From Mariniblastus sp. (GTDB lineage Bacteria > Planctomycetota > Planctomycetia > Pirellulales > Pirellulaceae), in the NCBI GenBank assembly GCA_022447605.1, contig JAKVBG010000001.1, positions 150,062-214,061 of the forward strand: DNA of 64,000 bases, written 5' to 3'. Positions within the stretch are counted from its first letter, which is position 1. Each line of letters begins with the position of its first letter. A program made the translations under genes and the position numbers. Shown here piece by piece: positions 1-64,000 of the stretch. The notes beneath the pieces were generated by a model. It was not told the origin of the DNA and ran no database searches. It worked only from the letters and a program-made list of their open reading frames with translations.

Positions 1-244
1 GCTTCGTATCGGGTGGCAGAAAACTGGCACCCGCATTGAAGGCTTGTGACTTCTTGGCCTGCCAGTACTGCTTTTGAGCGATCTCACTTTTGAAGATTTC
101 CTGGGTTCGCACCATGACCAATGTGTTGGCCGACTGGGGAACCCACTTGGCTGCATTGTCAAACTGCGCTTGCGCACTGACCGAGAAAATCATCGCAGCA
201 GGGATTGCTAAAATCATCCAGCGAACTTGTTTAATATTACTCAT
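1..244 (-). CDS. Secreted protein of unknown function (5' part only, runs off window)
   Basis: Reverse-strand ATG at 244; reads MSNIKQVRWMILAIPAAMIFSVSAQAQFDNAAKWVPQSANTLVMVRTQEIFKSEIAQ... with a clear signal peptide; open to the window edge. Absent from the ORF track because it is truncated. Confidence 0.7.
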   Translation of the reverse strand, partial: MSNIKQVRWMILAIPAAMIFSVSAQAQFDNAAKWVPQSANTLVMVRTQEIFKSEIAQKQYWQAKKSQAFNAGASFLPPDTK

Positions 245-1153
245 CTCTTCCTCGAAAATATTGAATGCTCAAATACCACAACGGCACACGACGTTCGGTC
301 GCAACTTTGAGCCGGTCATTTGCTGTTTAAAAATCTGCCCCAATTTTAAATCTAATCACGATAAATTTCACTATTTATTATGGGAAATTCACTGCGATCG
401 GGTGATTAAGTTCTTTTGGTAATATCCTTGGAATTTTCCGGTCGTCCACGGCAAAGACCGGCGACAACTCAATTCGGGCCAATTTGGCAGTCGGAATCAT
501 GAGGGCCTCAAATCACCCCGATTTTCATGAGGTTTTCGGGCAGACTGGACGTGAGCGATCGACTACGGGGAGCTTGCCTCTGGTTCTCAACACGGTCAGA
601 CAACCCAATCGACAAAGTTTCATCAATCCGGACAAAGCGAAACTCGAAACGATCGGTCCTCCCCATCAGGCCCCGCAGGGAATCGGCATCGCCAATCGCC
701 GCCTCCTGCAGGGTCGGCTATGTCGATGCCGAAGATCCCACGCTGACCCAGGTACCCGGCACCATTGGTGGAGTGATTCCCGTCGTTGGAATTCCCGCGG
801 TGCAATATCTTCAGGGACAATTTGCCGCCGTCAACCACCATCGCCTGTCGGGCGGATTCGGGATTCGGGATTTACGACCAGCACTTGATCTGGACATTGC
901 CGCCGGTGGAATGTTTGAAGCGTCACAGAGCTTTGCGTCCACCACCGCATCGGTGGAAAGCTTCTGACTGGCCTTCGGTTTGAGCTGGCGTTGGGCAACA
1001 CATGCCAGGCGTGTTACCCATAACAGGGGAGATCTGCCACAATGGTAGACCGACCCAAAAAAAGAGCTATAAATAGAAGCTTGCAATGACTCGCTCCGGC
1101 TGAATCGGGAGTCGCTCACCTTCAGCCATGCTTTTTTGGTAGCTCACCCAATC

Positions 1154-2062
1154 ATGATTGTTCAAGCCAACGTTCCCTTTTTTCGACTGACCAGAGAGCT
1201 GTGGCCCATCATCACCCTGGTGACTGCTTACTCGGTCGCGATCTCGCTGATCGACTACGAATTTCGCTTGACAACCAAGGTGGACGGGCTGGCTACATTG
1301 CCCGGTGCTTTGATCGGTATTCTGTTGGCGTTCCGAACCAGCGCCTGTTACAACCGTTGGTGGGAAGCTCGCATCTTGTGGGGAAAAATTGTCAACGATT
1401 CCCGCAGCTGGACCCGCCAACTCCTGGAATTCGCAACCCCCTCAATGCCCGATGGTCCCAGCGAGGTCGACCCGGCCTTGGTCCGCATGGCCCATCGTCA
1501 GATCGCCTGGTGCTATACATTAACGTGTTCATTGCGCGGCAAGAAACCCCTGGAAGATGTCGGTGACATGTTGTCCGAGGAAGAGCTGGCTCAGGTTGAA
1601 AAACAGAAGAATGTCCCCAACGCCCTCCTGCTAAACCAGGCGAGAGACCTCCGCGCCCTCCGCAACCAGGACCGTATCGATGCGTTTCAGTTTGTTCGGA
1701 TGGAAGATACGCTGACCCGCTTAACGGATTCCATGGGCGGGTGCGAGCGAATTCGAAATACACCGTTTCCGCAATCTTACCAGCTGTGGATCAAGTACAT
1801 GATCTACCTGTTCATCGTTTTCCTGCCGTTTGCCCTGGTCGAATTACCCTGGTACGGGCTGATCCTGGTCACGGTACCGATCGCCTCCGGCTTCCTGATC
1901 ATTGACCGGGTCGCGACCTATCTGGAAGACCCTTTCCTGTACCGTGTATCGAGTACGCCGATGTTGACCTTGTCACGAACGATCGAAATCAACATTCGCC
2001 AAATGCTGGACGAACCGGATGTACCACCGATGATGGAACCGGACAAAGGCGTCTTGTATTGA
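1154..2062 (+). CDS. Bestrophin-family (UPF0187/YneE-like) membrane channel protein
   Basis: MIVQANVPFFRLTRELWPIITLVTAYSVAISL...LPGALIGILLAFRTSACYNRWWEARILWGKIVNDSRSW is typical of bacterial bestrophins; start chosen at the internal ATG. Confidence 0.88.
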   Translation: MIVQANVPFFRLTRELWPIITLVTAYSVAISLIDYEFRLTTKVDGLATLPGALIGILLAFRTSACYNRWWEARILWGKIVNDSRSWTRQLLEFATPSMPDGPSEVDPALVRMAHRQIAWCYTLTCSLRGKKPLEDVGDMLSEEELAQVEKQKNVPNALLLNQARDLRALRNQDRIDAFQFVRMEDTLTRLTDSMGGCERIRNTPFPQSYQLWIKYMIYLFIVFLPFALVELPWYGLILVTVPIASGFLIIDRVATYLEDPFLYRVSSTPMLTLSRTIEINIRQMLDEPDVPPMMEPDKGVLY

Positions 2063-2373
2063 ACCGCCGCAGCCAACCGGTTAGGGCGGTGCGGCAACCG
2101 TTGCTACCGCCGAAACAGCGCCCAGTCACAACTGCTGCCAGTTGAACCAACCGCGATTGTTCAGGATGCCAGCGCAGCTTTTTGCCGAAGGGGACCGTCA
2201 TCATTTTCGCTACATCCGGAAAATATTAACAACCGGTTCCGCTATCCCAGAGCAACCCGTTTGACAGCGCACGATTGGTTAAAGCCGCTGCCAGTAATGG
2301 ACGAACCCAATGGATAACGGGGTGTTGTTACCCGGATCAACTTCTGGACTGACTTTTCAGCCAGACAGGAAGT

Positions 2374-4371
2374 TTGGTCATCCATTTTTCAAGTCACCTC
2401 GATAGCGCCGGACCAGGGAGCGGCTCCTGCATGATTCGACATCGATCCAAACGACGGTACGCCTTTGGGCTGCTTGCCTGCGCCGTGCTGATCGTCTGCG
2501 CCGGCTGTCGTTCTCATGAGAAAAAGCGGGCTATCTGGAATCCGCCTCTGCCCGTTGCCCCAAAAAAACAGGAGGTCCGTCCGCCAGGTGCCATCTCGGA
2601 ATCACTGTCGGATCTTTCCTTTGCGGAATCGACTTATGCCCAGGCCAGGAAACTTGAGAAACAGGGTTCCCCCAGTTGCGTCGATTACTATTTCTACACA
2701 CTGCAAAATGTATGGCCCATCATTGAACAACAGTTGTTAACAGCTTCCTGTCCTCATGGACGGGCAGGGGCCCTCTACCGTTCGGCCAGCAATCAGTTGA
2801 TAACGGCCGGGCAGAAATTAGGTCGATTCGACCCCCGCGTCGGGCTGCAGGTTCGGAGCGGCGACCAATGGCAGACCATTCCGACAACGTATACCGGGTT
2901 TCCCTGGGAACCTTACCAATTCGACCATGTCGTTCCGGTTGGAAGCTACTCGACCAAGGACCTGAATGAGTTCTTTCGCTGTGCGGGAGTTGGCGTTTCT
3001 ACGGTTGTGATCCGCTGCCGTGAACCGGGCGAACAATTCATGCGCAAACAGCAATATTTTGCAGCCACCATGTTGGTTCGACCTAGCGCAGAGACGAATG
3101 ACCAATTTCGAATCGAGTTCATCAACCCCATCAACCACTCGAAGGTCGAGATTGCCGGTTGTTCCGTTCCACTGAAGCGCGATCTCTCGGCACCCATCGT
3201 CTACCGGATAAAAGACGAAGGGAAACAATACATCGAGGCTTTTCTGCAACCGGGATCCACCAAGAATACGCACGGACTTTTCATGATCCAACCTTATCAG
3301 CCAGGTAAAATCCCGCTGGTGTTTGTCCACGGCCTGCTGTCGGACCCACTGACCTGGGCCAATGTGGCCAACGAGATGTTGGCGCGACCGGACCTGATGG
3401 AAAAGTACCAGATATGGGTATTTGAATACGCCACGGGCGAACCCTTCCTGAAAAGTGCCGCCGTTTTACGTCAGGACCTGCAACAGGCAATGCAGCAAAT
3501 CGACCCTTCGAACCAGGATCCAGCGCTGGACCAAACGGTCCTGATTGGTCACAGCATGGGTGGCCTGGTAGCCCAGCTGCAAGTGACTTACAGCGGCAAT
3601 CACCTCTGGCGAGCCGTTTCGCGTTGTCCTATCGAACAATTGAGAATCGAACCCGATCTGGCCAACCGGTTGGTGAAATCCTTCTATTTCAATCCTTCGC
3701 CCCAAGTTGCCAAGGTCATCTACATTGCAACTCCCCACCATGGATCACCCTGGGCCAATCGACTGATCGGCAGAATTGGTTCCCGGTTGGTTGAAGAACC
3801 CTCTCGCCAGGTCGGGGAACACCAGCAGCTCATCAACGACAATCCTGGAAATTTCTCCCGCGAGTTCAGAAGAAGAATTCCGACCAGCATTGATCTGTTA
3901 AAACCGCAAAGCCCTTTATTGGAGGCGATGTCCCGGCTTGAGACAAAACCTTCCGTGCAGTTCCATTCCATTATCGGAATTTACCGTCCCATGATCGGAG
4001 CTTGGATGTCCGACGGCGTGGTTCCCGTGCGCAGCGCGGCGATTCCGGATGTCGAGACCGAAAAACGGATCCACGCCAAGCATGAAAAAATCAACAAAAC
4101 CCCGGAGTGCATCAACGAGTTGTTCTGCATCCTGCGTAGCCACTTTAACCAGATCGATTTCATGCCGGCCGAACCTGAGAGCGAAACGAGAGAGCCGGGG
4201 ATTGCGCCCGGAGAACCGCCGACCGGGGTTGGGGCAACATCTGGCAAACCGGCCTTCACCGTTCAGCCAATTGTCGAGGCGCCGGCTGATCTGTTTCGGG
4301 ATCCCGACCTGGCGACAACATCCGGCTTACCCGAGTCGGCGCGCCCGAACGAGAACCGGGATGTTCCATAG
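2374..4371 (+). CDS. Alpha/beta-hydrolase (lipase-like) lipoprotein
   Basis: Lipobox-like VCAGCRS after a hydrophobic segment; PLVFVHGLLSDPLTWANV and nucleophile elbow GHSMGGLVAQ; later HHGSPWANR and SDGVVPVRSA. Confidence 0.85.
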   Translation: MVIHFSSHLDSAGPGSGSCMIRHRSKRRYAFGLLACAVLIVCAGCRSHEKKRAIWNPPLPVAPKKQEVRPPGAISESLSDLSFAESTYAQARKLEKQGSPSCVDYYFYTLQNVWPIIEQQLLTASCPHGRAGALYRSASNQLITAGQKLGRFDPRVGLQVRSGDQWQTIPTTYTGFPWEPYQFDHVVPVGSYSTKDLNEFFRCAGVGVSTVVIRCREPGEQFMRKQQYFAATMLVRPSAETNDQFRIEFINPINHSKVEIAGCSVPLKRDLSAPIVYRIKDEGKQYIEAFLQPGSTKNTHGLFMIQPYQPGKIPLVFVHGLLSDPLTWANVANEMLARPDLMEKYQIWVFEYATGEPFLKSAAVLRQDLQQAMQQIDPSNQDPALDQTVLIGHSMGGLVAQLQVTYSGNHLWRAVSRCPIEQLRIEPDLANRLVKSFYFNPSPQVAKVIYIATPHHGSPWANRLIGRIGSRLVEEPSRQVGEHQQLINDNPGNFSREFRRRIPTSIDLLKPQSPLLEAMSRLETKPSVQFHSIIGIYRPMIGAWMSDGVVPVRSAAIPDVETEKRIHAKHEKINKTPECINELFCILRSHFNQIDFMPAEPESETREPGIAPGEPPTGVGATSGKPAFTVQPIVEAPADLFRDPDLATTSGLPESARPNENRDVP

Positions 4372-4457
4372 TGGTGTTACCGGGTGTCTGAACCCTGACC
4401 TAATCAGGTTCCCGAGATGCTGTGGCCAAGTGGCAACTGGTTGATTCCCGTCGCGCT

Positions 4458-4847
4458 CTAGTATCCATAAACCGGATAAACCACAGCAGGCAAAACGGGA
4501 GCCGGGTAGTAAGGGACCCGCCGAGTCGAGTAGACCGGCTCCACGTAAGCCGGAACCACCGGGGCCGTCGGCATGTAATAGGCAGACATGGTTGGCACCG
4601 GCACGGGTGACATCGGTACCACCGGGACCTGTGGCGCGTAGAAAGCCGGGTAGCCGACTTGGACGGGAACCACGGGTCGGTAGGTCGTGCAGCGGGGCAG
4701 CAGGCGCGGCCGAGCCGGAACCACAGCAACCGCGGCCGGCGGATAGTACGCCGTCACCACCTGGGCCTCGGCTGTATCCAACTGGCTCAGTGAAAAGGTG
4801 GCCACCACGGTCACCAGAATGGCAAGCATTTTCATCGGTTTGTTCAT
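4458..4847 (-). CDS. Small secreted Pro/Val/Tyr-rich low-complexity protein
   Basis: MNKPMKMLAILVTVVATFSLSQLDTAEAQ signal peptide followed by VVTAYYPPAAVAVVPARP...PYYPAPVLPAVVYPVYGY. Confidence 0.65.
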   Translation of the reverse strand: MNKPMKMLAILVTVVATFSLSQLDTAEAQVVTAYYPPAAVAVVPARPRLLPRCTTYRPVVPVQVGYPAFYAPQVPVVPMSPVPVPTMSAYYMPTAPVVPAYVEPVYSTRRVPYYPAPVLPAVVYPVYGY

Positions 4848-5250
4848 CTTCTCAACTCCATCAATGTTGTTGGTCAGCGGTAGGTGTGGCTTGTCAATAC
4901 CGGCCATCATAACCGGTCAAACTGTTTCCGTTCACCCGTCTATCCCGTTCTCCAGTATAGTGACCAGACTTCATAGGACACCGCCAAAAAAACAGGAAAC
5001 CCGGCTCACAATTCGGATCAACGGAACGCGTCTCATATCCCGGTACCGTCCAACATACGACAAAACAAAATGGACGGCCACTTGGGGCCGCATAAAATCC
5101 ATCCGGCACAAAAACGAACCCGCTGACCGAACGGGTTGACCACCCTGGCCCGAACGCCACTCATTCATGAAGAAAACCGGATGATGGTTTCCCAAATCAA
5201 GGTCCAGACGTTAAAACCAGTAAGCTGAAAACCAATCACTGACTGCCAAG

Positions 5251-6258
5251 ATGTTTATTCTGAAGATCGCATTTCTTGTCGTTACCGGAATTTACCTGGC
5301 ACTCATCTGGGCCTGGACCGCCGGGGCCCTGTATTACGATGCCGCCGGGCGAACCGCTTGGGGCTGGCTGGCCAACCTGGCCTGGACCGGCCTCTGCCTG
5401 GCCCTGCTGTTCGGTCTTCGACCACTGTGGTTCCCGATCGCCTTGATCACACTGATCTTTATCGGGGTTGCTCTCTGGTGGCGGACGCTCCAACCTTCTC
5501 ACGATCGCGAGTGGGACTCGAATTTTTCGGAATTGCCCCGGATGATCATCGAGGGCAATGCACTGACGGTAAAACATCTACGCAACACCGAGTACCGCAG
5601 CCTGCAAGATTACGACTGTCATTACGAAGATCGACAGTACGACCTTGCGGGTCTTTGCGGAGTCGACTTTCTCCTACTCTACTGGGGATCGGAATGGATG
5701 TCTCACCCGATGACGGTGTTTGATTTCGGTAACGACCAGCACCTCTGCATTTCGATTGAAGTTCGCTACCGAAAAGGCGGTTCCTATAGTGTCTTACCAA
5801 ATTTTTTCCGCCAAAACGAATTGATGTACGTGGTGTCTGATGAACGCGACGCGATCTTGAGACGGACCAAATACGGTGAAAACCAGGATGTCTATCTTTA
5901 CCGCTTGCAACTGAAACAGGAGGAATTGCACGTCATCCTGGAGGACTACATCAAACAGGTTAACCAGGTTTATCAGCAGCCGCGCTGGTACAACGTGATC
6001 ACGGCCAATTGCACGACAAGCATCTACCATCAACTCAGCAATCGGCCTGCATGGAATTGGCGAATGCTCGTCAACGGAAAGCTGGACCGCATGATGTACG
6101 AAAGGGGAACTTACTTTCAGGGCTTGCCGTTTGACGAGCTCAAGCAGCAATGCTGGATCAACCGGCGTGCTAATGAAGCGAAGCGCGATTCCTTCAGCCG
6201 CGAGATCCGACAAGGGTTACCCGGTTTTGGTTCCGAAACTGGGATCGCCGAACCATAA
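5251..6258 (+). CDS. DUF4105 (Lnb N-terminal periplasmic domain-like) protein with N-terminal TM helices
   Basis: N-terminal hydrophobic helices; YDCHYEDRQYDL, MTVFDFG and WYNVITANCTTSIYHQL fit DUF4105-type proteins. Confidence 0.7.
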   Translation: MFILKIAFLVVTGIYLALIWAWTAGALYYDAAGRTAWGWLANLAWTGLCLALLFGLRPLWFPIALITLIFIGVALWWRTLQPSHDREWDSNFSELPRMIIEGNALTVKHLRNTEYRSLQDYDCHYEDRQYDLAGLCGVDFLLLYWGSEWMSHPMTVFDFGNDQHLCISIEVRYRKGGSYSVLPNFFRQNELMYVVSDERDAILRRTKYGENQDVYLYRLQLKQEELHVILEDYIKQVNQVYQQPRWYNVITANCTTSIYHQLSNRPAWNWRMLVNGKLDRMMYERGTYFQGLPFDELKQQCWINRRANEAKRDSFSREIRQGLPGFGSETGIAEP

Positions 6259-6310
6259 AGCCTGAAAAAAGACTTGCCCAGCGCCCCGTGACGCGCAGGG
6301 AGAGGCTGCC

Positions 6311-7441
6311 TCAGGCCGTACCCGCCTCGGCGTGATTCAGGACTTCCGGAACCTCCCAGCGACCGGCCATCAACTCGGCAATCGGACGACTTGCCGGATT
6401 CTGGTACAGGATAATCTTGACGATGGAAACAATGGGTGTGGCCAGGAACATACCGATAATCCCCCACACCAGTCCGAAAAACATCAGCGCCAGCAACAGG
6501 AAAACGGGACTCACATCAAACGACTTCCCCATCCAGCGTGTTTCAATCACATTCCCGCTGACAAACTGGATCGTGGCAATCAGGATAAAGCAGACGATCG
6601 CCGCGGTGGGTGACATCTCGGAATTCAGAACCAGGAATGGAACCGGCGCGACCGTACCGATCAGCGGCCCAATGTTCGGAATAAAATTCAACAGGAACGT
6701 CAGCAAGCCAAAAACGATGGCCAGCGGTACACCAAACAGCCAAAGCACCAGGCCAAAGGTAAATCCGGTCACGGCCGAAATAACGGTCTTCATGAACAGG
6801 TACTGCCGTATCTGCGATTCGACCTCCTGCAGGATCTGGTTCGGACCATTGCGCGACCTGCTTTCGCCACCGCACAGAAGAAAAAAAACGAAGATCAGAA
6901 TCAATACGCTGTAGGAGAGGAAGCTCGACAAGGACCCGGCAAACTGCAATATCTGCCCTTGCACAAAGGACGTAATGGAAGCGAGCATCTGGTGCACACT
7001 CTGGCTGACTTCCAGCGCCCGTTGCGCTTCGGGTGTGATCGTTTCTTCATCGGTCGATGGCGGGGCAGACGACTCGGAAAAAGGCTCGATGGCATTTTCT
7101 GCCGACTTCGGAATGTGCGTGGCAACCCATTCGACAATCCGTTTCAATCGGGCATCGTAGCGTCCCTTGTTAGCCGCCAGGTCGTTGGCCGAGAGGATAA
7201 TCATCAGGGAAAAACCGACGAGCAACGCAACACCAACACTGAACGTAACAATGAAGGCAAAAAAACGGTGCAGGTGCAATCGCTTCTCCACGAATTCCAA
7301 TATCGGACGACAGCCAATCACGACAAACAGGGCAATCACAAAAGGCAAAAGAACCGATTCCAGGTAGTCCAGACTCGCTCCCACCGAGATGGTGGCCAAG
7401 ATCACCAGGCATACCGTCTGCGTTTTATTTACCATGAGCAA
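6311..7441 (-). CDS. AI-2E family transporter (permease)
   Basis: Multi-TM; FGLLTFLLNFIPNIGPLIGTVAP and GNVIETRWMGKSFDVSPVFLLLALMFFGLVWGIIGMFLATPI are AI-2E permease signatures. Confidence 0.92.
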   Translation of the reverse strand: MLMVNKTQTVCLVILATISVGASLDYLESVLLPFVIALFVVIGCRPILEFVEKRLHLHRFFAFIVTFSVGVALLVGFSLMIILSANDLAANKGRYDARLKRIVEWVATHIPKSAENAIEPFSESSAPPSTDEETITPEAQRALEVSQSVHQMLASITSFVQGQILQFAGSLSSFLSYSVLILIFVFFLLCGGESRSRNGPNQILQEVESQIRQYLFMKTVISAVTGFTFGLVLWLFGVPLAIVFGLLTFLLNFIPNIGPLIGTVAPVPFLVLNSEMSPTAAIVCFILIATIQFVSGNVIETRWMGKSFDVSPVFLLLALMFFGLVWGIIGMFLATPIVSIVKIILYQNPASRPIAELMAGRWEVPEVLNHAEAGTA

Positions 7442-7458
7442 ATCCCTGTCATCGCCCT

Positions 7459-7944
7459 TTAAGAGTGATGTAATTGGTTCAAGTACTTTTTGAATTCACC
7501 GCTCGTCTCGGGTGCCAGGTTGGCAAACCAGAGTCTTTGCACGAGCAAAAACAACAATGCCGTGCTCCAGCCAAACAACAAAGTTCCATTCATCGCCTGC
7601 AGACCGCACAACAACCGCCAGCCATCAGTCAGGACAATGTCACCGTAACCGAGCGTCGTGTAAGTCACGGACGAGAAATAAAGGGCGCTCTCATAGTCTT
7701 CCAGCTGGCTGGCGTTTTCAAAAAACCAGTAACCAAACGCATAAAGAGAAATGTCCAGGTAATGCTTGGACGCCAGGAACACGGCTGTCGCCCCGACCAC
7801 CACGGGCCGCGCGATGGTAAGGGACTGCCATTGCGGTCTCACCTGGGCATACCACTTGAGCCCAATCAACAGGAATGACGTCGTGAAGGCATGCAAAGTC
7901 ACCGTGACAGCAATCCCTGCAATTCCGATGAATACTGGTAGCAT
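7459..7944 (-). CDS. Potassium-channel-like two-TM protein
   Basis: Selectivity filter TYTTLGYGDIVLT between hydrophobic helices. Confidence 0.85.
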   Translation of the reverse strand: MLPVFIGIAGIAVTVTLHAFTTSFLLIGLKWYAQVRPQWQSLTIARPVVVGATAVFLASKHYLDISLYAFGYWFFENASQLEDYESALYFSSVTYTTLGYGDIVLTDGWRLLCGLQAMNGTLLFGWSTALLFLLVQRLWFANLAPETSGEFKKYLNQLHHS

Positions 7945-8118
7945 ACTGGCGGTATCGATGAAGGAAGGAATGTCTCCTCAACCAGCCGACAAATATAGAC
8001 ACCGGGCTGAAACTGACCAACGCGACTTTCCCCGGCGGCCCGGACTAGTAGCAGAGACTGATAGCCCATTGCCGCGACCCGAGCGAGGTGGAACCTACTG
8101 GCATAATGGAAAAGGGAC

Positions 8119-8159
8119 CCCGTTTCGACGGGGAAAGAGACCGGGCCGGTCGAAACGGG
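8119..8159. repeat. 11-bp perfect inverted repeat, 19-nt loop
   Basis: CCCGTTTCGAC (8119-8129) and GTCGAAACGGG (8149-8159), upstream of the 8389 CDS. Confidence 0.75.
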
Positions 8160-8388
8160 CCCACGCCTTTCAGCCTGCAGCGGTAAATCTTCGCCGTTCT
8201 TGCCGCTGGTTCGCAGCGATCCGTCGCAGCTCTCTTTTCAGGCCCGTCGGGCCCCGACCGTTGATCGAATGTTGACATTCCCTGCCAGGCGGCAATGGTT
8301 ATAATTCAGCCTGCCTTCAGGACCTGTTTTCACCTGGGGCCCCAGTTCAACCCCATCATGACAACCGGCTGACAAACCGTCATTCCCG

Positions 8389-11300
8389 ATGAATAATTCA
8401 TTACCGTATCGATTGGTCCTGCCCCTGGGCCTGCTGGCAGCCCTGTGCCTGCTGAAAACTGGCTGCCAACCTCAGCAATCCTCCCGGCCTGCGGCTGAAT
8501 CGAAAGAAAAAGAAGCCGTTGTCGAGCAAATTGTCGACAGCGAAGAACTCCTGCTGGCACTCAATACGGAACTCGGTGCTTTGAAGCGAAGCGCCATGAA
8601 CCTGGCCATCCCGGACCCTTTGGGTCGAATGCTTTTTGCCAGCCAGGTGGAATTTTCACCTTGGGATTTTGCGACTGCCTCGCCTGGAAAACCAGGCGAA
8701 GTGGACCGTGACCAGTTGACCATCTGGCCGACCGAATTGGCGAAAGTTGCTTTTTTTGATCATGCCAAGTTCTACATGATTCGGGGGCATTTTGACGAGA
8801 ACGACCCAAATCGGTACCTCAGCGACGTTGGTTTTTATGGCCTCGCCAGAACCGAGAACCGAAAATGGCTGGCAGCCAAGGCCTTGTGCAAAGTGGGCTG
8901 GATCCGCAATGACTCCGACGATTCCTGGCAAATTGACAACTGGAAGACTACCGACTTCTCGGCAAGCCAGTCGGATCAATTGATGTTCCGCGACACACTG
9001 GAAGGGCTGGTTGACGACCCGACGTTGGCCGAACTTTTACGAACGTCCCAGCACATGGAATTTGCCGAACAGATTTTCCAATCAGGTGACCTGCGACTGA
9101 ACGGTTTCGAATCACTCGCCGAGGATTTCAAGGAACCGAACCTGGAGCAGTATTTCAGGATCCAACAGGCGGGACAACACCCAGGTGTGGCGATTGTCGA
9201 CTTTGACAACGACGGCTGGGATGACCTCTACCTTTGCGACGAGTGGCGCCCCAATCGCCTGTTAAAAAATATCAACGGAAAAAAACTGGTCGACGTGGCC
9301 GCCGAGGTCGGCCTGGATCTCGGGCCGACCACCAGCGCGATCTTTGCCGACTTCGACAACGACGGTGACCAGGACGCCTTGGTCGGCTGTTTCTTCCAAC
9401 CCTGCAAGTTGATGTTCAATGAACAGGGAAAATATGTTGACCGGACCGGTGAATACATTTCGGTCGATCTGCCGAAATTGACGACTTCCATTTCGGCAGC
9501 GGATTACAACAACGACGGCCTGCTGGACATCTATATTTCTACCTACGGCTTTCCCGCCGGTCGTAAATCGAGTCGCAGCCGTTACTGGACCGCAGACCTG
9601 CTCAATCGCTCCGAGGCGACTGAAATGCAACTCAACCAGGAGGGAACTCACCGCATCCTCAACGCGTTGGGGCCCCCCAACCTTTTGCTGATGAACACCG
9701 GCAATGGAGGATTTCGCAGGGCCCCGGAAAACGATGACGTCCAACTGCACCACAATACGTTTCAGTCGACCTGGTGCGATTACGATATGGACGGCGATCC
9801 GGACCTGTACGTCTGCAATGATTTTGCACCCGACTTCCTGTTGAGAAACGACGGGCCAGACGGGTTTACCGATGTGACGCTGGAAGCAGGCGGTGAGGAC
9901 ATGCTGGGCTTCGGCATGGGGGCCTGTTGGGGCGACTACGACCTGGATGGTGATTTTGACCTGTACGTCTCCAACATGTACAGCAAGGCTGGCAAGCGGA
10001 TCACCAAGCAAATTGACGGGCTGGATGAACGATTCTTTCGCATGGCGACCGGCAACCGGCTGTTTGCCAATGAACAGGACAAGTTCAAGTTGGTCGTTGA
10101 CAAATCGGGAGAGGGTTCGGCCGCCGGCAAAGCGGGCTGGTCCTGGGGCGGGCAGTTTGGTGATTTCAACAACGACGGCCGGCAGGATCTGTATGTCTGT
10201 TCCGGTTTTTTCACGGCCCCCGACAAGTATGCCTCGACCGTTGATTTGTGATCCGACTTTTGGCGCATGGTCGTGCGCACCGACAAACAACTGGGAGAAG
10301 GGTTTTCCGAATCTACGAAATGGGACGCCGATGCCTCGGAGTTGTACAACTTCATCGAGGAGGTCGAAGTCAATGGTGAAACACAGCGGATTGTCAGCTC
10401 ACAGAGCGGGCACGAGCGAAATCACCTGTTCATGAACCAGGAAGACCACGAACTGAAGGATGTCTCACTGGTCTCTGGCCTCGATTCGATCGCCGACGGC
10501 CGGGCCAATGCGATCTGGGATTTCGATCGGGATGGCTTCCAGGATATCGTGCTGGTCAACGCCAATAACCCGCTGCTGCAGCTGTTTCACAACCAGATGA
10601 AATCAGCTGCCCCAAGCCGTTCGAACTTCATCGCCGTCCAGTTGACAGGTGGCAACCAGACCGGGCAGCCTTCCGACGAGTGGAGTAACCGGGACGGGAT
10701 TGGCGCGGTGGTCAGCGTCAAGGCAGGGGATACCGTACTGGTTCGAGAGGCCCGCGCCGGCGAGGGATTTGCTTCACAAAACAGCAAGGTGCTGTTGGTC
10801 GGGATCGGTGATCGGGCCGATGCCGAGGTGAGTGTCCAGTGGCCATCGGGCAAACGACTCGATTACGGCACCGTGCCAGCCGGTCAACTGGCTCATTGTT
10901 ACGAGGACAAGTCAGCCACCTTCAACCTGTCGGGTATTGAACTGTCTCCCTATACCGCTGTGGAGCCCTTCGTGGAAACTGACCGGCTGGTCGACTACGG
11001 AAACTTTCAACTGTCGGATCACAACAGCGCCTCTTTGGACAATGCCCGCTTGATCCTGTACGTCAGCATGGCAACCTGGTGCCCCAACTGCAAAAAGAAC
11101 CAACCGTTCGTGGCCATGCTGCGGGAAAAATTCGGTGATCAGATCGATCTCGTCGGGGTGCCCGTCGATCCGGAAGACACGGCTGCCAAGTTGGCGGATT
11201 ACCGCCAAAAATACCGACCGGCCTATGAGCTCCTCGACCCGGTCACGGATGCCGAGCGGTCAAAGCTCGAAACACTGGTCACGTCGATCTCCCAGCAAGG

Positions 11301-11421
11301 CGCCTTGCCCAGCACGCTGATCACCGATCGACAAGGCCGGGTACTGGATGCCGTGGGCGGAATACCGAGCAGTTCGACGGTTGCCAGGCTATTGGACAAT
11401 CTGCCAAAGCCGAACCCATAA
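8389..11421 (+). CDS. FG-GAP/VCBS repeat, ASPIC/UnbV-domain lipoprotein with C-terminal thioredoxin-like domain; candidate selenoprotein with in-frame TGA at 10249-10251
   Basis: Lipobox LLKTGCQ; repeats such as DFDNDGWDDLYLC, DYNNDGLLDIYIS and DFNNDGRQDLYVC; UnbV-like NRDGIGAVVSVKAG...SVQWPSGKRLDY; thioredoxin-like YVSMATWCPNCKKNQP. ORFs 8389..10251 and 10267..11421 share frame 1 and read through as ...KYASTVDL-[TGA]-SDFWRMVVRTDKQ.... Confidence 0.82.
10249..10284 (+). promoter_or_regulatory. Putative bacterial SECIS element (UGA plus downstream hairpin)
   Basis: TGA (10249-10251); stem GCGCAT (10263-10268) with GTGCGC (10273-10278), six pairs including one U-G; GGUC tetraloop at 10269-10272, 18-21 nt after the UGA. 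Confidence 0.72.
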
Positions 11422-11544
11422 ACGGATCCCGACTAGGGTGGGGTAACCCTAAAATTTCGGAAATGCGTTCGGCCGCCCATTTATTCCGGCCCTGATGGGA
11501 CTTATGATTCAGGGAAATCCCGTTCTTCAAAAGGAATCACCCTG

Positions 11545-13434
11545 ATGCAACTGAAATTAAAATCCGTACTGAACCCCTACCTGATTCCAACGTCTACGCT
11601 CCTGGCCGTCTTGCTGTCACCCCTGTTCGGTGCAGCGCAGGACGGACAACCGACTGTGCCGGTCTTCCAGGATGGTGAAGCCCAGGTCGTCGACGGATTC
11701 AAGAACCCGCAGGACTGGATTGAGCACGACCTGTTCGTAGAAACCGAATTTGACACTGACGGGGATGGAAAACGGGACCGGATGCACGTCTCGGTCTCCC
11801 GGCAAAAGCAGACGGAGACCGAAGGCCTGAAAGTCCCGGTCGTCTACGTAACCAGTCCTTATTTCGCCGGTGTCAGCGGCACCAACAAGGCGTACTTCTG
11901 GAACCCGGAACACGAGCTGAACGCCCAGCCGCCGGAAAGAAAAAATCCACCCCCGATCAAGCACCAGTCGCGGCGACCCGTCATCTCACGTTCCCATTTG
12001 AACGAGTGGATTCCCCGCGGTTACGCCGTGGTCCACTCCTGTTCACCGGGGACAGGCCTCTCGCAAGGCTGCCCGACGGTCGGTGGCCAGAATGAATCAC
12101 TCGCCCCCAAGGCCGTGGTTGACTGGCTTTGTGGACGTGCCAAAGGCTATACCTCCCTGGACGGGGACGAGGAAGTGACGGCCGATTGGTGTACCGGAAA
12201 AGTCGGCATGACGGGTACTTCCTACAACGGGACCTTGCCGTTGGCGTGCGCCACCACCGGTGTCGAAGGACTGGAAGCGATCATCCCGATCGCCCCGAAC
12301 ACGTCGTACTACCATTACTACCGCTCCCACGGCCTGGTCCGCCACCCGGGCGGTTACATGGGTGAGGACATCGATGTACTGTACGACTTCATCCACAGCG
12401 GCGAGCCGAAAAACCGCGACTACTGCGATTGCGAAGTCCGCGACAAGGAAATGGCCAACAACATGGACCGCATCACGGGCGATTACAACGAATTCTGGGC
12501 GGGACGGGATTATCTCAACCAATTGGACAAGCTCAAGGCGCCTGTGCTGATGGCCCATGCGTTCAACGACTGGAACGTGATGCCGGAGCACTCGGTGCGG
12601 ATCTACCAGGCTCTTAAGGAGAAAGGGATCCCCGTGCAGTGCTACTTCCACCAGGGAGGCCACGGCGGACCCCCACCGATGAAACAGATGAACCGCTGGT
12701 TCACCCGTTACCTGCACGGCGTAGAGAACGGCGTGGAAGATGACCCAAAGGCATGGGTCGTGCGAGAAAAAGCGAAGCGGACCGAACCAACCCCTTACGG
12801 TGATTACCCGAACCCGCAAGCCAAGGCGGTCGAATTGTTTCCCAACCGGCCGATGCCAAAGGCCCAGGGCCGAGGCACACTCGAATTGCAACCGATTGAG
12901 TATTCCGGACTGGATCCGAGCGAAGGAAAACCTACGTTTACCGACGACGTCTCGATCACGGGTGCCGATCTGGCCCAGTCCGAGACTTCCGACCACCGAC
13001 TCCTGTTCGTTACGCCGGAGCTGAAGGAAGCGATCCACATTTCCGGCACGCCCAGTCTGTCGATCAAGTTGGCCAGCTCCAAGCCGGCCGCCAACCTGTC
13101 GGTCTGGGTCGTTTCTCTCCCCTGGAAGAAACGGGGCCGAATCACGGAGAACATCATCACCCGCGGCTGGGCCGATCCCCAGAACCACAAGTCGTTGACC
13201 GAGAGCGAACCGCTCAAGCCGGGCCAGTTCTACTCACTCAAGTTCGAACTTCAGCCAGACGACCAGGTGATCCCGGCCGGGCAGCAGATCGGACTGATGA
13301 TCTTCTCCAGCGACCGCGATTTCACACTTTGGCCCAAACCGGGAACCGAGTTGACGGTCGACCTCGATGCGACGAGACTCGAACTCCCGGTCGTCGGTGG
13401 CGAGAAAGCGATGAAGAAGGCATTCGGTCAGTAA
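11545..13434 (+). CDS. Xaa-Pro dipeptidyl-peptidase-like (CocE/NonD, S15 family) secreted hydrolase
   Basis: Signal peptide; GRAKGYTSLDGDEEVTADWCTGKVGMTGTSYNGTLPLACATTGVEGLEAIIPIAPNTSYYHYYR (GxSYxG nucleophile motif); C-terminal jelly-roll-like region. Confidence 0.88.
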   Translation: MQLKLKSVLNPYLIPTSTLLAVLLSPLFGAAQDGQPTVPVFQDGEAQVVDGFKNPQDWIEHDLFVETEFDTDGDGKRDRMHVSVSRQKQTETEGLKVPVVYVTSPYFAGVSGTNKAYFWNPEHELNAQPPERKNPPPIKHQSRRPVISRSHLNEWIPRGYAVVHSCSPGTGLSQGCPTVGGQNESLAPKAVVDWLCGRAKGYTSLDGDEEVTADWCTGKVGMTGTSYNGTLPLACATTGVEGLEAIIPIAPNTSYYHYYRSHGLVRHPGGYMGEDIDVLYDFIHSGEPKNRDYCDCEVRDKEMANNMDRITGDYNEFWAGRDYLNQLDKLKAPVLMAHAFNDWNVMPEHSVRIYQALKEKGIPVQCYFHQGGHGGPPPMKQMNRWFTRYLHGVENGVEDDPKAWVVREKAKRTEPTPYGDYPNPQAKAVELFPNRPMPKAQGRGTLELQPIEYSGLDPSEGKPTFTDDVSITGADLAQSETSDHRLLFVTPELKEAIHISGTPSLSIKLASSKPAANLSVWVVSLPWKKRGRITENIITRGWADPQNHKSLTESEPLKPGQFYSLKFELQPDDQVIPAGQQIGLMIFSSDRDFTLWPKPGTELTVDLDATRLELPVVGGEKAMKKAFGQ

Positions 13435-13522
13435 ATACCGAAAACCGGGGGAGCGACTGCTCCGCCGAAAATCGGCTAGCCGATGTCTGACTGGACGACG
13501 GATCCACGAAAAAATCTGACTT

Positions 13523-13552
13523 AAAACCCTGACCCATGTCGGGGTTTTTTTT
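13523..13552 (+). terminator. Rho-independent terminator after the S15-family peptidase gene
   Basis: AAAACCCTGAC-CCAT-GTCGGGGTTTT hairpin (one G-U pair) followed by a T run. Confidence 0.75.
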
Positions 13553-13553
13553 A

Positions 13554-14774
13554 TTACTTCGGGCTCTTTTGCGGAAGTCGATTGAATAGCACGTAGGTCC
13601 CACTCTTGCCTGCTACCGCGATGTCGACCCGACCATCCTGATCGAGATCGCCCGTCCGAATTTGCAGCCCCGTACCGACCGTTCCCCGATCGATGACCCG
13701 TTTCTGGAACTGCTTCTTTTCCGGCAACCACTGGTAATAAAACAGGCAGGGGGGCTCTTTGCCGCCCGGGTCATTACCATTGTGGGCAAAAACCCGTTTG
13801 CCCGTGATCAACTCCGGCTGACCATCCCCGTCCAAATCGGCCAGGTGCAGCGCGTGGGGCTGGGAAAAATCCTGGTCGATCATTCGTTGATTCCACTGGG
13901 TCGTGCCATCTTCCAGAGGTGGCAATTGCTCCCACAACAAAAGACCGTAATCGTGCCCCTTACCGATAATGATGTCTGGCCGCCCGTCGCCGGTCCAATC
14001 ACGCACCAGAATCGGCAGGCTGGCGTGAACTTGCCAATCGGCATGAAACGGCCAGTCGGGTTGGATCGTTTTCCCATTCGTCCCGCCCGGGTTTTCATAC
14101 CATCCGCTACCGACCAGGATGTCGGTGTCCCCATCGCCATCGAGGTCGCCGGCGCCCATCCCGTGTGAATTCCCTTTCTCGTTGATGCGAACCCGTTTCA
14201 TCTGGTAAGTCGTTTCGCCTGAACCTGTTGGCGACTCGAATTTCCAGACATTCATCGGGGCGCCTTTGCCCCAGGTATTGACCAGCCATTCCGCCCGGCC
14301 GTCCTGGTCGAGATCGACCATCAACTGGCCCTCGTTATGGGTATCCCCTGTATCGACCAGTAGTTTCTGCTCCCACATCAGACCGAGATTCAACCCGTCA
14401 GCACCCGGGTTGCGGTACCAGTAGACCTCGCTCGGTACAAACGAACCTGCCACGACATCGATCCACCCGTCGCGGTCGACGTCCATGGCATAGTCACCAT
14501 TGCTCTCGACGTACCCGTTCCAATCCGCAATCTGTCGGACAGGACGGGGGGTAAACTGCGGCGCAGCGTACCAGTTCCGACCAGCCACCACGTCCATTTT
14601 CCCGTCACCATTAAAATCGGCCAGGTCGATACCCTCGTTGGCATCCACCGTCAGTTGACGGATCTCCCACTTCGCCGGTTGACCCGAAACGGGGGAAGCC
14701 AGGCAACCGACGACCAGCAGCCACGTTAAGAGATAGATCTTTCGCATCAATCCTGTCCTCGCGTCGCGCCGCAA
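13554..14774 (-). CDS. FG-GAP/VCBS repeat secreted protein
   Basis: Signal peptide; repeated DFNGDGKMDVV, DVDRDGWIDVV, DLDQDGRAEWLV, DLDGDGDTDILVG, DLDQDGRVDIAV motifs. Confidence 0.88.
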   Translation of the reverse strand: MRRDARTGLMRKIYLLTWLLVVGCLASPVSGQPAKWEIRQLTVDANEGIDLADFNGDGKMDVVAGRNWYAAPQFTPRPVRQIADWNGYVESNGDYAMDVDRDGWIDVVAGSFVPSEVYWYRNPGADGLNLGLMWEQKLLVDTGDTHNEGQLMVDLDQDGRAEWLVNTWGKGAPMNVWKFESPTGSGETTYQMKRVRINEKGNSHGMGAGDLDGDGDTDILVGSGWYENPGGTNGKTIQPDWPFHADWQVHASLPILVRDWTGDGRPDIIIGKGHDYGLLLWEQLPPLEDGTTQWNQRMIDQDFSQPHALHLADLDGDGQPELITGKRVFAHNGNDPGGKEPPCLFYYQWLPEKKQFQKRVIDRGTVGTGLQIRTGDLDQDGRVDIAVAGKSGTYVLFNRLPQKSPK

Positions 14775-14966
14775 TCCACTTCACAAACTGGCTGCATTAT
14801 GCCGACTGAGCGACCGCATGTCAGCCAGTCCAGGCGAAGACCTGCCCGTTTTCCCACGGGACAGAACAGCGGTCCCATAAATCGAAAACAGAGTTATACT
14901 CAGGAAGTTACCTGTCAGGTCAGGTAACCAGGACGTTTCGATGTCAATCCAACAGAACAGGCGATC

Positions 14967-16289
14967 ATGGACACGGAGCCAAAAACTGGGACTCGCAGCC
15001 GGGAGCTGTTCGAACAAGCCCGGCAGTACCTGCCCGGCGGAGTCAGCCGAAATACGATTTTTCGCCAGCCCCATCCGCTCTACGCTGAATCGGCGGAGGG
15101 TTATTGCGTGACCGATGTCGACGGTGTGCAACGCATCGATTTTGCCAACAACATGGCCTCGCTGATCCATGGGCATGCCCACCCAGCCATCATCGCCGCC
15201 GTGTCCGACCAGTTGCAGCGGGGCACCGCCTACACAATGGCCACAGAAGCCGAACTCGATTTTGCCAGGCTGCTATGTGAACGGGTTCCCCATTTCGACA
15301 AGTTGAGGTTTGTCAATTCCGGCACCGAGGCCGTCATGGCTTGCATCAAGGCAGCCCGCTGTTTCACGGGGCGGGCCAAGTTGGCCAAGGTCGAGGGCAC
15401 CTACCATGGGACCTACGACTATGCCGAAATCAGCCAAAAACCGAAACCGGAAGAATGGGGTGATGCCCAGCAGCCCGCCTCCGTCCCGGTCGCCAGAGGA
15501 ACACCTCAAGGTGCGCTCGATGATGTAATTGTCATCCCGTTCAACCAACCGAAACTGGCCCGGGAGATTCTCGACACCCAGGCAGACCAGATCGCCTGTA
15601 TCCTGCTCGACCCGATGCCGCACCGCGTCGGCCTGATCCCCGCCTCAAATGACTTTGTTGAAATGTTGCGCCAATGGTGCGACACCAACGGGGCACTGTT
15701 GATTTTGGATGAAGTGATCACCTTCCGCTCAGGATACGCCGGGGCAGGGGAGTGGTTCACGGCCAAACCGGATCTGACCGCGATGGGCAAGATCATTGGT
15801 GGTGGGTTCCCCGTGGGGGCATTTGCCGGGCGAAACGACGTGATGAACCTGCTCGATCCCCAACAGGGAGATATCCCGTTTCCCCACTCGGGGACTTTCT
15901 CGGCCAACCCGATCACCATGACGGCCGGCCGAGTCGCCATGGAACGGTTTGACCAGGAGGCCGTTGACCAGATCAACGACCTGGGACGTTACGCGCGGGG
16001 CGCCATCACCGAGACAATCCGGCAAGCCGGGATCGAAGCCTGTGTCACGGGCGAGGGTTCGATGTTCCGCATTCACCTGAAGCCGCAACCTCCGGTCGAT
16101 TACCGCTCGGCCTACATGCACCCGGTCGAACAACAGCGGATCAACCGTTTGGTCAGTTTCCTGTTCGACAACGGCTTCCTGATGATCAACACCTGCACGG
16201 CCGCCCTCTCGACCGTGATGAACCGCGAACAGATTGACCAACTGGCGACCCAACTGGGCAATGGGTTTAGACAACTGGAGAAGGACTGA
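14967..16289 (+). CDS. Class III aminotransferase, glutamate-1-semialdehyde aminomutase-like
   Basis: YLPGGVSRNTIF, RFVNSGTEAVMACIKAAR, LLILDEVITFR and PLP-lysine region LTAMGKIIGGGFPVGAFAGR. Confidence 0.85.
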   Translation: MDTEPKTGTRSRELFEQARQYLPGGVSRNTIFRQPHPLYAESAEGYCVTDVDGVQRIDFANNMASLIHGHAHPAIIAAVSDQLQRGTAYTMATEAELDFARLLCERVPHFDKLRFVNSGTEAVMACIKAARCFTGRAKLAKVEGTYHGTYDYAEISQKPKPEEWGDAQQPASVPVARGTPQGALDDVIVIPFNQPKLAREILDTQADQIACILLDPMPHRVGLIPASNDFVEMLRQWCDTNGALLILDEVITFRSGYAGAGEWFTAKPDLTAMGKIIGGGFPVGAFAGRNDVMNLLDPQQGDIPFPHSGTFSANPITMTAGRVAMERFDQEAVDQINDLGRYARGAITETIRQAGIEACVTGEGSMFRIHLKPQPPVDYRSAYMHPVEQQRINRLVSFLFDNGFLMINTCTAALSTVMNREQIDQLATQLGNGFRQLEKD

Positions 16290-16452
16290 CACCTCGCTAC
16301 GGTAAAAAGACAAGACGACAAAATGGGACGATCGGGGACGGGATACTGGGTGCCCGGCAGCTCGCCTGACCACGAAGGACCGTGGTGATCCGTGGATTCC
16401 GCCACCTGTCAGACTGGTTTGATTTTACCAAGGGTCATGCGAGAATCTGAAC

Positions 16453-17907
16453 ATGACCGCCTTGCTTGCAACCTACTGGCCACTGTTCCTGGCTGCAGCC
16501 GATCTGCTCGGTGCCGCGCTGGCCTCCTTGCACGCCTTGCTTAAGAAACGAGAGACGCATTCGGTCATCGGCTGGGTTGGATTAATCTGGCTGGCACCTT
16601 TTATCGGCTGGATTCTGTACTTCTGTTTTGGCATCAATCGCATTCAACGTCGAGGCTGCGAGGTCAGCCAGAAATTGCAAAAGGTACTTCAGCAGATCAG
16701 GATCCCGGTCCCCGATACGGTGCTCCAGAAAATCGATGAAGTCAAAACCGAACATGTTCAATTCAAGCAGATCGTCGAGACGGTAGAAAAACTGACCCAC
16801 CGACCCTTGCTGCCCAAAAATGACATCCAGCCACTGCTCAATGGAGACCAGGCGTATCCCGTCATGCTGCAGGCGATCGCCGATGCCAAGACATCCATCT
16901 CGCTGGTGTCGTACATCTTTGATAACGACCGGGCGGGCCAGCAGTTTATTGAGGCACTCGATCAGGCCCACCGGCGGGGTGTCGAGGTGCGTGTTCTGAT
17001 CGATGGCGTGGGTGCCAAGTATTCGCGCCCCAGTTCGGCGCGAATATTGCAAAAACGAGGCGTTCCCTGCCGTACGTTTTTACCGACGTTGGTTCCCCGC
17101 TTTACGGCGTATGCCAACCTGAGAAACCACCGGAAAATCCTGGTCGTCGACGGAACCGTCGGTTTCACCGGCGGGATGAACATCCGCGAAAGCTGCCTGT
17201 TGGAGCAGCCATCCAAGCACCCGGTCCAGGATCTCCATTTTCGTTTTTCAGGGCCAGTCGTGACCCATTTACAGGAAGCGTTCCTGACCGACTGGGCCTT
17301 CACCACCGGTGAGATTCTTCAAGGAGAAGCCTGGCTGCCGATCCCCCCGTTCGATGGGCAAGTGCTGGCTCGGGGAATCACGGATGGCCCGGATGAAGAT
17401 TTTGAGCGACTGCTGATGACGATCCTGGCGGCCATCAGCATTGCACGGGAGCGGATCGTGATGGTCACTCCCTATTTCCTGCCCGACCCCACCATGATTC
17501 GCGCCCTGATCCTGGCGGTCTTGAGGGGGGTCAATGTCGATATCATCGTTCCCAGGAAAAACAACATCCGTCTCGTGCAGTGGGCCTCTTCCCATCCACT
17601 GAAACAGGTGCTGGAAGGGGGATGTAACGTGTACTACACAGACCCCCCGTTTGACCACTCCAAGCTGCTGCTGGTCGACAACGCGTGGGCCCTGGTCGGT
17701 TCGACCAACATGGACCCCCGCTCCCTGCGGCTGAACTTCGAGTTCAACGTGGAATGTTACAGCCCGGATCTGGTCGAGCAACTATTGGAGATCGTGCAGG
17801 CGAAGATAGAGCGAGCGACCCGTCTGGAGACGCGAGACCTGACCGACCGACATCTCATGCTTCGTTTGCGGGATGGCATCGCGCGACTGATGACCCCCTA
17901 TCTGTAG
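16453..17907 (+). CDS. cls: Cardiolipin synthase (two PLD domains)
   Basis: N-terminal TM segments; HxKx4D motifs NHRKILVVDGTVGFTGGMN and HSKLLLVDNAWALVGSTNMDPRSLRLNFE. Confidence 0.93.
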   Translation: MTALLATYWPLFLAAADLLGAALASLHALLKKRETHSVIGWVGLIWLAPFIGWILYFCFGINRIQRRGCEVSQKLQKVLQQIRIPVPDTVLQKIDEVKTEHVQFKQIVETVEKLTHRPLLPKNDIQPLLNGDQAYPVMLQAIADAKTSISLVSYIFDNDRAGQQFIEALDQAHRRGVEVRVLIDGVGAKYSRPSSARILQKRGVPCRTFLPTLVPRFTAYANLRNHRKILVVDGTVGFTGGMNIRESCLLEQPSKHPVQDLHFRFSGPVVTHLQEAFLTDWAFTTGEILQGEAWLPIPPFDGQVLARGITDGPDEDFERLLMTILAAISIARERIVMVTPYFLPDPTMIRALILAVLRGVNVDIIVPRKNNIRLVQWASSHPLKQVLEGGCNVYYTDPPFDHSKLLLVDNAWALVGSTNMDPRSLRLNFEFNVECYSPDLVEQLLEIVQAKIERATRLETRDLTDRHLMLRLRDGIARLMTPYL

Positions 17908-17933
17908 CGAAACTGGGGCGGGCCGCCGCCCGT

Positions 17934-19457
17934 TCAATCCCGTTCGGTCGCCAGGGGCAGCCTCTCGGTATGCAGGACTTTTGACTCCTGGACACCACCA
18001 TCGGTACCGAACCAGTCGGCACGCCCCGACGAACCGTCAATCGTGATTCCGAGAAAGCCACCTTTGGCGCTAAAATAACGATGTAACTCGGGGTGGCGCC
18101 CCGGATTGCCGCCAAAACCGTGCTGATCATTGATCGGTCCGCAGCCCATCTCGATCAACCCGGTTGCCGGATCCCGCGAGCAGTATTGCCAATGCCGATC
18201 GCCACATATGACGTAACAGTTGTCGAGACCGGACAGGAATTCCCTGAGTTCTCCACCCTCGGTTTTGAAACCGGCGTTGGAGTGATTGTCATTTTTCCCT
18301 TTCTTGTCCGGCCCCACCAGCGGACCGGGTGAAATGACAAACTTGAACGTGGCATCCGACTCCATTAATGTCTTTTTCAACCACGCTTTCTGTTCGTCAC
18401 CAAGAATCGTCTTTTGGGGACCGTCCTGCATCCGGTTGGAAGATCGAAAATCCCTGTTTTCCGTCATCCAGACTTGCAAGTCCTTTCCCCAGCGGACCGT
18501 GCGGAATGTGCGGGCTCCCATCGGCACCTGTTCCCGGAAAATTTCCAATCCCTGCTCGAAGGTCAAATCACCATAACGCTGACCGGGCCAACAATCGTTT
18601 TTCAGAGTATCGTGATCGTCCTTCATGAAATAGGACGAAACGTTGCGGTGAAATTCCCGGTTGTGACCGTAACTGAACATCAGGTTCCACTTGGCCCGGG
18701 CTGCCTCTTTGGTCTTGGCCAGTGGCACCTTGTCGTAATAAACAATATCCCCGGTATGGACAAAAAACATCGGGTCAAAATCGAGCATTCTCTGGTAGGT
18801 AACATGCCCCTGTTTACCCGCATCGATACTGCGAACCGCCTGACAGGTCGAGACGATGAACCGAATGGGCCGTGAGTCGTTGGCAGGAGGGGCCGTTTGA
18901 AACCGGCCCTGGAGATTGCCCTTGGTCGAGTGACGATCGGTCACGCCCTCGACCTGATATTCATAGGGAGTACCACTCGCCAGACCGGTCAGCTCAAATT
19001 GAGCGACAAAGTCCGAGTCGGCAACCGTCGATTGCCAGGGGGTGGTCCGTTTCGTGTCATTCCGACCCGCCTGCCAGTATTTCAAACGCACCCGGCCGCG
19101 CATGCCAGGCACCACATCGTGGGGCATTTTAACATCGGACGATTCACTCGGCTTCAAACCCTCGGTCAGGATCGGCAACAAGTCAAAATCGGCCTCCCTG
19201 TCTTCGGTCAGGCGCACCCACACGATAGCCGAGTCCTGATCGACTTCTCCGACCTTGACTCCACTGGCAAAAAAGAGCCAATCCTCGTCTGCCACCACGG
19301 AGGAATCGGCCGGCCCGAGGATACCTGCCAAAACAAAAACCAGCAGCCAACACGTACGGAAAACGCACCTGACACGCCCCAGGCCGTCAGCCTGACAGTC
19401 AAACGACCACTGCCGGCAGAACAACTGCTTTGGTTTTTCCAGCTTTGCAATTATCAT
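17934..19457 (-). CDS. PhoD-like alkaline phosphatase family protein (secreted)
   Basis: FASGVKVGEVDQDSAIVWVRLT, FVHTGDIVYYDK, YFMKDDHDTLKNDCWPG, CYVICGDRHWQY metallophosphatase motifs. Confidence 0.88.
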   Translation of the reverse strand: MIIAKLEKPKQLFCRQWSFDCQADGLGRVRCVFRTCWLLVFVLAGILGPADSSVVADEDWLFFASGVKVGEVDQDSAIVWVRLTEDREADFDLLPILTEGLKPSESSDVKMPHDVVPGMRGRVRLKYWQAGRNDTKRTTPWQSTVADSDFVAQFELTGLASGTPYEYQVEGVTDRHSTKGNLQGRFQTAPPANDSRPIRFIVSTCQAVRSIDAGKQGHVTYQRMLDFDPMFFVHTGDIVYYDKVPLAKTKEAARAKWNLMFSYGHNREFHRNVSSYFMKDDHDTLKNDCWPGQRYGDLTFEQGLEIFREQVPMGARTFRTVRWGKDLQVWMTENRDFRSSNRMQDGPQKTILGDEQKAWLKKTLMESDATFKFVISPGPLVGPDKKGKNDNHSNAGFKTEGGELREFLSGLDNCYVICGDRHWQYCSRDPATGLIEMGCGPINDQHGFGGNPGRHPELHRYFSAKGGFLGITIDGSSGRADWFGTDGGVQESKVLHTERLPLATERD

Positions 19458-19485
19458 CTTAACAACTCAAAAAGGTTGGAATTTA

Positions 19486-20763
19486 TTGTCCTTGTTCATG
19501 ATACTCCTATTCAGCATCATTTGCGCCGTAGCTTACCTGGGATTGACTCTTTTTCAGGCACTCTACGTTTGGCTCTACTCGAAACGGATGAATCAAACCC
19601 CACGCCTTGGGGGCCAGCATTGTTTTGACGGACATGTTTCGGTCGTGCTCTGTCTGCGCGGCAGTGACCCCTCGCTATCCGCCTGTTTAAACGGCCTGGC
19701 CCAACAGTCCCACCACGACTTCCAATTGTATTGCGTCGTCGATGACGAGACCGATCCTGCGCTGGCAGAGGTCCAGAAATTTGCAGGCCAATTTCGAGTA
19801 CCCCCCCAGGTTTTGGCTATCGAACAGCCTGGCTCCAGCCGAAGCTTGAAATGCTCGGCCTTATTGACGGCGTTTGATGCAATCACACGAAACGACACGA
19901 ATAGTGAAGTGATTGCGCTGATCGATGCCGATACCAGTTGCGACTCGGATTGGCTGCAAGACCTGGTCACACCGCTGTCGGATCCGGAGATCGATGCCAC
20001 CAGCGGCAACCGTTGGTTTGAACCGGCAGATGATGCATTGGGCTCTTGGGTGCGCCAGATCTGGAACGCGGCTGCCGTCGTCCAGATGGCACTGTACGGA
20101 ATCCCTTGGGGAGGCTCCCTGGCATTCCGCAGGTCACTACTGCAAGAGACCGATTTCCGGGACCGATTGGAACGGGCCTTCTGTGAAGACACATTGCTAA
20201 GTGACGTCTTGCTGAAAGAGGGACGAACATTCTACACCTCCACCCAACTTGTCGTGACCAACGAAGAATCAACCACGCTACCGGCTACCAGTAGTTTTAT
20301 CCATCGTCAACTGTTGACGACGCGCCTGTACCATTGGTCGTGGTTCTGGGTCTTGTTGCATGGGATCAGTATTTTTCTGATCAATACGGCCACCGTCATT
20401 GGCCTGGTCATGGCGATCGCGATGACCGCCTGGTTGCCAGCTATCCTGTTCCTGTCTTCTCTGGTCGTTTCGCAACTGGCCAACATGGCCCTGCTGGGGT
20501 GGATTGGCAGGATCAACCGTCGAAAAATGGAAGTCCGACGAGGCCATGAAAAACTGATCTCGCCTGCCGGCAGGTCCCAGCTGGGTTATCTGCTGGCGGT
20601 CCTTGCCTCGCCCTGGGTTCACTCCTGGGCTACCCTCTGCACACTGTTCCGTTCCCGGGTCCATTGGCGGGGCATCGACTACCGGGTTCACTCGGGGCAG
20701 GTCGAGATGCTGGAGTACAGGAAATTCTCCGCCCGACCATCGATCAACCAGTCGATTGAATAA
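19486..20763 (+). CDS. Glycosyltransferase family 2 (membrane)
   Basis: GHVSVVLCLRGSDPSLSACLNGLAQQSHHDFQLYCVVDDETD; IALIDADTSCDSDWL; C-terminal TM helices. Confidence 0.85.
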   Translation: MSLFMILLFSIICAVAYLGLTLFQALYVWLYSKRMNQTPRLGGQHCFDGHVSVVLCLRGSDPSLSACLNGLAQQSHHDFQLYCVVDDETDPALAEVQKFAGQFRVPPQVLAIEQPGSSRSLKCSALLTAFDAITRNDTNSEVIALIDADTSCDSDWLQDLVTPLSDPEIDATSGNRWFEPADDALGSWVRQIWNAAAVVQMALYGIPWGGSLAFRRSLLQETDFRDRLERAFCEDTLLSDVLLKEGRTFYTSTQLVVTNEESTTLPATSSFIHRQLLTTRLYHWSWFWVLLHGISIFLINTATVIGLVMAIAMTAWLPAILFLSSLVVSQLANMALLGWIGRINRRKMEVRRGHEKLISPAGRSQLGYLLAVLASPWVHSWATLCTLFRSRVHWRGIDYRVHSGQVEMLEYRKFSARPSINQSIE

Positions 20764-20776
20764 CCGCGACCGGCCT

Positions 20777-22246
20777 TTAGTCGTCGGCCTCGGCCAATGC
20801 CTGATTCAATTGACCTGCCCAGAAATCCGGGCTCGCCAACTCGGAATCAGTCGTCACATGGTGGTCGGACTGGCTGCCGGGCGCAGTCACCAGTTCAACC
20901 ATGGCCGCCGTCTCGGAACAACCGCGCTCCACGCTGGTCTGCCCCGACTTCCGTTGCAGCGTCCATTGGCCCCCGCCCGGCCCGATCAGGTCGATGCCAA
21001 CGCAAAAATCGGGCGCTGCCACCTGGCCCGCAGCTTGCAGCAATAGCGGGGACTGTGACTCCAGCAGATTGGCGTGGGAGGGCGGTTTGGGGCGAACCTT
21101 GCCCCAACGGTCCTGGACCCCGAATTCCATGAATTTCAGGAGCACTTCCTTGGTGATTTCCGGACATTTGAGATCGGGAACAAACTTCTTCAGGTTCGTC
21201 GAATCAAAATCGGGGTCACTCGTTTCATACGATTCGTACATCTTCACATTCTCAAAGTACTTCGCCGAAAACTCATTATCCTTCGGCCGATCATCAGACG
21301 GACCACAAAAGATGACGCCTGCCGAATTGAAGTACTCATAACCTGCCTCGATGACCTTGCGCGCCGTCACAAAGGTATCGGGTACCAAATGATATGTCCG
21401 ACCATGGGCCTGCCGGTCCAGGAATATCCGAGTCATCACAGCGGATACCCAATCCACAGGCACCAGGTTCCGCGGTTCATCACCTTGCATCGGCAAGCGA
21501 ATGGGGGTTTCAATGACCCCTTGTTCGTTTCGCTTCTGTTCCGGAACCAGCGTCGCCAATAGCCGCAGGTACATGTACAGGCCATGGTAAGTCGATGTGA
21601 ACCCATTCTTTGAATCACCAGCAATGACGGCAGGGCGATAAACTGTTGTGGTACCGCCGCCATCCCAGGCACGAACCAGCTGTTCCGACTCGAACTTGCT
21701 CCGCTCGTAGTCATTTCGGAATCCCTGCCCCAAATCCAGCTCATCTTCCTTGACCAATTCCCGACGAGTTCCGCAAACATAGGCGGTCGAAACGTAATGG
21801 AGTTCATCCGGTTTCATCCGGTCGAGCAAATCCAGAACGTGTTGTGTCCCGCCCAGGTTGGTACGCCACGGCTCTTCCTTCCTGTTGGTCCCATCGAATT
21901 GCAGGATGGCCGCGTTGTGAATCACCCGTCCACAATGGGTGACGACCCAGTCCAGGTCACTCGGATTCAAACCGAGATGCGGTTCTGCCACGTCCCCCTG
22001 CAAAACGACCGGGCGAGGGAGCAACTGGCCAAGTTCTTTCTCCCACCGCTGTAAAATCAGCTCGACGCGCTGGTGGATATCGAGGCGCTTGGCAGGCCGT
22101 ACCACCAGCGCCAAGCGTTGACCTGCCAGCAACAGGTCCTTGATCAAGTACTGGCCAACCAGCCCGGTCGCCCCGGTCAACAAAACATAATCACGAGAAA
22201 AGCTGGGTCCTGTCGAATCGGATTCGATCACTTGATTTCGGTTCAC
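20777..22246 (-). CDS. NAD(P)-binding SDR, thioester-reductase/NAD_binding_4-like
   Basis: VLLTGATGLVGQYLIKDLLLAGQRLALVVRP Rossmann motif; LHYVSTAYVCGTR; YERSKFESEQLVR (YxxxK). Confidence 0.85.
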   Translation of the reverse strand: MNRNQVIESDSTGPSFSRDYVLLTGATGLVGQYLIKDLLLAGQRLALVVRPAKRLDIHQRVELILQRWEKELGQLLPRPVVLQGDVAEPHLGLNPSDLDWVVTHCGRVIHNAAILQFDGTNRKEEPWRTNLGGTQHVLDLLDRMKPDELHYVSTAYVCGTRRELVKEDELDLGQGFRNDYERSKFESEQLVRAWDGGGTTTVYRPAVIAGDSKNGFTSTYHGLYMYLRLLATLVPEQKRNEQGVIETPIRLPMQGDEPRNLVPVDWVSAVMTRIFLDRQAHGRTYHLVPDTFVTARKVIEAGYEYFNSAGVIFCGPSDDRPKDNEFSAKYFENVKMYESYETSDPDFDSTNLKKFVPDLKCPEITKEVLLKFMEFGVQDRWGKVRPKPPSHANLLESQSPLLLQAAGQVAAPDFCVGIDLIGPGGGQWTLQRKSGQTSVERGCSETAAMVELVTAPGSQSDHHVTTDSELASPDFWAGQLNQALAEADD

Positions 22247-22433
22247 TAAATTACCTTGGAGTGATACGACAGAACCGATGCAGGAATCTCCACGAGATCA
22301 TCGGGCGCGGGGCACTATTGAAAGACCAGAAATGTAATCATAATACTCTATCTAAACCGGCAGTTCGCATCAAATCGAAATCGCAATTTGATTTCAGCCA
22401 GCCAACCCATTTATTTCAAACAATGAACCAGCC

Positions 22434-23738
22434 ATGTCCAAAAACGACCTGATCCGAGATAACCTGAGGCCGGGCAGCGCCATCCTGTCGCAGGCAGTGC
22501 CGTGCCGACCCACCCTGGTCATCTCGCTCTTGATCATGGTCCAGTGCCTGTCATCCCTGGCGACTGGCCAGACGACCGACAAGGGACAGGATTTGGGACA
22601 GGATTTCCAGCCTTACCCTGCCACGGGCCTGACGGCCAACGATGTTGCCCAAGGGTGGATCGCCCTGTTTGACGGTGAGACGCTCTACGGCTGGAAACCC
22701 CAACAGGACACCCATACGGATTGGCAAGTCAATGAGGGGACGATTCAAGCCAGCCGGGGCGATGCAAGCCTGCTGAGAACCACGTCCCAATTCGACGATT
22801 TCGAGTTGCGACTGGAATTCAAGTGCCCCGACAGTACCAACAGCGGCGTTTTCCTGCGAACCAGTCCCCAGCCGAAAAACCCGGCCGGTGATTGCTATGA
22901 GTTGAATATCGCCGATGGCAATAACCCGTTTCCTACCGGCTCCCTAGTGGCGCGGCAAAAGGTCGAACCTGGTCAGCCGGTCGTCGAACCTGGCTGGAAT
23001 CAAATGCATGTCATGGCCCGATCGAATCGAATCACGGCATCCATCAATGGTGTCCAGGTCATGGACTACGTCGACAAGCGCCCCCTGGGCAAGGGTTATA
23101 TCGGCCTGCAATTCAATTCGGGGCCGATCGCTTTCCGCAAAATCCATCTCAAGCCGATTGGCCTGGAACCACTGATCGATCCCGACCTCGGGAAATGGAA
23201 TACCGACCAGCTACTGGCAAGCCGCTCCACAGTTCAGCCTGGCGATCCGCCTGTCATGAATCTTCGCGGCGGAAAAGGCCAATTGGAAACTCGCAGATCC
23301 TACGCCGATTTCGTGTTCCAGCTGGAATGCAAAACCCTGGCACCCGGACTGAATTCAGGCCTGTTTTTTCGCTGCATACCGGGGGAACTTATGAATGGAT
23401 ACGAAAGCCAGATCCAGAACCAGTACAAGGACCAACGGCGGGACCAGCCAGTCGATTGTGGCACCGGGGGAATTTTCCGTCGGACAACCGCGCGGCAGAT
23501 CGTCTCGGATGATCTGGCCTGGTTTTCAAAAACGATTGTCGCCTCGGGGCCCCACGTCAGCGTCTGGGTCAACGGCTACCAGGTAACCGACTGGTCGGAT
23601 CAGCGGGCACCCGATCCGAACCCCAGGAAAGGCAGGCGATTGGCAGCCGGCACCTTGATCCTGCAGGGGCACGACCCGACAACCGACATCGATTTTCGGA
23701 ATATCCGGGTTCGTGAAATCAGTGAGCGTCGCCCCTGA
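22434..23738 (+). CDS. DUF1080 (3-keto-disaccharide hydrolase-like) protein with two such domains
   Basis: GWIALFDGETLYGWKP...FDDFELRLEFKCPDSTNSGVFLRTSPQPKNPAGDCYELNI, with a second copy FVFQLECKTLAPGLNSGLFFRCIPGELMNGYESQIQNQ. Confidence 0.92.
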   Translation: MSKNDLIRDNLRPGSAILSQAVPCRPTLVISLLIMVQCLSSLATGQTTDKGQDLGQDFQPYPATGLTANDVAQGWIALFDGETLYGWKPQQDTHTDWQVNEGTIQASRGDASLLRTTSQFDDFELRLEFKCPDSTNSGVFLRTSPQPKNPAGDCYELNIADGNNPFPTGSLVARQKVEPGQPVVEPGWNQMHVMARSNRITASINGVQVMDYVDKRPLGKGYIGLQFNSGPIAFRKIHLKPIGLEPLIDPDLGKWNTDQLLASRSTVQPGDPPVMNLRGGKGQLETRRSYADFVFQLECKTLAPGLNSGLFFRCIPGELMNGYESQIQNQYKDQRRDQPVDCGTGGIFRRTTARQIVSDDLAWFSKTIVASGPHVSVWVNGYQVTDWSDQRAPDPNPRKGRRLAAGTLILQGHDPTTDIDFRNIRVREISERRP

Positions 23739-23760
23739 TAAGCAGACCAGGAGTCACCTG

Positions 23761-24693
23761 TCATCCCTGCAGCTGGCGGAGCACCTTAGGAAGCGGGAAC
23801 TGCACGTTTTCCTGTCGGATCATACAGACCTCGACTTCGGCATCAAAACGTTCTTTCAACCAGTCAATGCACTCTTCAACAACCGTTTCGGGCGCGCTGG
23901 CACCAGCCGTAACCAGAACGGTCTCATCACCGGCAAACCACTCCGGCTGAATCTCGGATGCGCCGTCAATCAGAAACGAACGGACATTGAAGTCTTCGGC
24001 AAGCTCCCTTAACCGTTGACTGTTGGAACTGTTCTGGCTGCCCAGCACCAGACAAATGTCCGCCTTGGACGACAACTCACGGACGGCCTCCTGACGGTTT
24101 TGCGTGGCATAGCAGATATCCTCCTTGGGCGGGTTCACCAGATTGGAAAACCGCTCGCGCAAACGAGTGATGATCCGGTTGGCATCGTCGACAGACAGTG
24201 TCGTTTGAGTCAAGTAAGCCACTTTACTATCCGTAGGAATCTCCAGTCGATCAACATCTTCTGCGGTTTCCACGAGCACCATTGACTCCGGGGCTTCTCC
24301 CATGGTCCCGATCACTTCATCGTGGCCTTCGTGCCCAATCAGGAAAATCGTATATCCTTCCCGGGCATACTTGATCGCTTCCAGGTGAACTTTCGTCACC
24401 AGAGGACAGGTGGCATCAATGGCATTCAGGCGACGCGATTTGGCAACACTCCGGATTTCAGGCGAGACGCCGTGGGCTGAAAATAACAGATTGGATCCAG
24501 GTGGCACGTCCTCAAGTTCATCCACAAACACGGCACCTTTGTCTCGAAACGTCTGCACCACGTACTTGTTGTGCACGATTTCATGGTAGACATAGACCGG
24601 CGGACCAAACTCTCTCAAAGTGAGGTCGAGACTTTCAATGGCCATGTTGACGCCGGCGCAAAAACCACGGGGACTGGCTAATAAAATCTTCAT
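23761..24693 (-). CDS. ispH: 4-hydroxy-3-methylbut-2-enyl diphosphate reductase
   Basis: MKILLASPRGFCAGVNMAIESLDLTL..., VYHEIVHNKYVVQTF, DATCPLVTKVH, IGHEGHDEVIGTMGE, VTAGASAPETVVEECI are canonical IspH motifs; start set at the conserved Met. Confidence 0.97.
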   Translation of the reverse strand: MKILLASPRGFCAGVNMAIESLDLTLREFGPPVYVYHEIVHNKYVVQTFRDKGAVFVDELEDVPPGSNLLFSAHGVSPEIRSVAKSRRLNAIDATCPLVTKVHLEAIKYAREGYTIFLIGHEGHDEVIGTMGEAPESMVLVETAEDVDRLEIPTDSKVAYLTQTTLSVDDANRIITRLRERFSNLVNPPKEDICYATQNRQEAVRELSSKADICLVLGSQNSSNSQRLRELAEDFNVRSFLIDGASEIQPEWFAGDETVLVTAGASAPETVVEECIDWLKERFDAEVEVCMIRQENVQFPLPKVLRQLQG

Positions 24694-24892
24694 GGGTTTG
24701 ATCGATCCGACGTAAAACAGAAGGTCGCCAAGAAACGACGGCCAAATGCCGCCATCCACCTATTTGACCGTTGCGCCGCCGCGGGGGCAACGGTCTCGTT
24801 GATCCTCTGCTTTAAACCCTACCCGAAGCCTGACTTTTGGCCATAATGAACAGCGAGTTCAAGCTTGAATTCCCAGTTTTTGTAGATCTTTT

Positions 24893-25822
24893 GTGACCTC
24901 CATGCAAGAAATCCGCCCACGTATCGAATTGAATCTGGCTGCGATTGAAGCGGGCTACCGAAGCTGTCGTCGCTTGGCGCGGCAGAGCTTCAGGCCTTAT
25001 ACGTGGATTGCGGCCAACCTGCCAAAACCCCAACGCATGGGACTGGAGGCTTTGGCGTGGTACCTGGGCCAGTGCATCGAGCTGTTGGACCTGGAAAGTG
25101 CCAACCAGTTGCCGCTGGAAGTCTGGTGTGAAATTCGAGATGACGTCGGGGATGCCCTGGTGGGGGAGTGTACATCGATCGAACTGGCGGCGCTGGCCGA
25201 TACCTGCCAAAATTTCTCCATCCCCAAGCAATACCTTTTCGACATGCTGGACGGGTCCGATTACTGGATCCGCTTTCGAAAACTGCAGACATTTGACGAA
25301 CTGGAAGTCCTGGCTTATCGACTGGGGGGAGCCATGATGGCCGCCACTGTACCCGTGCTGGGGTTCGTCCGAGAGGACTACGAAGTACCCGCTTGCCGGT
25401 TGGGCAAAGCGATCTTTCTGACGCAAATACTGGCCAATGCATTGAACGATGCCAGCCGAAACAAAGTTTTCATTGCTCAACAGGATATCCTGGAAACGGA
25501 ATGGGAAGTTGATCGTTTCAAGTTGAAACAGACATCCAACTCCCTAACCGATCTGGTCAAACTGTATGCAACACGAATCACCAGGTTGTTTGAAGAGGGT
25601 GGACAACTGGTCAACTACCTCGATTTTGATGGCCGACGAACGATCAAGTCACTGATCGCGTTTCACTGGAACCTGTTGCAGAACATGCAACGAAACCCGG
25701 AATCGCTTCTCAAGCCGGGGACGATCCTGAGCAACCGGGACCGGTTCTCGCTGAAGACCAGGCATCTCCTGGGAATGGAAGGGAATGTACCAGTGATCCC
25801 CGGGGACAACCCGGCCCACTGA
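24893..25822 (+). CDS. Divergent squalene/phytoene synthase-family protein
   Basis: IRFRKLQTFDELEVLAYRLGGAMMAATVPVLGF and LGKAIFLTQILANALNDASRNKVFIAQQDI resemble the conserved core of squalene/phytoene synthases; Asp-rich motifs appear degenerate. Confidence 0.6.
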   Translation: MTSMQEIRPRIELNLAAIEAGYRSCRRLARQSFRPYTWIAANLPKPQRMGLEALAWYLGQCIELLDLESANQLPLEVWCEIRDDVGDALVGECTSIELAALADTCQNFSIPKQYLFDMLDGSDYWIRFRKLQTFDELEVLAYRLGGAMMAATVPVLGFVREDYEVPACRLGKAIFLTQILANALNDASRNKVFIAQQDILETEWEVDRFKLKQTSNSLTDLVKLYATRITRLFEEGGQLVNYLDFDGRRTIKSLIAFHWNLLQNMQRNPESLLKPGTILSNRDRFSLKTRHLLGMEGNVPVIPGDNPAH

Positions 25823-25841
25823 CGATGACAGCCGGGCACGC

Positions 25842-27812
25842 CTACTCACCAAGACCGACGATTTCCAGCAATTTCAGGGCATTGGTGGTCTCGGCAATCC
25901 CTTGCCGCATGCGGTAGTCAAAGGTCATCCTGCGCCGCCCATCTTCTTCAATGAATTGTTCTGAAAAATGGACCGTGCGACACGCCTTGGACAACTCGTT
26001 GGTTTCAGCCAACTCCAGGTCATGCGTGGAAATCGCCCCGATCGCGTTTTCGTCGATCAGTTTTCTTACCACGCGACTGACGGCGATACTTCTCTCCCTG
26101 GAATTGGTCCCTTGCAGGATTTCATCCAGTAAAAAAAGCATTGATCTTTCTCTCGACTCGTTCTGCTGCTTTGCCTTATCCACAATCTCCTTGAGTCGCT
26201 TTAACTCAGCCATGAAAAAAGAGACCCCGTCCGACAGGGAATCCACGATCCGCATGCTGGTTTCGATCCGGAAGGTCGCCAGCTTCATCGATTGGGCACA
26301 AACGACACTTCCCATTTGAGCCAGCGTCACATTGACGCCAATGCTACGCAGCAAGGTACTTTTCCCCGACATGTTTGAACCGGTCACCAGCAACACTGTT
26401 CCTGCCGGCCCGACCGTCACGTCGTTCGGCACGCGAGAGTCATCCAGCAACGGGTGTCCCAACTGGAGAGACTCGATCCGCTGCTCTCCCGGGGCAGGTT
26501 CGTTCAGGGTGGGGAAAACCCACTCGGGGTGATCCGCCCGCAGCTTGGACAGGGCCAACATCGCTTCCCACTGGCCCAGCGCTGCGAACCAGCGTTCCGC
26601 CTTGGAACCATGCCGTGACTTCCAGTTCTCCAGCAGATTGAGAACATGGGCATCCCATAGGAACATGAACTCCAGGACCAGGTAAGCCAGGAACAGAATG
26701 CCATCCCGGCGAATATTGGCCAACCAGGTCAACCAGGAGAGACTGCCCACATGGCGGCGGACGTCGTCACCATCCCCTTTCAGCTTATCCTGAAGTCGCT
26801 GCAAAAACGGGGATTCACTCTCAAACTCGCCCACCATGTCAAACAGCTCCACGTAGTGGGCAATCTCGTTCTGGTGGGATGAAATCCGGTTAAACACATC
26901 GTGCATGCCACCGGCAAAAAAAACGGAAAGGAAAAAGTTGGCCAACAAGGCACCCAGCAGCATGGAGCCCGAGATCGGGGCCGCCACCAACCCTGTCAAC
27001 AGAAGGAACAACCCGGCGAGCGTAGCAACCGATGTCAAACGGCTGAGCCACAGCAACCAACTCCTGCGTTGAAACCAATGCGGGCTCTGCGACCAATCGA
27101 TGAAACGACTCGGTCCCGATTGGCTGGTGTGGAGCCGGGCGCACAACAGGCGGAAACGTTCCCGGTAATCGTAGTCGACTGCCAACTCGGCAACCCCGGT
27201 TTGACGCTCCTCGATCTCCTGGCTGGAGGCACCCTCAAGGATCCACTGGCAAAGTGTTTCGATGCCCAGCGGCGTACGGGCAGTTCCCAATAGTTGATAC
27301 AACGAACTTTCACCTACCAGGTCCAGGTCAAAGGCTACCGCCTTGTACTGCCGGGGAATCTCTACCGGGGGCGTCTTGATCTTGGACCATTCCCGTTTGA
27401 TCCGGGCAATCGACTCGGAATGCATTTCGGCCAGCAACCGGGAACGTTTGATCTGCGCGTGAATCCCTTCATGCAGGAAGGCGACCACCAGGAAAGCCAC
27501 GAGGCAGACAGCTGCCAAGCCGTACCAGAGCCAAAACAACTGGGCCAAGTTGAACAGGCCGAGGACCAGGCAGGCCAGGAAAACCAGGAAGGAACCGCCT
27601 CGCAGAAAACTGAACGTGCTCCAGCGGGCGGCCGCCCGCTGCAACAAATCCGCTTCTTGACGTTGCTTCTCGACATAGAAATCCAGAACCTCTTGCGTGG
27701 TGGCGGGTTGTCCTGGTTTCGTTCGGCTCATGGCAAGAACTGGTCTCGGGAAGTGCAAATAGGAACAGGCGACGATGACTGCCTTTATGACCGACACAGG
27801 GCCGGGACGCAA
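25842..27812 (-). CDS. MutS-family ATPase with N-terminal transmembrane segments
   Basis: Walker A GSNMSGKSTLLRSIGVNVTLAQMGSVVCA, MRIVDSLSDGVSFFMAELKRLKEI, Walker B LFLLDEILQGTNSRER, ISTHDLEL; N-terminal hydrophobic FLVFLACLVLGLFNLAQLFWLWYGLAAVCLVAFLVVAFL. Confidence 0.88.
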   Translation of the reverse strand: MRPGPVSVIKAVIVACSYLHFPRPVLAMSRTKPGQPATTQEVLDFYVEKQRQEADLLQRAAARWSTFSFLRGGSFLVFLACLVLGLFNLAQLFWLWYGLAAVCLVAFLVVAFLHEGIHAQIKRSRLLAEMHSESIARIKREWSKIKTPPVEIPRQYKAVAFDLDLVGESSLYQLLGTARTPLGIETLCQWILEGASSQEIEERQTGVAELAVDYDYRERFRLLCARLHTSQSGPSRFIDWSQSPHWFQRRSWLLWLSRLTSVATLAGLFLLLTGLVAAPISGSMLLGALLANFFLSVFFAGGMHDVFNRISSHQNEIAHYVELFDMVGEFESESPFLQRLQDKLKGDGDDVRRHVGSLSWLTWLANIRRDGILFLAYLVLEFMFLWDAHVLNLLENWKSRHGSKAERWFAALGQWEAMLALSKLRADHPEWVFPTLNEPAPGEQRIESLQLGHPLLDDSRVPNDVTVGPAGTVLLVTGSNMSGKSTLLRSIGVNVTLAQMGSVVCAQSMKLATFRIETSMRIVDSLSDGVSFFMAELKRLKEIVDKAKQQNESRERSMLFLLDEILQGTNSRERSIAVSRVVRKLIDENAIGAISTHDLELAETNELSKACRTVHFSEQFIEEDGRRRMTFDYRMRQGIAETTNALKLLEIVGLGE

Positions 27813-27837
27813 CGACCCGACAGGCGAAGATCGGTGT

Positions 27838-29127
27838 TCAGACCCCGCTTAACTCGGTGGCCCGCCGGACCCTTTCCACGGCCAGTATGAAAGCGGCCGT
27901 CCGCAGACTGACCCCCCGTTCATTGGCTGCCGCCCAGACTTCCTCGAAAGCATTGGATAGAACCGAATCGAGTTGCTGACGCACCCGGTTAAGGTCCCAG
28001 CTGTAATATTGACGATTTTGGACCCACTCAAAATAGCTGACGGTCACCCCGCCCGCGTTGGCCAGGATGTCAGGCAGGACATAGGCCCCTCGATCAAACA
28101 GGACCTCGTCGGCATAGGGATGAATCGGTGCGTTCGCACCTTCCACGATGTAATTCGCTTTGATCCTGTCAACATTTTCTTTCGTGATCACCCCCCCCAG
28201 CGCGGAAGGGATCAACATGTCCACTTCCAACGCGAGCAACTCTTCGTTGGAAATCTGCGTGGCACCCTCGTAACCTTCCAGCGTCCGGTGCTCGATGATG
28301 TGGTGCAGGACGGCCGGGATATCCAAACCATCTTCGTTGTAGTAGCCACCGGTAATATCACTCACCGCAACAATCTTGAATTCGGACTCGTACATGTACT
28401 TGGCGGCGTGGGAACCGACATTACCAAAACCTTGGATGGCCACGGAAATATCCTGGGGGCGTCGGCCCAGGCGGCGCAACATCTTGAATGCCAGGATACC
28501 CACCCCTCGTCCGGTCGCCTCTTCACGGCCTTTCGCGCCGTAATCCTCAACCGGTTTGCCAGTGATGCAGGCCGGATTAAAACCGTTGTATTTTTCCCAC
28601 TGGTTTCTCATCCAGGCCATCGTCTCTGAATCGGTCCCCATATCGGGTGCAGGAATATCCTTGTCCGGACCGATAATTTCATGAATCTGGTCGATGAACT
28701 TCCGACTGACCCGTTCTTTTTCCTTCTTGCTCAATTGCGTCGGGTCGACACAGATCCCCCCTTTCGCGCCACCGTAGGGAATATTGACAACCGCCGTTTT
28801 CCAACTCATCAGAGAGGCCAACGCGCGAACTTCGTCAAGGTCCACCTCCCAGTGGTAACGAAGTCCTCCCTTCATCGGACCCCGTGCGTTGTTGTGCTGC
28901 ACCCGAAAACCGACCAGTGTCTCCAGATGACCATCATCCATTTCGACGGGAACCTCCACCGTCACCTCCCGCTTCGGTTGCAGGAGGAGTTTACGAATCT
29001 CGGGGGGCATCTCTAAATTGTCCGCCGCGCGGTGGAAATAGAGCTGAACCGCTTCAAACGCTTTCATGGGATGACTTTTTGATTGGGATTCAGGTGTGGA
29101 AGACAAATTGGTCACGGGTAAATTCAT
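27838..29127 (-). CDS. Glu/Leu/Phe/Val dehydrogenase (glutamate dehydrogenase)
   Basis: VGFRVQHNNARGPMKGGLRYH, GGAKGGICVDP, AIQGFGNVGSHAAKYM, IVEGANAPIHPYADEVL. Confidence 0.96.
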   Translation of the reverse strand: MNLPVTNLSSTPESQSKSHPMKAFEAVQLYFHRAADNLEMPPEIRKLLLQPKREVTVEVPVEMDDGHLETLVGFRVQHNNARGPMKGGLRYHWEVDLDEVRALASLMSWKTAVVNIPYGGAKGGICVDPTQLSKKEKERVSRKFIDQIHEIIGPDKDIPAPDMGTDSETMAWMRNQWEKYNGFNPACITGKPVEDYGAKGREEATGRGVGILAFKMLRRLGRRPQDISVAIQGFGNVGSHAAKYMYESEFKIVAVSDITGGYYNEDGLDIPAVLHHIIEHRTLEGYEGATQISNEELLALEVDMLIPSALGGVITKENVDRIKANYIVEGANAPIHPYADEVLFDRGAYVLPDILANAGGVTVSYFEWVQNRQYYSWDLNRVRQQLDSVLSNAFEEVWAAANERGVSLRTAAFILAVERVRRATELSGV

Positions 29128-29252
29128 AACAATCGAAAGATCTATGACGGGTCGCCACTACGATGTCGGAGAAGGATCACCTACAATAAATCAAATCGTC
29201 AATTGTATGTAGATTTGTTCATCAATATGGGGCGAATTCGTCTCGAAAACGT

Positions 29253-32105
29253 GTGACAGCCGATTCCAACCAATTCTGGAAGTTATTATCTGATAGCGGA
29301 CTCGTTAGCGACGACGATTTGCATGAAATTGCCGCCTTATTCAGTGCTGCGCAGGTGGAAATTGAAGAACGCCCCGAATTCCATGGCCTGAACGAAGTCG
29401 AAACGGTAGCCAAATGGCTGGTCGAGCAAAAGGTGGTGACGGAATTCCAGGCGGACATTTTGGCCAAGGGCGCGAGTGGTCCCTTTAAGTACGGAAATTA
29501 CACGGTTGTTGGACGTACAATTTCCGGTCCGCTGAAAGACAGTTTTTCGGCCATTCACCGGGCCACCGGACACCCCGTGCTGTTACAGTTTTTACCCGGT
29601 AACGAGGCGGACGACCTCGCTTCCTGGCAACAGATTGACGCCCTGGTTTCGGTCGTATCAGAACTTGATTCTCCCCACCTGGCGACCATTTACGAGACCG
29701 TCGTCTTGCCCAGCTACCGGTTTGTCGTTTCGCAACGGCCGGCTGGGAAACCACTCTCGGTGCGCGTCCCCAGGAAAGGCCGTATCCCTTGGCAGGATGC
29801 TTGCCGGGTCGTCGGACAGGTCGGTCAAGCGGTCAAGCAAATGCACCAGCATGACCTCTCTCACAATGCGATCTCCCTGCGAACCATCTGGCTCTCCAGT
29901 ACGGTACCCGCCCAGCTCAGAATTCAGATCATGCCCGACCTGGAATTCGATCCGGAAGATGACCGGACTGTTGAATCCCGGCTCGACTACCTGGCACCGG
30001 AACAATCGGATCATCACGGATCACCGCCTGCGGATATCTATGCCCTGGGATGCGTGCTGTATCGTCTTGTTTCCGGACGAGTACGTCCAACGAACCGCGC
30101 GGCCGCGGATCCACCAAAACCCGTTTCCGTCGCGTCAGAATTGGCAAAGCACGAACTGCCGGCACCCTTAACCGACTTGATGGACGCGATGTTTTCGCCC
30201 AACCCCAACCAGCGCCCCGACATCAGGGACGCATTGTCGGTTTTGGGAGAACTGGTTCCGCTGTCCGAAGAAAAGACACCCCAACCGAAAAAACCTGCCT
30301 CCGAGCAAATTTTCCGGCAAGAGCTGGGCAAGTTCAAACCAGGTTCCTCCCCCAATCAGGTCAAGAAGCTACCTGAAATCCAGGCAAAACCTCTCGTCTC
30401 CGCAGACGTCCGCGCGACCCCCTCCAACAGGAATCTGGTCCGCCAGAAAAACAACCGCTGGGTCTTCCCGGTCGTGACCGCGGCAACGCTGGCTCTGTTT
30501 CTGATCGGCTTCCTGGTTTACGCCAACCAAAAAGTAGTGGGCCGACTGGAGCCAGCTGCATCGGAAAAGAAACCGGAGCCAACCGAACCCGTTGACGCAA
30601 CTGAACCAGTCGAACCGGAGATCGATCCCAACGCGCGGTGGATACAAAAACTGGTCGAGGATGATGGCGAGATGCTGTGGGAAACCCCGACCCTGGGTGA
30701 ACCGATCGACTTTTCGTACATGCCGCCAGGCGCCAAATTGATCTTCTCGCTGCGCATGGCCGACCTGTTGAAACAGGATCAGGGGGAGTTTCTGGTCCAG
30801 TCGATCGGCCCCCGCCTCAAGTCGAAACTTGATCTGTGGGAAAAGAAGACCGGGGTCCCTCTGGCTGAAATCGAGCAGTTGATCATCTCGTTACACCCGG
30901 TCGAATTTGAGTACCAGCCGGTCTTCATGGTACGGACCACAACACCCAAAAAGCGCGAACGTCTGCTGGAACTTTGGAACAAGCCGGAACCGACCGACCT
31001 GGAAACGGGAGCCCGGATTTACACCGGCTCCGATTCCATGGGCTACTTCTTCACCGAAGGAGATACCGATCCGGAAGAAACCCGGAAGTTCCTGATTGGC
31101 CCCGCTGCCCTGGTCCGCGAGTCGGCCGATCTGGCAGGGGCCGTTCCCCTGGAAGGGGCCATGAAGAACCTGGCAGCAGCAACCGACCAGGACCGGCAGG
31201 TTTCGATCCTGTTTTTGAGAAATGCCCTGTTCAATGATGAAGGTCAGAAACTGATGTCGGGCAGCCTGTCCGGGTTGAACCGCGAGTTGGCCGTCACGTT
31301 GAACGACAGTATTCGCGGCGGATTGCTGAGCCTGCACCTGGACAATGGCAGCTTCCTGGAACTACGGTTTGACCAGACACTCGACCTCAAACCGAGTGAA
31401 TTCCGCAACTGGTTGACCGAAAGCACTCAGGAGAGTCTCGACAAGATCACGCAATACGCAGCTTCCTCGCCCGCCAATGATTACTGGAATCCCGTTCGCT
31501 CCAGATATGGAGGGATGATGATGGACCTCTACCGGAGAATGAGGATTGGTGTCGAGCAGAAACAGGTCATCGCGAATTGCTGGCTACCCCCGATGGCTGC
31601 CCACAACATCGTGGGTGGCACCGAGCTGCTGCTGGCTTATGCTGGCGGGAGCGGGGAAGTGGTCGCACCCCCCACCCGCAGCCAACCCCAAACTATCCAG
31701 GAACTGCTGGAACTGCCACGCGATCTCAACGTCACGACCAATCCGGACCTGAACATCCTATTGGCCGACCTGCAAGCCGAGGTGACGGACGATCTGGGCG
31801 AGCTACCATTCCCCTTTGAAATCAGGCTACTGGGAAACGACCTGCTGACCGAGGGAATCACAAAAAATCAGCGGCCGGGTGAATTCAATATGCAACAGAA
31901 AACCCTGGCAGAAATCCTCACCGAAATCATGATCCGGGCAAATCCCAACAAGGACATTACCGGCCCCGAGGATCCGAACTGCAAACTGGTCTGGGTGGTC
32001 GGACCCGACCCGGATAACGCGGAGCGGCAAATCGTCCTGATTACAACCCGCGGTGCAGCGGCTAAAAAATCGTATGAACTACCAGCCGCATTTCAGGCTG
32101 AATAA
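29253..32105 (+). CDS. Ser/Thr protein kinase-like protein, apparent pseudokinase, with TM helix and large C-terminal domain
   Basis: Kinase-like region ending DYLAPEQSDHHGSPPADIYALGCVLYRLVSGRVRPT; catalytic loop reads HDLSHNAISLRTIWL; TM VVTAATLALFLIGFLVYA. Confidence 0.8.
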   Translation: MTADSNQFWKLLSDSGLVSDDDLHEIAALFSAAQVEIEERPEFHGLNEVETVAKWLVEQKVVTEFQADILAKGASGPFKYGNYTVVGRTISGPLKDSFSAIHRATGHPVLLQFLPGNEADDLASWQQIDALVSVVSELDSPHLATIYETVVLPSYRFVVSQRPAGKPLSVRVPRKGRIPWQDACRVVGQVGQAVKQMHQHDLSHNAISLRTIWLSSTVPAQLRIQIMPDLEFDPEDDRTVESRLDYLAPEQSDHHGSPPADIYALGCVLYRLVSGRVRPTNRAAADPPKPVSVASELAKHELPAPLTDLMDAMFSPNPNQRPDIRDALSVLGELVPLSEEKTPQPKKPASEQIFRQELGKFKPGSSPNQVKKLPEIQAKPLVSADVRATPSNRNLVRQKNNRWVFPVVTAATLALFLIGFLVYANQKVVGRLEPAASEKKPEPTEPVDATEPVEPEIDPNARWIQKLVEDDGEMLWETPTLGEPIDFSYMPPGAKLIFSLRMADLLKQDQGEFLVQSIGPRLKSKLDLWEKKTGVPLAEIEQLIISLHPVEFEYQPVFMVRTTTPKKRERLLELWNKPEPTDLETGARIYTGSDSMGYFFTEGDTDPEETRKFLIGPAALVRESADLAGAVPLEGAMKNLAAATDQDRQVSILFLRNALFNDEGQKLMSGSLSGLNRELAVTLNDSIRGGLLSLHLDNGSFLELRFDQTLDLKPSEFRNWLTESTQESLDKITQYAASSPANDYWNPVRSRYGGMMMDLYRRMRIGVEQKQVIANCWLPPMAAHNIVGGTELLLAYAGGSGEVVAPPTRSQPQTIQELLELPRDLNVTTNPDLNILLADLQAEVTDDLGELPFPFEIRLLGNDLLTEGITKNQRPGEFNMQQKTLAEILTEIMIRANPNKDITGPEDPNCKLVWVVGPDPDNAERQIVLITTRGAAAKKSYELPAAFQAE

Positions 32106-32293
32106 CCGTAACAAGAGGAAAGATAATCCGTTAATTCGGGGGATTCGGCGAGGCCCAGGGTCAGGCCAGCAGACGTTTTTCCCGAAATCAGTGAATAACG
32201 TCAGCAGGAACGGACGGGCAAACCAGGGGAACCTTATTCCTCCCCGGGTCGTCCAACACGATCGAGACAGAGGCCCTGCGCTGCCCATCCATT

Positions 32294-34495
32294 GTGAGGT
32301 ATAGGCTGGTGGAACCATTTACCATTCTTTGTGAAACGTGTGCGGCCCGGCTCAGGGTCACGCAAGCCAAAGCGATTGGCCAAAAACTGGCCTGCCCAAA
32401 ATGCAATAGCATGGTACTGGTCGTCCCTCCCGAGGGTGTCCAGATCTCGGCCGACGAAACAGACGGGACCGCCTCCGGTTTCGATTTCGATGATATCGAA
32501 AAAATCCTGCAGGAGTCCCCGGCCAAGTCAGGTCCTCCGCACTCGACCGAAGACCAGCCAGGTCGCGTTCCCTCCCGGGGCAAGGGAGATTTACAGCCAG
32601 TCCCGGCAAACGCCCCACTGGCAAACGCCCCACTGGCAAACGCCCCACTGGCAAACGCCCCACTGGCAAACGCCCAACCGGCAAACGCCCAACCGGCGAA
32701 CCCGGCAGCGGAGGCCACTCGGGCCGCTCCCTCGCCCGGCGAATCATGGACCTCTGAAGCTGCTAAGAGCCGGCAGAAGTGGCTGATCGCCGGCGCCATC
32801 GTCATCGGCAGCCTCCTGGTAGTCGCCGCAGTGATCGGCATGATGCTGGGAAATGCAGACAATCCTCAGCAAGCGCCCCTTGTGGCGGCCGCTGATTCCG
32901 AGCCGGAAACAGACCTCCCGAACCAAGCAAACCAGCTGTCCGACGAGGCAGACGACCGATCGGAAAAAAGGAAAACAACGACAGAAGACCCGCCTGTCCC
33001 TGCCGACGCAGCGCCCACAAAAAACGAAGCCAATAACGATCCACCTTCCAGTCAGGAACCGGCGAAAGCGGCGGAGCCTGAAACGAACGCAGAGAACCCC
33101 GACCGGACAGACAGACAAAACCCGCCCCCGGTAATACCTGAGGACCCAACCAGCGAACCACCAACAGAACCGGGAGAAAATCCTGCCGGCACAGAGACTG
33201 ATTCAGAGAGTGAACCACAACGACCTAACGGCCTGGACTCGTTATTGATCGGCATGGACAAAAGCGGCGATGATTCTGTTTTGAATTCCAATCTGGGTGA
33301 GCTTTCCAACCTGCTGGAAAAAAAAGGGACCTCGATTCTCGAGATCAATGATCTGGCCGCCGTGATTCGCAACTCGGAAATGCTCGGGCTACCCCGCTAC
33401 CATTTTGACAAGCCGGGGCCGTTCGACCCGGGGACATTGGAACGCCTGCAAGACCCCTGCGCCGGGGTGCAGTACGAAGGCATCCCGGCACTGGTTGCAT
33501 TGCGAGAAATTTCTCTAATCACTGGCGTCCCTTTCCAATTGAACGTGGAAGCGATTGCCAGCAGAGATATCGACCTGGCAACACCGGTCGATTTCAAGCT
33601 GGTCGACAAGAGCTTTATCGAAGTCGTACAGGAGATGCTGGAACCGCTCGAGTTGGGCGTTACTTTTGACGGGACCAAGATCCCGGTGATTGAACCGGTC
33701 AACCAAGCTGCGCTTGTCGACAGGAAATACGATCTGCCCCAACTGGATGATCCGGATGGCGAAAAAATCACTCGATTCATGGCGTCGATCAAGGGTTTGA
33801 TCGCACCCCAATCCTGGCAGGCCGAAGAGAACCCGGCCACGATTCAGCGGGAGGATAACCAGCTGGTGATCCGCCAGACACCGGAAAACCACCAGCGGAT
33901 ACAGGACTACCTCTCAAAAATTCAAGCCGGCTTGCAGATGGCGGCCGGTAATGAAGCAGTGGCTGACCGCTTTGAAAACCGCTGGGGCGCGGCTCAGGAA
34001 AAAACATCTCAACCCTTTGAGAGCCGTTTCCGTTCCCCGGTTACCCTCGAGTCAATGCTGAACCGGATCCAGCAGGTTTCCCGTGTCAGCGTGGTCGTTG
34101 ACTGGGAATCCGTCCTCCCGTCCGGCTGGACGCCCCAGACAATCGTCCCGGCCAAGGTCGAAGAAAAGAGCGTCGACGAAGCAATTCGCCAACTCGTGCG
34201 AACCATGGGACTCACCAGCCGCTTCGTCGATTCCAACACAATTGAAATCACGACCTTTCAATCCGCAGCCAATGCAAGAGAACTCGAAGTCTACTCCTGC
34301 CATGAGATCCTGAGCGGGAACATGACGCCAGAGGCTTTGATGCAGGCCCTGGAGGGAGCCCTGAATTTCGATGTCAACCAACTGAACAACGTTCGCGTCA
34401 TCTATGAACCTGAGTGCCAATGTGTAATTGCACTGGCACCCCAATTGGTGCAACGGCAGATCCAGGCCATCCTGGATCGTTTGAACGGCAAGTAA
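32294..34495 (+). CDS. Zinc-ribbon/TM protein with C-terminal STN/secretin-like repeats
   Basis: CETCAARLRVTQAKAIGQKLACPKC Cys4 motif; TM WLIAGAIVIGSLLVVAAVIGMMLG; duplicated STN-like regions (PALVALREISLITGVPFQLNVEAIASRDIDL..., ESMLNRIQQVSRVSVVVDWESVL...). True start may be a GTG a few codons downstream. Confidence 0.65.
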   Translation: MRYRLVEPFTILCETCAARLRVTQAKAIGQKLACPKCNSMVLVVPPEGVQISADETDGTASGFDFDDIEKILQESPAKSGPPHSTEDQPGRVPSRGKGDLQPVPANAPLANAPLANAPLANAPLANAQPANAQPANPAAEATRAAPSPGESWTSEAAKSRQKWLIAGAIVIGSLLVVAAVIGMMLGNADNPQQAPLVAAADSEPETDLPNQANQLSDEADDRSEKRKTTTEDPPVPADAAPTKNEANNDPPSSQEPAKAAEPETNAENPDRTDRQNPPPVIPEDPTSEPPTEPGENPAGTETDSESEPQRPNGLDSLLIGMDKSGDDSVLNSNLGELSNLLEKKGTSILEINDLAAVIRNSEMLGLPRYHFDKPGPFDPGTLERLQDPCAGVQYEGIPALVALREISLITGVPFQLNVEAIASRDIDLATPVDFKLVDKSFIEVVQEMLEPLELGVTFDGTKIPVIEPVNQAALVDRKYDLPQLDDPDGEKITRFMASIKGLIAPQSWQAEENPATIQREDNQLVIRQTPENHQRIQDYLSKIQAGLQMAAGNEAVADRFENRWGAAQEKTSQPFESRFRSPVTLESMLNRIQQVSRVSVVVDWESVLPSGWTPQTIVPAKVEEKSVDEAIRQLVRTMGLTSRFVDSNTIEITTFQSAANARELEVYSCHEILSGNMTPEALMQALEGALNFDVNQLNNVRVIYEPECQCVIALAPQLVQRQIQAILDRLNGK
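32606..32695 (+). repeat. 15-bp minisatellite, six units
   Basis: (GCAAACGCCCCACTG)x4 followed by (GCAAACGCCCAACCG)x2; encodes (ANAPL)x4-(ANAQP)x2. Confidence 0.95.
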
Positions 34496-34501
34496 CCCGA
34501 C

Positions 34502-36130
34502 TTAAACGACTTCGATCCGATGCGCCCCGACTCGACCATGACCGTAATGGCGAACTGAAATCGAGTAATGGTCGGAAAACCAGTCTTCAATCTGCCCCAC
34601 ACGTCCGGTGTCGAAGTCACGGCTGACACTCAATGTTTTCCCAGCCACCGGGTCCTGGAATTCCCCGTTTTGAACCACGATCTTTCCCGCTTTAACCACC
34701 ATCCAGGGCCAGCTGAACATCTCTTCGAAGTCCGGTGACGGCGTGTAAACAACCACATCGGCATCCGCGCCGACACCCAGGTGCCCCTTGTTATTGAGTC
34801 CCAGAATCCGGGCAGGTCCCGCCCGCGTGATGATGGCAATTTCGGAAAGTGTATATTCCCGATCCAGGTCCAACAGACTGCTTGTCTTCATCACTCGAGG
34901 ATGCACCCGCTTGAGGGTTTCCTTGCGGAAACTCGCATCCATCAGCAAACGAATGATCTGGGGATACGCCAGGAAACTCCCACCATTGGGATGGTCGCTA
35001 CTCATCACGAGTTGCCAGGGATTTTCCACACGCAAGTACCACTCCAGGCCAATCGCCCATTGCAAGGCATTGACAAAATTCTTGTCGCGGTAGTGGATCG
35101 GGGAGATGCCACAACCCGACTCCAACTCGGTATCGGCGGAATACCATTTTTCACCACTCAGTCTCTGCAGGAAATAACCGAGTGGACCATCAGCCGTCAT
35201 GCTGGTCGTGGGACCAAACATCACCTGTCCCACATCAACGGTTAAATTCGGGTGGGCGTTAATGTAATCGGCCAGCGGCCCGACCTTCGACTCGAGACCA
35301 GAGTCGGAGTCACCGCTTCCCCCGTAGCTGTGAAACTGAATATGGGTCAAGTGCGCGCTCAATCCATCCAGGGAACGCATCGTTTCCAGGGTCGTGCTCC
35401 AATTGCCGGGGATGCCAAGATTGTTGCAATGGATATGGACTGGGTGGGGTAAATCGAGTCGATTGGCCGCCTCGGCAATTCCCTGGATCACCTGGCGGGG
35501 CGTCACTTGAAACCCGTCGATCACCTGGTCCAGATCACGAGCATTACCACCGGCCCTCTGTTTCCACATTTCGACACCACCCGGGTTCACCAACTTCGGC
35601 GCGAAGGCACCGGCCCGGTTGATCAACCAGGCCAAGAAGGACTGCAGTCCCGCGATGTCCTGCTTGGCGATGTACTCCATCGCCAGGTGATTATTACCTA
35701 CCAGGACATAGAAGCCGGTATCAAGATTGGGAACCCGCTCAAATTCGTGATGGACATGGCGAGCACCCATCGGTGTAACCGCGGCGTCAAAGCAGGAGGT
35801 GTACCCCAGTCCCGTATAGCGATAGCCGGTCGTCATGATATCAGGGACGCTACCCATCGGGTCACCGGGCGCGGTCAGGCCATTACCGATCCGCCCCTGT
35901 TCCGGTTGCATCTTTCGCGCCGCATTGACCTTGGGACCGGCAATATGGCAATGCATGTCGACCGCCCCGGCCATCACGACACGTCCGCTCACGTCGATAG
36001 TCACCGTATCCGTTTCACCCAGGGGCGCTTCGACGATCTTGCCGTTCTCGATCCAGATATCGCCCACGACACCATCCACGTTGTGAACCGGATCGTAGAT
36101 CGTTCCACCGGACAGTTTGAGGTATGACAT
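34502..36130 (-). CDS. fhcA: Formylmethanofuran dehydrogenase / formyltransferase-hydrolase complex subunit A
   Basis: MSYLKLSGGTIYDPVHNVDGVVGDIWIENGKIVEA...VVMAGAVDMHCHIAGPKVNAARKMQPEQ; NNLGIPGNWSTTLETMRSLDGLSAHLTHIQFHSYGG; matches FhcA/FmdA amidohydrolases. Confidence 0.9.
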   Translation of the reverse strand: MSYLKLSGGTIYDPVHNVDGVVGDIWIENGKIVEAPLGETDTVTIDVSGRVVMAGAVDMHCHIAGPKVNAARKMQPEQGRIGNGLTAPGDPMGSVPDIMTTGYRYTGLGYTSCFDAAVTPMGARHVHHEFERVPNLDTGFYVLVGNNHLAMEYIAKQDIAGLQSFLAWLINRAGAFAPKLVNPGGVEMWKQRAGGNARDLDQVIDGFQVTPRQVIQGIAEAANRLDLPHPVHIHCNNLGIPGNWSTTLETMRSLDGLSAHLTHIQFHSYGGSGDSDSGLESKVGPLADYINAHPNLTVDVGQVMFGPTTSMTADGPLGYFLQRLSGEKWYSADTELESGCGISPIHYRDKNFVNALQWAIGLEWYLRVENPWQLVMSSDHPNGGSFLAYPQIIRLLMDASFRKETLKRVHPRVMKTSSLLDLDREYTLSEIAIITRAGPARILGLNNKGHLGVGADADVVVYTPSPDFEEMFSWPWMVVKAGKIVVQNGEFQDPVAGKTLSVSRDFDTGRVGQIEDWFSDHYSISVRHYGHGRVGAHRIEVV

Positions 36131-36155
36131 CGAGGCTCCTTCCCCTGGGTAAAGA

Positions 36156-36392
36156 CTACCGTGGCTGCCTGGGACGATAGGCGGGGGATGGGGGTGGATC
36201 GCTGGAATCAGCCTCCTGGCCTAAGCGATCATCCATCGCGATCTTCAGCTCCAATTCATCGAGAATCTGTTCCAGCTTGTCGTAATTCCGGCCGATCCGT
36301 TCCAACCGCTGAGTCACCCGGGATGACTTGGCAGATGGACCTTCGGTATCGATCTCGATTTTGCCGGAATAATAGCGTGAACCAGAAGCCAT
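36156..36392 (-). CDS. Small hypothetical protein
   Basis: MASGSRYYSGKIEIDTEGPSAKSSRVTQRLERIGRNYDKLEQILDELELKIAMDDRLG...; amphipathic helical composition, upstream of fhcA on the same strand. Confidence 0.5.
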   Translation of the reverse strand: MASGSRYYSGKIEIDTEGPSAKSSRVTQRLERIGRNYDKLEQILDELELKIAMDDRLGQEADSSDPPPSPAYRPRQPR

Positions 36393-36514
36393 GAAATCTG
36401 TTTTTTTCTGTTGGATACCAGGTTGGGTCAGTCGCGCACCACGGGTGCCACCATTTCGATTGTTCTAGCCCCTCCTCCAAAGATCAAGGGGCAATCCGCC
36501 GGCCAAACCGGCAT

Positions 36515-38158
36515 TCAGTTGGATGTCACCTTCAGTTCTGCCCGCAGCCGATCGAGTTCAGACTCCAGCTCGGCCTTGGTTTTCCGGTAATCGGGGTCAT
36601 TGATGAAGCTCTGGTTCTCATTCGGGTCTCGCACCCGATCCATCAGGTCCCACTGATCGATGTCGACCCGCGCGCGTCCTTTCCCTTTCTCACGATCAAT
36701 TTTCCGGTAGTAATGGATTAACTTGTAGCGGTCAGTGACGACACCGTAATGAGCCGCCACGTTGTGAGTGCCCAGCTCGTAATAGTGGTAATAGAATGAC
36801 TTCCGCCAATCGGCTGGATTCTTTCCGGTCAGCAGGGGTGTTAATGAACGCCCCTGCATGTCAGACGGGATATCGACGCCGGCGACATCCAGAAACGTCT
36901 CGGGGAAATCCAGATTGGAAACGAGATGCCCGTTACTACTACCTGGTTTCACCACGCCGGGCCAACGCACAATCAGCGGAGTCCGCAGCGATTGCTCGAA
37001 AATCCACCGCTTGTCATACCAACCGTGCTCGCCCAGATAGAAGCCCTGGTCCGAAGAGTAGATGACGATCGTGTTGTCTGCCAGGTCGTTCTGATCCAGG
37101 TAGTCCAGTACCCGTCCGACATTGTCATCGACCGAGGCGATGCACCGCAGGTAATCCTTAATGTAGTACTGGTAATGCAATTGCCGCACCTGGTCGTCCG
37201 TTTTGGCAGCATCCCGATTCTGCAGGTAATGCTCGTTGCGGGCCTGGTAGGCGGCGATCCAGTCCGCTTTCTGTTCCGGGGTAAACCGGCGAAAGAACCG
37301 CTTCGCCTGTTCCGACTCCGGGTCCGGGAACAACTTCAAATCAAATCCCGGCCGCATATCCTTTCCCACTTCCATCGCGTTCTCGGCAAGCACTTCGGCC
37401 CGGCCCGAGTAATCATCCAGGAGGTTGCCCGGTTCGGGCATCTGCCTGCTCTCGTAGGTCGACAAATGGTCCTTGCCCGGCAACCAGGCGCGGTGGGGAG
37501 CCTTGTGCTGCAACATCAGCATGAAAGGCTTCTCACGGTCTCGGTCCTCGAGCCACTGCAGCGCGTGATCGGTCGTCACATCGGTAACGTAACCCTCAAC
37601 TCTCTGCCGCCCCTGCGGTGTCAGGAAGTCAGGGTTGTAATAATTGCCTTGGCCAGGCAGCACGAACCAGTGATCAAACCCGGTTGGGTCCGTCCCCAAA
37701 TGCCATTTCCCTACCACGGCTGTCTGATACCCCGCCCCCTGCAGCAACTTGGGAAAGGTCTGCTGTTCCCCGTTGAATTTGTCGCCGTTCTGGCGAAAGC
37801 CATTCAAGTGGGAGTATTTCCCGGTCAAAATCACTGCCCGAGCCGGCCCACAAATCGAGTTGGTCACCAGGCAACGATCAAACCGCATCCCCTGGCGAGC
37901 CAAGCGGTCCAGATGCGGCGTCTTGTTGATCTGTGAGCCGTACGCACCAATCGCCTGGTAAGCGTGATCATCGGAAAAGATGAACACGATATTCGGCTGG
38001 GCCGAGGCGGACTGGCTGCCGTCGTTCGTCTCAGCCGCAGCCAAGTCTCCCAGAAACATGGCCACCATAGCGGTCAGGGTCAGGCTCCGGGCTGCTTTCA
38101 CAAATACCATCATTCGTCCATTCCTGGTTTGCATCCTTCGGGAAAACAGACTTACCAA
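36515..38158 (-). CDS. Type I sulfatase (secreted)
   Basis: [36 protein letters not shown] (C-x-P-x-R sulfatase motif); [22 protein letters not shown]. Confidence 0.95.
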
Positions 38159-38723
38159 GTCCTGTCCCGGGCGGATGTCAATCGTTGTTGTTGCTCAAGA
38201 ATTTGCTCCACGATTATACGCGAGCGACTCCGGCTCTGCAAAACGACCGGATTCCCCGGGCCCGACTTGAATCAACCAGATCAGGCGGGCAAAACGGTCA
38301 CCCCCGATATCGGGGGCTGATCCTATTCAACACGTCAACCGCCTCACCCCGTCCAGGGCCCGGCAAAGCAGTTCGAGCGATCGGTTCTCTGGAGGACAGG
38401 GCGGTAAACTATCACGATCAACCGGGTCCTACCGGCGAGGCCCACCTGCTTCCCCCCGTATCAGCCCTGAAACAGACCATGCCCGATATGGTTCGTGACA
38501 GGATCGATAGACGGGTGGTTACCCGGCACAATCGACAAAGTCGCGCCGGTTCGTAATGTCCCGTCGTCAACGTGGGAAAACGGGGGGAAATCTGACGGAA
38601 TTCCCTCTCCAACACCTGAAACTATGCAACCCTCTTAACGACAGAGCATTCTTCCATCAGTCGGCGGCAGGAGTCTATTGAGCCGATTGAGATAAAACTT
38701 GGGTAAGGAGTCCGGAGTCGAAC

Positions 38724-40205
38724 ATGATCGTTTTGCAAAGAGCATGGATCACCTTTCTGGCTTTGATAGCTTTCATTGCATTGGCAACCAGTGCCTACAC
38801 AACGGTTGGCCAACAAGCGGAGACAATTGGCCTTTTTGAACAAGCCCCTTCTTCTGCCGATCGGGAGACGGCCTCCTCATCCGATCAGCCAGACAGTGGG
38901 CTGGTAGCGGTCAACCCTCGCGACAATTCGATTTGGACACAATCCCCATCAGGCGACAGCTTCGGCAACAGCTCCGACACCGGGATCGATGAACGGACGA
39001 TGAAGATGTTGCGAACGGGAAATATCGAAGAGCTACAAGACGGACTGCCACCCGGTCAGCATGAAACGATTCGCACACGGTATCCCAATGGCAAAGTCCA
39101 GATCCTGAAGAACGTGATGCAGGATGAAAGGGGAAATTTTTTCAATCATGGTATCTGGCGCCTGTTCAACCAGGACGGGGAAGTCCTGGCCGAAGGCCGG
39201 TTTGAGCAAGGTTTGATGGAAGGCCGATGGAAACGTTGGCACCCGGCCGGATCCGAGGGGCTGTTTAGCACGGAACCATTCATCGAGTTCCAGGGGCCCT
39301 TCCTGTCATCGGCCACGTTTTCCCAGGGTGAGCTGAACGGGGCCTGGATCGTTTATGATCGGCAACGGCGCAAGATCCTGGAGATCCCTTACCGTCAAGG
39401 AAAGCGACACGGCCTGGCCACCTGGTGGTACCCGTCCTCCCAGAAGATGCGACAGGCCCGTTTCCAGGAGGGCCAGTTGGATGGAGCCCTGAAAGAGTGG
39501 GACCGGGAAAACCAGTTGGTACGCAATGACGAATTTATCTCCGGCAAAAAAATTGTCCGTAACACATCGTACTTCCAGCCCCAACAGAAAGAATCAGAAT
39601 CCTACTTCCTGGACACCGAACTGGAACTGGACGGCCAGGACAATTGGTGGGATGCCCAGCCAGCCAGTTTTTCCACTCGGGGTAACGCCATGCAACATGG
39701 CCCTATTTCTGCCTGGCATGACAACGGGCAACTCAAAATGAAAGGACAGTATCTGCGCAACCACCGCGAGGGGCAATTTACCTGGTGGCACCAAAACGGC
39801 CAGCGATCTCTGGCCGGCACTTATGACGGGGGCCAAAAGACAGGACTTTGGACCTGGTGGCATCCCAACGGGATGAAACGCATCCAGGGAAACTACCTGG
39901 CCGACATGGAATCAGGCAACTGGACCTGGTGGGACGAAGAGGGAAACCTGGTCTCCACCGAGAGCATGACGCCCGCCACATCGACAGGGGAACTCCTTCA
40001 ACCTGGGACGATCGAAGAAATCGAATTGGACCCCCTCCTCGATTCACCCCGTGACCCACCCGCAAATGGCCCGGAAACGATCGAGGAGATCTCTCCCGAA
40101 TCTCCCGCCTCGGAGCAAACCAACCAGCTCATTCCACAAATCGGCTTCGCAGAAGAGACAGGTGAAGAGATCCTGCTGGAAGAGCCACAGCGATCCGACA
40201 AGTAG
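38724..40205 (+). CDS. MORN-like repeat (YwqK-type) secreted protein
   Basis: Repeats GIWRLFNQDGEVLAEGRFEQGLMEGRWKRWHPAG, GQFTWWHQNGQRSLAGTYDGGQKTGLWTWWHPNGMKRIQGNY. Confidence 0.75.
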   Translation: MIVLQRAWITFLALIAFIALATSAYTTVGQQAETIGLFEQAPSSADRETASSSDQPDSGLVAVNPRDNSIWTQSPSGDSFGNSSDTGIDERTMKMLRTGNIEELQDGLPPGQHETIRTRYPNGKVQILKNVMQDERGNFFNHGIWRLFNQDGEVLAEGRFEQGLMEGRWKRWHPAGSEGLFSTEPFIEFQGPFLSSATFSQGELNGAWIVYDRQRRKILEIPYRQGKRHGLATWWYPSSQKMRQARFQEGQLDGALKEWDRENQLVRNDEFISGKKIVRNTSYFQPQQKESESYFLDTELELDGQDNWWDAQPASFSTRGNAMQHGPISAWHDNGQLKMKGQYLRNHREGQFTWWHQNGQRSLAGTYDGGQKTGLWTWWHPNGMKRIQGNYLADMESGNWTWWDEEGNLVSTESMTPATSTGELLQPGTIEEIELDPLLDSPRDPPANGPETIEEISPESPASEQTNQLIPQIGFAEETGEEILLEEPQRSDK

Positions 40206-40397
40206 CTGCAGCGGGGACCTGTCCAACGGTCCACACGGTGTTTCCTGGCAGTGGCTGTCCGGCCACTCCACCATCCCGGGGGGCCAAACCCCAGCACCGC
40301 CCCATTCTCATCATGGATTTTCCCGTGGTCTCGATAACATCCAGACTGTCTCTGGTTTAGACTGGGAAGCAACCTGAACTGTAACTTCCCGGTCAAA

Positions 40398-42524
40398 ATG
40401 GACATTTTCATGAAATACCCGTCCCTTGTTTTCGGCGCGCTCTGGCTGCCACTCCTGCTGGTTGATTTCGCCTGGGCTCAGACAACGGAAGTCCCGGCGA
40501 ATGAACAATCTCAGACGTTGCAGATGACCGACATTTTCGATATTGAATTTGCTACCGACCCGCAAATTTCACCGGATGGCAAAACGATCGTCTATGTCAG
40601 GAACCAGTTCGACATCATGAAGGACCGTCGCCGAACGGACCTGTGGACTATCGATTCCCGGGGGCGACACCTGCCACTCTTTTCTGGAAAACACAATTAT
40701 TCCTCACCAAGGTGGTCACCCAGCGGAGACCGCCTCGCATTTGTTTCCGACGAAAATGATCAGAACCAGATATTCTGCTACTGGATGGAATCGGGCAGGA
40801 AAGCGCAGCTGACCAACTTGAACCAGTCACCCGGCTCATTGACCTGGTCAAGAAACGGTAAATCACTCTGTTTCTCGATGAGCGTTCCGGCCGAACCGGA
40901 AACGTTTGCCCCTATGCCAGCCAAGCCGAAAGGGGCCGAGTGGGCCGAGCCGCCCACCGTCATCACCCGTCTCAACTACCGGCGGGACGGGGCCGGCTAC
41001 CTGCCCCAGGCCCATACGCACCTGTTCGTGCTCAGTGCCGAGGGAGGAACGCCGAGACAACTGACACATGGGGACTACGATCACGGCGGTCCCTACGGCT
41101 GGGCAAAAAAGGACTCGGTGATCATTTTCTCCGCCAACCGGCACCCCAACCATGAATACGATCCAACCAACAGTGAAATCTACAGCATCGCGGTGGCTGA
41201 CCGTAAAATCACCGCCCTGACCGATCGGCAGGGCCCCGACACCCATCCCGTGGTTTCACCCGGCGGGGAACAGATCGCCTACCTCGGTCACGACGAAAAT
41301 TATCTCGGCTACCAACAGAACCACTTGTACGTGATGGGCATCGATGGCAAGAAACCCAAACCGTGTCTTTGGATCGATGATCTCGATCGCAGCATCAGTT
41401 CACCCCAGTGGATACATGCCAACCAACTCATCTTCAAGTTTGACGACATGGGTGTTACCAAGCTTGCCAGCACCGGCCGAGCGGGGAACTACAAGGTCAT
41501 TGCCGAGAACGTGGGAGGGACTTCCCTGGGGCGACCGTATGGCGGCGGAAGCTACTCCGTCTCGATGGCCGACCATTCAATCGCCTTCACCCAAACCTCA
41601 ACCGACCGACCGGCCGATGTCGCTGCCATTGGTTCAAGTTTTAAACAAGACGGAGCGCCACTGCGACTAACCGATTTGAACGCCGACCTGCTGTCTTTCA
41701 AGCAAGTTGGACGGACCGAAGAAATCCGTTTCCCCTCCCGCCATGATGATATCGAACTGCAAGGGTGGATCATCTACCCACCTGGCTACGACAAGAACCG
41801 TTCTTACCCACTGATCCTGGAAATCCATGGAGGCCCTTTCGCCAATTACGGGCCCCGGTTTACCCCCGAGCTGCAGTTAATGGCGGCCGCTGGCTATGTG
41901 GTCTTCTACATGAACCCCCGGGGTAGTACGAGTTACGGCGCCGACTTCGCCAACCTGATCCATCACAACTACCCTGGCAATGATTATGACGACCTGATGT
42001 CGGGGGTGGATGCCGTGATCGAGAGAGCCAACATCGACCGCGACAACCTGTTCGTAACCGGGGGGAGCGGGGGTGGCGTGTTGACCAGTTGGATCGTGGG
42101 TAAAACGGACCGGTTCCGGGCTGCCGTGGTCTGCAAGCCGGTCATCAACTGGTACAGCTTTGCTTTGACCGCCGACATGTACAACTACTTTTACAAGTAC
42201 TGGTTCCCGGGACTTCCCTGGGAGGAACCGGAGCAGTACATGAAGCGATCACCGATCTCGCTGGTTGGAAATGTCAAAACCCCGACGATGCTGCTTACCG
42301 GGACTGAGGATTACCGGACGCCGATGTCCGAAACGGAACAGTTTTACCAGGCCTTGAAGTTACAGAAGGTGGACACGGCGATGGTCCGCATACCAGGTGC
42401 GTCTCACAGTATCGCAGCCCGGCCGAGCCAATTGATTGCCAAGGTGGTTCATGTCCTCAAGTGGTTTGAGAAGCATCGACATTCGGAGCCTTCCGCACAG
42501 GAATCTCCGCAGGACGCCAAGTAA
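40398..42524 (+). CDS. S9 family (prolyl oligopeptidase-like) secreted peptidase
   Basis: WD40-like DPQISPDGKTIVYVRN; C-terminal LILEIHGGPFANYG, VTGGSGGGVLTSWIVGKTDRFRAAV, GASHSIAARPSQLIAKV. Confidence 0.93.
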   Translation: MDIFMKYPSLVFGALWLPLLLVDFAWAQTTEVPANEQSQTLQMTDIFDIEFATDPQISPDGKTIVYVRNQFDIMKDRRRTDLWTIDSRGRHLPLFSGKHNYSSPRWSPSGDRLAFVSDENDQNQIFCYWMESGRKAQLTNLNQSPGSLTWSRNGKSLCFSMSVPAEPETFAPMPAKPKGAEWAEPPTVITRLNYRRDGAGYLPQAHTHLFVLSAEGGTPRQLTHGDYDHGGPYGWAKKDSVIIFSANRHPNHEYDPTNSEIYSIAVADRKITALTDRQGPDTHPVVSPGGEQIAYLGHDENYLGYQQNHLYVMGIDGKKPKPCLWIDDLDRSISSPQWIHANQLIFKFDDMGVTKLASTGRAGNYKVIAENVGGTSLGRPYGGGSYSVSMADHSIAFTQTSTDRPADVAAIGSSFKQDGAPLRLTDLNADLLSFKQVGRTEEIRFPSRHDDIELQGWIIYPPGYDKNRSYPLILEIHGGPFANYGPRFTPELQLMAAAGYVVFYMNPRGSTSYGADFANLIHHNYPGNDYDDLMSGVDAVIERANIDRDNLFVTGGSGGGVLTSWIVGKTDRFRAAVVCKPVINWYSFALTADMYNYFYKYWFPGLPWEEPEQYMKRSPISLVGNVKTPTMLLTGTEDYRTPMSETEQFYQALKLQKVDTAMVRIPGASHSIAARPSQLIAKVVHVLKWFEKHRHSEPSAQESPQDAK

Positions 42525-42626
42525 CCCCTGGGCCGATTGACCCAACCGTCACTTGGCCCAGACGAGGCCTGGATCACGGGCTGCGCACCGGCAATTTGAA
42601 ATCGCAAATCGGCACTAGTCGACCAC

Positions 42627-42734
42627 GCTGGATCGGTTAAAATGCGGGCTGTTCTTTGACGTACAGCGATCCAGCCGGCCAACCGGCAAACCACAGGTGC
42701 GCAACCGGTCCGCTTCAAGCTGGACGGCACCTGT
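42627..42734 (+). promoter_or_regulatory. Putative structured leader upstream of the gcv cluster (three hairpins)
   Basis: Perfect inverted repeats GCTGGATCG/CGATCCAGC (42627-42635/42667-42675), GCCGG-CCAA-CCGGC (42674-42687), ACAGGTGC/GCACCTGT (42693-42700/42727-42734). Confidence 0.45.
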
Positions 42735-42770
42735 CACCTGATGCATTAACTGAATTTCGAAGGGATACTC

Positions 42771-43889
42771 GTGACCTCTGTCGATCAACTTCTCAAGACG
42801 CCCATTCATCAATGGCATGCCGAACATCATGGCCGGATGGTCGACTTTGCCGGCTGGTCCATGCCGGTCCAATACAACAGCATCATGGATGAGCACCACC
42901 AAACCCGTAATGCGGTTGGGCTGTTCGATGTCTCTCACATGGGCCGCTTGTTTTTCAGTGGCACCGGAATCGACCAGTTTCTGGACAGCTTGACGACCCG
43001 ACGGGTCGCCGGTGTGGACGTGGGGCGGATTCGCTACTCGCTAATGACCAACGAAAAAGGCGGCATCCTGGACGATGTGCTGGTCTATCACCTGCCCGAT
43101 TCCGAAGGTCAACCGTTTCACATGATGGTCGTCAACGCCAGCAACCGTGAAAAAATCGTCAATTGGCTGAACGAGCATATCCCGACGGGCAGTGACATTG
43201 CACTGGAAGACCGCACGTTGTCCACTGCGATGATTGCCGTCCAGGGACCAAAGGCCAACGCCATGGTAGCCGGCCTCTGCTCGGTCAATCCCGCTGACCT
43301 CAAATACTATACCGGGACGGCAGCCAAGATCGGCGACCACCCGGTCATTCTCAGCCGCACCGGCTATACCGGCGAGGACGGCTGTGAACTGATTGTCGAT
43401 TCCGAAGTGGCACTGGATGTTTGGGAGACGCTGATGCAGAGCGCTGTCGACGAGGGTGGAGGAGCCACGGGCCTGGCTGCCCGGGACACGCTCCGACTGG
43501 AAGCGGCCATGCCACTTTACGGCCATGAACTGAATGAAGAGACCAACGCCGCCCAGACCGACCTGAAATTTGCCATCAATCTGAAGGATCGGGATTTCAT
43601 CGGCCGAAACGCCATCGTGGCCGCCAACGAAAATCCAAACCTGCCCATTCGGATCGGGCTCGAACTGGAAGGGAAGCGAGCAGCTCGTGAAAATTGTGCC
43701 ATCATCGCCCAGGGGAACCGGGTCGGCACCGTGACCAGCGGGACCTTTGCCCCCACCTTGCAGAAGTCGATTTCCATGGGTTACGTCGATCGTTCAGCGG
43801 CCGAACCGGGCACGGAATTGGAGATCGACATCCGCGGGAAACGAGCCACCGCCCGGGTCGTCAAGCTGCCATTTTACACCCGTGACTAA
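42771..43889 (+). CDS. gcvT: Glycine cleavage system aminomethyltransferase (T protein)
   Basis: FAGWSMPVQYNSIMDEHHQTRNAVGLFDVSHMGR; SRTGYTGEDGCELI; LAARDTLRLEAAMPLYGHEL; GTG start. Confidence 0.96.
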   Translation: MTSVDQLLKTPIHQWHAEHHGRMVDFAGWSMPVQYNSIMDEHHQTRNAVGLFDVSHMGRLFFSGTGIDQFLDSLTTRRVAGVDVGRIRYSLMTNEKGGILDDVLVYHLPDSEGQPFHMMVVNASNREKIVNWLNEHIPTGSDIALEDRTLSTAMIAVQGPKANAMVAGLCSVNPADLKYYTGTAAKIGDHPVILSRTGYTGEDGCELIVDSEVALDVWETLMQSAVDEGGGATGLAARDTLRLEAAMPLYGHELNEETNAAQTDLKFAINLKDRDFIGRNAIVAANENPNLPIRIGLELEGKRAARENCAIIAQGNRVGTVTSGTFAPTLQKSISMGYVDRSAAEPGTELEIDIRGKRATARVVKLPFYTRD

Positions 43890-43942
43890 TCAAACATTCC
43901 TGGCAAACGCACAACAACGAAAACTTGAAATGGAGATACCAA

Positions 43943-44335
43943 GTGAATCCTGAACAACTACTTTATGCCGAATCGCACGAATGGGTCCATGTCGACGAAA
44001 ACAACGGTGAGAAAATTGCCACCATTGGCATCTCGGCTCATGCAGTCGAAGCGCTGACCGACCTGGTCTACATGGATCTGCCTGCGGTGGGGACCACCGT
44101 CACCGCTGGTGAACCTTTTGGAGAAGTCGAATCGGTCAAGGCGACCAGTGAACTGTACAGCCCGGTTGATGGCGAGGTCACGGAAGTGAACGCAACCTTG
44201 CCCGACAACCTGGAGATCCTGGGTGATGACCCTTATGTCCAGGGTTGGATCGTCAAGGTCAAGCTGTCCAGTGAAGATGCCCTGGGTAAGTTGCTGGACC
44301 ATGCCGCCTACGAAAAAATGTGCAGCGGCTCATGA
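43943..44335 (+). CDS. gcvH: Glycine cleavage system H protein
   Basis: YAESHEWVHVDENNGEKIATIGISAHAVEALTDLVYMDLPAVGTTVTAGEPFGEVESVKATSELYSPVDGEV; lipoyl-lysine ESVKA. Confidence 0.96.
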   Translation: MNPEQLLYAESHEWVHVDENNGEKIATIGISAHAVEALTDLVYMDLPAVGTTVTAGEPFGEVESVKATSELYSPVDGEVTEVNATLPDNLEILGDDPYVQGWIVKVKLSSEDALGKLLDHAAYEKMCSGS

Positions 44336-44430
44336 CCCGGCAAGGCTCGCCTTCCAATCCTTGAACACCCGATTTCGGAACGCCGGTTACCGGTGTTCCA
44401 TCTTTGTAAAACCGTCTTGTGAGTTTGAAG

Positions 44431-47388
44431 ATGACCACCAAAGCGATCGAGCATGAAACGCTTGAGCAGTTGATGCAGCATGATGATTTTATTCACCGCC
44501 ATATTGGGCCCAGCGACGCTGACATTGCCGAGATGTTGAAATCGGTCGGCGCCACTTCACTGGACGACCTGATCAAAACCACCGTGCCGGCCAGCATCGA
44601 ATTGGAGGGTCAGCTGGACCTGCCCAGTCCTTCCTCCGAGCCGGAGACCTTGCAGCAACTGGCCGAGTTCGCCGACCGAAACCAGGTCTTCCGGTCATTC
44701 ATCGGAATGGGCTACTACGGCACGCATGTACCGAGTGTCATTCTACGAAACGTTCTCGAGAATCCCGGTTGGTATACGGCTTACACACCGTACCAGGCGG
44801 AGATCTCGCAGGGTCGCCTGGAATCACTGCTGAATTTTCAACAGATGATCATGGACCTGACAGCGATGGAAATGGCCAACGCCTCGCTGCTCGATGAGGC
44901 CACCGCAGCCGCCGAAGCGATGACACTGTGCAAACGGGCTGGCAAACAACCCTCCAACCTCTTTTTTATTGCCAACGATGTCCACCCCCAAACGATCGAT
45001 GTGCTCCGGACCCGGGCGGAATACTTCGGTTTCGAAATCGTCACCGGTGCGCCGGACGAGATCGCCTCGCACGATCTGTTTGGTGCACTGCTGCAATACC
45101 CTGGCACCTACGGACAGGTCAACGATCTGACCGACGTGATCGAAATGGCCCATGAACAAAAGGCGCTGGTGGCGGTATCGACTGACCTGCTCAGCCTGGC
45201 ATTACTCAAACCTCCCGGGGAAATGGGAGCCGACATCGTGGTCGGCAGCGCACAGCGCTTTGGGGTACCGATGGGATACGGTGGACCGCACGCCGCCTTT
45301 TTTGCAACCCGTGATGCCTACAAACGATCGGCACCCGGCCGGATCATCGGGGTCTCGCGCGACGCGCGGGGAAAAACGGCGCTGCGAATGGCGATGCAGA
45401 CCCGTGAACAGCACATTCGTCGAGACAAGGCAACCTCCAACATCTGTACGGCCCAGGCACTGCTGGCCAACATGGCCGGGCTGTTTGCCGTTTACCACGG
45501 CCCCCAGGGGATTCTCAATATTGCCAAGCGGGTCCACCGCATAACCACGCTCCTGGCTGCCGGCCTGGACAAACTCGGTTTCCCGGTTAACCAGACCGTC
45601 TTTTTTGACACGGTTTCCGTGACGGCCGATAACGCCGAAGCGATTGTCGAGCGAGCCCGCCAGCACCGTTGCAACTTGAGATACTCGGACACAGGTACCC
45701 TCGGTATCAGCCTGGACGAGACGACCACGGAACAGGATGTCGAACTGCTGTGGGAGGTTTTCTCGGGGGAAGGCGCCCCGTTTACCGTCGATCAACTGGA
45801 TACCGACCCCGATATGTCGGCCAGTCGTATTCCGCCGGCGCTGCAAAGGACGTCTGCTTACCTGCAACACGAGGTCTTCAACAAATTCCATTCCGAAACG
45901 GAAATGCTGAGGTATCTGAAACGACTGGAAAACCGAGATTTCTCGCTCACCCATGGGATGATCCCGCTCGGTTCCTGCACCATGAAATTAAACGCCACGA
46001 CGGAAATGGTCCCCGTCACGTGGCCCGCCTTCGCCGAGATCCACCCGTTTGCGCCGCCCGAGCAGACCCTGGGTTACGACGAGATGATCGCGCAACTGGA
46101 AAAGTGGCTGGTTGAAATCACCGGGTACGATGGCATCTCGATGCAACCGAATTCCGGAGCTCAGGGCGAGTACGCGGGGTTGTTGGCTATCCGACGTTAC
46201 CATCAAAGCCGAGGGGAATCCCACCGGGATATCTGCCTGATCCCGAGTTCGGCGCACGGGACCAACCCGGCAACGGCGAGCATGATGGGGCTGAACGTGG
46301 TCGTCATCAAAACGGATGAGAATGGCAATATCGACATGGAAGACCTGGTCGCCCGTGCAGATGAACATGCCGACAACCTGTCCAGCCTGATGATCACCTA
46401 CCCGAGTACCCACGGCGTCTTTGAAGAGACCGTCCAACAAGCTTGCCAGATCATTCATGAAAGGGGAGGACAGGTCTATCTGGACGGGGCCAACATGAAC
46501 GCCCTGGTTGGTTTGACAACCCCCGGCCTGATCGGGTCGGATGTTTCCCATCTCAATCTGCACAAGACCTTTTGCATTCCCCACGGGGGCGGGGGTCCGG
46601 GGATGGGACCGATCGGTGTCAAGAAACACCTGGTACCTTTTTTGCCCAACCATGTGGTGCGCCACGATGATCAACTACCACCAGGTGGCGCGGTTTCGGC
46701 AGCCCCGTACGGGAGCGCTGCCATCCTGCCCATCTCCTGGGCCTACATTCACATGATGGGTGGAGCGGGCCTCAAAAAAGCCACGCAGGTCGCCATCCTG
46801 AATGCCAATTACATTGCCGCCCGGCTCAAGGGAAATTTCGAAGTTCTGTACAAGGGCCGCAACGGACGGGTCGCCCATGAATGTATCGTTGACATACGTC
46901 CTATCCGTGAGGCTTGTGGCATCGATGAAAAAGATATCGCCAAGCGATTGATGGATTACGGTTTTCATGCCCCGACCATGTCCTGGCCTGTGCCGGGCAC
47001 CATCATGATTGAACCGACCGAGAGTGAATCCAAATACGAACTCGATCGCTTCTGTGACGCACTGCTGGAGATTCGCGAGGAAATCCGGCAAGTCGAAAAT
47101 GGAGAACTATCGGCCGATGAAAGCTTGCCCCGCAATGCACCTCACACGATGTACGAGATCGCCGATAAAAACTGGTCTTACCCGGAAGTCAACTCGCAGG
47201 GTGACGAGGAAACACAGGGATCAGAAACCAGAAAGTACAGCCGCAATGCGGCGGTCTTCCCCAGTCACTCCACCCGGCAATCAAAATTTTGGCCGGCGGT
47301 TAACCGGATCGACGATGTTTACGGGGACCGGAATTTTGTCTGCAACTGCCCACCCCTATCGGCCTACGAAGACGATCTTGATGAGTAG
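44431..47388 (+). CDS. gcvP: Glycine dehydrogenase (decarboxylating), fused P protein
   Basis: [77 protein letters not shown]. Confidence 0.97.
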
Positions 47389-47416
47389 GCAACTCTCCAT
47401 CCCGTCGGGCTGAATC

Positions 47417-48163
47417 ATGAACCGTTGTCGACTGATTATCGATCCTCCGGCATCCGGCAGTTGGAATATGGCCGTTGACCAGGCCTTGATGGAAACCGCG
47501 GACCAGACGGCGAGATCAACCCTCCGTCTCTACGCCTGGCACCCTGCAACGCTGAGCCTGGGCTACTTCCAGAACTACGCAGATCGGCAGGGGCATACCG
47601 AGAGCCTGGCTTGCAACTGCGTAAGACGATCGACGGGTGGCGGTGCCATCCTGCATCACCATGAACTCACCTATAGTCTTTGCCTGCCAAGTGAAAATCG
47701 CTGGTCCAAAAAGAATACTGAACTTTACAACCTCGTCCACCAGGCGACGATTGACACACTGAAAAATTGGCGCATCAAGGCGGAACTGTTCCGGGCCACA
47801 ACCGACCCGATTGCAGAGCAGCACAAAGCGTTTCTCTGTTTTGAACGGAGAACCGGAGGAGATGTTATCCTGGATTCATACAAAATCGGCGGCAGCGCAC
47901 AACGCCGCACCAAACATGCGCTGCTGCAGCATGGAAGCATCCTGTTATCCCAGTCGATTCACGCACCCCAACTGCCCGGGATCACTGACCTCGCCTCCCA
48001 ACCAATCAAGCTGGACGATTTCCGCCAAGCCTGGATCGATACGGTCCAACAGAAAATTCAGTTGGAAATCTCGCTTTCAGCTCTCTCTGAGCAGGAAATC
48101 GCATCAGCCAAATCGATCGAAACCAACCGGTTTTCCACCCATCAATGGAACCGGAAACGATAG
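47417..48163 (+). CDS. Lipoate--protein ligase / octanoyltransferase family protein
   Basis: NMAVDQALMETA; LRLYAWHPATLSLGYFQNYADR; VRRSTGGGAILHHHELTYSL; KIGGSAQRRTKHALLQHGSIL. Confidence 0.9.
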   Translation: MNRCRLIIDPPASGSWNMAVDQALMETADQTARSTLRLYAWHPATLSLGYFQNYADRQGHTESLACNCVRRSTGGGAILHHHELTYSLCLPSENRWSKKNTELYNLVHQATIDTLKNWRIKAELFRATTDPIAEQHKAFLCFERRTGGDVILDSYKIGGSAQRRTKHALLQHGSILLSQSIHAPQLPGITDLASQPIKLDDFRQAWIDTVQQKIQLEISLSALSEQEIASAKSIETNRFSTHQWNRKR

Positions 48164-48410
48164 GTAGGCGATCACCGTTTCGCCCAAAGTTCAACCGTAA
48201 CGATCAGGCTAGATATTCGGGCTGGGACTCCGATTCACGACAAAATGGCCCCTTTTCAGGAAGCACCAGCCCTGGCTGGCTTCTGGCTGATTTGACATCT
48301 CCATCAGAACGAAGATAATGAATGGAGAGCGTCGACCCGAAAACTGTCGATTGCGGAGAGCAAATTTTAATCGAATGATCGATTGATGAGGCAAATTTGA
48401 TTCCCGCAAT

Positions 48411-49121
48411 TTGAAATCCGTTAGGGAACGTAGCATGCAAGTAGTGTTAAAAGTGGTTGGGGGCAAAAATGATGGGCGGGAGATCGTCATCAGTGTTCCC
48501 AAGTTTATTATCGGGCGCGGTGAAACTGCTCATTTGCGACCTTCGAGCGATTTGATCAGTCGAGAGCATTGCTCAATCTGCGTCAACGACGGCCAAGTAA
48601 CCGTCGATGACTTGAACAGCCGCAACGGAACCTTTGTCAACGGGGCGGAGCTTTCGGGTACTCACCTCGTCAAGTCCGGCGACTCACTCAGAGTCGGCCG
48701 CCTTCAGTTCAGCATTCTCATCGATCCAGTCAAAGCGGGACAAAAGAAACCAAGGGTCAAAAGTGCAGTGGAAGCTGCCTCGCGGACCATGGAAAAGAAA
48801 CAACCCAGTAAAGAGATGCTGGAAGACAGCATTACGGACTGGCTTTCTTCCCCCGACGAAGAAGTCGTGAAAGACAATTTCCGCAAAGCGGAAACGGTTC
48901 AATTCGAGATCGAAGATTCGAAAACGAAAGAGAATCTCGATTTGAGCGATTCGGATGATGACTCCAGCGAGGATCTGGAGGAAGCCGATTCTGATGAGGC
49001 CAGCGCTAAGAAGCGAGGCAAGAAAAAATTTGGCAAACTGCCGCCAAGGCCCAAATTCAGCCATGATGACTCCACGACGGCTGCGGGCGATGTCCTTAAA
49101 AAGTTCTTTAACCGCCGCTAA
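48411..49121 (+). CDS. FHA-domain protein
   Basis: KFIIGRGETAHLRPSSDLISREHCSICVNDGQVTVDDLNSRNGTFVNG; acidic/Ser-rich C-terminal tail. Start likely at MQVVLKV (about 48435). Confidence 0.9.
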   Translation: MKSVRERSMQVVLKVVGGKNDGREIVISVPKFIIGRGETAHLRPSSDLISREHCSICVNDGQVTVDDLNSRNGTFVNGAELSGTHLVKSGDSLRVGRLQFSILIDPVKAGQKKPRVKSAVEAASRTMEKKQPSKEMLEDSITDWLSSPDEEVVKDNFRKAETVQFEIEDSKTKENLDLSDSDDDSSEDLEEADSDEASAKKRGKKKFGKLPPRPKFSHDDSTTAAGDVLKKFFNRR

Positions 49122-49302
49122 CGCCGGAACGCACCCAGAGCATGATGAATCGAGGCAACCTTCAGATTGCCGCGTTCTCCTGTTTTTGTAGTTTTGCATA
49201 AGATCTGCTTTACACTGAATTTCTTCACCAAGATTGTCGCGCCGTCGTCGAATTCCAAGAAAATGACCAACCATTCGCAATCGGGCGAAACCGTGGGTCG
49301 TT

Positions 49303-49911
49303 TTGACTGGTATTGTCTCGGCTCGAATCTGCAGGGGTACTTTCTTGGCTGACGAACTCTCTATCCTGGTAAATCGTTGCCTGACAGGGCATCAGCCCTC
49401 GTTTCAAACGCTGGTTGAGCGTTTCCGTGGTCAGGTCTTTGGACTCTGTTTCAGGATGCTCGGGCAGCGTGAAGACGCAGAAGATGCAACTCAGGAAACG
49501 ATGGTTCGCCTGGTCAACAACCTGCACCGGTGGGAACAGGACCGAGCGTTTGAACCATGGTTGTTGACGATCGCCGGAAATCGTTGTCGCACCCGCCTGG
49601 CCAAGAGAAAACGTCGACCGACTCCGGTTTCGCTGGATTACCCGGTGCAAGATCGATCGCACCTGGAGTCCCAAGCAAAGTGGTTAAAGGAAGAAATCGA
49701 CCTCGCGCTTTCCCATTTACGTGTCGAATACCGTCAGGCATTCATCCTGTTCCACGAGCAGGAATTAGGTTACGGCGATATCGCCAGCAATCTGAATGTA
49801 CCGCTCGGTACCGTAAAGACATGGGTTCATCGAGCCCGGCGTGAAATTGTATCCCAATTAAAAAAAAGAGGGACTCTCGGTGAAGACCGGACTGACGTGC
49901 GTACAGTTTGA
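49303..49911 (+). CDS. ECF-type RNA polymerase sigma factor
   Basis: FGLCFRMLGQREDAEDATQETMVRLVNNLHRW (region 2) and LSHLRVEYRQAFILFHEQELGYGDIASNLNVPLGTVKTWVHRARREI (region 4). Confidence 0.93.
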   Translation: MTGIVSARICRGTFLADELSILVNRCLTGHQPSFQTLVERFRGQVFGLCFRMLGQREDAEDATQETMVRLVNNLHRWEQDRAFEPWLLTIAGNRCRTRLAKRKRRPTPVSLDYPVQDRSHLESQAKWLKEEIDLALSHLRVEYRQAFILFHEQELGYGDIASNLNVPLGTVKTWVHRARREIVSQLKKRGTLGEDRTDVRTV

Positions 49912-50548
49912 AGAAAGAATCCAGAGGTTATTGGATTCTCGGCGGGAGTTGGCAACCGACTCGCTGCTCGCTGAGCATTGCCGGCAGTGCCGGGAGTGCC
50001 GGGAGTTGCTTGATTCCTATCAATCCCTCGAGGATAGTTTCTCCGGAAAGCTTCCCACCGCCATCCAGCACGCAATCAAAAATTCTCCACCTCAGACCGG
50101 AACCACGCCAACCAGTCGTTGGAGCCAATGCGCCCCCTTCCTGATCACCTTGCTAATTGGGATCGTCGCAGGAACCCTGATCGGCTTCGCTTCCAGAGGC
50201 ATGTCGGGGGCATCTGCCAAGCTGGATCCTCTTCCTGCAGGACCTCGCAATCCTGCCGTTTCCTTGGCACCCACGTTAACCGTTGATCAGAGCGATTCGT
50301 TCAACCGGCTCCCAGACTGGAGCGATTCGTTCAACCAGATTCAAAACGTTAATACCCAGATCATCGCGATTGACCAGTTTCTCGTGCAGCACCCAAACTT
50401 GCACCTGTACTACCGTTGCGCAACTGATTCTCCGGCCGCACTAACCCTGCAATCTTCAATCCAGGTCGCCTACCATTGGCTGCAGGAGAATTTTTTCCCG
50501 ACAGTCGAGTATCAGAAATACCAGTTTCCAAACGAAAATGGGAATTAA
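49880..50548 (+). CDS. Anti-sigma factor-like zf-HC2 protein with one TM helix
   Basis: FEERIQRLLDSRRELATDSLLAEHCRQCRECRELLDSY (HxxxCxxC); TM FLITLLIGIVAGTLIGFAS; overlaps the 3' end of the sigma gene. Confidence 0.8.
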   Translation: MKTGLTCVQFEERIQRLLDSRRELATDSLLAEHCRQCRECRELLDSYQSLEDSFSGKLPTAIQHAIKNSPPQTGTTPTSRWSQCAPFLITLLIGIVAGTLIGFASRGMSGASAKLDPLPAGPRNPAVSLAPTLTVDQSDSFNRLPDWSDSFNQIQNVNTQIIAIDQFLVQHPNLHLYYRCATDSPAALTLQSSIQVAYHWLQENFFPTVEYQKYQFPNENGN

Positions 50549-50831
50549 CGGCAGTTGCCGGGTGTCACACCTTTCCTTCTACCCAACTCGGCAGGGCGAA
50601 CCTGAGGACACCCACGAGCCGGTCAATTAAGCCGGACGATGGATGGCCGCACCTCAGGGCACCGTTTAATCGTCACAACCGGATCACCCGAACGACCTTG
50701 AGAGTTTACCGAGCCCAAAATCTCTTTTTTGTCGTGAAAGTTTACCTAGATGTCCTATTTTTTCACCGGGCACCTACCCGTGAGAAAGCTTGTTACCAAC
50801 CTACCTGAAACCGAATTGCATAGGACACTTA

Positions 50832-51206
50832 ATGGCCACCAACAAATCAAACCAAACCAACGGCAATACGAAAAAACCATATATCAAAATGAACGAAACG
50901 GGTCGTCGCAACAGCCAGGACAGGCGCCAACAAGCGGTACCGGTTGCCGAGGAACGCCGCAAAGTAAAAAGACGACGGCAGATCGACCCGACCACATGTG
51001 AGCGAGAATACAACGCCTCGGAAATCGAATTCATGCAAGCGATGGATGAATACAAACATGCCAGCGGCCGGATGTTTCCGACTTGCAGCGAGATCCTGGA
51101 AGTCATCATCAAGCTGGGGTATCGCCAGATAGAGGAACCGGGAGAAATCTACCAGGCAGAATTGGAAGACGCCCTGATCCAACAGGCTGAAGTGATGCCG
51201 CGATAA
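50832..51206 (+). CDS. Small basic hypothetical protein
   Basis: [99 protein letters not shown]; followed by a terminator. Confidence 0.65.
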
Positions 51207-51243
51207 CTTGCCCAGCTTCTTGACATGCCAGCAAATCAAACCC

Positions 51244-51271
51244 AAAAACCGCCTGAAAAGGCGGTTTTTTT
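51244..51271 (+). terminator. Rho-independent terminator
   Basis: AAAAACCGCCT-GAAA-AGGCGGTTTTTTT. Confidence 0.9.
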
Positions 51272-51355
51272 CGTTGATATTGTCTGGCCTGGCCAGTTGC
51301 ACTAAAGTTTCGCGGCCAATTTATTTCCAACCTCGAGTTAAGCCCGAGTTCAGAC

Positions 51356-52081
51356 ATGGTTCATTCTTCCAAGCAGACCGCTCAACGTCGGTTTTCTATC
51401 CGGTTACTTCCTTTGGCTCAATGGATGTCCCTTACCTTGCTGGCCTGTTTCCAGCTCGGCTGCAGCATCAATGCAGACCGATACAATCGCCTTGGAAAAG
51501 AAGCTTTTGATGAAGGGCAGATGACAGAGGCAATCAACCAGTTCCAGACGGCACTGTCGGCCGATCCCAACAACTCCGATGCCTATTATAATCTTGCAGC
51601 CAGTTACTACACCTTGGGCAAACGGACCAACAACCCCCAGGCACTCACCCAGGCCGAGGAACTCTACCGCCAGGCGATCGCCCTGAATGACATGAACGAA
51701 GACGCACACAGGGGCTTGGCCTGCCTGTTGGTCGACACCAACCGAAAACAGGAAGCCTTCAATTCCCTGCAACAATGGCAAGCCAGACATCCCACCAACA
51801 TTGACCCGCTGATCGAATTGGCCAGGTTGAATCAGGAATTTGGCAACAGCCGACAAGCGGCGGATTTGCTGACCGATGCACTACTGCTGGACAGCCAAAA
51901 TGTACGAGCCCTGACCGCAATGGGTTACGTTCGCGCCAGCCAGGGGCAGTATGCCCAGGCCATCCAGAACTACAACCGTGTTCTTCAACTGGACGGCAAT
52001 CAACCCCAGGTCGCTCAACAGATCAATGAGCTCCAGCTGAGAATGGCTCAAGCCAACCAGCAGCAAAAGACGTCCTATTAA
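51356..52081 (+). CDS. TPR-repeat lipoprotein
   Basis: Lipobox FQLGCS; AINQFQTALSADPNNSDAYYNLAASYYTLGK, AIQNYNRVLQLDGNQPQVAQQI. Confidence 0.88.
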   Translation: MVHSSKQTAQRRFSIRLLPLAQWMSLTLLACFQLGCSINADRYNRLGKEAFDEGQMTEAINQFQTALSADPNNSDAYYNLAASYYTLGKRTNNPQALTQAEELYRQAIALNDMNEDAHRGLACLLVDTNRKQEAFNSLQQWQARHPTNIDPLIELARLNQEFGNSRQAADLLTDALLLDSQNVRALTAMGYVRASQGQYAQAIQNYNRVLQLDGNQPQVAQQINELQLRMAQANQQQKTSY

Positions 52082-52269
52082 CGATGTCGATGTGGCCACC
52101 GTTTCCAAGCCCCGGAGGGGATTTCAGGAAAGTTGGTCCCCAACAGATGCCGCCCAATCACTGACCCCGGTTTCTGGGCTGCCGCCACTTTCCTGTAATT
52201 TCCGAAACTACTAGAATCGGAAGAGTACGGCTACGGGTTTGGCACTCTCTTTGACAGACGGAATTCGAA

Positions 52270-53379
52270 ATGTCTTCTTCTACAACAACCGAAAGAGTCT
52301 TCAATTTTTCGGCGGGCCCTGCCGTTTTGCCTGAACCTGTATTGGAACAAGTTCGTGAGGAACTGTTCTGTTTACCCGGAGTCGGCAGTAGCGTGATGGA
52401 AATCAGCCATCGCAGCCCGGCGTTTGTCGGCGTTCTGGATGATGCCCGGGAGCGAATCGCCAGCTTGCATCAGATTCCAGATGACTATGAAGTGCTGTTT
52501 GTGCAGGGGGGAGCGACCTTGCAAAACGCGATGATCCCGGCCAACTTCTTGGTCGACCGAGAACAGACAGCCGACTGTATCATTACCGGGACCTGGGGGA
52601 AAAAGAACAGCCAGGATGTCTCCTATTATGGCAAACTAAACGTTGCCTGGGACGGATCCGAAACCGGTTTTACCCGGACACCGGAACAGAGCGAGTTGAA
52701 TCTGACCGAGGGTGCGGCCTACTGTCATTACACGTCCAACGAGACCATTCACGGAGTCCAGTTTCGCGATCCTCCCGGGGTCGGTGAGGCCCCCCTGGTG
52801 GTGGACCAATCCTCCGATTTCCTGTCCGAACCATTGGATATCCAACGGTTTGGTTTGATCTACGCCTGCGCCCAGAAAAATTGTGGCATCGCAGGTGTGA
52901 CTGCCCTGATCATCCGGCACGAACTGCTGGAACGATCTGAAAGCCGGCTGCCCCGCTACCTCGATTATGCCCAACACGCCAAGGGAGCATCGATGCTGAA
53001 CACCCCCCCCACGTTTGCCGTTTATGTAACGGGCCTGGTCTGCAAGTGGATCCAGGAAACCGTGGGTGGGCTGGAAGCAATGCACCGTTTGAATCAAGAA
53101 AAAGCCGGCCTATTGTATGAGTTGATTGACCAGAGTGATGGTTTTTATTCAGGTCATGCCCAACCCTCAAGCCGCTCGTTAATGAACGTTGTTTTTCGTT
53201 TGCCGTCAGCAGAATTGGACGCGAAGTTTGTCGCTGAAGCTGGCGAACAGGGAATGACCGGTTTGAATGGACATCGCAGCGTCGGTGGAATTCGGGCTTC
53301 CATTTACAATGCCATGCCCCTGGGTGGAGTGCAGGCCCTGGCTGACTTCATGCGGGATTTTGTTCAAAGGAATGGCTGA
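52270..53379 (+). CDS. serC: Phosphoserine aminotransferase
   Basis: VFNFSAGPAVLPEPVLEQVREEL; VMEISHRSPAFVGVLDDARE; VDQSSDFLSEPLDIQRFGLIYACAQKNCGIAGV; GLNGHRSVGGIRASIYNAMPL. Confidence 0.97.
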   Translation: MSSSTTTERVFNFSAGPAVLPEPVLEQVREELFCLPGVGSSVMEISHRSPAFVGVLDDARERIASLHQIPDDYEVLFVQGGATLQNAMIPANFLVDREQTADCIITGTWGKKNSQDVSYYGKLNVAWDGSETGFTRTPEQSELNLTEGAAYCHYTSNETIHGVQFRDPPGVGEAPLVVDQSSDFLSEPLDIQRFGLIYACAQKNCGIAGVTALIIRHELLERSESRLPRYLDYAQHAKGASMLNTPPTFAVYVTGLVCKWIQETVGGLEAMHRLNQEKAGLLYELIDQSDGFYSGHAQPSSRSLMNVVFRLPSAELDAKFVAEAGEQGMTGLNGHRSVGGIRASIYNAMPLGGVQALADFMRDFVQRNG

Positions 53380-53470
53380 GAACGAACAGTAAAACAACAC
53401 GGGAAGTCCCTGTTCAGATCGGTCCGTAACGTCTCGACAGGAAACACCCCACAGCAAGGTCAAGGCTGCA

Positions 53471-55150
53471 ATGTCAATCACCAGTAGTCCATCCCAACCC
53501 ACCAATTCAGAAATGATCAAACCGGATGCGATCCGCATTATCGTATTGGACAACATTGCCCAGGAAGGTTTGGACCTGCTGGAACAGGCAGAGGGTATCG
53601 AATACGAGATACAGACCGGCCTTTCCGGGGCAGAACTGCAATCCGCCTTGGCCGAGTTCGACGGCGCCGTCTGCCGAAGTGGCGTAAAAATTACGGCCGA
53701 ATCCCTGGCTGGCAACACGCGTTTGAAGGCGATCGCCAGGGCAGGTGTCGGTACCGACAACATCGACAAAGCGGCAGCCACCCGGCTGGGCATCGTTGTG
53801 ATGAACACACCGACCGGCAACACGGTCAGCACAGCGGAACATACCATGGCACTGATGCTGGGTCTCTCTCGCAACCTGGCTCCCGCCCATGCCAGCCTGC
53901 TGGCAGGGAAGTGGGACCGCAAGAAGTTTTCCGGGAGACAACTTGCCGGCAAGACGCTGGGGATTGTAGGACTGGGACGAATCGGACAGGAAGTCGCCTC
54001 CCGGGCCAGGTCTTTCGGGATGACCATCGTCGGTTACGATCCGTTTCTATCGAATTCCCAAATCGAACAACTGGGAATCGAACCGTGTGAAAAGGTTGAA
54101 AATCTCCTGCCACAGATCGATTACCTCACTGTCCATACCCCCCTGACGCCGGAAACCGAAGGCCTGATCGGTGCGGAACAGATTGCCCAGATGAAGCCGG
54201 GAGCCAGGTTGATCAACTGCGCGCGGGGAGGGATCTATGATGAACGGGCGCTGGTCGAAGGGCTGGAATCAGGAAAACTGGGAGGTGTCGCGTTGGATGT
54301 TTATCGATCCGAGCCCTGCACGGACAGCCCTCTGTTTGCCATGCCCGGAGTCCTTTGCACGCCCCATCTGGGAGCCAGCACCGAGGAAGCTCAGATCCAG
54401 GTCGCCGAGGAAGCGGTCACACTGTTGACCAATTTCCTGAAACATGGAGAGATCCGGCACGCCGTGAATACGATCGCCGTCGATCCCCAGACAATGGAAA
54501 AGATTCGCGGCTACCTGGATGTCGCCTATCGTATGGGCATCCTGATGTCGGGCCGTCATGCTGGGGCGATCGAATCCGTGTCACTTGAATATTGTGGCGA
54601 ACTGGCCGAACAGGATACTCGGCTGTTGACATCTGCATTTTGCGTCGGACTGCTGGAGAATATCGCCGATCATGCAAACATCATCAATGCCGCGACGCTT
54701 TGCGAAGAACGCGGTCTGGACATCGTTACCCAGGCCAGTCGCGAACAGGACACGTTCAATTCCATGATATCGGCTACCGTAGGTGGTGATGGAATTGAGT
54801 GCCAGGCCAGTGGCACGCTGTTTGGCAAGGGCATGCCCCGCCTGGTGATGGTTGATCACTATCCTACCGATGCGTTCATGGATGGCTTTCTGCTGATTTT
54901 CACCCACCAGGATATCCCCGGGGTCATCGGTTACGTCGGCAACATCCTGGCGAAAGAAAATGTCAACATTGCCCAAATGGCCGTCGGACGAAAGGCGGAA
55001 GACGTGGGAGGGCGAGCGATTGGTGTTTTGAACCTGGATTCTGAGACGCCCCAGTCGGCCCTCGATCAGGTCCTTGAATACCCGGGCATTGATAGCGCAC
55101 GGATGGTTCGATTACCTGCACATAACGAGATGCCGGACTGGCTGACTTAA
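53471..55150 (+). CDS. serA: D-3-phosphoglycerate dehydrogenase
   Basis: ARAGVGTDNIDKAAATRLGIVVMNTPTGNTVSTAEHTMALML; LGIVGLGRIGQEVASRARSFGM; C-terminal ACT domain. Confidence 0.97.
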   Translation: MSITSSPSQPTNSEMIKPDAIRIIVLDNIAQEGLDLLEQAEGIEYEIQTGLSGAELQSALAEFDGAVCRSGVKITAESLAGNTRLKAIARAGVGTDNIDKAAATRLGIVVMNTPTGNTVSTAEHTMALMLGLSRNLAPAHASLLAGKWDRKKFSGRQLAGKTLGIVGLGRIGQEVASRARSFGMTIVGYDPFLSNSQIEQLGIEPCEKVENLLPQIDYLTVHTPLTPETEGLIGAEQIAQMKPGARLINCARGGIYDERALVEGLESGKLGGVALDVYRSEPCTDSPLFAMPGVLCTPHLGASTEEAQIQVAEEAVTLLTNFLKHGEIRHAVNTIAVDPQTMEKIRGYLDVAYRMGILMSGRHAGAIESVSLEYCGELAEQDTRLLTSAFCVGLLENIADHANIINAATLCEERGLDIVTQASREQDTFNSMISATVGGDGIECQASGTLFGKGMPRLVMVDHYPTDAFMDGFLLIFTHQDIPGVIGYVGNILAKENVNIAQMAVGRKAEDVGGRAIGVLNLDSETPQSALDQVLEYPGIDSARMVRLPAHNEMPDWLT

Positions 55151-57958
55151 TCAAGACTCCAGTTTCGCCTGGATGTACTTACCCGCCTCGGCCAACGCCT
55201 CGGCCAGTTTTTCCGGCTGCTTGCCCCCAGCCTGGGCCAAATCCGGCTTCCCGCCTCCGCCACCACCAACGATCGGTGCCACCTGCTTGACCCAATCACC
55301 GGCGCTAATCCCACGGTCGACCAGTTCCTTGCTGACACCGGCCACCAGGACCACTTTACCCGCAGCAGGCGCCGTCGCCAGGAAAGCGGCAACCGACTCG
55401 TCTTTCTTGCGCATTTGATCAATCAACTGCCGCATCAAGTTTGGATTTGAGTTGGGCAACTGCTGTACGACAATACGGGTGTTGCCCACGGTTTCCGCCT
55501 GGTCCAACAGTGACTGGGCATCGATCTGTTCCGTATTCTCCAATTCGTCCAACTGCAATTGAAGCGTCTGCGCCTCGCTGATCAGCGAACGAACACGGCC
55601 CAGAACTTCCAGATTGGCAACATTTAACTGCCTCGCTGCACGACGCAGAACCTTTCGTATTGCAAAGTAATCCGATGAGTCCTGTTGACCCGTCCCGGCA
55701 AACGGATCCTTGATTGCGCTGGTCCGTTTCCCTGCGGCAACCTGTTTTTTCAGGTCCTTCACATGGCGCCCCAGGAACTCGATCGCATCCGGTACGTCGA
55801 CCATGGAAACCTCGAGTAACTCAGCCAACTGCTGGAGATCACGGGTCACCCGTTGCTGGTGCTCCAACGCTTTCTGACCACTCAGTGCCTCGATACGGCG
55901 TGTTCCCGACGAAACGCTCTCCTCGGCAACAATCTCAAACGCCTTGATCTCGGAACTGTTGTTCAAGTGAGTTCCGCCACAGAGTTCTTTACTGAATTCA
56001 CCGATGGATACCATACGAACCGGGTCTGGATATTTCTCACCAAATAGCATCATCGCCCCCTGCTGTTTGGCCGACTCGAGGGGTAACGTCTCGGCCCGAA
56101 CGGCCACAGCGTCATCGACTTTTTGATTGGTCAACTGTTCAATCTCGACCAACTCCTCCGGCGTCACAGGATTCATGTTGGAAAAGTCGAAACGGAGCCA
56201 GTCATCCGTCACCTTGGATCCCCGTTGCTGCGCATGCTCTCCCAATGTTTGCTGCAGGGCGTAATGCAGCAGATGGGTAGCCGAGTGGGCGCGCTGGATC
56301 GCTTCACGACGACCGGAATCGACTTGGCCCTCCACCGGGTCACCCAACTTGATCTGGCCGGATCGCATCGAACCGAAATGCAGAATCAAATCTCCGTTCC
56401 TGCGGGTATCGACCACTTCAAATTCGCCATCCGGCCCCTGGATGATCCCACCATCTCCGACTTGACCACCCGATTCGGCGTAAAAAGGCGTTTCTTCGAG
56501 TACGACGATCTGTTGGGACGAGGTGTCGCGCGGGGCCAGGGAGTCGACCCCTTCCTCTCCATCCACCAGACCACACACGACGGAATTCGCTAACGTCGTT
56601 TGGTATCCAAGAAACTCGGTCGACTTGACCCTCTTCTTGATCTCGTCAACGGGACCGAAATCTCCCATCACCGTGTCGGCAATTTTCCCGCTGACACGAC
56701 CATGCTCCTGCATGGCTGACTGGTAACCGTTCCAATCGAAAGAAAACCCACGACCTGCTGCGATCGACTCGAACAGCTCAGCCGGGATACCAAAGGTCTG
56801 GTACAAATCGGCAGCGCTCTGACCATCGACCCGAGTCGCCTGGCTCGATTTCATCGATTCGAAGATACGTTCAATGCGCGCCAATCCGTCATCCAAGGTC
56901 GCCAGGAAGCTCGCTTCCTCTTTTTCAATCACCTGGCCGACCCGGCCCATGGTTTCCACCAGGTCCGGGTAAGGGTTTTTCATTTGATTCACGACCTCGG
57001 GGACCAGCTTGAAAAGGAATGGATCGCGCAATCCCATTTCGTGGCCCTGCAAAACGGCCCGACGCAGCAAGCGGCGAATCACGTACTCTTCCTTGTTGCT
57101 ACCCGGGTAAACATTTTCATGAATAGCCATCGTGCAGGCGCGCACATGATCCGTAATCCGGCGCAGGCGGCGTCCATCGTCCGAATCAGAGACGTAACGG
57201 ACCCCTATGATTTCGGCAGCCGCTTCTACGATCGGCATCAGGGTATCGATATGATAGTTAGTGGTCACGCCCTGCAATGTGGCGGCCATCCGTTCCAAGC
57301 CCATGCCTGTATCGATGTTCTTTCTCGGCAGCGGCTGCAGGTTGTCCGGCGGGTCGCCGCCCCGGTTGAACTGGGTAAATACCAGATTCCAGATCTCGCA
57401 TTCCGGTCCTTCATCCGGGTGAAAGAAGATCTCACTGCAAGGTCCGCAGACCCCGTCCGGACCATCGGTCGGCGCCCCAGCTGGCCAAAAGTTATCCTGC
57501 TCACCCAGGCGAGTAATCCGATCCGGAGCGAGCCCAACGCCATCCCGCCAAATCCCTGCAGCCTCGTCATCATCCTGATACACCGTGACCGTCAATCTCT
57601 CTTTGTCGATCCCCAACCATCGAGAATCCGTGAGAAACTCCCAAGCCCAGAAGATGGCCTCCTGCTTGAAGTAATCACCAAAACTGAAATTGCCCAACAT
57701 TTCAAAAAACGTGTGGTGATAAGCGGTCCGGCCGACGTTTTCGATATCTCCCGTGCGCAGACACTTCTGGCAAGAAGTCGCACGGGAAAAATCGAGTTCC
57801 ACCTTACCCAGGAAATGATCTTTGAACTGGTTCATGCCAGCCGGCGTGAACAGGACAGATTTATCCCACTTGGGAACCAGCACATCACTGGGACACAGCC
57901 GATGATCCTTGGTCTGAAAAAACTCCAAGTACTTCTCTCTAATCTCGTCAGTTTTCAT
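55151..57958 (-). CDS. alaS: Alanine--tRNA ligase
   Basis: MKTDEIREKYLEFFQTKDHRLCPSDVLVPKWDKSVLFTPAGMNQFKDHFLG; HSATHLLHYALQQTLGEHAQQRGSKVTDDWLRFDFSN; SKELCGGTHL; start set at the conserved Met. Confidence 0.97.
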   Translation of the reverse strand: MKTDEIREKYLEFFQTKDHRLCPSDVLVPKWDKSVLFTPAGMNQFKDHFLGKVELDFSRATSCQKCLRTGDIENVGRTAYHHTFFEMLGNFSFGDYFKQEAIFWAWEFLTDSRWLGIDKERLTVTVYQDDDEAAGIWRDGVGLAPDRITRLGEQDNFWPAGAPTDGPDGVCGPCSEIFFHPDEGPECEIWNLVFTQFNRGGDPPDNLQPLPRKNIDTGMGLERMAATLQGVTTNYHIDTLMPIVEAAAEIIGVRYVSDSDDGRRLRRITDHVRACTMAIHENVYPGSNKEEYVIRRLLRRAVLQGHEMGLRDPFLFKLVPEVVNQMKNPYPDLVETMGRVGQVIEKEEASFLATLDDGLARIERIFESMKSSQATRVDGQSAADLYQTFGIPAELFESIAAGRGFSFDWNGYQSAMQEHGRVSGKIADTVMGDFGPVDEIKKRVKSTEFLGYQTTLANSVVCGLVDGEEGVDSLAPRDTSSQQIVVLEETPFYAESGGQVGDGGIIQGPDGEFEVVDTRRNGDLILHFGSMRSGQIKLGDPVEGQVDSGRREAIQRAHSATHLLHYALQQTLGEHAQQRGSKVTDDWLRFDFSNMNPVTPEELVEIEQLTNQKVDDAVAVRAETLPLESAKQQGAMMLFGEKYPDPVRMVSIGEFSKELCGGTHLNNSSEIKAFEIVAEESVSSGTRRIEALSGQKALEHQQRVTRDLQQLAELLEVSMVDVPDAIEFLGRHVKDLKKQVAAGKRTSAIKDPFAGTGQQDSSDYFAIRKVLRRAARQLNVANLEVLGRVRSLISEAQTLQLQLDELENTEQIDAQSLLDQAETVGNTRIVVQQLPNSNPNLMRQLIDQMRKKDESVAAFLATAPAAGKVVLVAGVSKELVDRGISAGDWVKQVAPIVGGGGGGKPDLAQAGGKQPEKLAEALAEAGKYIQAKLES

Positions 57959-58103
57959 CGGGTTCCTTGTGAAGAGCGAGGCAGTCCGGTCGCCCAAGTG
58001 ATTCTTGTGATCCAGCTCATGGACAAGCGTATCAATTCCAGTATCGATCAACAGCCACATGATATATCGACGGTGGTTCCCCGACCAGAACCGGCTGGCG
58101 ACC

Positions 58104-58139
58104 AAAAAAAAACACCACCAAACCTAAGTTTGATGGTGT
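58104..58139 (-). terminator. Rho-independent terminator downstream of recA
   Basis: Minus strand: ACACCATCAAAC-TTAG-GTTTGGTGGTGT (12 pairs with one G-U) followed by a T run. Confidence 0.88.
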
Positions 58140-58222
58140 CAGAAACAAGTTTTACCGAATGAATTCCCTCGGAGAGCCAAGACCCGCAGGAACCGCCAAG
58201 CCATTCAGTAGAAACCAAGCAA

Positions 58223-59404
58223 CTAGCTGGCAGAGGCGGTGTCTGACCCCTCTTCCACTTCTTCCAGTTTTTCGGCCAGATCCTCCATGTAACCACCAAT
58301 GGCCATCACCTTGTTACGAATCTCCAGGCATACATCCGGATTTTCAAGCAGGTAATTCCTGGCTTTCTCTTTACCCTGGCCAATATGGGTAGAGCCATAT
58401 TTGAACCAGGCACCACTCCGGTTAATGATCTTATGCGCGACTCCCAGGTCGAGCAGGTCGCCCTCGTAACTGATCCCGTTGGAGTGCATCATATCGAACT
58501 CGGCAAGACGGAACGGCGGCGCAACCTTGTTCTTGACAATCTTTGCTTTGACACGCTGGCCCACCTGTTCGTCTCCATCCTTCAGGGCGGCAATCCGCCG
58601 CACATCGACCCGGACCGAACTGTAAAACTTCAGGGCTCGACCACCAGGTGTCGTCTCCGGACTACCGAACATCACACCGATCTTCTCCCGGATCTGGTTA
58701 ATAAAAATGGTGCATGTCTTGCTGCGCGAGATGGAACCGGTCAGCTTTCGCATCGACTGGCTCATCAGCCGCGCTTGTAACCCGACATGAGAATCGCCAA
58801 TTTCACCTTCCAGTTCTTTCTTGGGCACAAGGGCTGCGACCGAATCGACCACGATGATGTCCACCGAATTCGATTTCACCAACATTTCAACAATTTGCAT
58901 CGCCTCTTCGCCACTGTTCGGCTGGCTGACCAGTAGCGTGTCCAACTCCACACCCAGCTTTTTGGCCCAGGTTGGGTCGAAGGCGTGCTCGGCATCGATA
59001 AACGCTGCGATCCCACCCTCTTTTTGGGAATTGGCAATCGCATGCAACGCCAAGGTGGTCTTACCACTCGACTCCGGGCCGTAAATCTCGATGATCCTGC
59101 CACAGGGCAATCCTTGACCGCCCAGGGCAATATCCAGCGACAAACTGCCGGTCGAAATACCGCGGATCCTGGAAACATTCTCATTTCCCAGGGCCATGAT
59201 CGAACCGTCACCAAACTGTTTTTCGATCTGCTGAACGGCCGTCTTCAGGTTCTCATTATCATTCAACAGTTTTTCAACCGGTTTGATTTCGGCAGGCTTC
59301 GATTTCCTGCTCGACGCCTTGGACGTCTTCGTTTTTTTGGCCATGGTCAGTACCTTTGCTTCGTTGGTCGCACGGGAAGGTTTTGTATTGGTTGTCGCCA
59401 CCAT
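58223..59404 (-). CDS. recA: Recombinase RecA
   Basis: [90 protein letters not shown] Shine-Dalgarno upstream of the 59404 ATG. Confidence 0.98.
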
Positions 59405-59879
59405 TTTGGACTCCTGATTGATTGACTAATTTGGCAATTCGAGGAGATCCACAGGAATCTTGTCTACGATAGGATTCCTTAACCGCCTTCACAAGTCGGC
59501 CAATTTCCTCGGATGTAACAATCTTCGCGATCGACGCGACACATTCGGTCACGTGCCAATTTTTTTTCTGTAAACCAGTCAAAAAAATCGTCACCGAGCT
59601 GTTTTTGCCCGCTCAATCGGTCCGCCCCTGGGGTGATAGCAATTTGGACAGCCCGGGAAAACGCGATCTCGCGACCGTCCGACTCAGTAATACGGGTGAT
59701 TCGCTACAAAAATCACGGTTTTGAGCGATCCGGCCCGACTAGTAGACGAACGTACACTATTTCGACTTCTGAGGGAACTCGGATCAATAAAAATTGAGGT
59801 TTTTTTCAGACGTAAGGGAACACCAGCCTCTTCAAAGAACGCTCCTGCCACGGTCCTACCCCCACACGGGGAGCCGACC

Positions 59880-60449
59880 TTAGCTCAAGTCAATGCGAGA
59901 CATCGGGGTATAGCTGGGCCCCGCCCGGTCAAGAAAACTGGAATAGACAATCACCTGGCCGACCAGACACCCACCCGCAACATGGGATTGGAATTGCCGG
60001 CATCGATCCAGTAGTGACTGGTTTCGATGACCCCCGCGCTGGATTCGGCCGAGTGTCATGTGCGGCTGGTAATCGTGTCGATCACGGGGAAAACGCATCT
60101 CCTCCAGGCAGGTCGCAATCCGGTCATTCAAATCGGCAAGCCGGTCCGCTCCCTCGGTCACCTGCAACCAGATGGTTCTCGGTTTTTCCCAGTTGGGCAA
60201 GCAATCGAGCTGGCCTACCTCGAGGGGAAAGGAGGTCAGATCGCGGCACGCCTGCTCGACCAGGCGACAGATCTGGGGAACCTCTTGCTCGAGCACATCC
60301 CCCAGGAAATTGAGAGTGACATGCAAATTTTCCGGCTGGCACCAGCGGTAAGGAGCGCCGCTCGATTCGAGTTCGTTGATCAGGCGCGCCGCACTGGCCC
60401 GGATACCGGGAGAGACATCGACCGCCACAAACGTCCTTATTTTTGCCAT
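59880..60449 (-). CDS. thpR: RNA 2',3'-cyclic phosphodiesterase (2H family)
   Basis: Two HxTL motifs: HVTLNFLGDV and HMTLGRI; MAKIRTFVAVDVSPGIRA. Confidence 0.92.
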   Translation of the reverse strand: MAKIRTFVAVDVSPGIRASAARLINELESSGAPYRWCQPENLHVTLNFLGDVLEQEVPQICRLVEQACRDLTSFPLEVGQLDCLPNWEKPRTIWLQVTEGADRLADLNDRIATCLEEMRFPRDRHDYQPHMTLGRIQRGGHRNQSLLDRCRQFQSHVAGGCLVGQVIVYSSFLDRAGPSYTPMSRIDLS

Positions 60450-60612
60450 CCGGTCATTCTATCGATTTCAGCCGGGCAGGGCAGGGCGGGTTGCGATTTT
60501 TAGTCGCTGGCACGAAACTGTTGACTCGCCGGACCGGCCGACCACCCCGATCTTCGGCTCCGAACCGGTGCGCCCCTGATCCGACCTCCACGATCTTCAT
60601 AAAGGAATCCTG

Positions 60613-61611
60613 ATGACTCAGAAGTATGATGTGTTTGGTGTTGGCAATGCCATCGTTGATATCCTGGCACAGGTTCCCGAAGAAGCGATTGCGGAGCTCG
60701 GTTTGAACAAGGGAGCCATGACCTTGATGGAACCGGAACAACAGGCAGGAATCCTCTCCTATCTCGAGGGAAAAACACTTTCCCTGGCCTCCGGTGGTTC
60801 AGCGGCCAACACGATGGTTGCGATTGCGCAAAGCGGTGGCTCCGGCTGCTATGCCGGCAAAGTCGCCCATGATCCTCACGGAGAATTCTACCAACAGGAC
60901 ATGCGAGATGCAGGGATCGAATGCTACGTGCCCCTGGCGCCCGAGGCCGGCCTGCCCACCGGTACCAGTGTCATCCTGACCACGCCGGATGCCGAGCGGA
61001 CGATGTGTACGCACCTCGGCATTTCTGCGACCCTGACGGCCGACGACATCGACACCGAGCGACTGGCCCAGTGCCAGTACTGTTATGTCGAAGGTTACCT
61101 CTGGACGGGAGACTCCACCCGGGAAGCGTCGTTGCGCGCCTTCCAGGCCGCCCGACAACAGAATGTGAAAACAGCCTTTACTTTTTCCGACCCGTTCCTG
61201 ATCGATCTGTTCAAGGATGATTTCCTCTCCCTGGCCAAAGACCATTGTGACACCGTCTTCTGCAACGCCGAAGAAGCCCGCAAGCTTTTGGACCTGGAAA
61301 ACCCGCGGGATTGCGCGGAGAAACTGGCCGAGCTCTGCCCGCTCGGCTTCATCACCGACGGTCCCCACGGCTGTTACGTCAGCCAGCAGGGCCAGGTCGA
61401 ACAGGTGGCCGGTTTTCCTGCCAACGCCGTCGACACGGTCGGGGCAGGCGACGCATTTGCCGGTGGCGTCCTGTTCGGGTTGACCCACGGACTCAATCCG
61501 GTCGAAGCGGCCCGTTGGGGCAACTACTTTGCCTCCCGCATCGTCGAACGATATGGACCGCGCACCGACGAACCGCTTCAGGACCAACTCGAATCGGTTA
61601 TGCAGTCGTAA
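60613..61611 (+). CDS. PfkB-family sugar/adenosine kinase
   Basis: VFGVGNAIVDILAQVPEEAI; SGGSAANTMVAIAQSGGSGCYAGKVAHD; AVDTVGAGDAFAGGVLFGLTHG. Confidence 0.93.
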   Translation: MTQKYDVFGVGNAIVDILAQVPEEAIAELGLNKGAMTLMEPEQQAGILSYLEGKTLSLASGGSAANTMVAIAQSGGSGCYAGKVAHDPHGEFYQQDMRDAGIECYVPLAPEAGLPTGTSVILTTPDAERTMCTHLGISATLTADDIDTERLAQCQYCYVEGYLWTGDSTREASLRAFQAARQQNVKTAFTFSDPFLIDLFKDDFLSLAKDHCDTVFCNAEEARKLLDLENPRDCAEKLAELCPLGFITDGPHGCYVSQQGQVEQVAGFPANAVDTVGAGDAFAGGVLFGLTHGLNPVEAARWGNYFASRIVERYGPRTDEPLQDQLESVMQS

Positions 61612-61653
61612 GCCAGGCAGTCGTAAGCCAGGCAGTCGTAAGCCAGGCAGTCG
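61602..61653 (+). repeat. 15-bp tandem repeat, about 3.5 units, overlapping the kinase stop codon
   Basis: GCAGTCGTAAGCCAG x3 (61602-61616, 61617-61631, 61632-61646) plus partial GCAGTCG. Confidence 0.95.
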
Positions 61654-61660
61654 CTCGCCA

Positions 61661-63355
61661 TCAGGACTGCTTTTTCTGGACCTTACTCCACGTATCTTTC
61701 AACGCCACGGTCCGGTTGAAGACCGGTTGGTCGGCCGTCGAATCTTTGGAGTCGACACAGAAGTAGCCGTTCCGTTCGAACTGGAATCGATCCCCGGGCC
61801 GGGCCTCGGCCAGGGACGGCTCCAGCTTGCAGCCGGTTAACACTTTCAGGGAATCGGGGTTGAGCAATTCCTTCCAGTCCATCCCCTCCGGTACATCGGC
61901 CGGATTTTCCTGCGTGAACAGGTGTTCGTACAGGCGGATTTCCGCGTCCACCGCGTGGGCGGCGGAGACCCAGTGGATCGTCCCTTTGACTTTTCGGCCA
62001 TCGGGCGCCTTGCCGCCGGCCGTTTCCGGATCGTAGGTACAGCGCAGTTCCACGATTTCCCCCTGCTCATCCTTGACGACCGATTCACACTTGAGGAAGT
62101 AGGCATAGCGTAAACGGACTTCCCGCCCCACGGTCAAACGGAAGAACTTACGGGGTGCATCCTCCATGAAATCGCTCCGTTCAATGTACAACTCGCGACC
62201 AAATGGGACCTGGCGCGTCCCGGCCGATTCATCTTCCGGGTTGTTGATCGCATCCCGCATCTCAAACTCGCCTTCGGGATAATTCTCGATCACGACCTTG
62301 ACGGGATCGAGCACCCCCATCACGCGCGGCGTGATCTGGTTCAGGTGTTCCCGAATGCTCCGTTCCAACAACGCCAAGTCGGTCAGGCTGTTGAACTTGG
62401 TCACGCCAATCGCGTTGCAGAAATTCCGGATCGATTCCGGTGTGACCCCGCGGCGGCGGAAGCCACTCAGGGTCGGCATACGGGGATCATCCCAACCATC
62501 GACGTATTCCCCTTTCACCAGTTCCAGCAATTTGCGCTTGCTGGTGACGGTGTAGGAGAGGACCAACTTGGCGAACTCGATCTGCTGGGGATGATGCGCT
62601 CCCAACATTTCGAGGTACCAATCATACAGCGGACGGTGATTCTCGAATTCAAGCGTGCAGATCGAGTGGGTGATATTTTCAATCGAGTCACTCTCGCCGT
62701 GAGCCCAATCGTAGGTCGGGTAGATACACCAGGCATCCCCCGTACGGTGATGGGCCACGTGACGAATCCGGTACATAGCCGGATCGCGGAGGTTCATGTT
62801 GGCCGAGTTCATGTCGATCTTTGCCCGCAATGTCTTTTCGCCATCGGCGAACTCGCCCGCTTTCATCCGTTGGAACAGATCGAGGTTCTCTTCCACGGTA
62901 CGATCCCGAAAGGGACTTTCTCTCCCTGGCTGGTTCCAGCCGCCCCGGTATTCACGCACTTCTTCGGCTGTCTGGTCACAGACGTAAGCCTTCCCCTGGC
63001 GAATCAACTCAAGCGCCCAAAGGTACAACTGTTCAAAGTAGTCGGAAGCAAAAAAGAGCCGGTCCTGCCAATCAAACCCGAGCCAGCGAATATCTTCCTG
63101 GATCGCCTCGACGTACTCCGTCTCTTCTTTTTCCGGGTTGGTATCGTCAAACCGCAAATTGCACAGGCCACCAAAGCGCTCGGCAATCCCGAAGTTCAGG
63201 CAAATCGATTTGGCATGCCCAATATGCAGGTACCCGTTTGGCTCGGGCGGAAACCGGGTATGTACCCGCCCTTCGTTTTTCCCATTGGACTGATCATCTG
63301 CCACGATTTGACGTACGAAATCGAGCGATTCGGTTTCCGGTCCGTTCATCGACAT
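61661..63355 (-). CDS. glnS: Glutamine--tRNA ligase
   Basis: [30 protein letters not shown] (HIGH region), [30 protein letters not shown] (KMSKS-like region). Confidence 0.96.
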
Positions 63356-63506
63356 CTCTGTTTTGCCAGTTTCTGTTGCGGACCGCGCCGGTCCTTTCGG
63401 AATCGTATCGCAAATCGAGATAATTTTCGAGGCCGCCATGCCCAAGGACCGCTGATTCGAGTCGCTCCGCCTTGCAATTTGAACGAATTGCGGGACAACT
63501 AGGGGT

Positions 63507-64000
63507 ATGGCCCGATTACTTCTACTGAGCAGTTCCCGCGTTCACCCCACCGGCTTCCTGGAACATTGTCGCGATCGCATCGCCGAACATTTCTCAGGTT
63601 GTCAGGAACTGACATTCATCCCGTATGCCCTGGCCGATCACGAAAAGTACGAATCGGTCGTCCAGGAGGCCCTGGAACCACTCGGGATCCAGGTCCGTTC
63701 GATCCATCATGCGGCCGACCCGATCCTGGCAATCGAATCGGCCCAAGCCATCTTTACTGGTGGTGGAAACACATTCCGACTGTTGAAGACCTTGTACGAT
63801 CAACAGCTGATCGATCCGCTTCGCACCCGCGTGCAACAGGCTCATATCCCCTACATGGGCAGTAGCGCAGGGACCAACCTGGCCGGCCCGACGATCCGGA
63901 CAACCAATGATATGCCGATCGTCGAGCCCCCCTCGTTCCAGGCCCTGCATCTGGTCCCGTTTCAGATCAATCCACATTACCTGGATGCCAACCCGAATTC
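63507..64000 (+). CDS. pepE: Dipeptidase E-like peptidase S51 (3' truncated by window)
   Basis: Read from sequence (not in ORF track): [21 protein letters not shown]...[21 protein letters not shown]...[69 protein letters not shown] nucleophile motif. Confidence 0.9.

Follow-up and report, generated by a model that had tools for sequence, protein, structure and literature searches.

Does the in-frame TGA at positions 10249-10251 terminate a protein, or does it encode selenocysteine (Sec) within a longer one? The question arises in the window analysed here, a stretch of 64,000 nt from Mariniblastus sp. (Planctomycetota). Inspection of the sequence alone had pointed to two ORFs, 8389-10251 and 10267-11421, lying in the same frame and separated by one TGA plus five sense codons, and this arrangement is correct: the open frame 8389-11421 is interrupted only by this TGA, 389 further codons remain in an intact frame behind it, and GC3 is alike before and after. 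Read through, the gene bears the following features.

8389-11421, plus strand: whole putative selenoprotein gene, 1,010 codons with one UGA read through, ending in TAA
8389-8466, plus strand: N-terminal hydrophobic stretch, putative export signal, perhaps of a lipoprotein (Cys26; non-canonical lipobox), from sequence reading
8635-8994, plus strand: N-terminal alpha/beta domain, residues 83-202, possibly NTF2/SnoaL-like (tentative; AlphaFold2 secondary structure and Foldseek)
9184-10593, plus strand: FG-GAP beta-propeller, residues 266-735 (Pfam PF13517 1.4e-29, PF01839 4.3e-16; Foldseek CRTAC1 9etn)
10249-10251, plus strand: UGA codon, almost certainly for selenocysteine, residue 621 (TGA at 120 of 139 distinct homologous sites)
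10263-10278, plus strand: bacterial SECIS-like hairpin GCGCAU-GGUC-GUGCGC, loop 10269-10272
10696-10890, plus strand: UnbV/ASPIC domain, residues 770-834 (Pfam PF07593 2.9e-13)
11026-11343, plus strand: TlpA/ResA-like thioredoxin domain, residues 880-985 (ResA profile, Foldseek Trx/TlpA, Pfam AhpC-TSA)
11080-11091, plus strand: thioredoxin active site CPNC (Cys898, Cys901), proposed partner of Sec621 (sequence; co-occurrence with Sec)

Architecture of the read-through protein

Both the FG-GAP repeats and the UnbV_ASPIC domain exceed the Pfam cut-offs, here as in paralogs and homologs, and a profile search of the structure database matched murine CRTAC1 (9etn) as well as ResA thioredoxins. The latter match assigns the C-terminal domain (PDB ResA profile, 6e-9); Pfam AhpC-TSA scores 3e-5 there, which is under its curated cut-off. 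An AlphaFold2 model calculated with 30 read-through homologs as input reached a pLDDT of 87.3 and a pTM of 0.88, and in this prediction residue 621 is the first residue of a helix (621-630). Foldseek placed CRTAC1 9etn at the top (E 1.1e-26, TM by target 0.68), matched thioredoxin/TlpA folds too and returned LinA and 3b8l, of the right length, for the N-terminal domain. The hydrophobic N-terminus suggests, judged by its sequence, that the protein is exported. Two orthologs (L009, L010) align to the gene over nearly its full length with one stop each, and in the alignment of homologs D619, U621, S622, W625 and R626 are invariant. A second FG-GAP-like protein with the repeats DFNGDG and DLDGDG is encoded just downstream at 13554-14774 on the minus strand; it has no in-frame TGA.

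The TGA is conserved in two phyla

A genome scan found 21 loci. All orthologs covering the site (L009-L024) have TGA at exactly the same column, both in two Mariniblastus genomes (77-81% identity) and in Verrucomicrobia/Akkermansiaceae (35-39% identity), and L015 carries, in addition, a second and more distant paralog with TGA. The host genome contains five more paralogs with one in-frame TGA each, all at the homologous site, which makes six family genes in total. A homolog alignment at this column had been proposed beforehand as a check on Sec; in our profile-based analysis of 139 distinct homologous sites UGA dominates (U 120, C 5, E 4, A 3, T 3, R 2, D 1, L 1, with the T and L rows poorly aligned).

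Among 392 Planctomycetota genomes 95 gave a match at E 1e-30 or better, with a single TGA in most of the matches listed. The Verrucomicrobia order around L015 has a match in 27 of 142 genomes, and a phylum-wide sample of Verrucomicrobiota in 2 of 289, one of these with TGA. Single genomes contain up to 13 (G392) and 17 (G396) UGA genes, and five genomes from other groups yielded no UGA copy in a search of low power. The finding, a probable selenoprotein family of propeller proteins in Planctomycetota and Verrucomicrobiota, is larger than the sequence-only reading had claimed. As the family is patchy in Verrucomicrobiota and concentrated in one order, transfer between the two phyla is plausible.

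A hairpin follows the UGA

A six-pair hairpin with a GGUC loop at +18 to +21 after the UGA had been described at this site and is present as claimed. The further argument, that UGA, spacing, loop and stem coincide beyond chance, is weak in the single sequence, whose hairpin does not stand out from chance folding (z 0.04 over 40 nt against dinucleotide shuffles, -1.2 over 28 nt); comparatively, the coincidence is far beyond chance. An Rfam scan of 10150-10400 gave no match. Since the single-sequence fold is not significant, the case for the hairpin must be comparative, and because the hairpin overlaps the conserved codons W625 R626 x V V it was tested against synonymous-codon shuffles that preserve the protein. 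A stem was counted if it had at least 5 pairs (G-U as half), a loop of 3-6 nt and a G among the first two loop bases.

By this measure a stem with a G-bearing loop is found at 90 of the 94 distinct UGA sites, where 18.2 were expected (z 19.7), the loop lying ∼20 nt downstream of the UGA. This agrees with a bacterial SECIS, for which a hairpin immediately following the UGA is expected, carrying G at loop base one or two about 16-37 nt away. For the segment +9 to +41 the folding energy gives a mean z of -1.37 at UGA sites, compared with -0.08 in 271 control windows taken from these genes. The stem is present at 115 of 120 UGA sites but in only 2 of 15 non-UGA homologs, taken from the column analysis as sequences that keep the xxxW motif but have a different residue at the column (Fisher 1.9e-12); these hairpin counts treat related sequences as separate, so that p-values are nominal. 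The loop position is nearly fixed, while the stem takes at least three registers, with loops of 4, 5 or 3 nt, and shows paired double changes, for example five pair types at 17-27. Taken together, sequence comparison supports selection on the hairpin as RNA, and most non-UGA homologs have lost it. At 81 of 94 sites an A directly follows the UGA, the Ser codon being mostly AGY; context may thus influence how Sec is decoded.

The host encodes the selenocysteine machinery

A search of the host genome for selA, selB, selD and tRNA-Sec had also been suggested. All four are present over their cut-offs, with 68.7 bits for tRNA-Sec (cut-off 47; ARAGORN also calls a tRNA-SeC), 377 bits for SelB, 573 bits for SelA and 271 bits for SelD; they sit on other contigs than the window, in an assembly with a contamination estimate of 4.2%. 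Of 52 Planctomycetota genomes that carry a UGA copy, 50 have full SelB, against 0 of 17 same-class genomes without the family (Fisher 2.9e-14); within the window's class the counts are 4 of 4 versus 0 of 17 (Fisher 1.7e-4), and in the Verrucomicrobia order 18 of 20 versus 6 of 30 (Fisher 1.3e-6), all of these tests being made on counts of related sequences uncorrected for phylogeny. Four genomes, G268 and G061 in Planctomycetota and G758 and G775 in the Verrucomicrobia order, have UGA copies but no SelB over the cut-off; these are probably incomplete assemblies. One selD match (L041, G000:C160:164144-165052) lies inside an open frame of 733 aa, about twice the size of SelD, and this length suggests a fusion protein. 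SelD fused to an N-terminal oxidoreductase is a known arrangement.

With a UGA conserved in two phyla, a selected hairpin, SelABD and tRNA-Sec in the host and Cys in five homologs, the TGA at 10249-10251 almost certainly codes for selenocysteine. The proposal of Sec insertion is thereby upheld, and none of the contrary outcomes named in advance occurred; the qualification is that non-UGA homologs mostly carry D, E, A or R.

Selenocysteine and its putative redox partner

We compared 82 complete Sec proteins. A C-terminal CxxC occurs in 62 of these, none of them with a Cys at U+2, whereas it is absent from all 12 proteins with UxC (Fisher 1.5e-9, likewise uncorrected for phylogeny). When only proteins with a recognisable thioredoxin domain are considered, the CxxC is intact in 49 of 50 with Sec versus 0 of 5 with D, E or A, and inspection of L219 and L224 suggests the same decay. 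The U-x-C arrangement includes a subgroup (L198-L203) with the motif PDG-U-x-C-[VLI]-W and a hairpin of different sequence, e.g. GGCUGUGG...CAGCC; its copies that could be read to their end have no thioredoxin CxxC. Neither L215, with an adjacent C-U, nor L213, with a Cys at U+5, has a thioredoxin CxxC. Six Sec proteins (L044, L086, L176-L179) are exceptions, having neither a local Cys nor a CxxC, and another partner must therefore serve them. The simplest reading of these sequence patterns is that a resolving thiol, either local or from the fused thioredoxin domain, cooperates with Sec.

Cys occupies the Sec column in five sequences (L103, L108, L186-L188) that belong to one clade, four of them with a second Cys at +5; the clade reads C-T/S-x-x-W-C/S-H-D instead of U-S-x-x-W-R, possibly forming a CxxxxC pair. 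Its hosts G232, G709 and G712 have no SelB over the cut-off, while G076 and G699 do. Instead of Cys, most other non-UGA homologs have D, E, A or R, which is unusual for selenoproteins. On a quick tree, midpoint-rooted for drawing only, the Sec label changes 6 times and the other residues need 5 changes, with Cys falling into a single clade; this fits an ancestral Sec with repeated loss, the rooting not being established.

We propose that SelB and tRNA-Sec decode the UGA as selenocysteine, directed by the hairpin at 10263-10278, and that the product is probably an exported CRTAC1-like protein composed of an FG-GAP propeller, a UnbV domain and a C-terminal TlpA/ResA-like thioredoxin domain. Sec would be a redox residue that a substrate oxidises. 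Its reduction would fall to the CxxC of the fused thioredoxin domain or, where a member lacks this domain, usually to a nearby Cys, mostly as U-x-C. Loss of Sec or of the resolving thiol would relax selection on the other. Sec decoding, the family and the partner Cys are strongly inferred from sequence comparison; the direction of the reaction, the cellular location and the substrate are inferred only.

Alternative explanations

A lone in-frame stop in a draft assembly is usually an error, and a nonsense mutation or a pseudogene remnant would look similar. The same TGA at the same column of 120 distinct sites, in many assemblies and two phyla, and the long frame of similar GC3 behind it leave such an origin practically no probability; the comparative data refute it. 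It is also highly improbable that the UGA is a true stop followed by a restart, yielding two proteins. An ATG does lie five codons past the stop, and the second ORF takes its Met from it, but this Met at 10267 is unconserved (Thr, Gln, Ala or Ser in homologs), so that a restart is unsupported; moreover, one frame spans the junction with S622, W625 and R626 invariant, and the non-UGA homologs are continuous. Improbable, too, is a UGA read as a standard amino acid or reassigned, with the hairpin merely promoting readthrough. The mostly non-Cys residues of the non-UGA homologs speak for it, as they imply that the column does not always need a Sec or Cys side chain. Yet TGA terminates 13 of the 36 other long ORFs of the window and hence is not globally reassigned, the hairpin is of the bacterial SECIS type and bears a G in its loop, SelB and the family co-occur, one clade has Cys at the column, and the association of the residue with UxC or CxxC is exclusive.

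A different objection accepts Sec insertion but regards the residue as non-catalytic: a selenium store, a metal ligand or a selenium-responsive switch between a short and a long product. It would agree with the large paralog numbers, with the replacements by D, E, A or R and with the fact that most members have no local Cys, but we consider it unlikely; the association with UxC or with an intact thioredoxin CxxC, and the decay of the CxxC upon Sec loss, argue against it. We are highly confident in the joint reading of Sec decoding via SelB, tRNA-Sec and the hairpin in a probably exported CRTAC1-like redox protein whose family spans two phyla.

Relation to known selenoproteins

The family is apparently unlisted. 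No FG-GAP, UnbV or CRTAC1 entry occurs among the 87 prokaryotic selenoprotein families listed in 2022 (PMC9312934) or in the 2026 inventory of 119 families (PMC13188914), which includes families from Haft & Gwadz 2023 and Haft & Tolstoy 2025; NCBIfam 20.0 has no matching family-level model. Our literature search returned no paper joining selenoprotein with UnbV or selenocysteine with FG-GAP, and the reviews found in it do not mention Planctomycetota and Verrucomicrobiota for selenoproteins. A genome paper on two Planctomycetes reports selenoproteins (PMC4807772), and its candidates may include this family. The homology step of deep-Sep may drop selenoproteins without Cys homologs, and glycine reductase selenoprotein A (GrdA) was named there as the only earlier selenoprotein of this kind (PMC12013277); a Cys-homolog requirement of this type may explain why the FG-GAP/UnbV family was overlooked. 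GrdA shares with it the scarcity or absence of Cys homologs, although the proteins are unrelated and a small Cys clade exists here. We think it likely that a large family was missed by surveys demanding Cys, that its propeller Sec is served by a fused thioredoxin, and that loss of Sec usually leads to D, E, A or R with decay of the active site.

This would add to the known selenoproteins a large family with a fold not found in the two prokaryotic inventories, and would expose a blind spot: families in which Asp, Glu, Ala or Arg takes the place of Sec can escape methods relying on Cys homologs. Standard gene calling, which takes UGA as a stop, splits each family gene in two. With 5 to 17 copies per genome the selenium demand of these bacteria may have been underestimated, and in some Verrucomicrobia (13-17 copies in one genome) the family, if our reading is true, would be a major part of the selenoproteome. 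For the FG-GAP/UnbV (CRTAC1) fold, whose function is obscure, it also offers a redox hypothesis that can be tested.

With selenoproteins of the FdhF/FdhA type the locus has in common the UGA, a short hairpin just downstream with a G-bearing loop ∼20 nt away, and SelABCD; however, no family scan gave a protein match to FdhA, and Sec lies here in an FG-GAP propeller protein, not in a molybdopterin enzyme. CRTAC1/ASPIC-UnbV proteins (PF13517, PF07593; murine 9etn) share the propeller fold and the FG-GAP and UnbV domains. We found no description of a CRTAC1-type selenoprotein; here a Sec that starts a helix in the propeller is combined with a fused C-terminal thioredoxin domain. Thioredoxin-fold selenoproteins (UGC-containing TlpA family protein, Prx-like, UxC thioredoxin-like Sec.2; PMC13188914, PMC9312934) have the Sec-Cys redox pairing in common, and a TlpA/ResA-like domain is present here as well. 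Unlike in those proteins, Sec lies in the propeller, ∼277 residues upstream of the thioredoxin CxxC.
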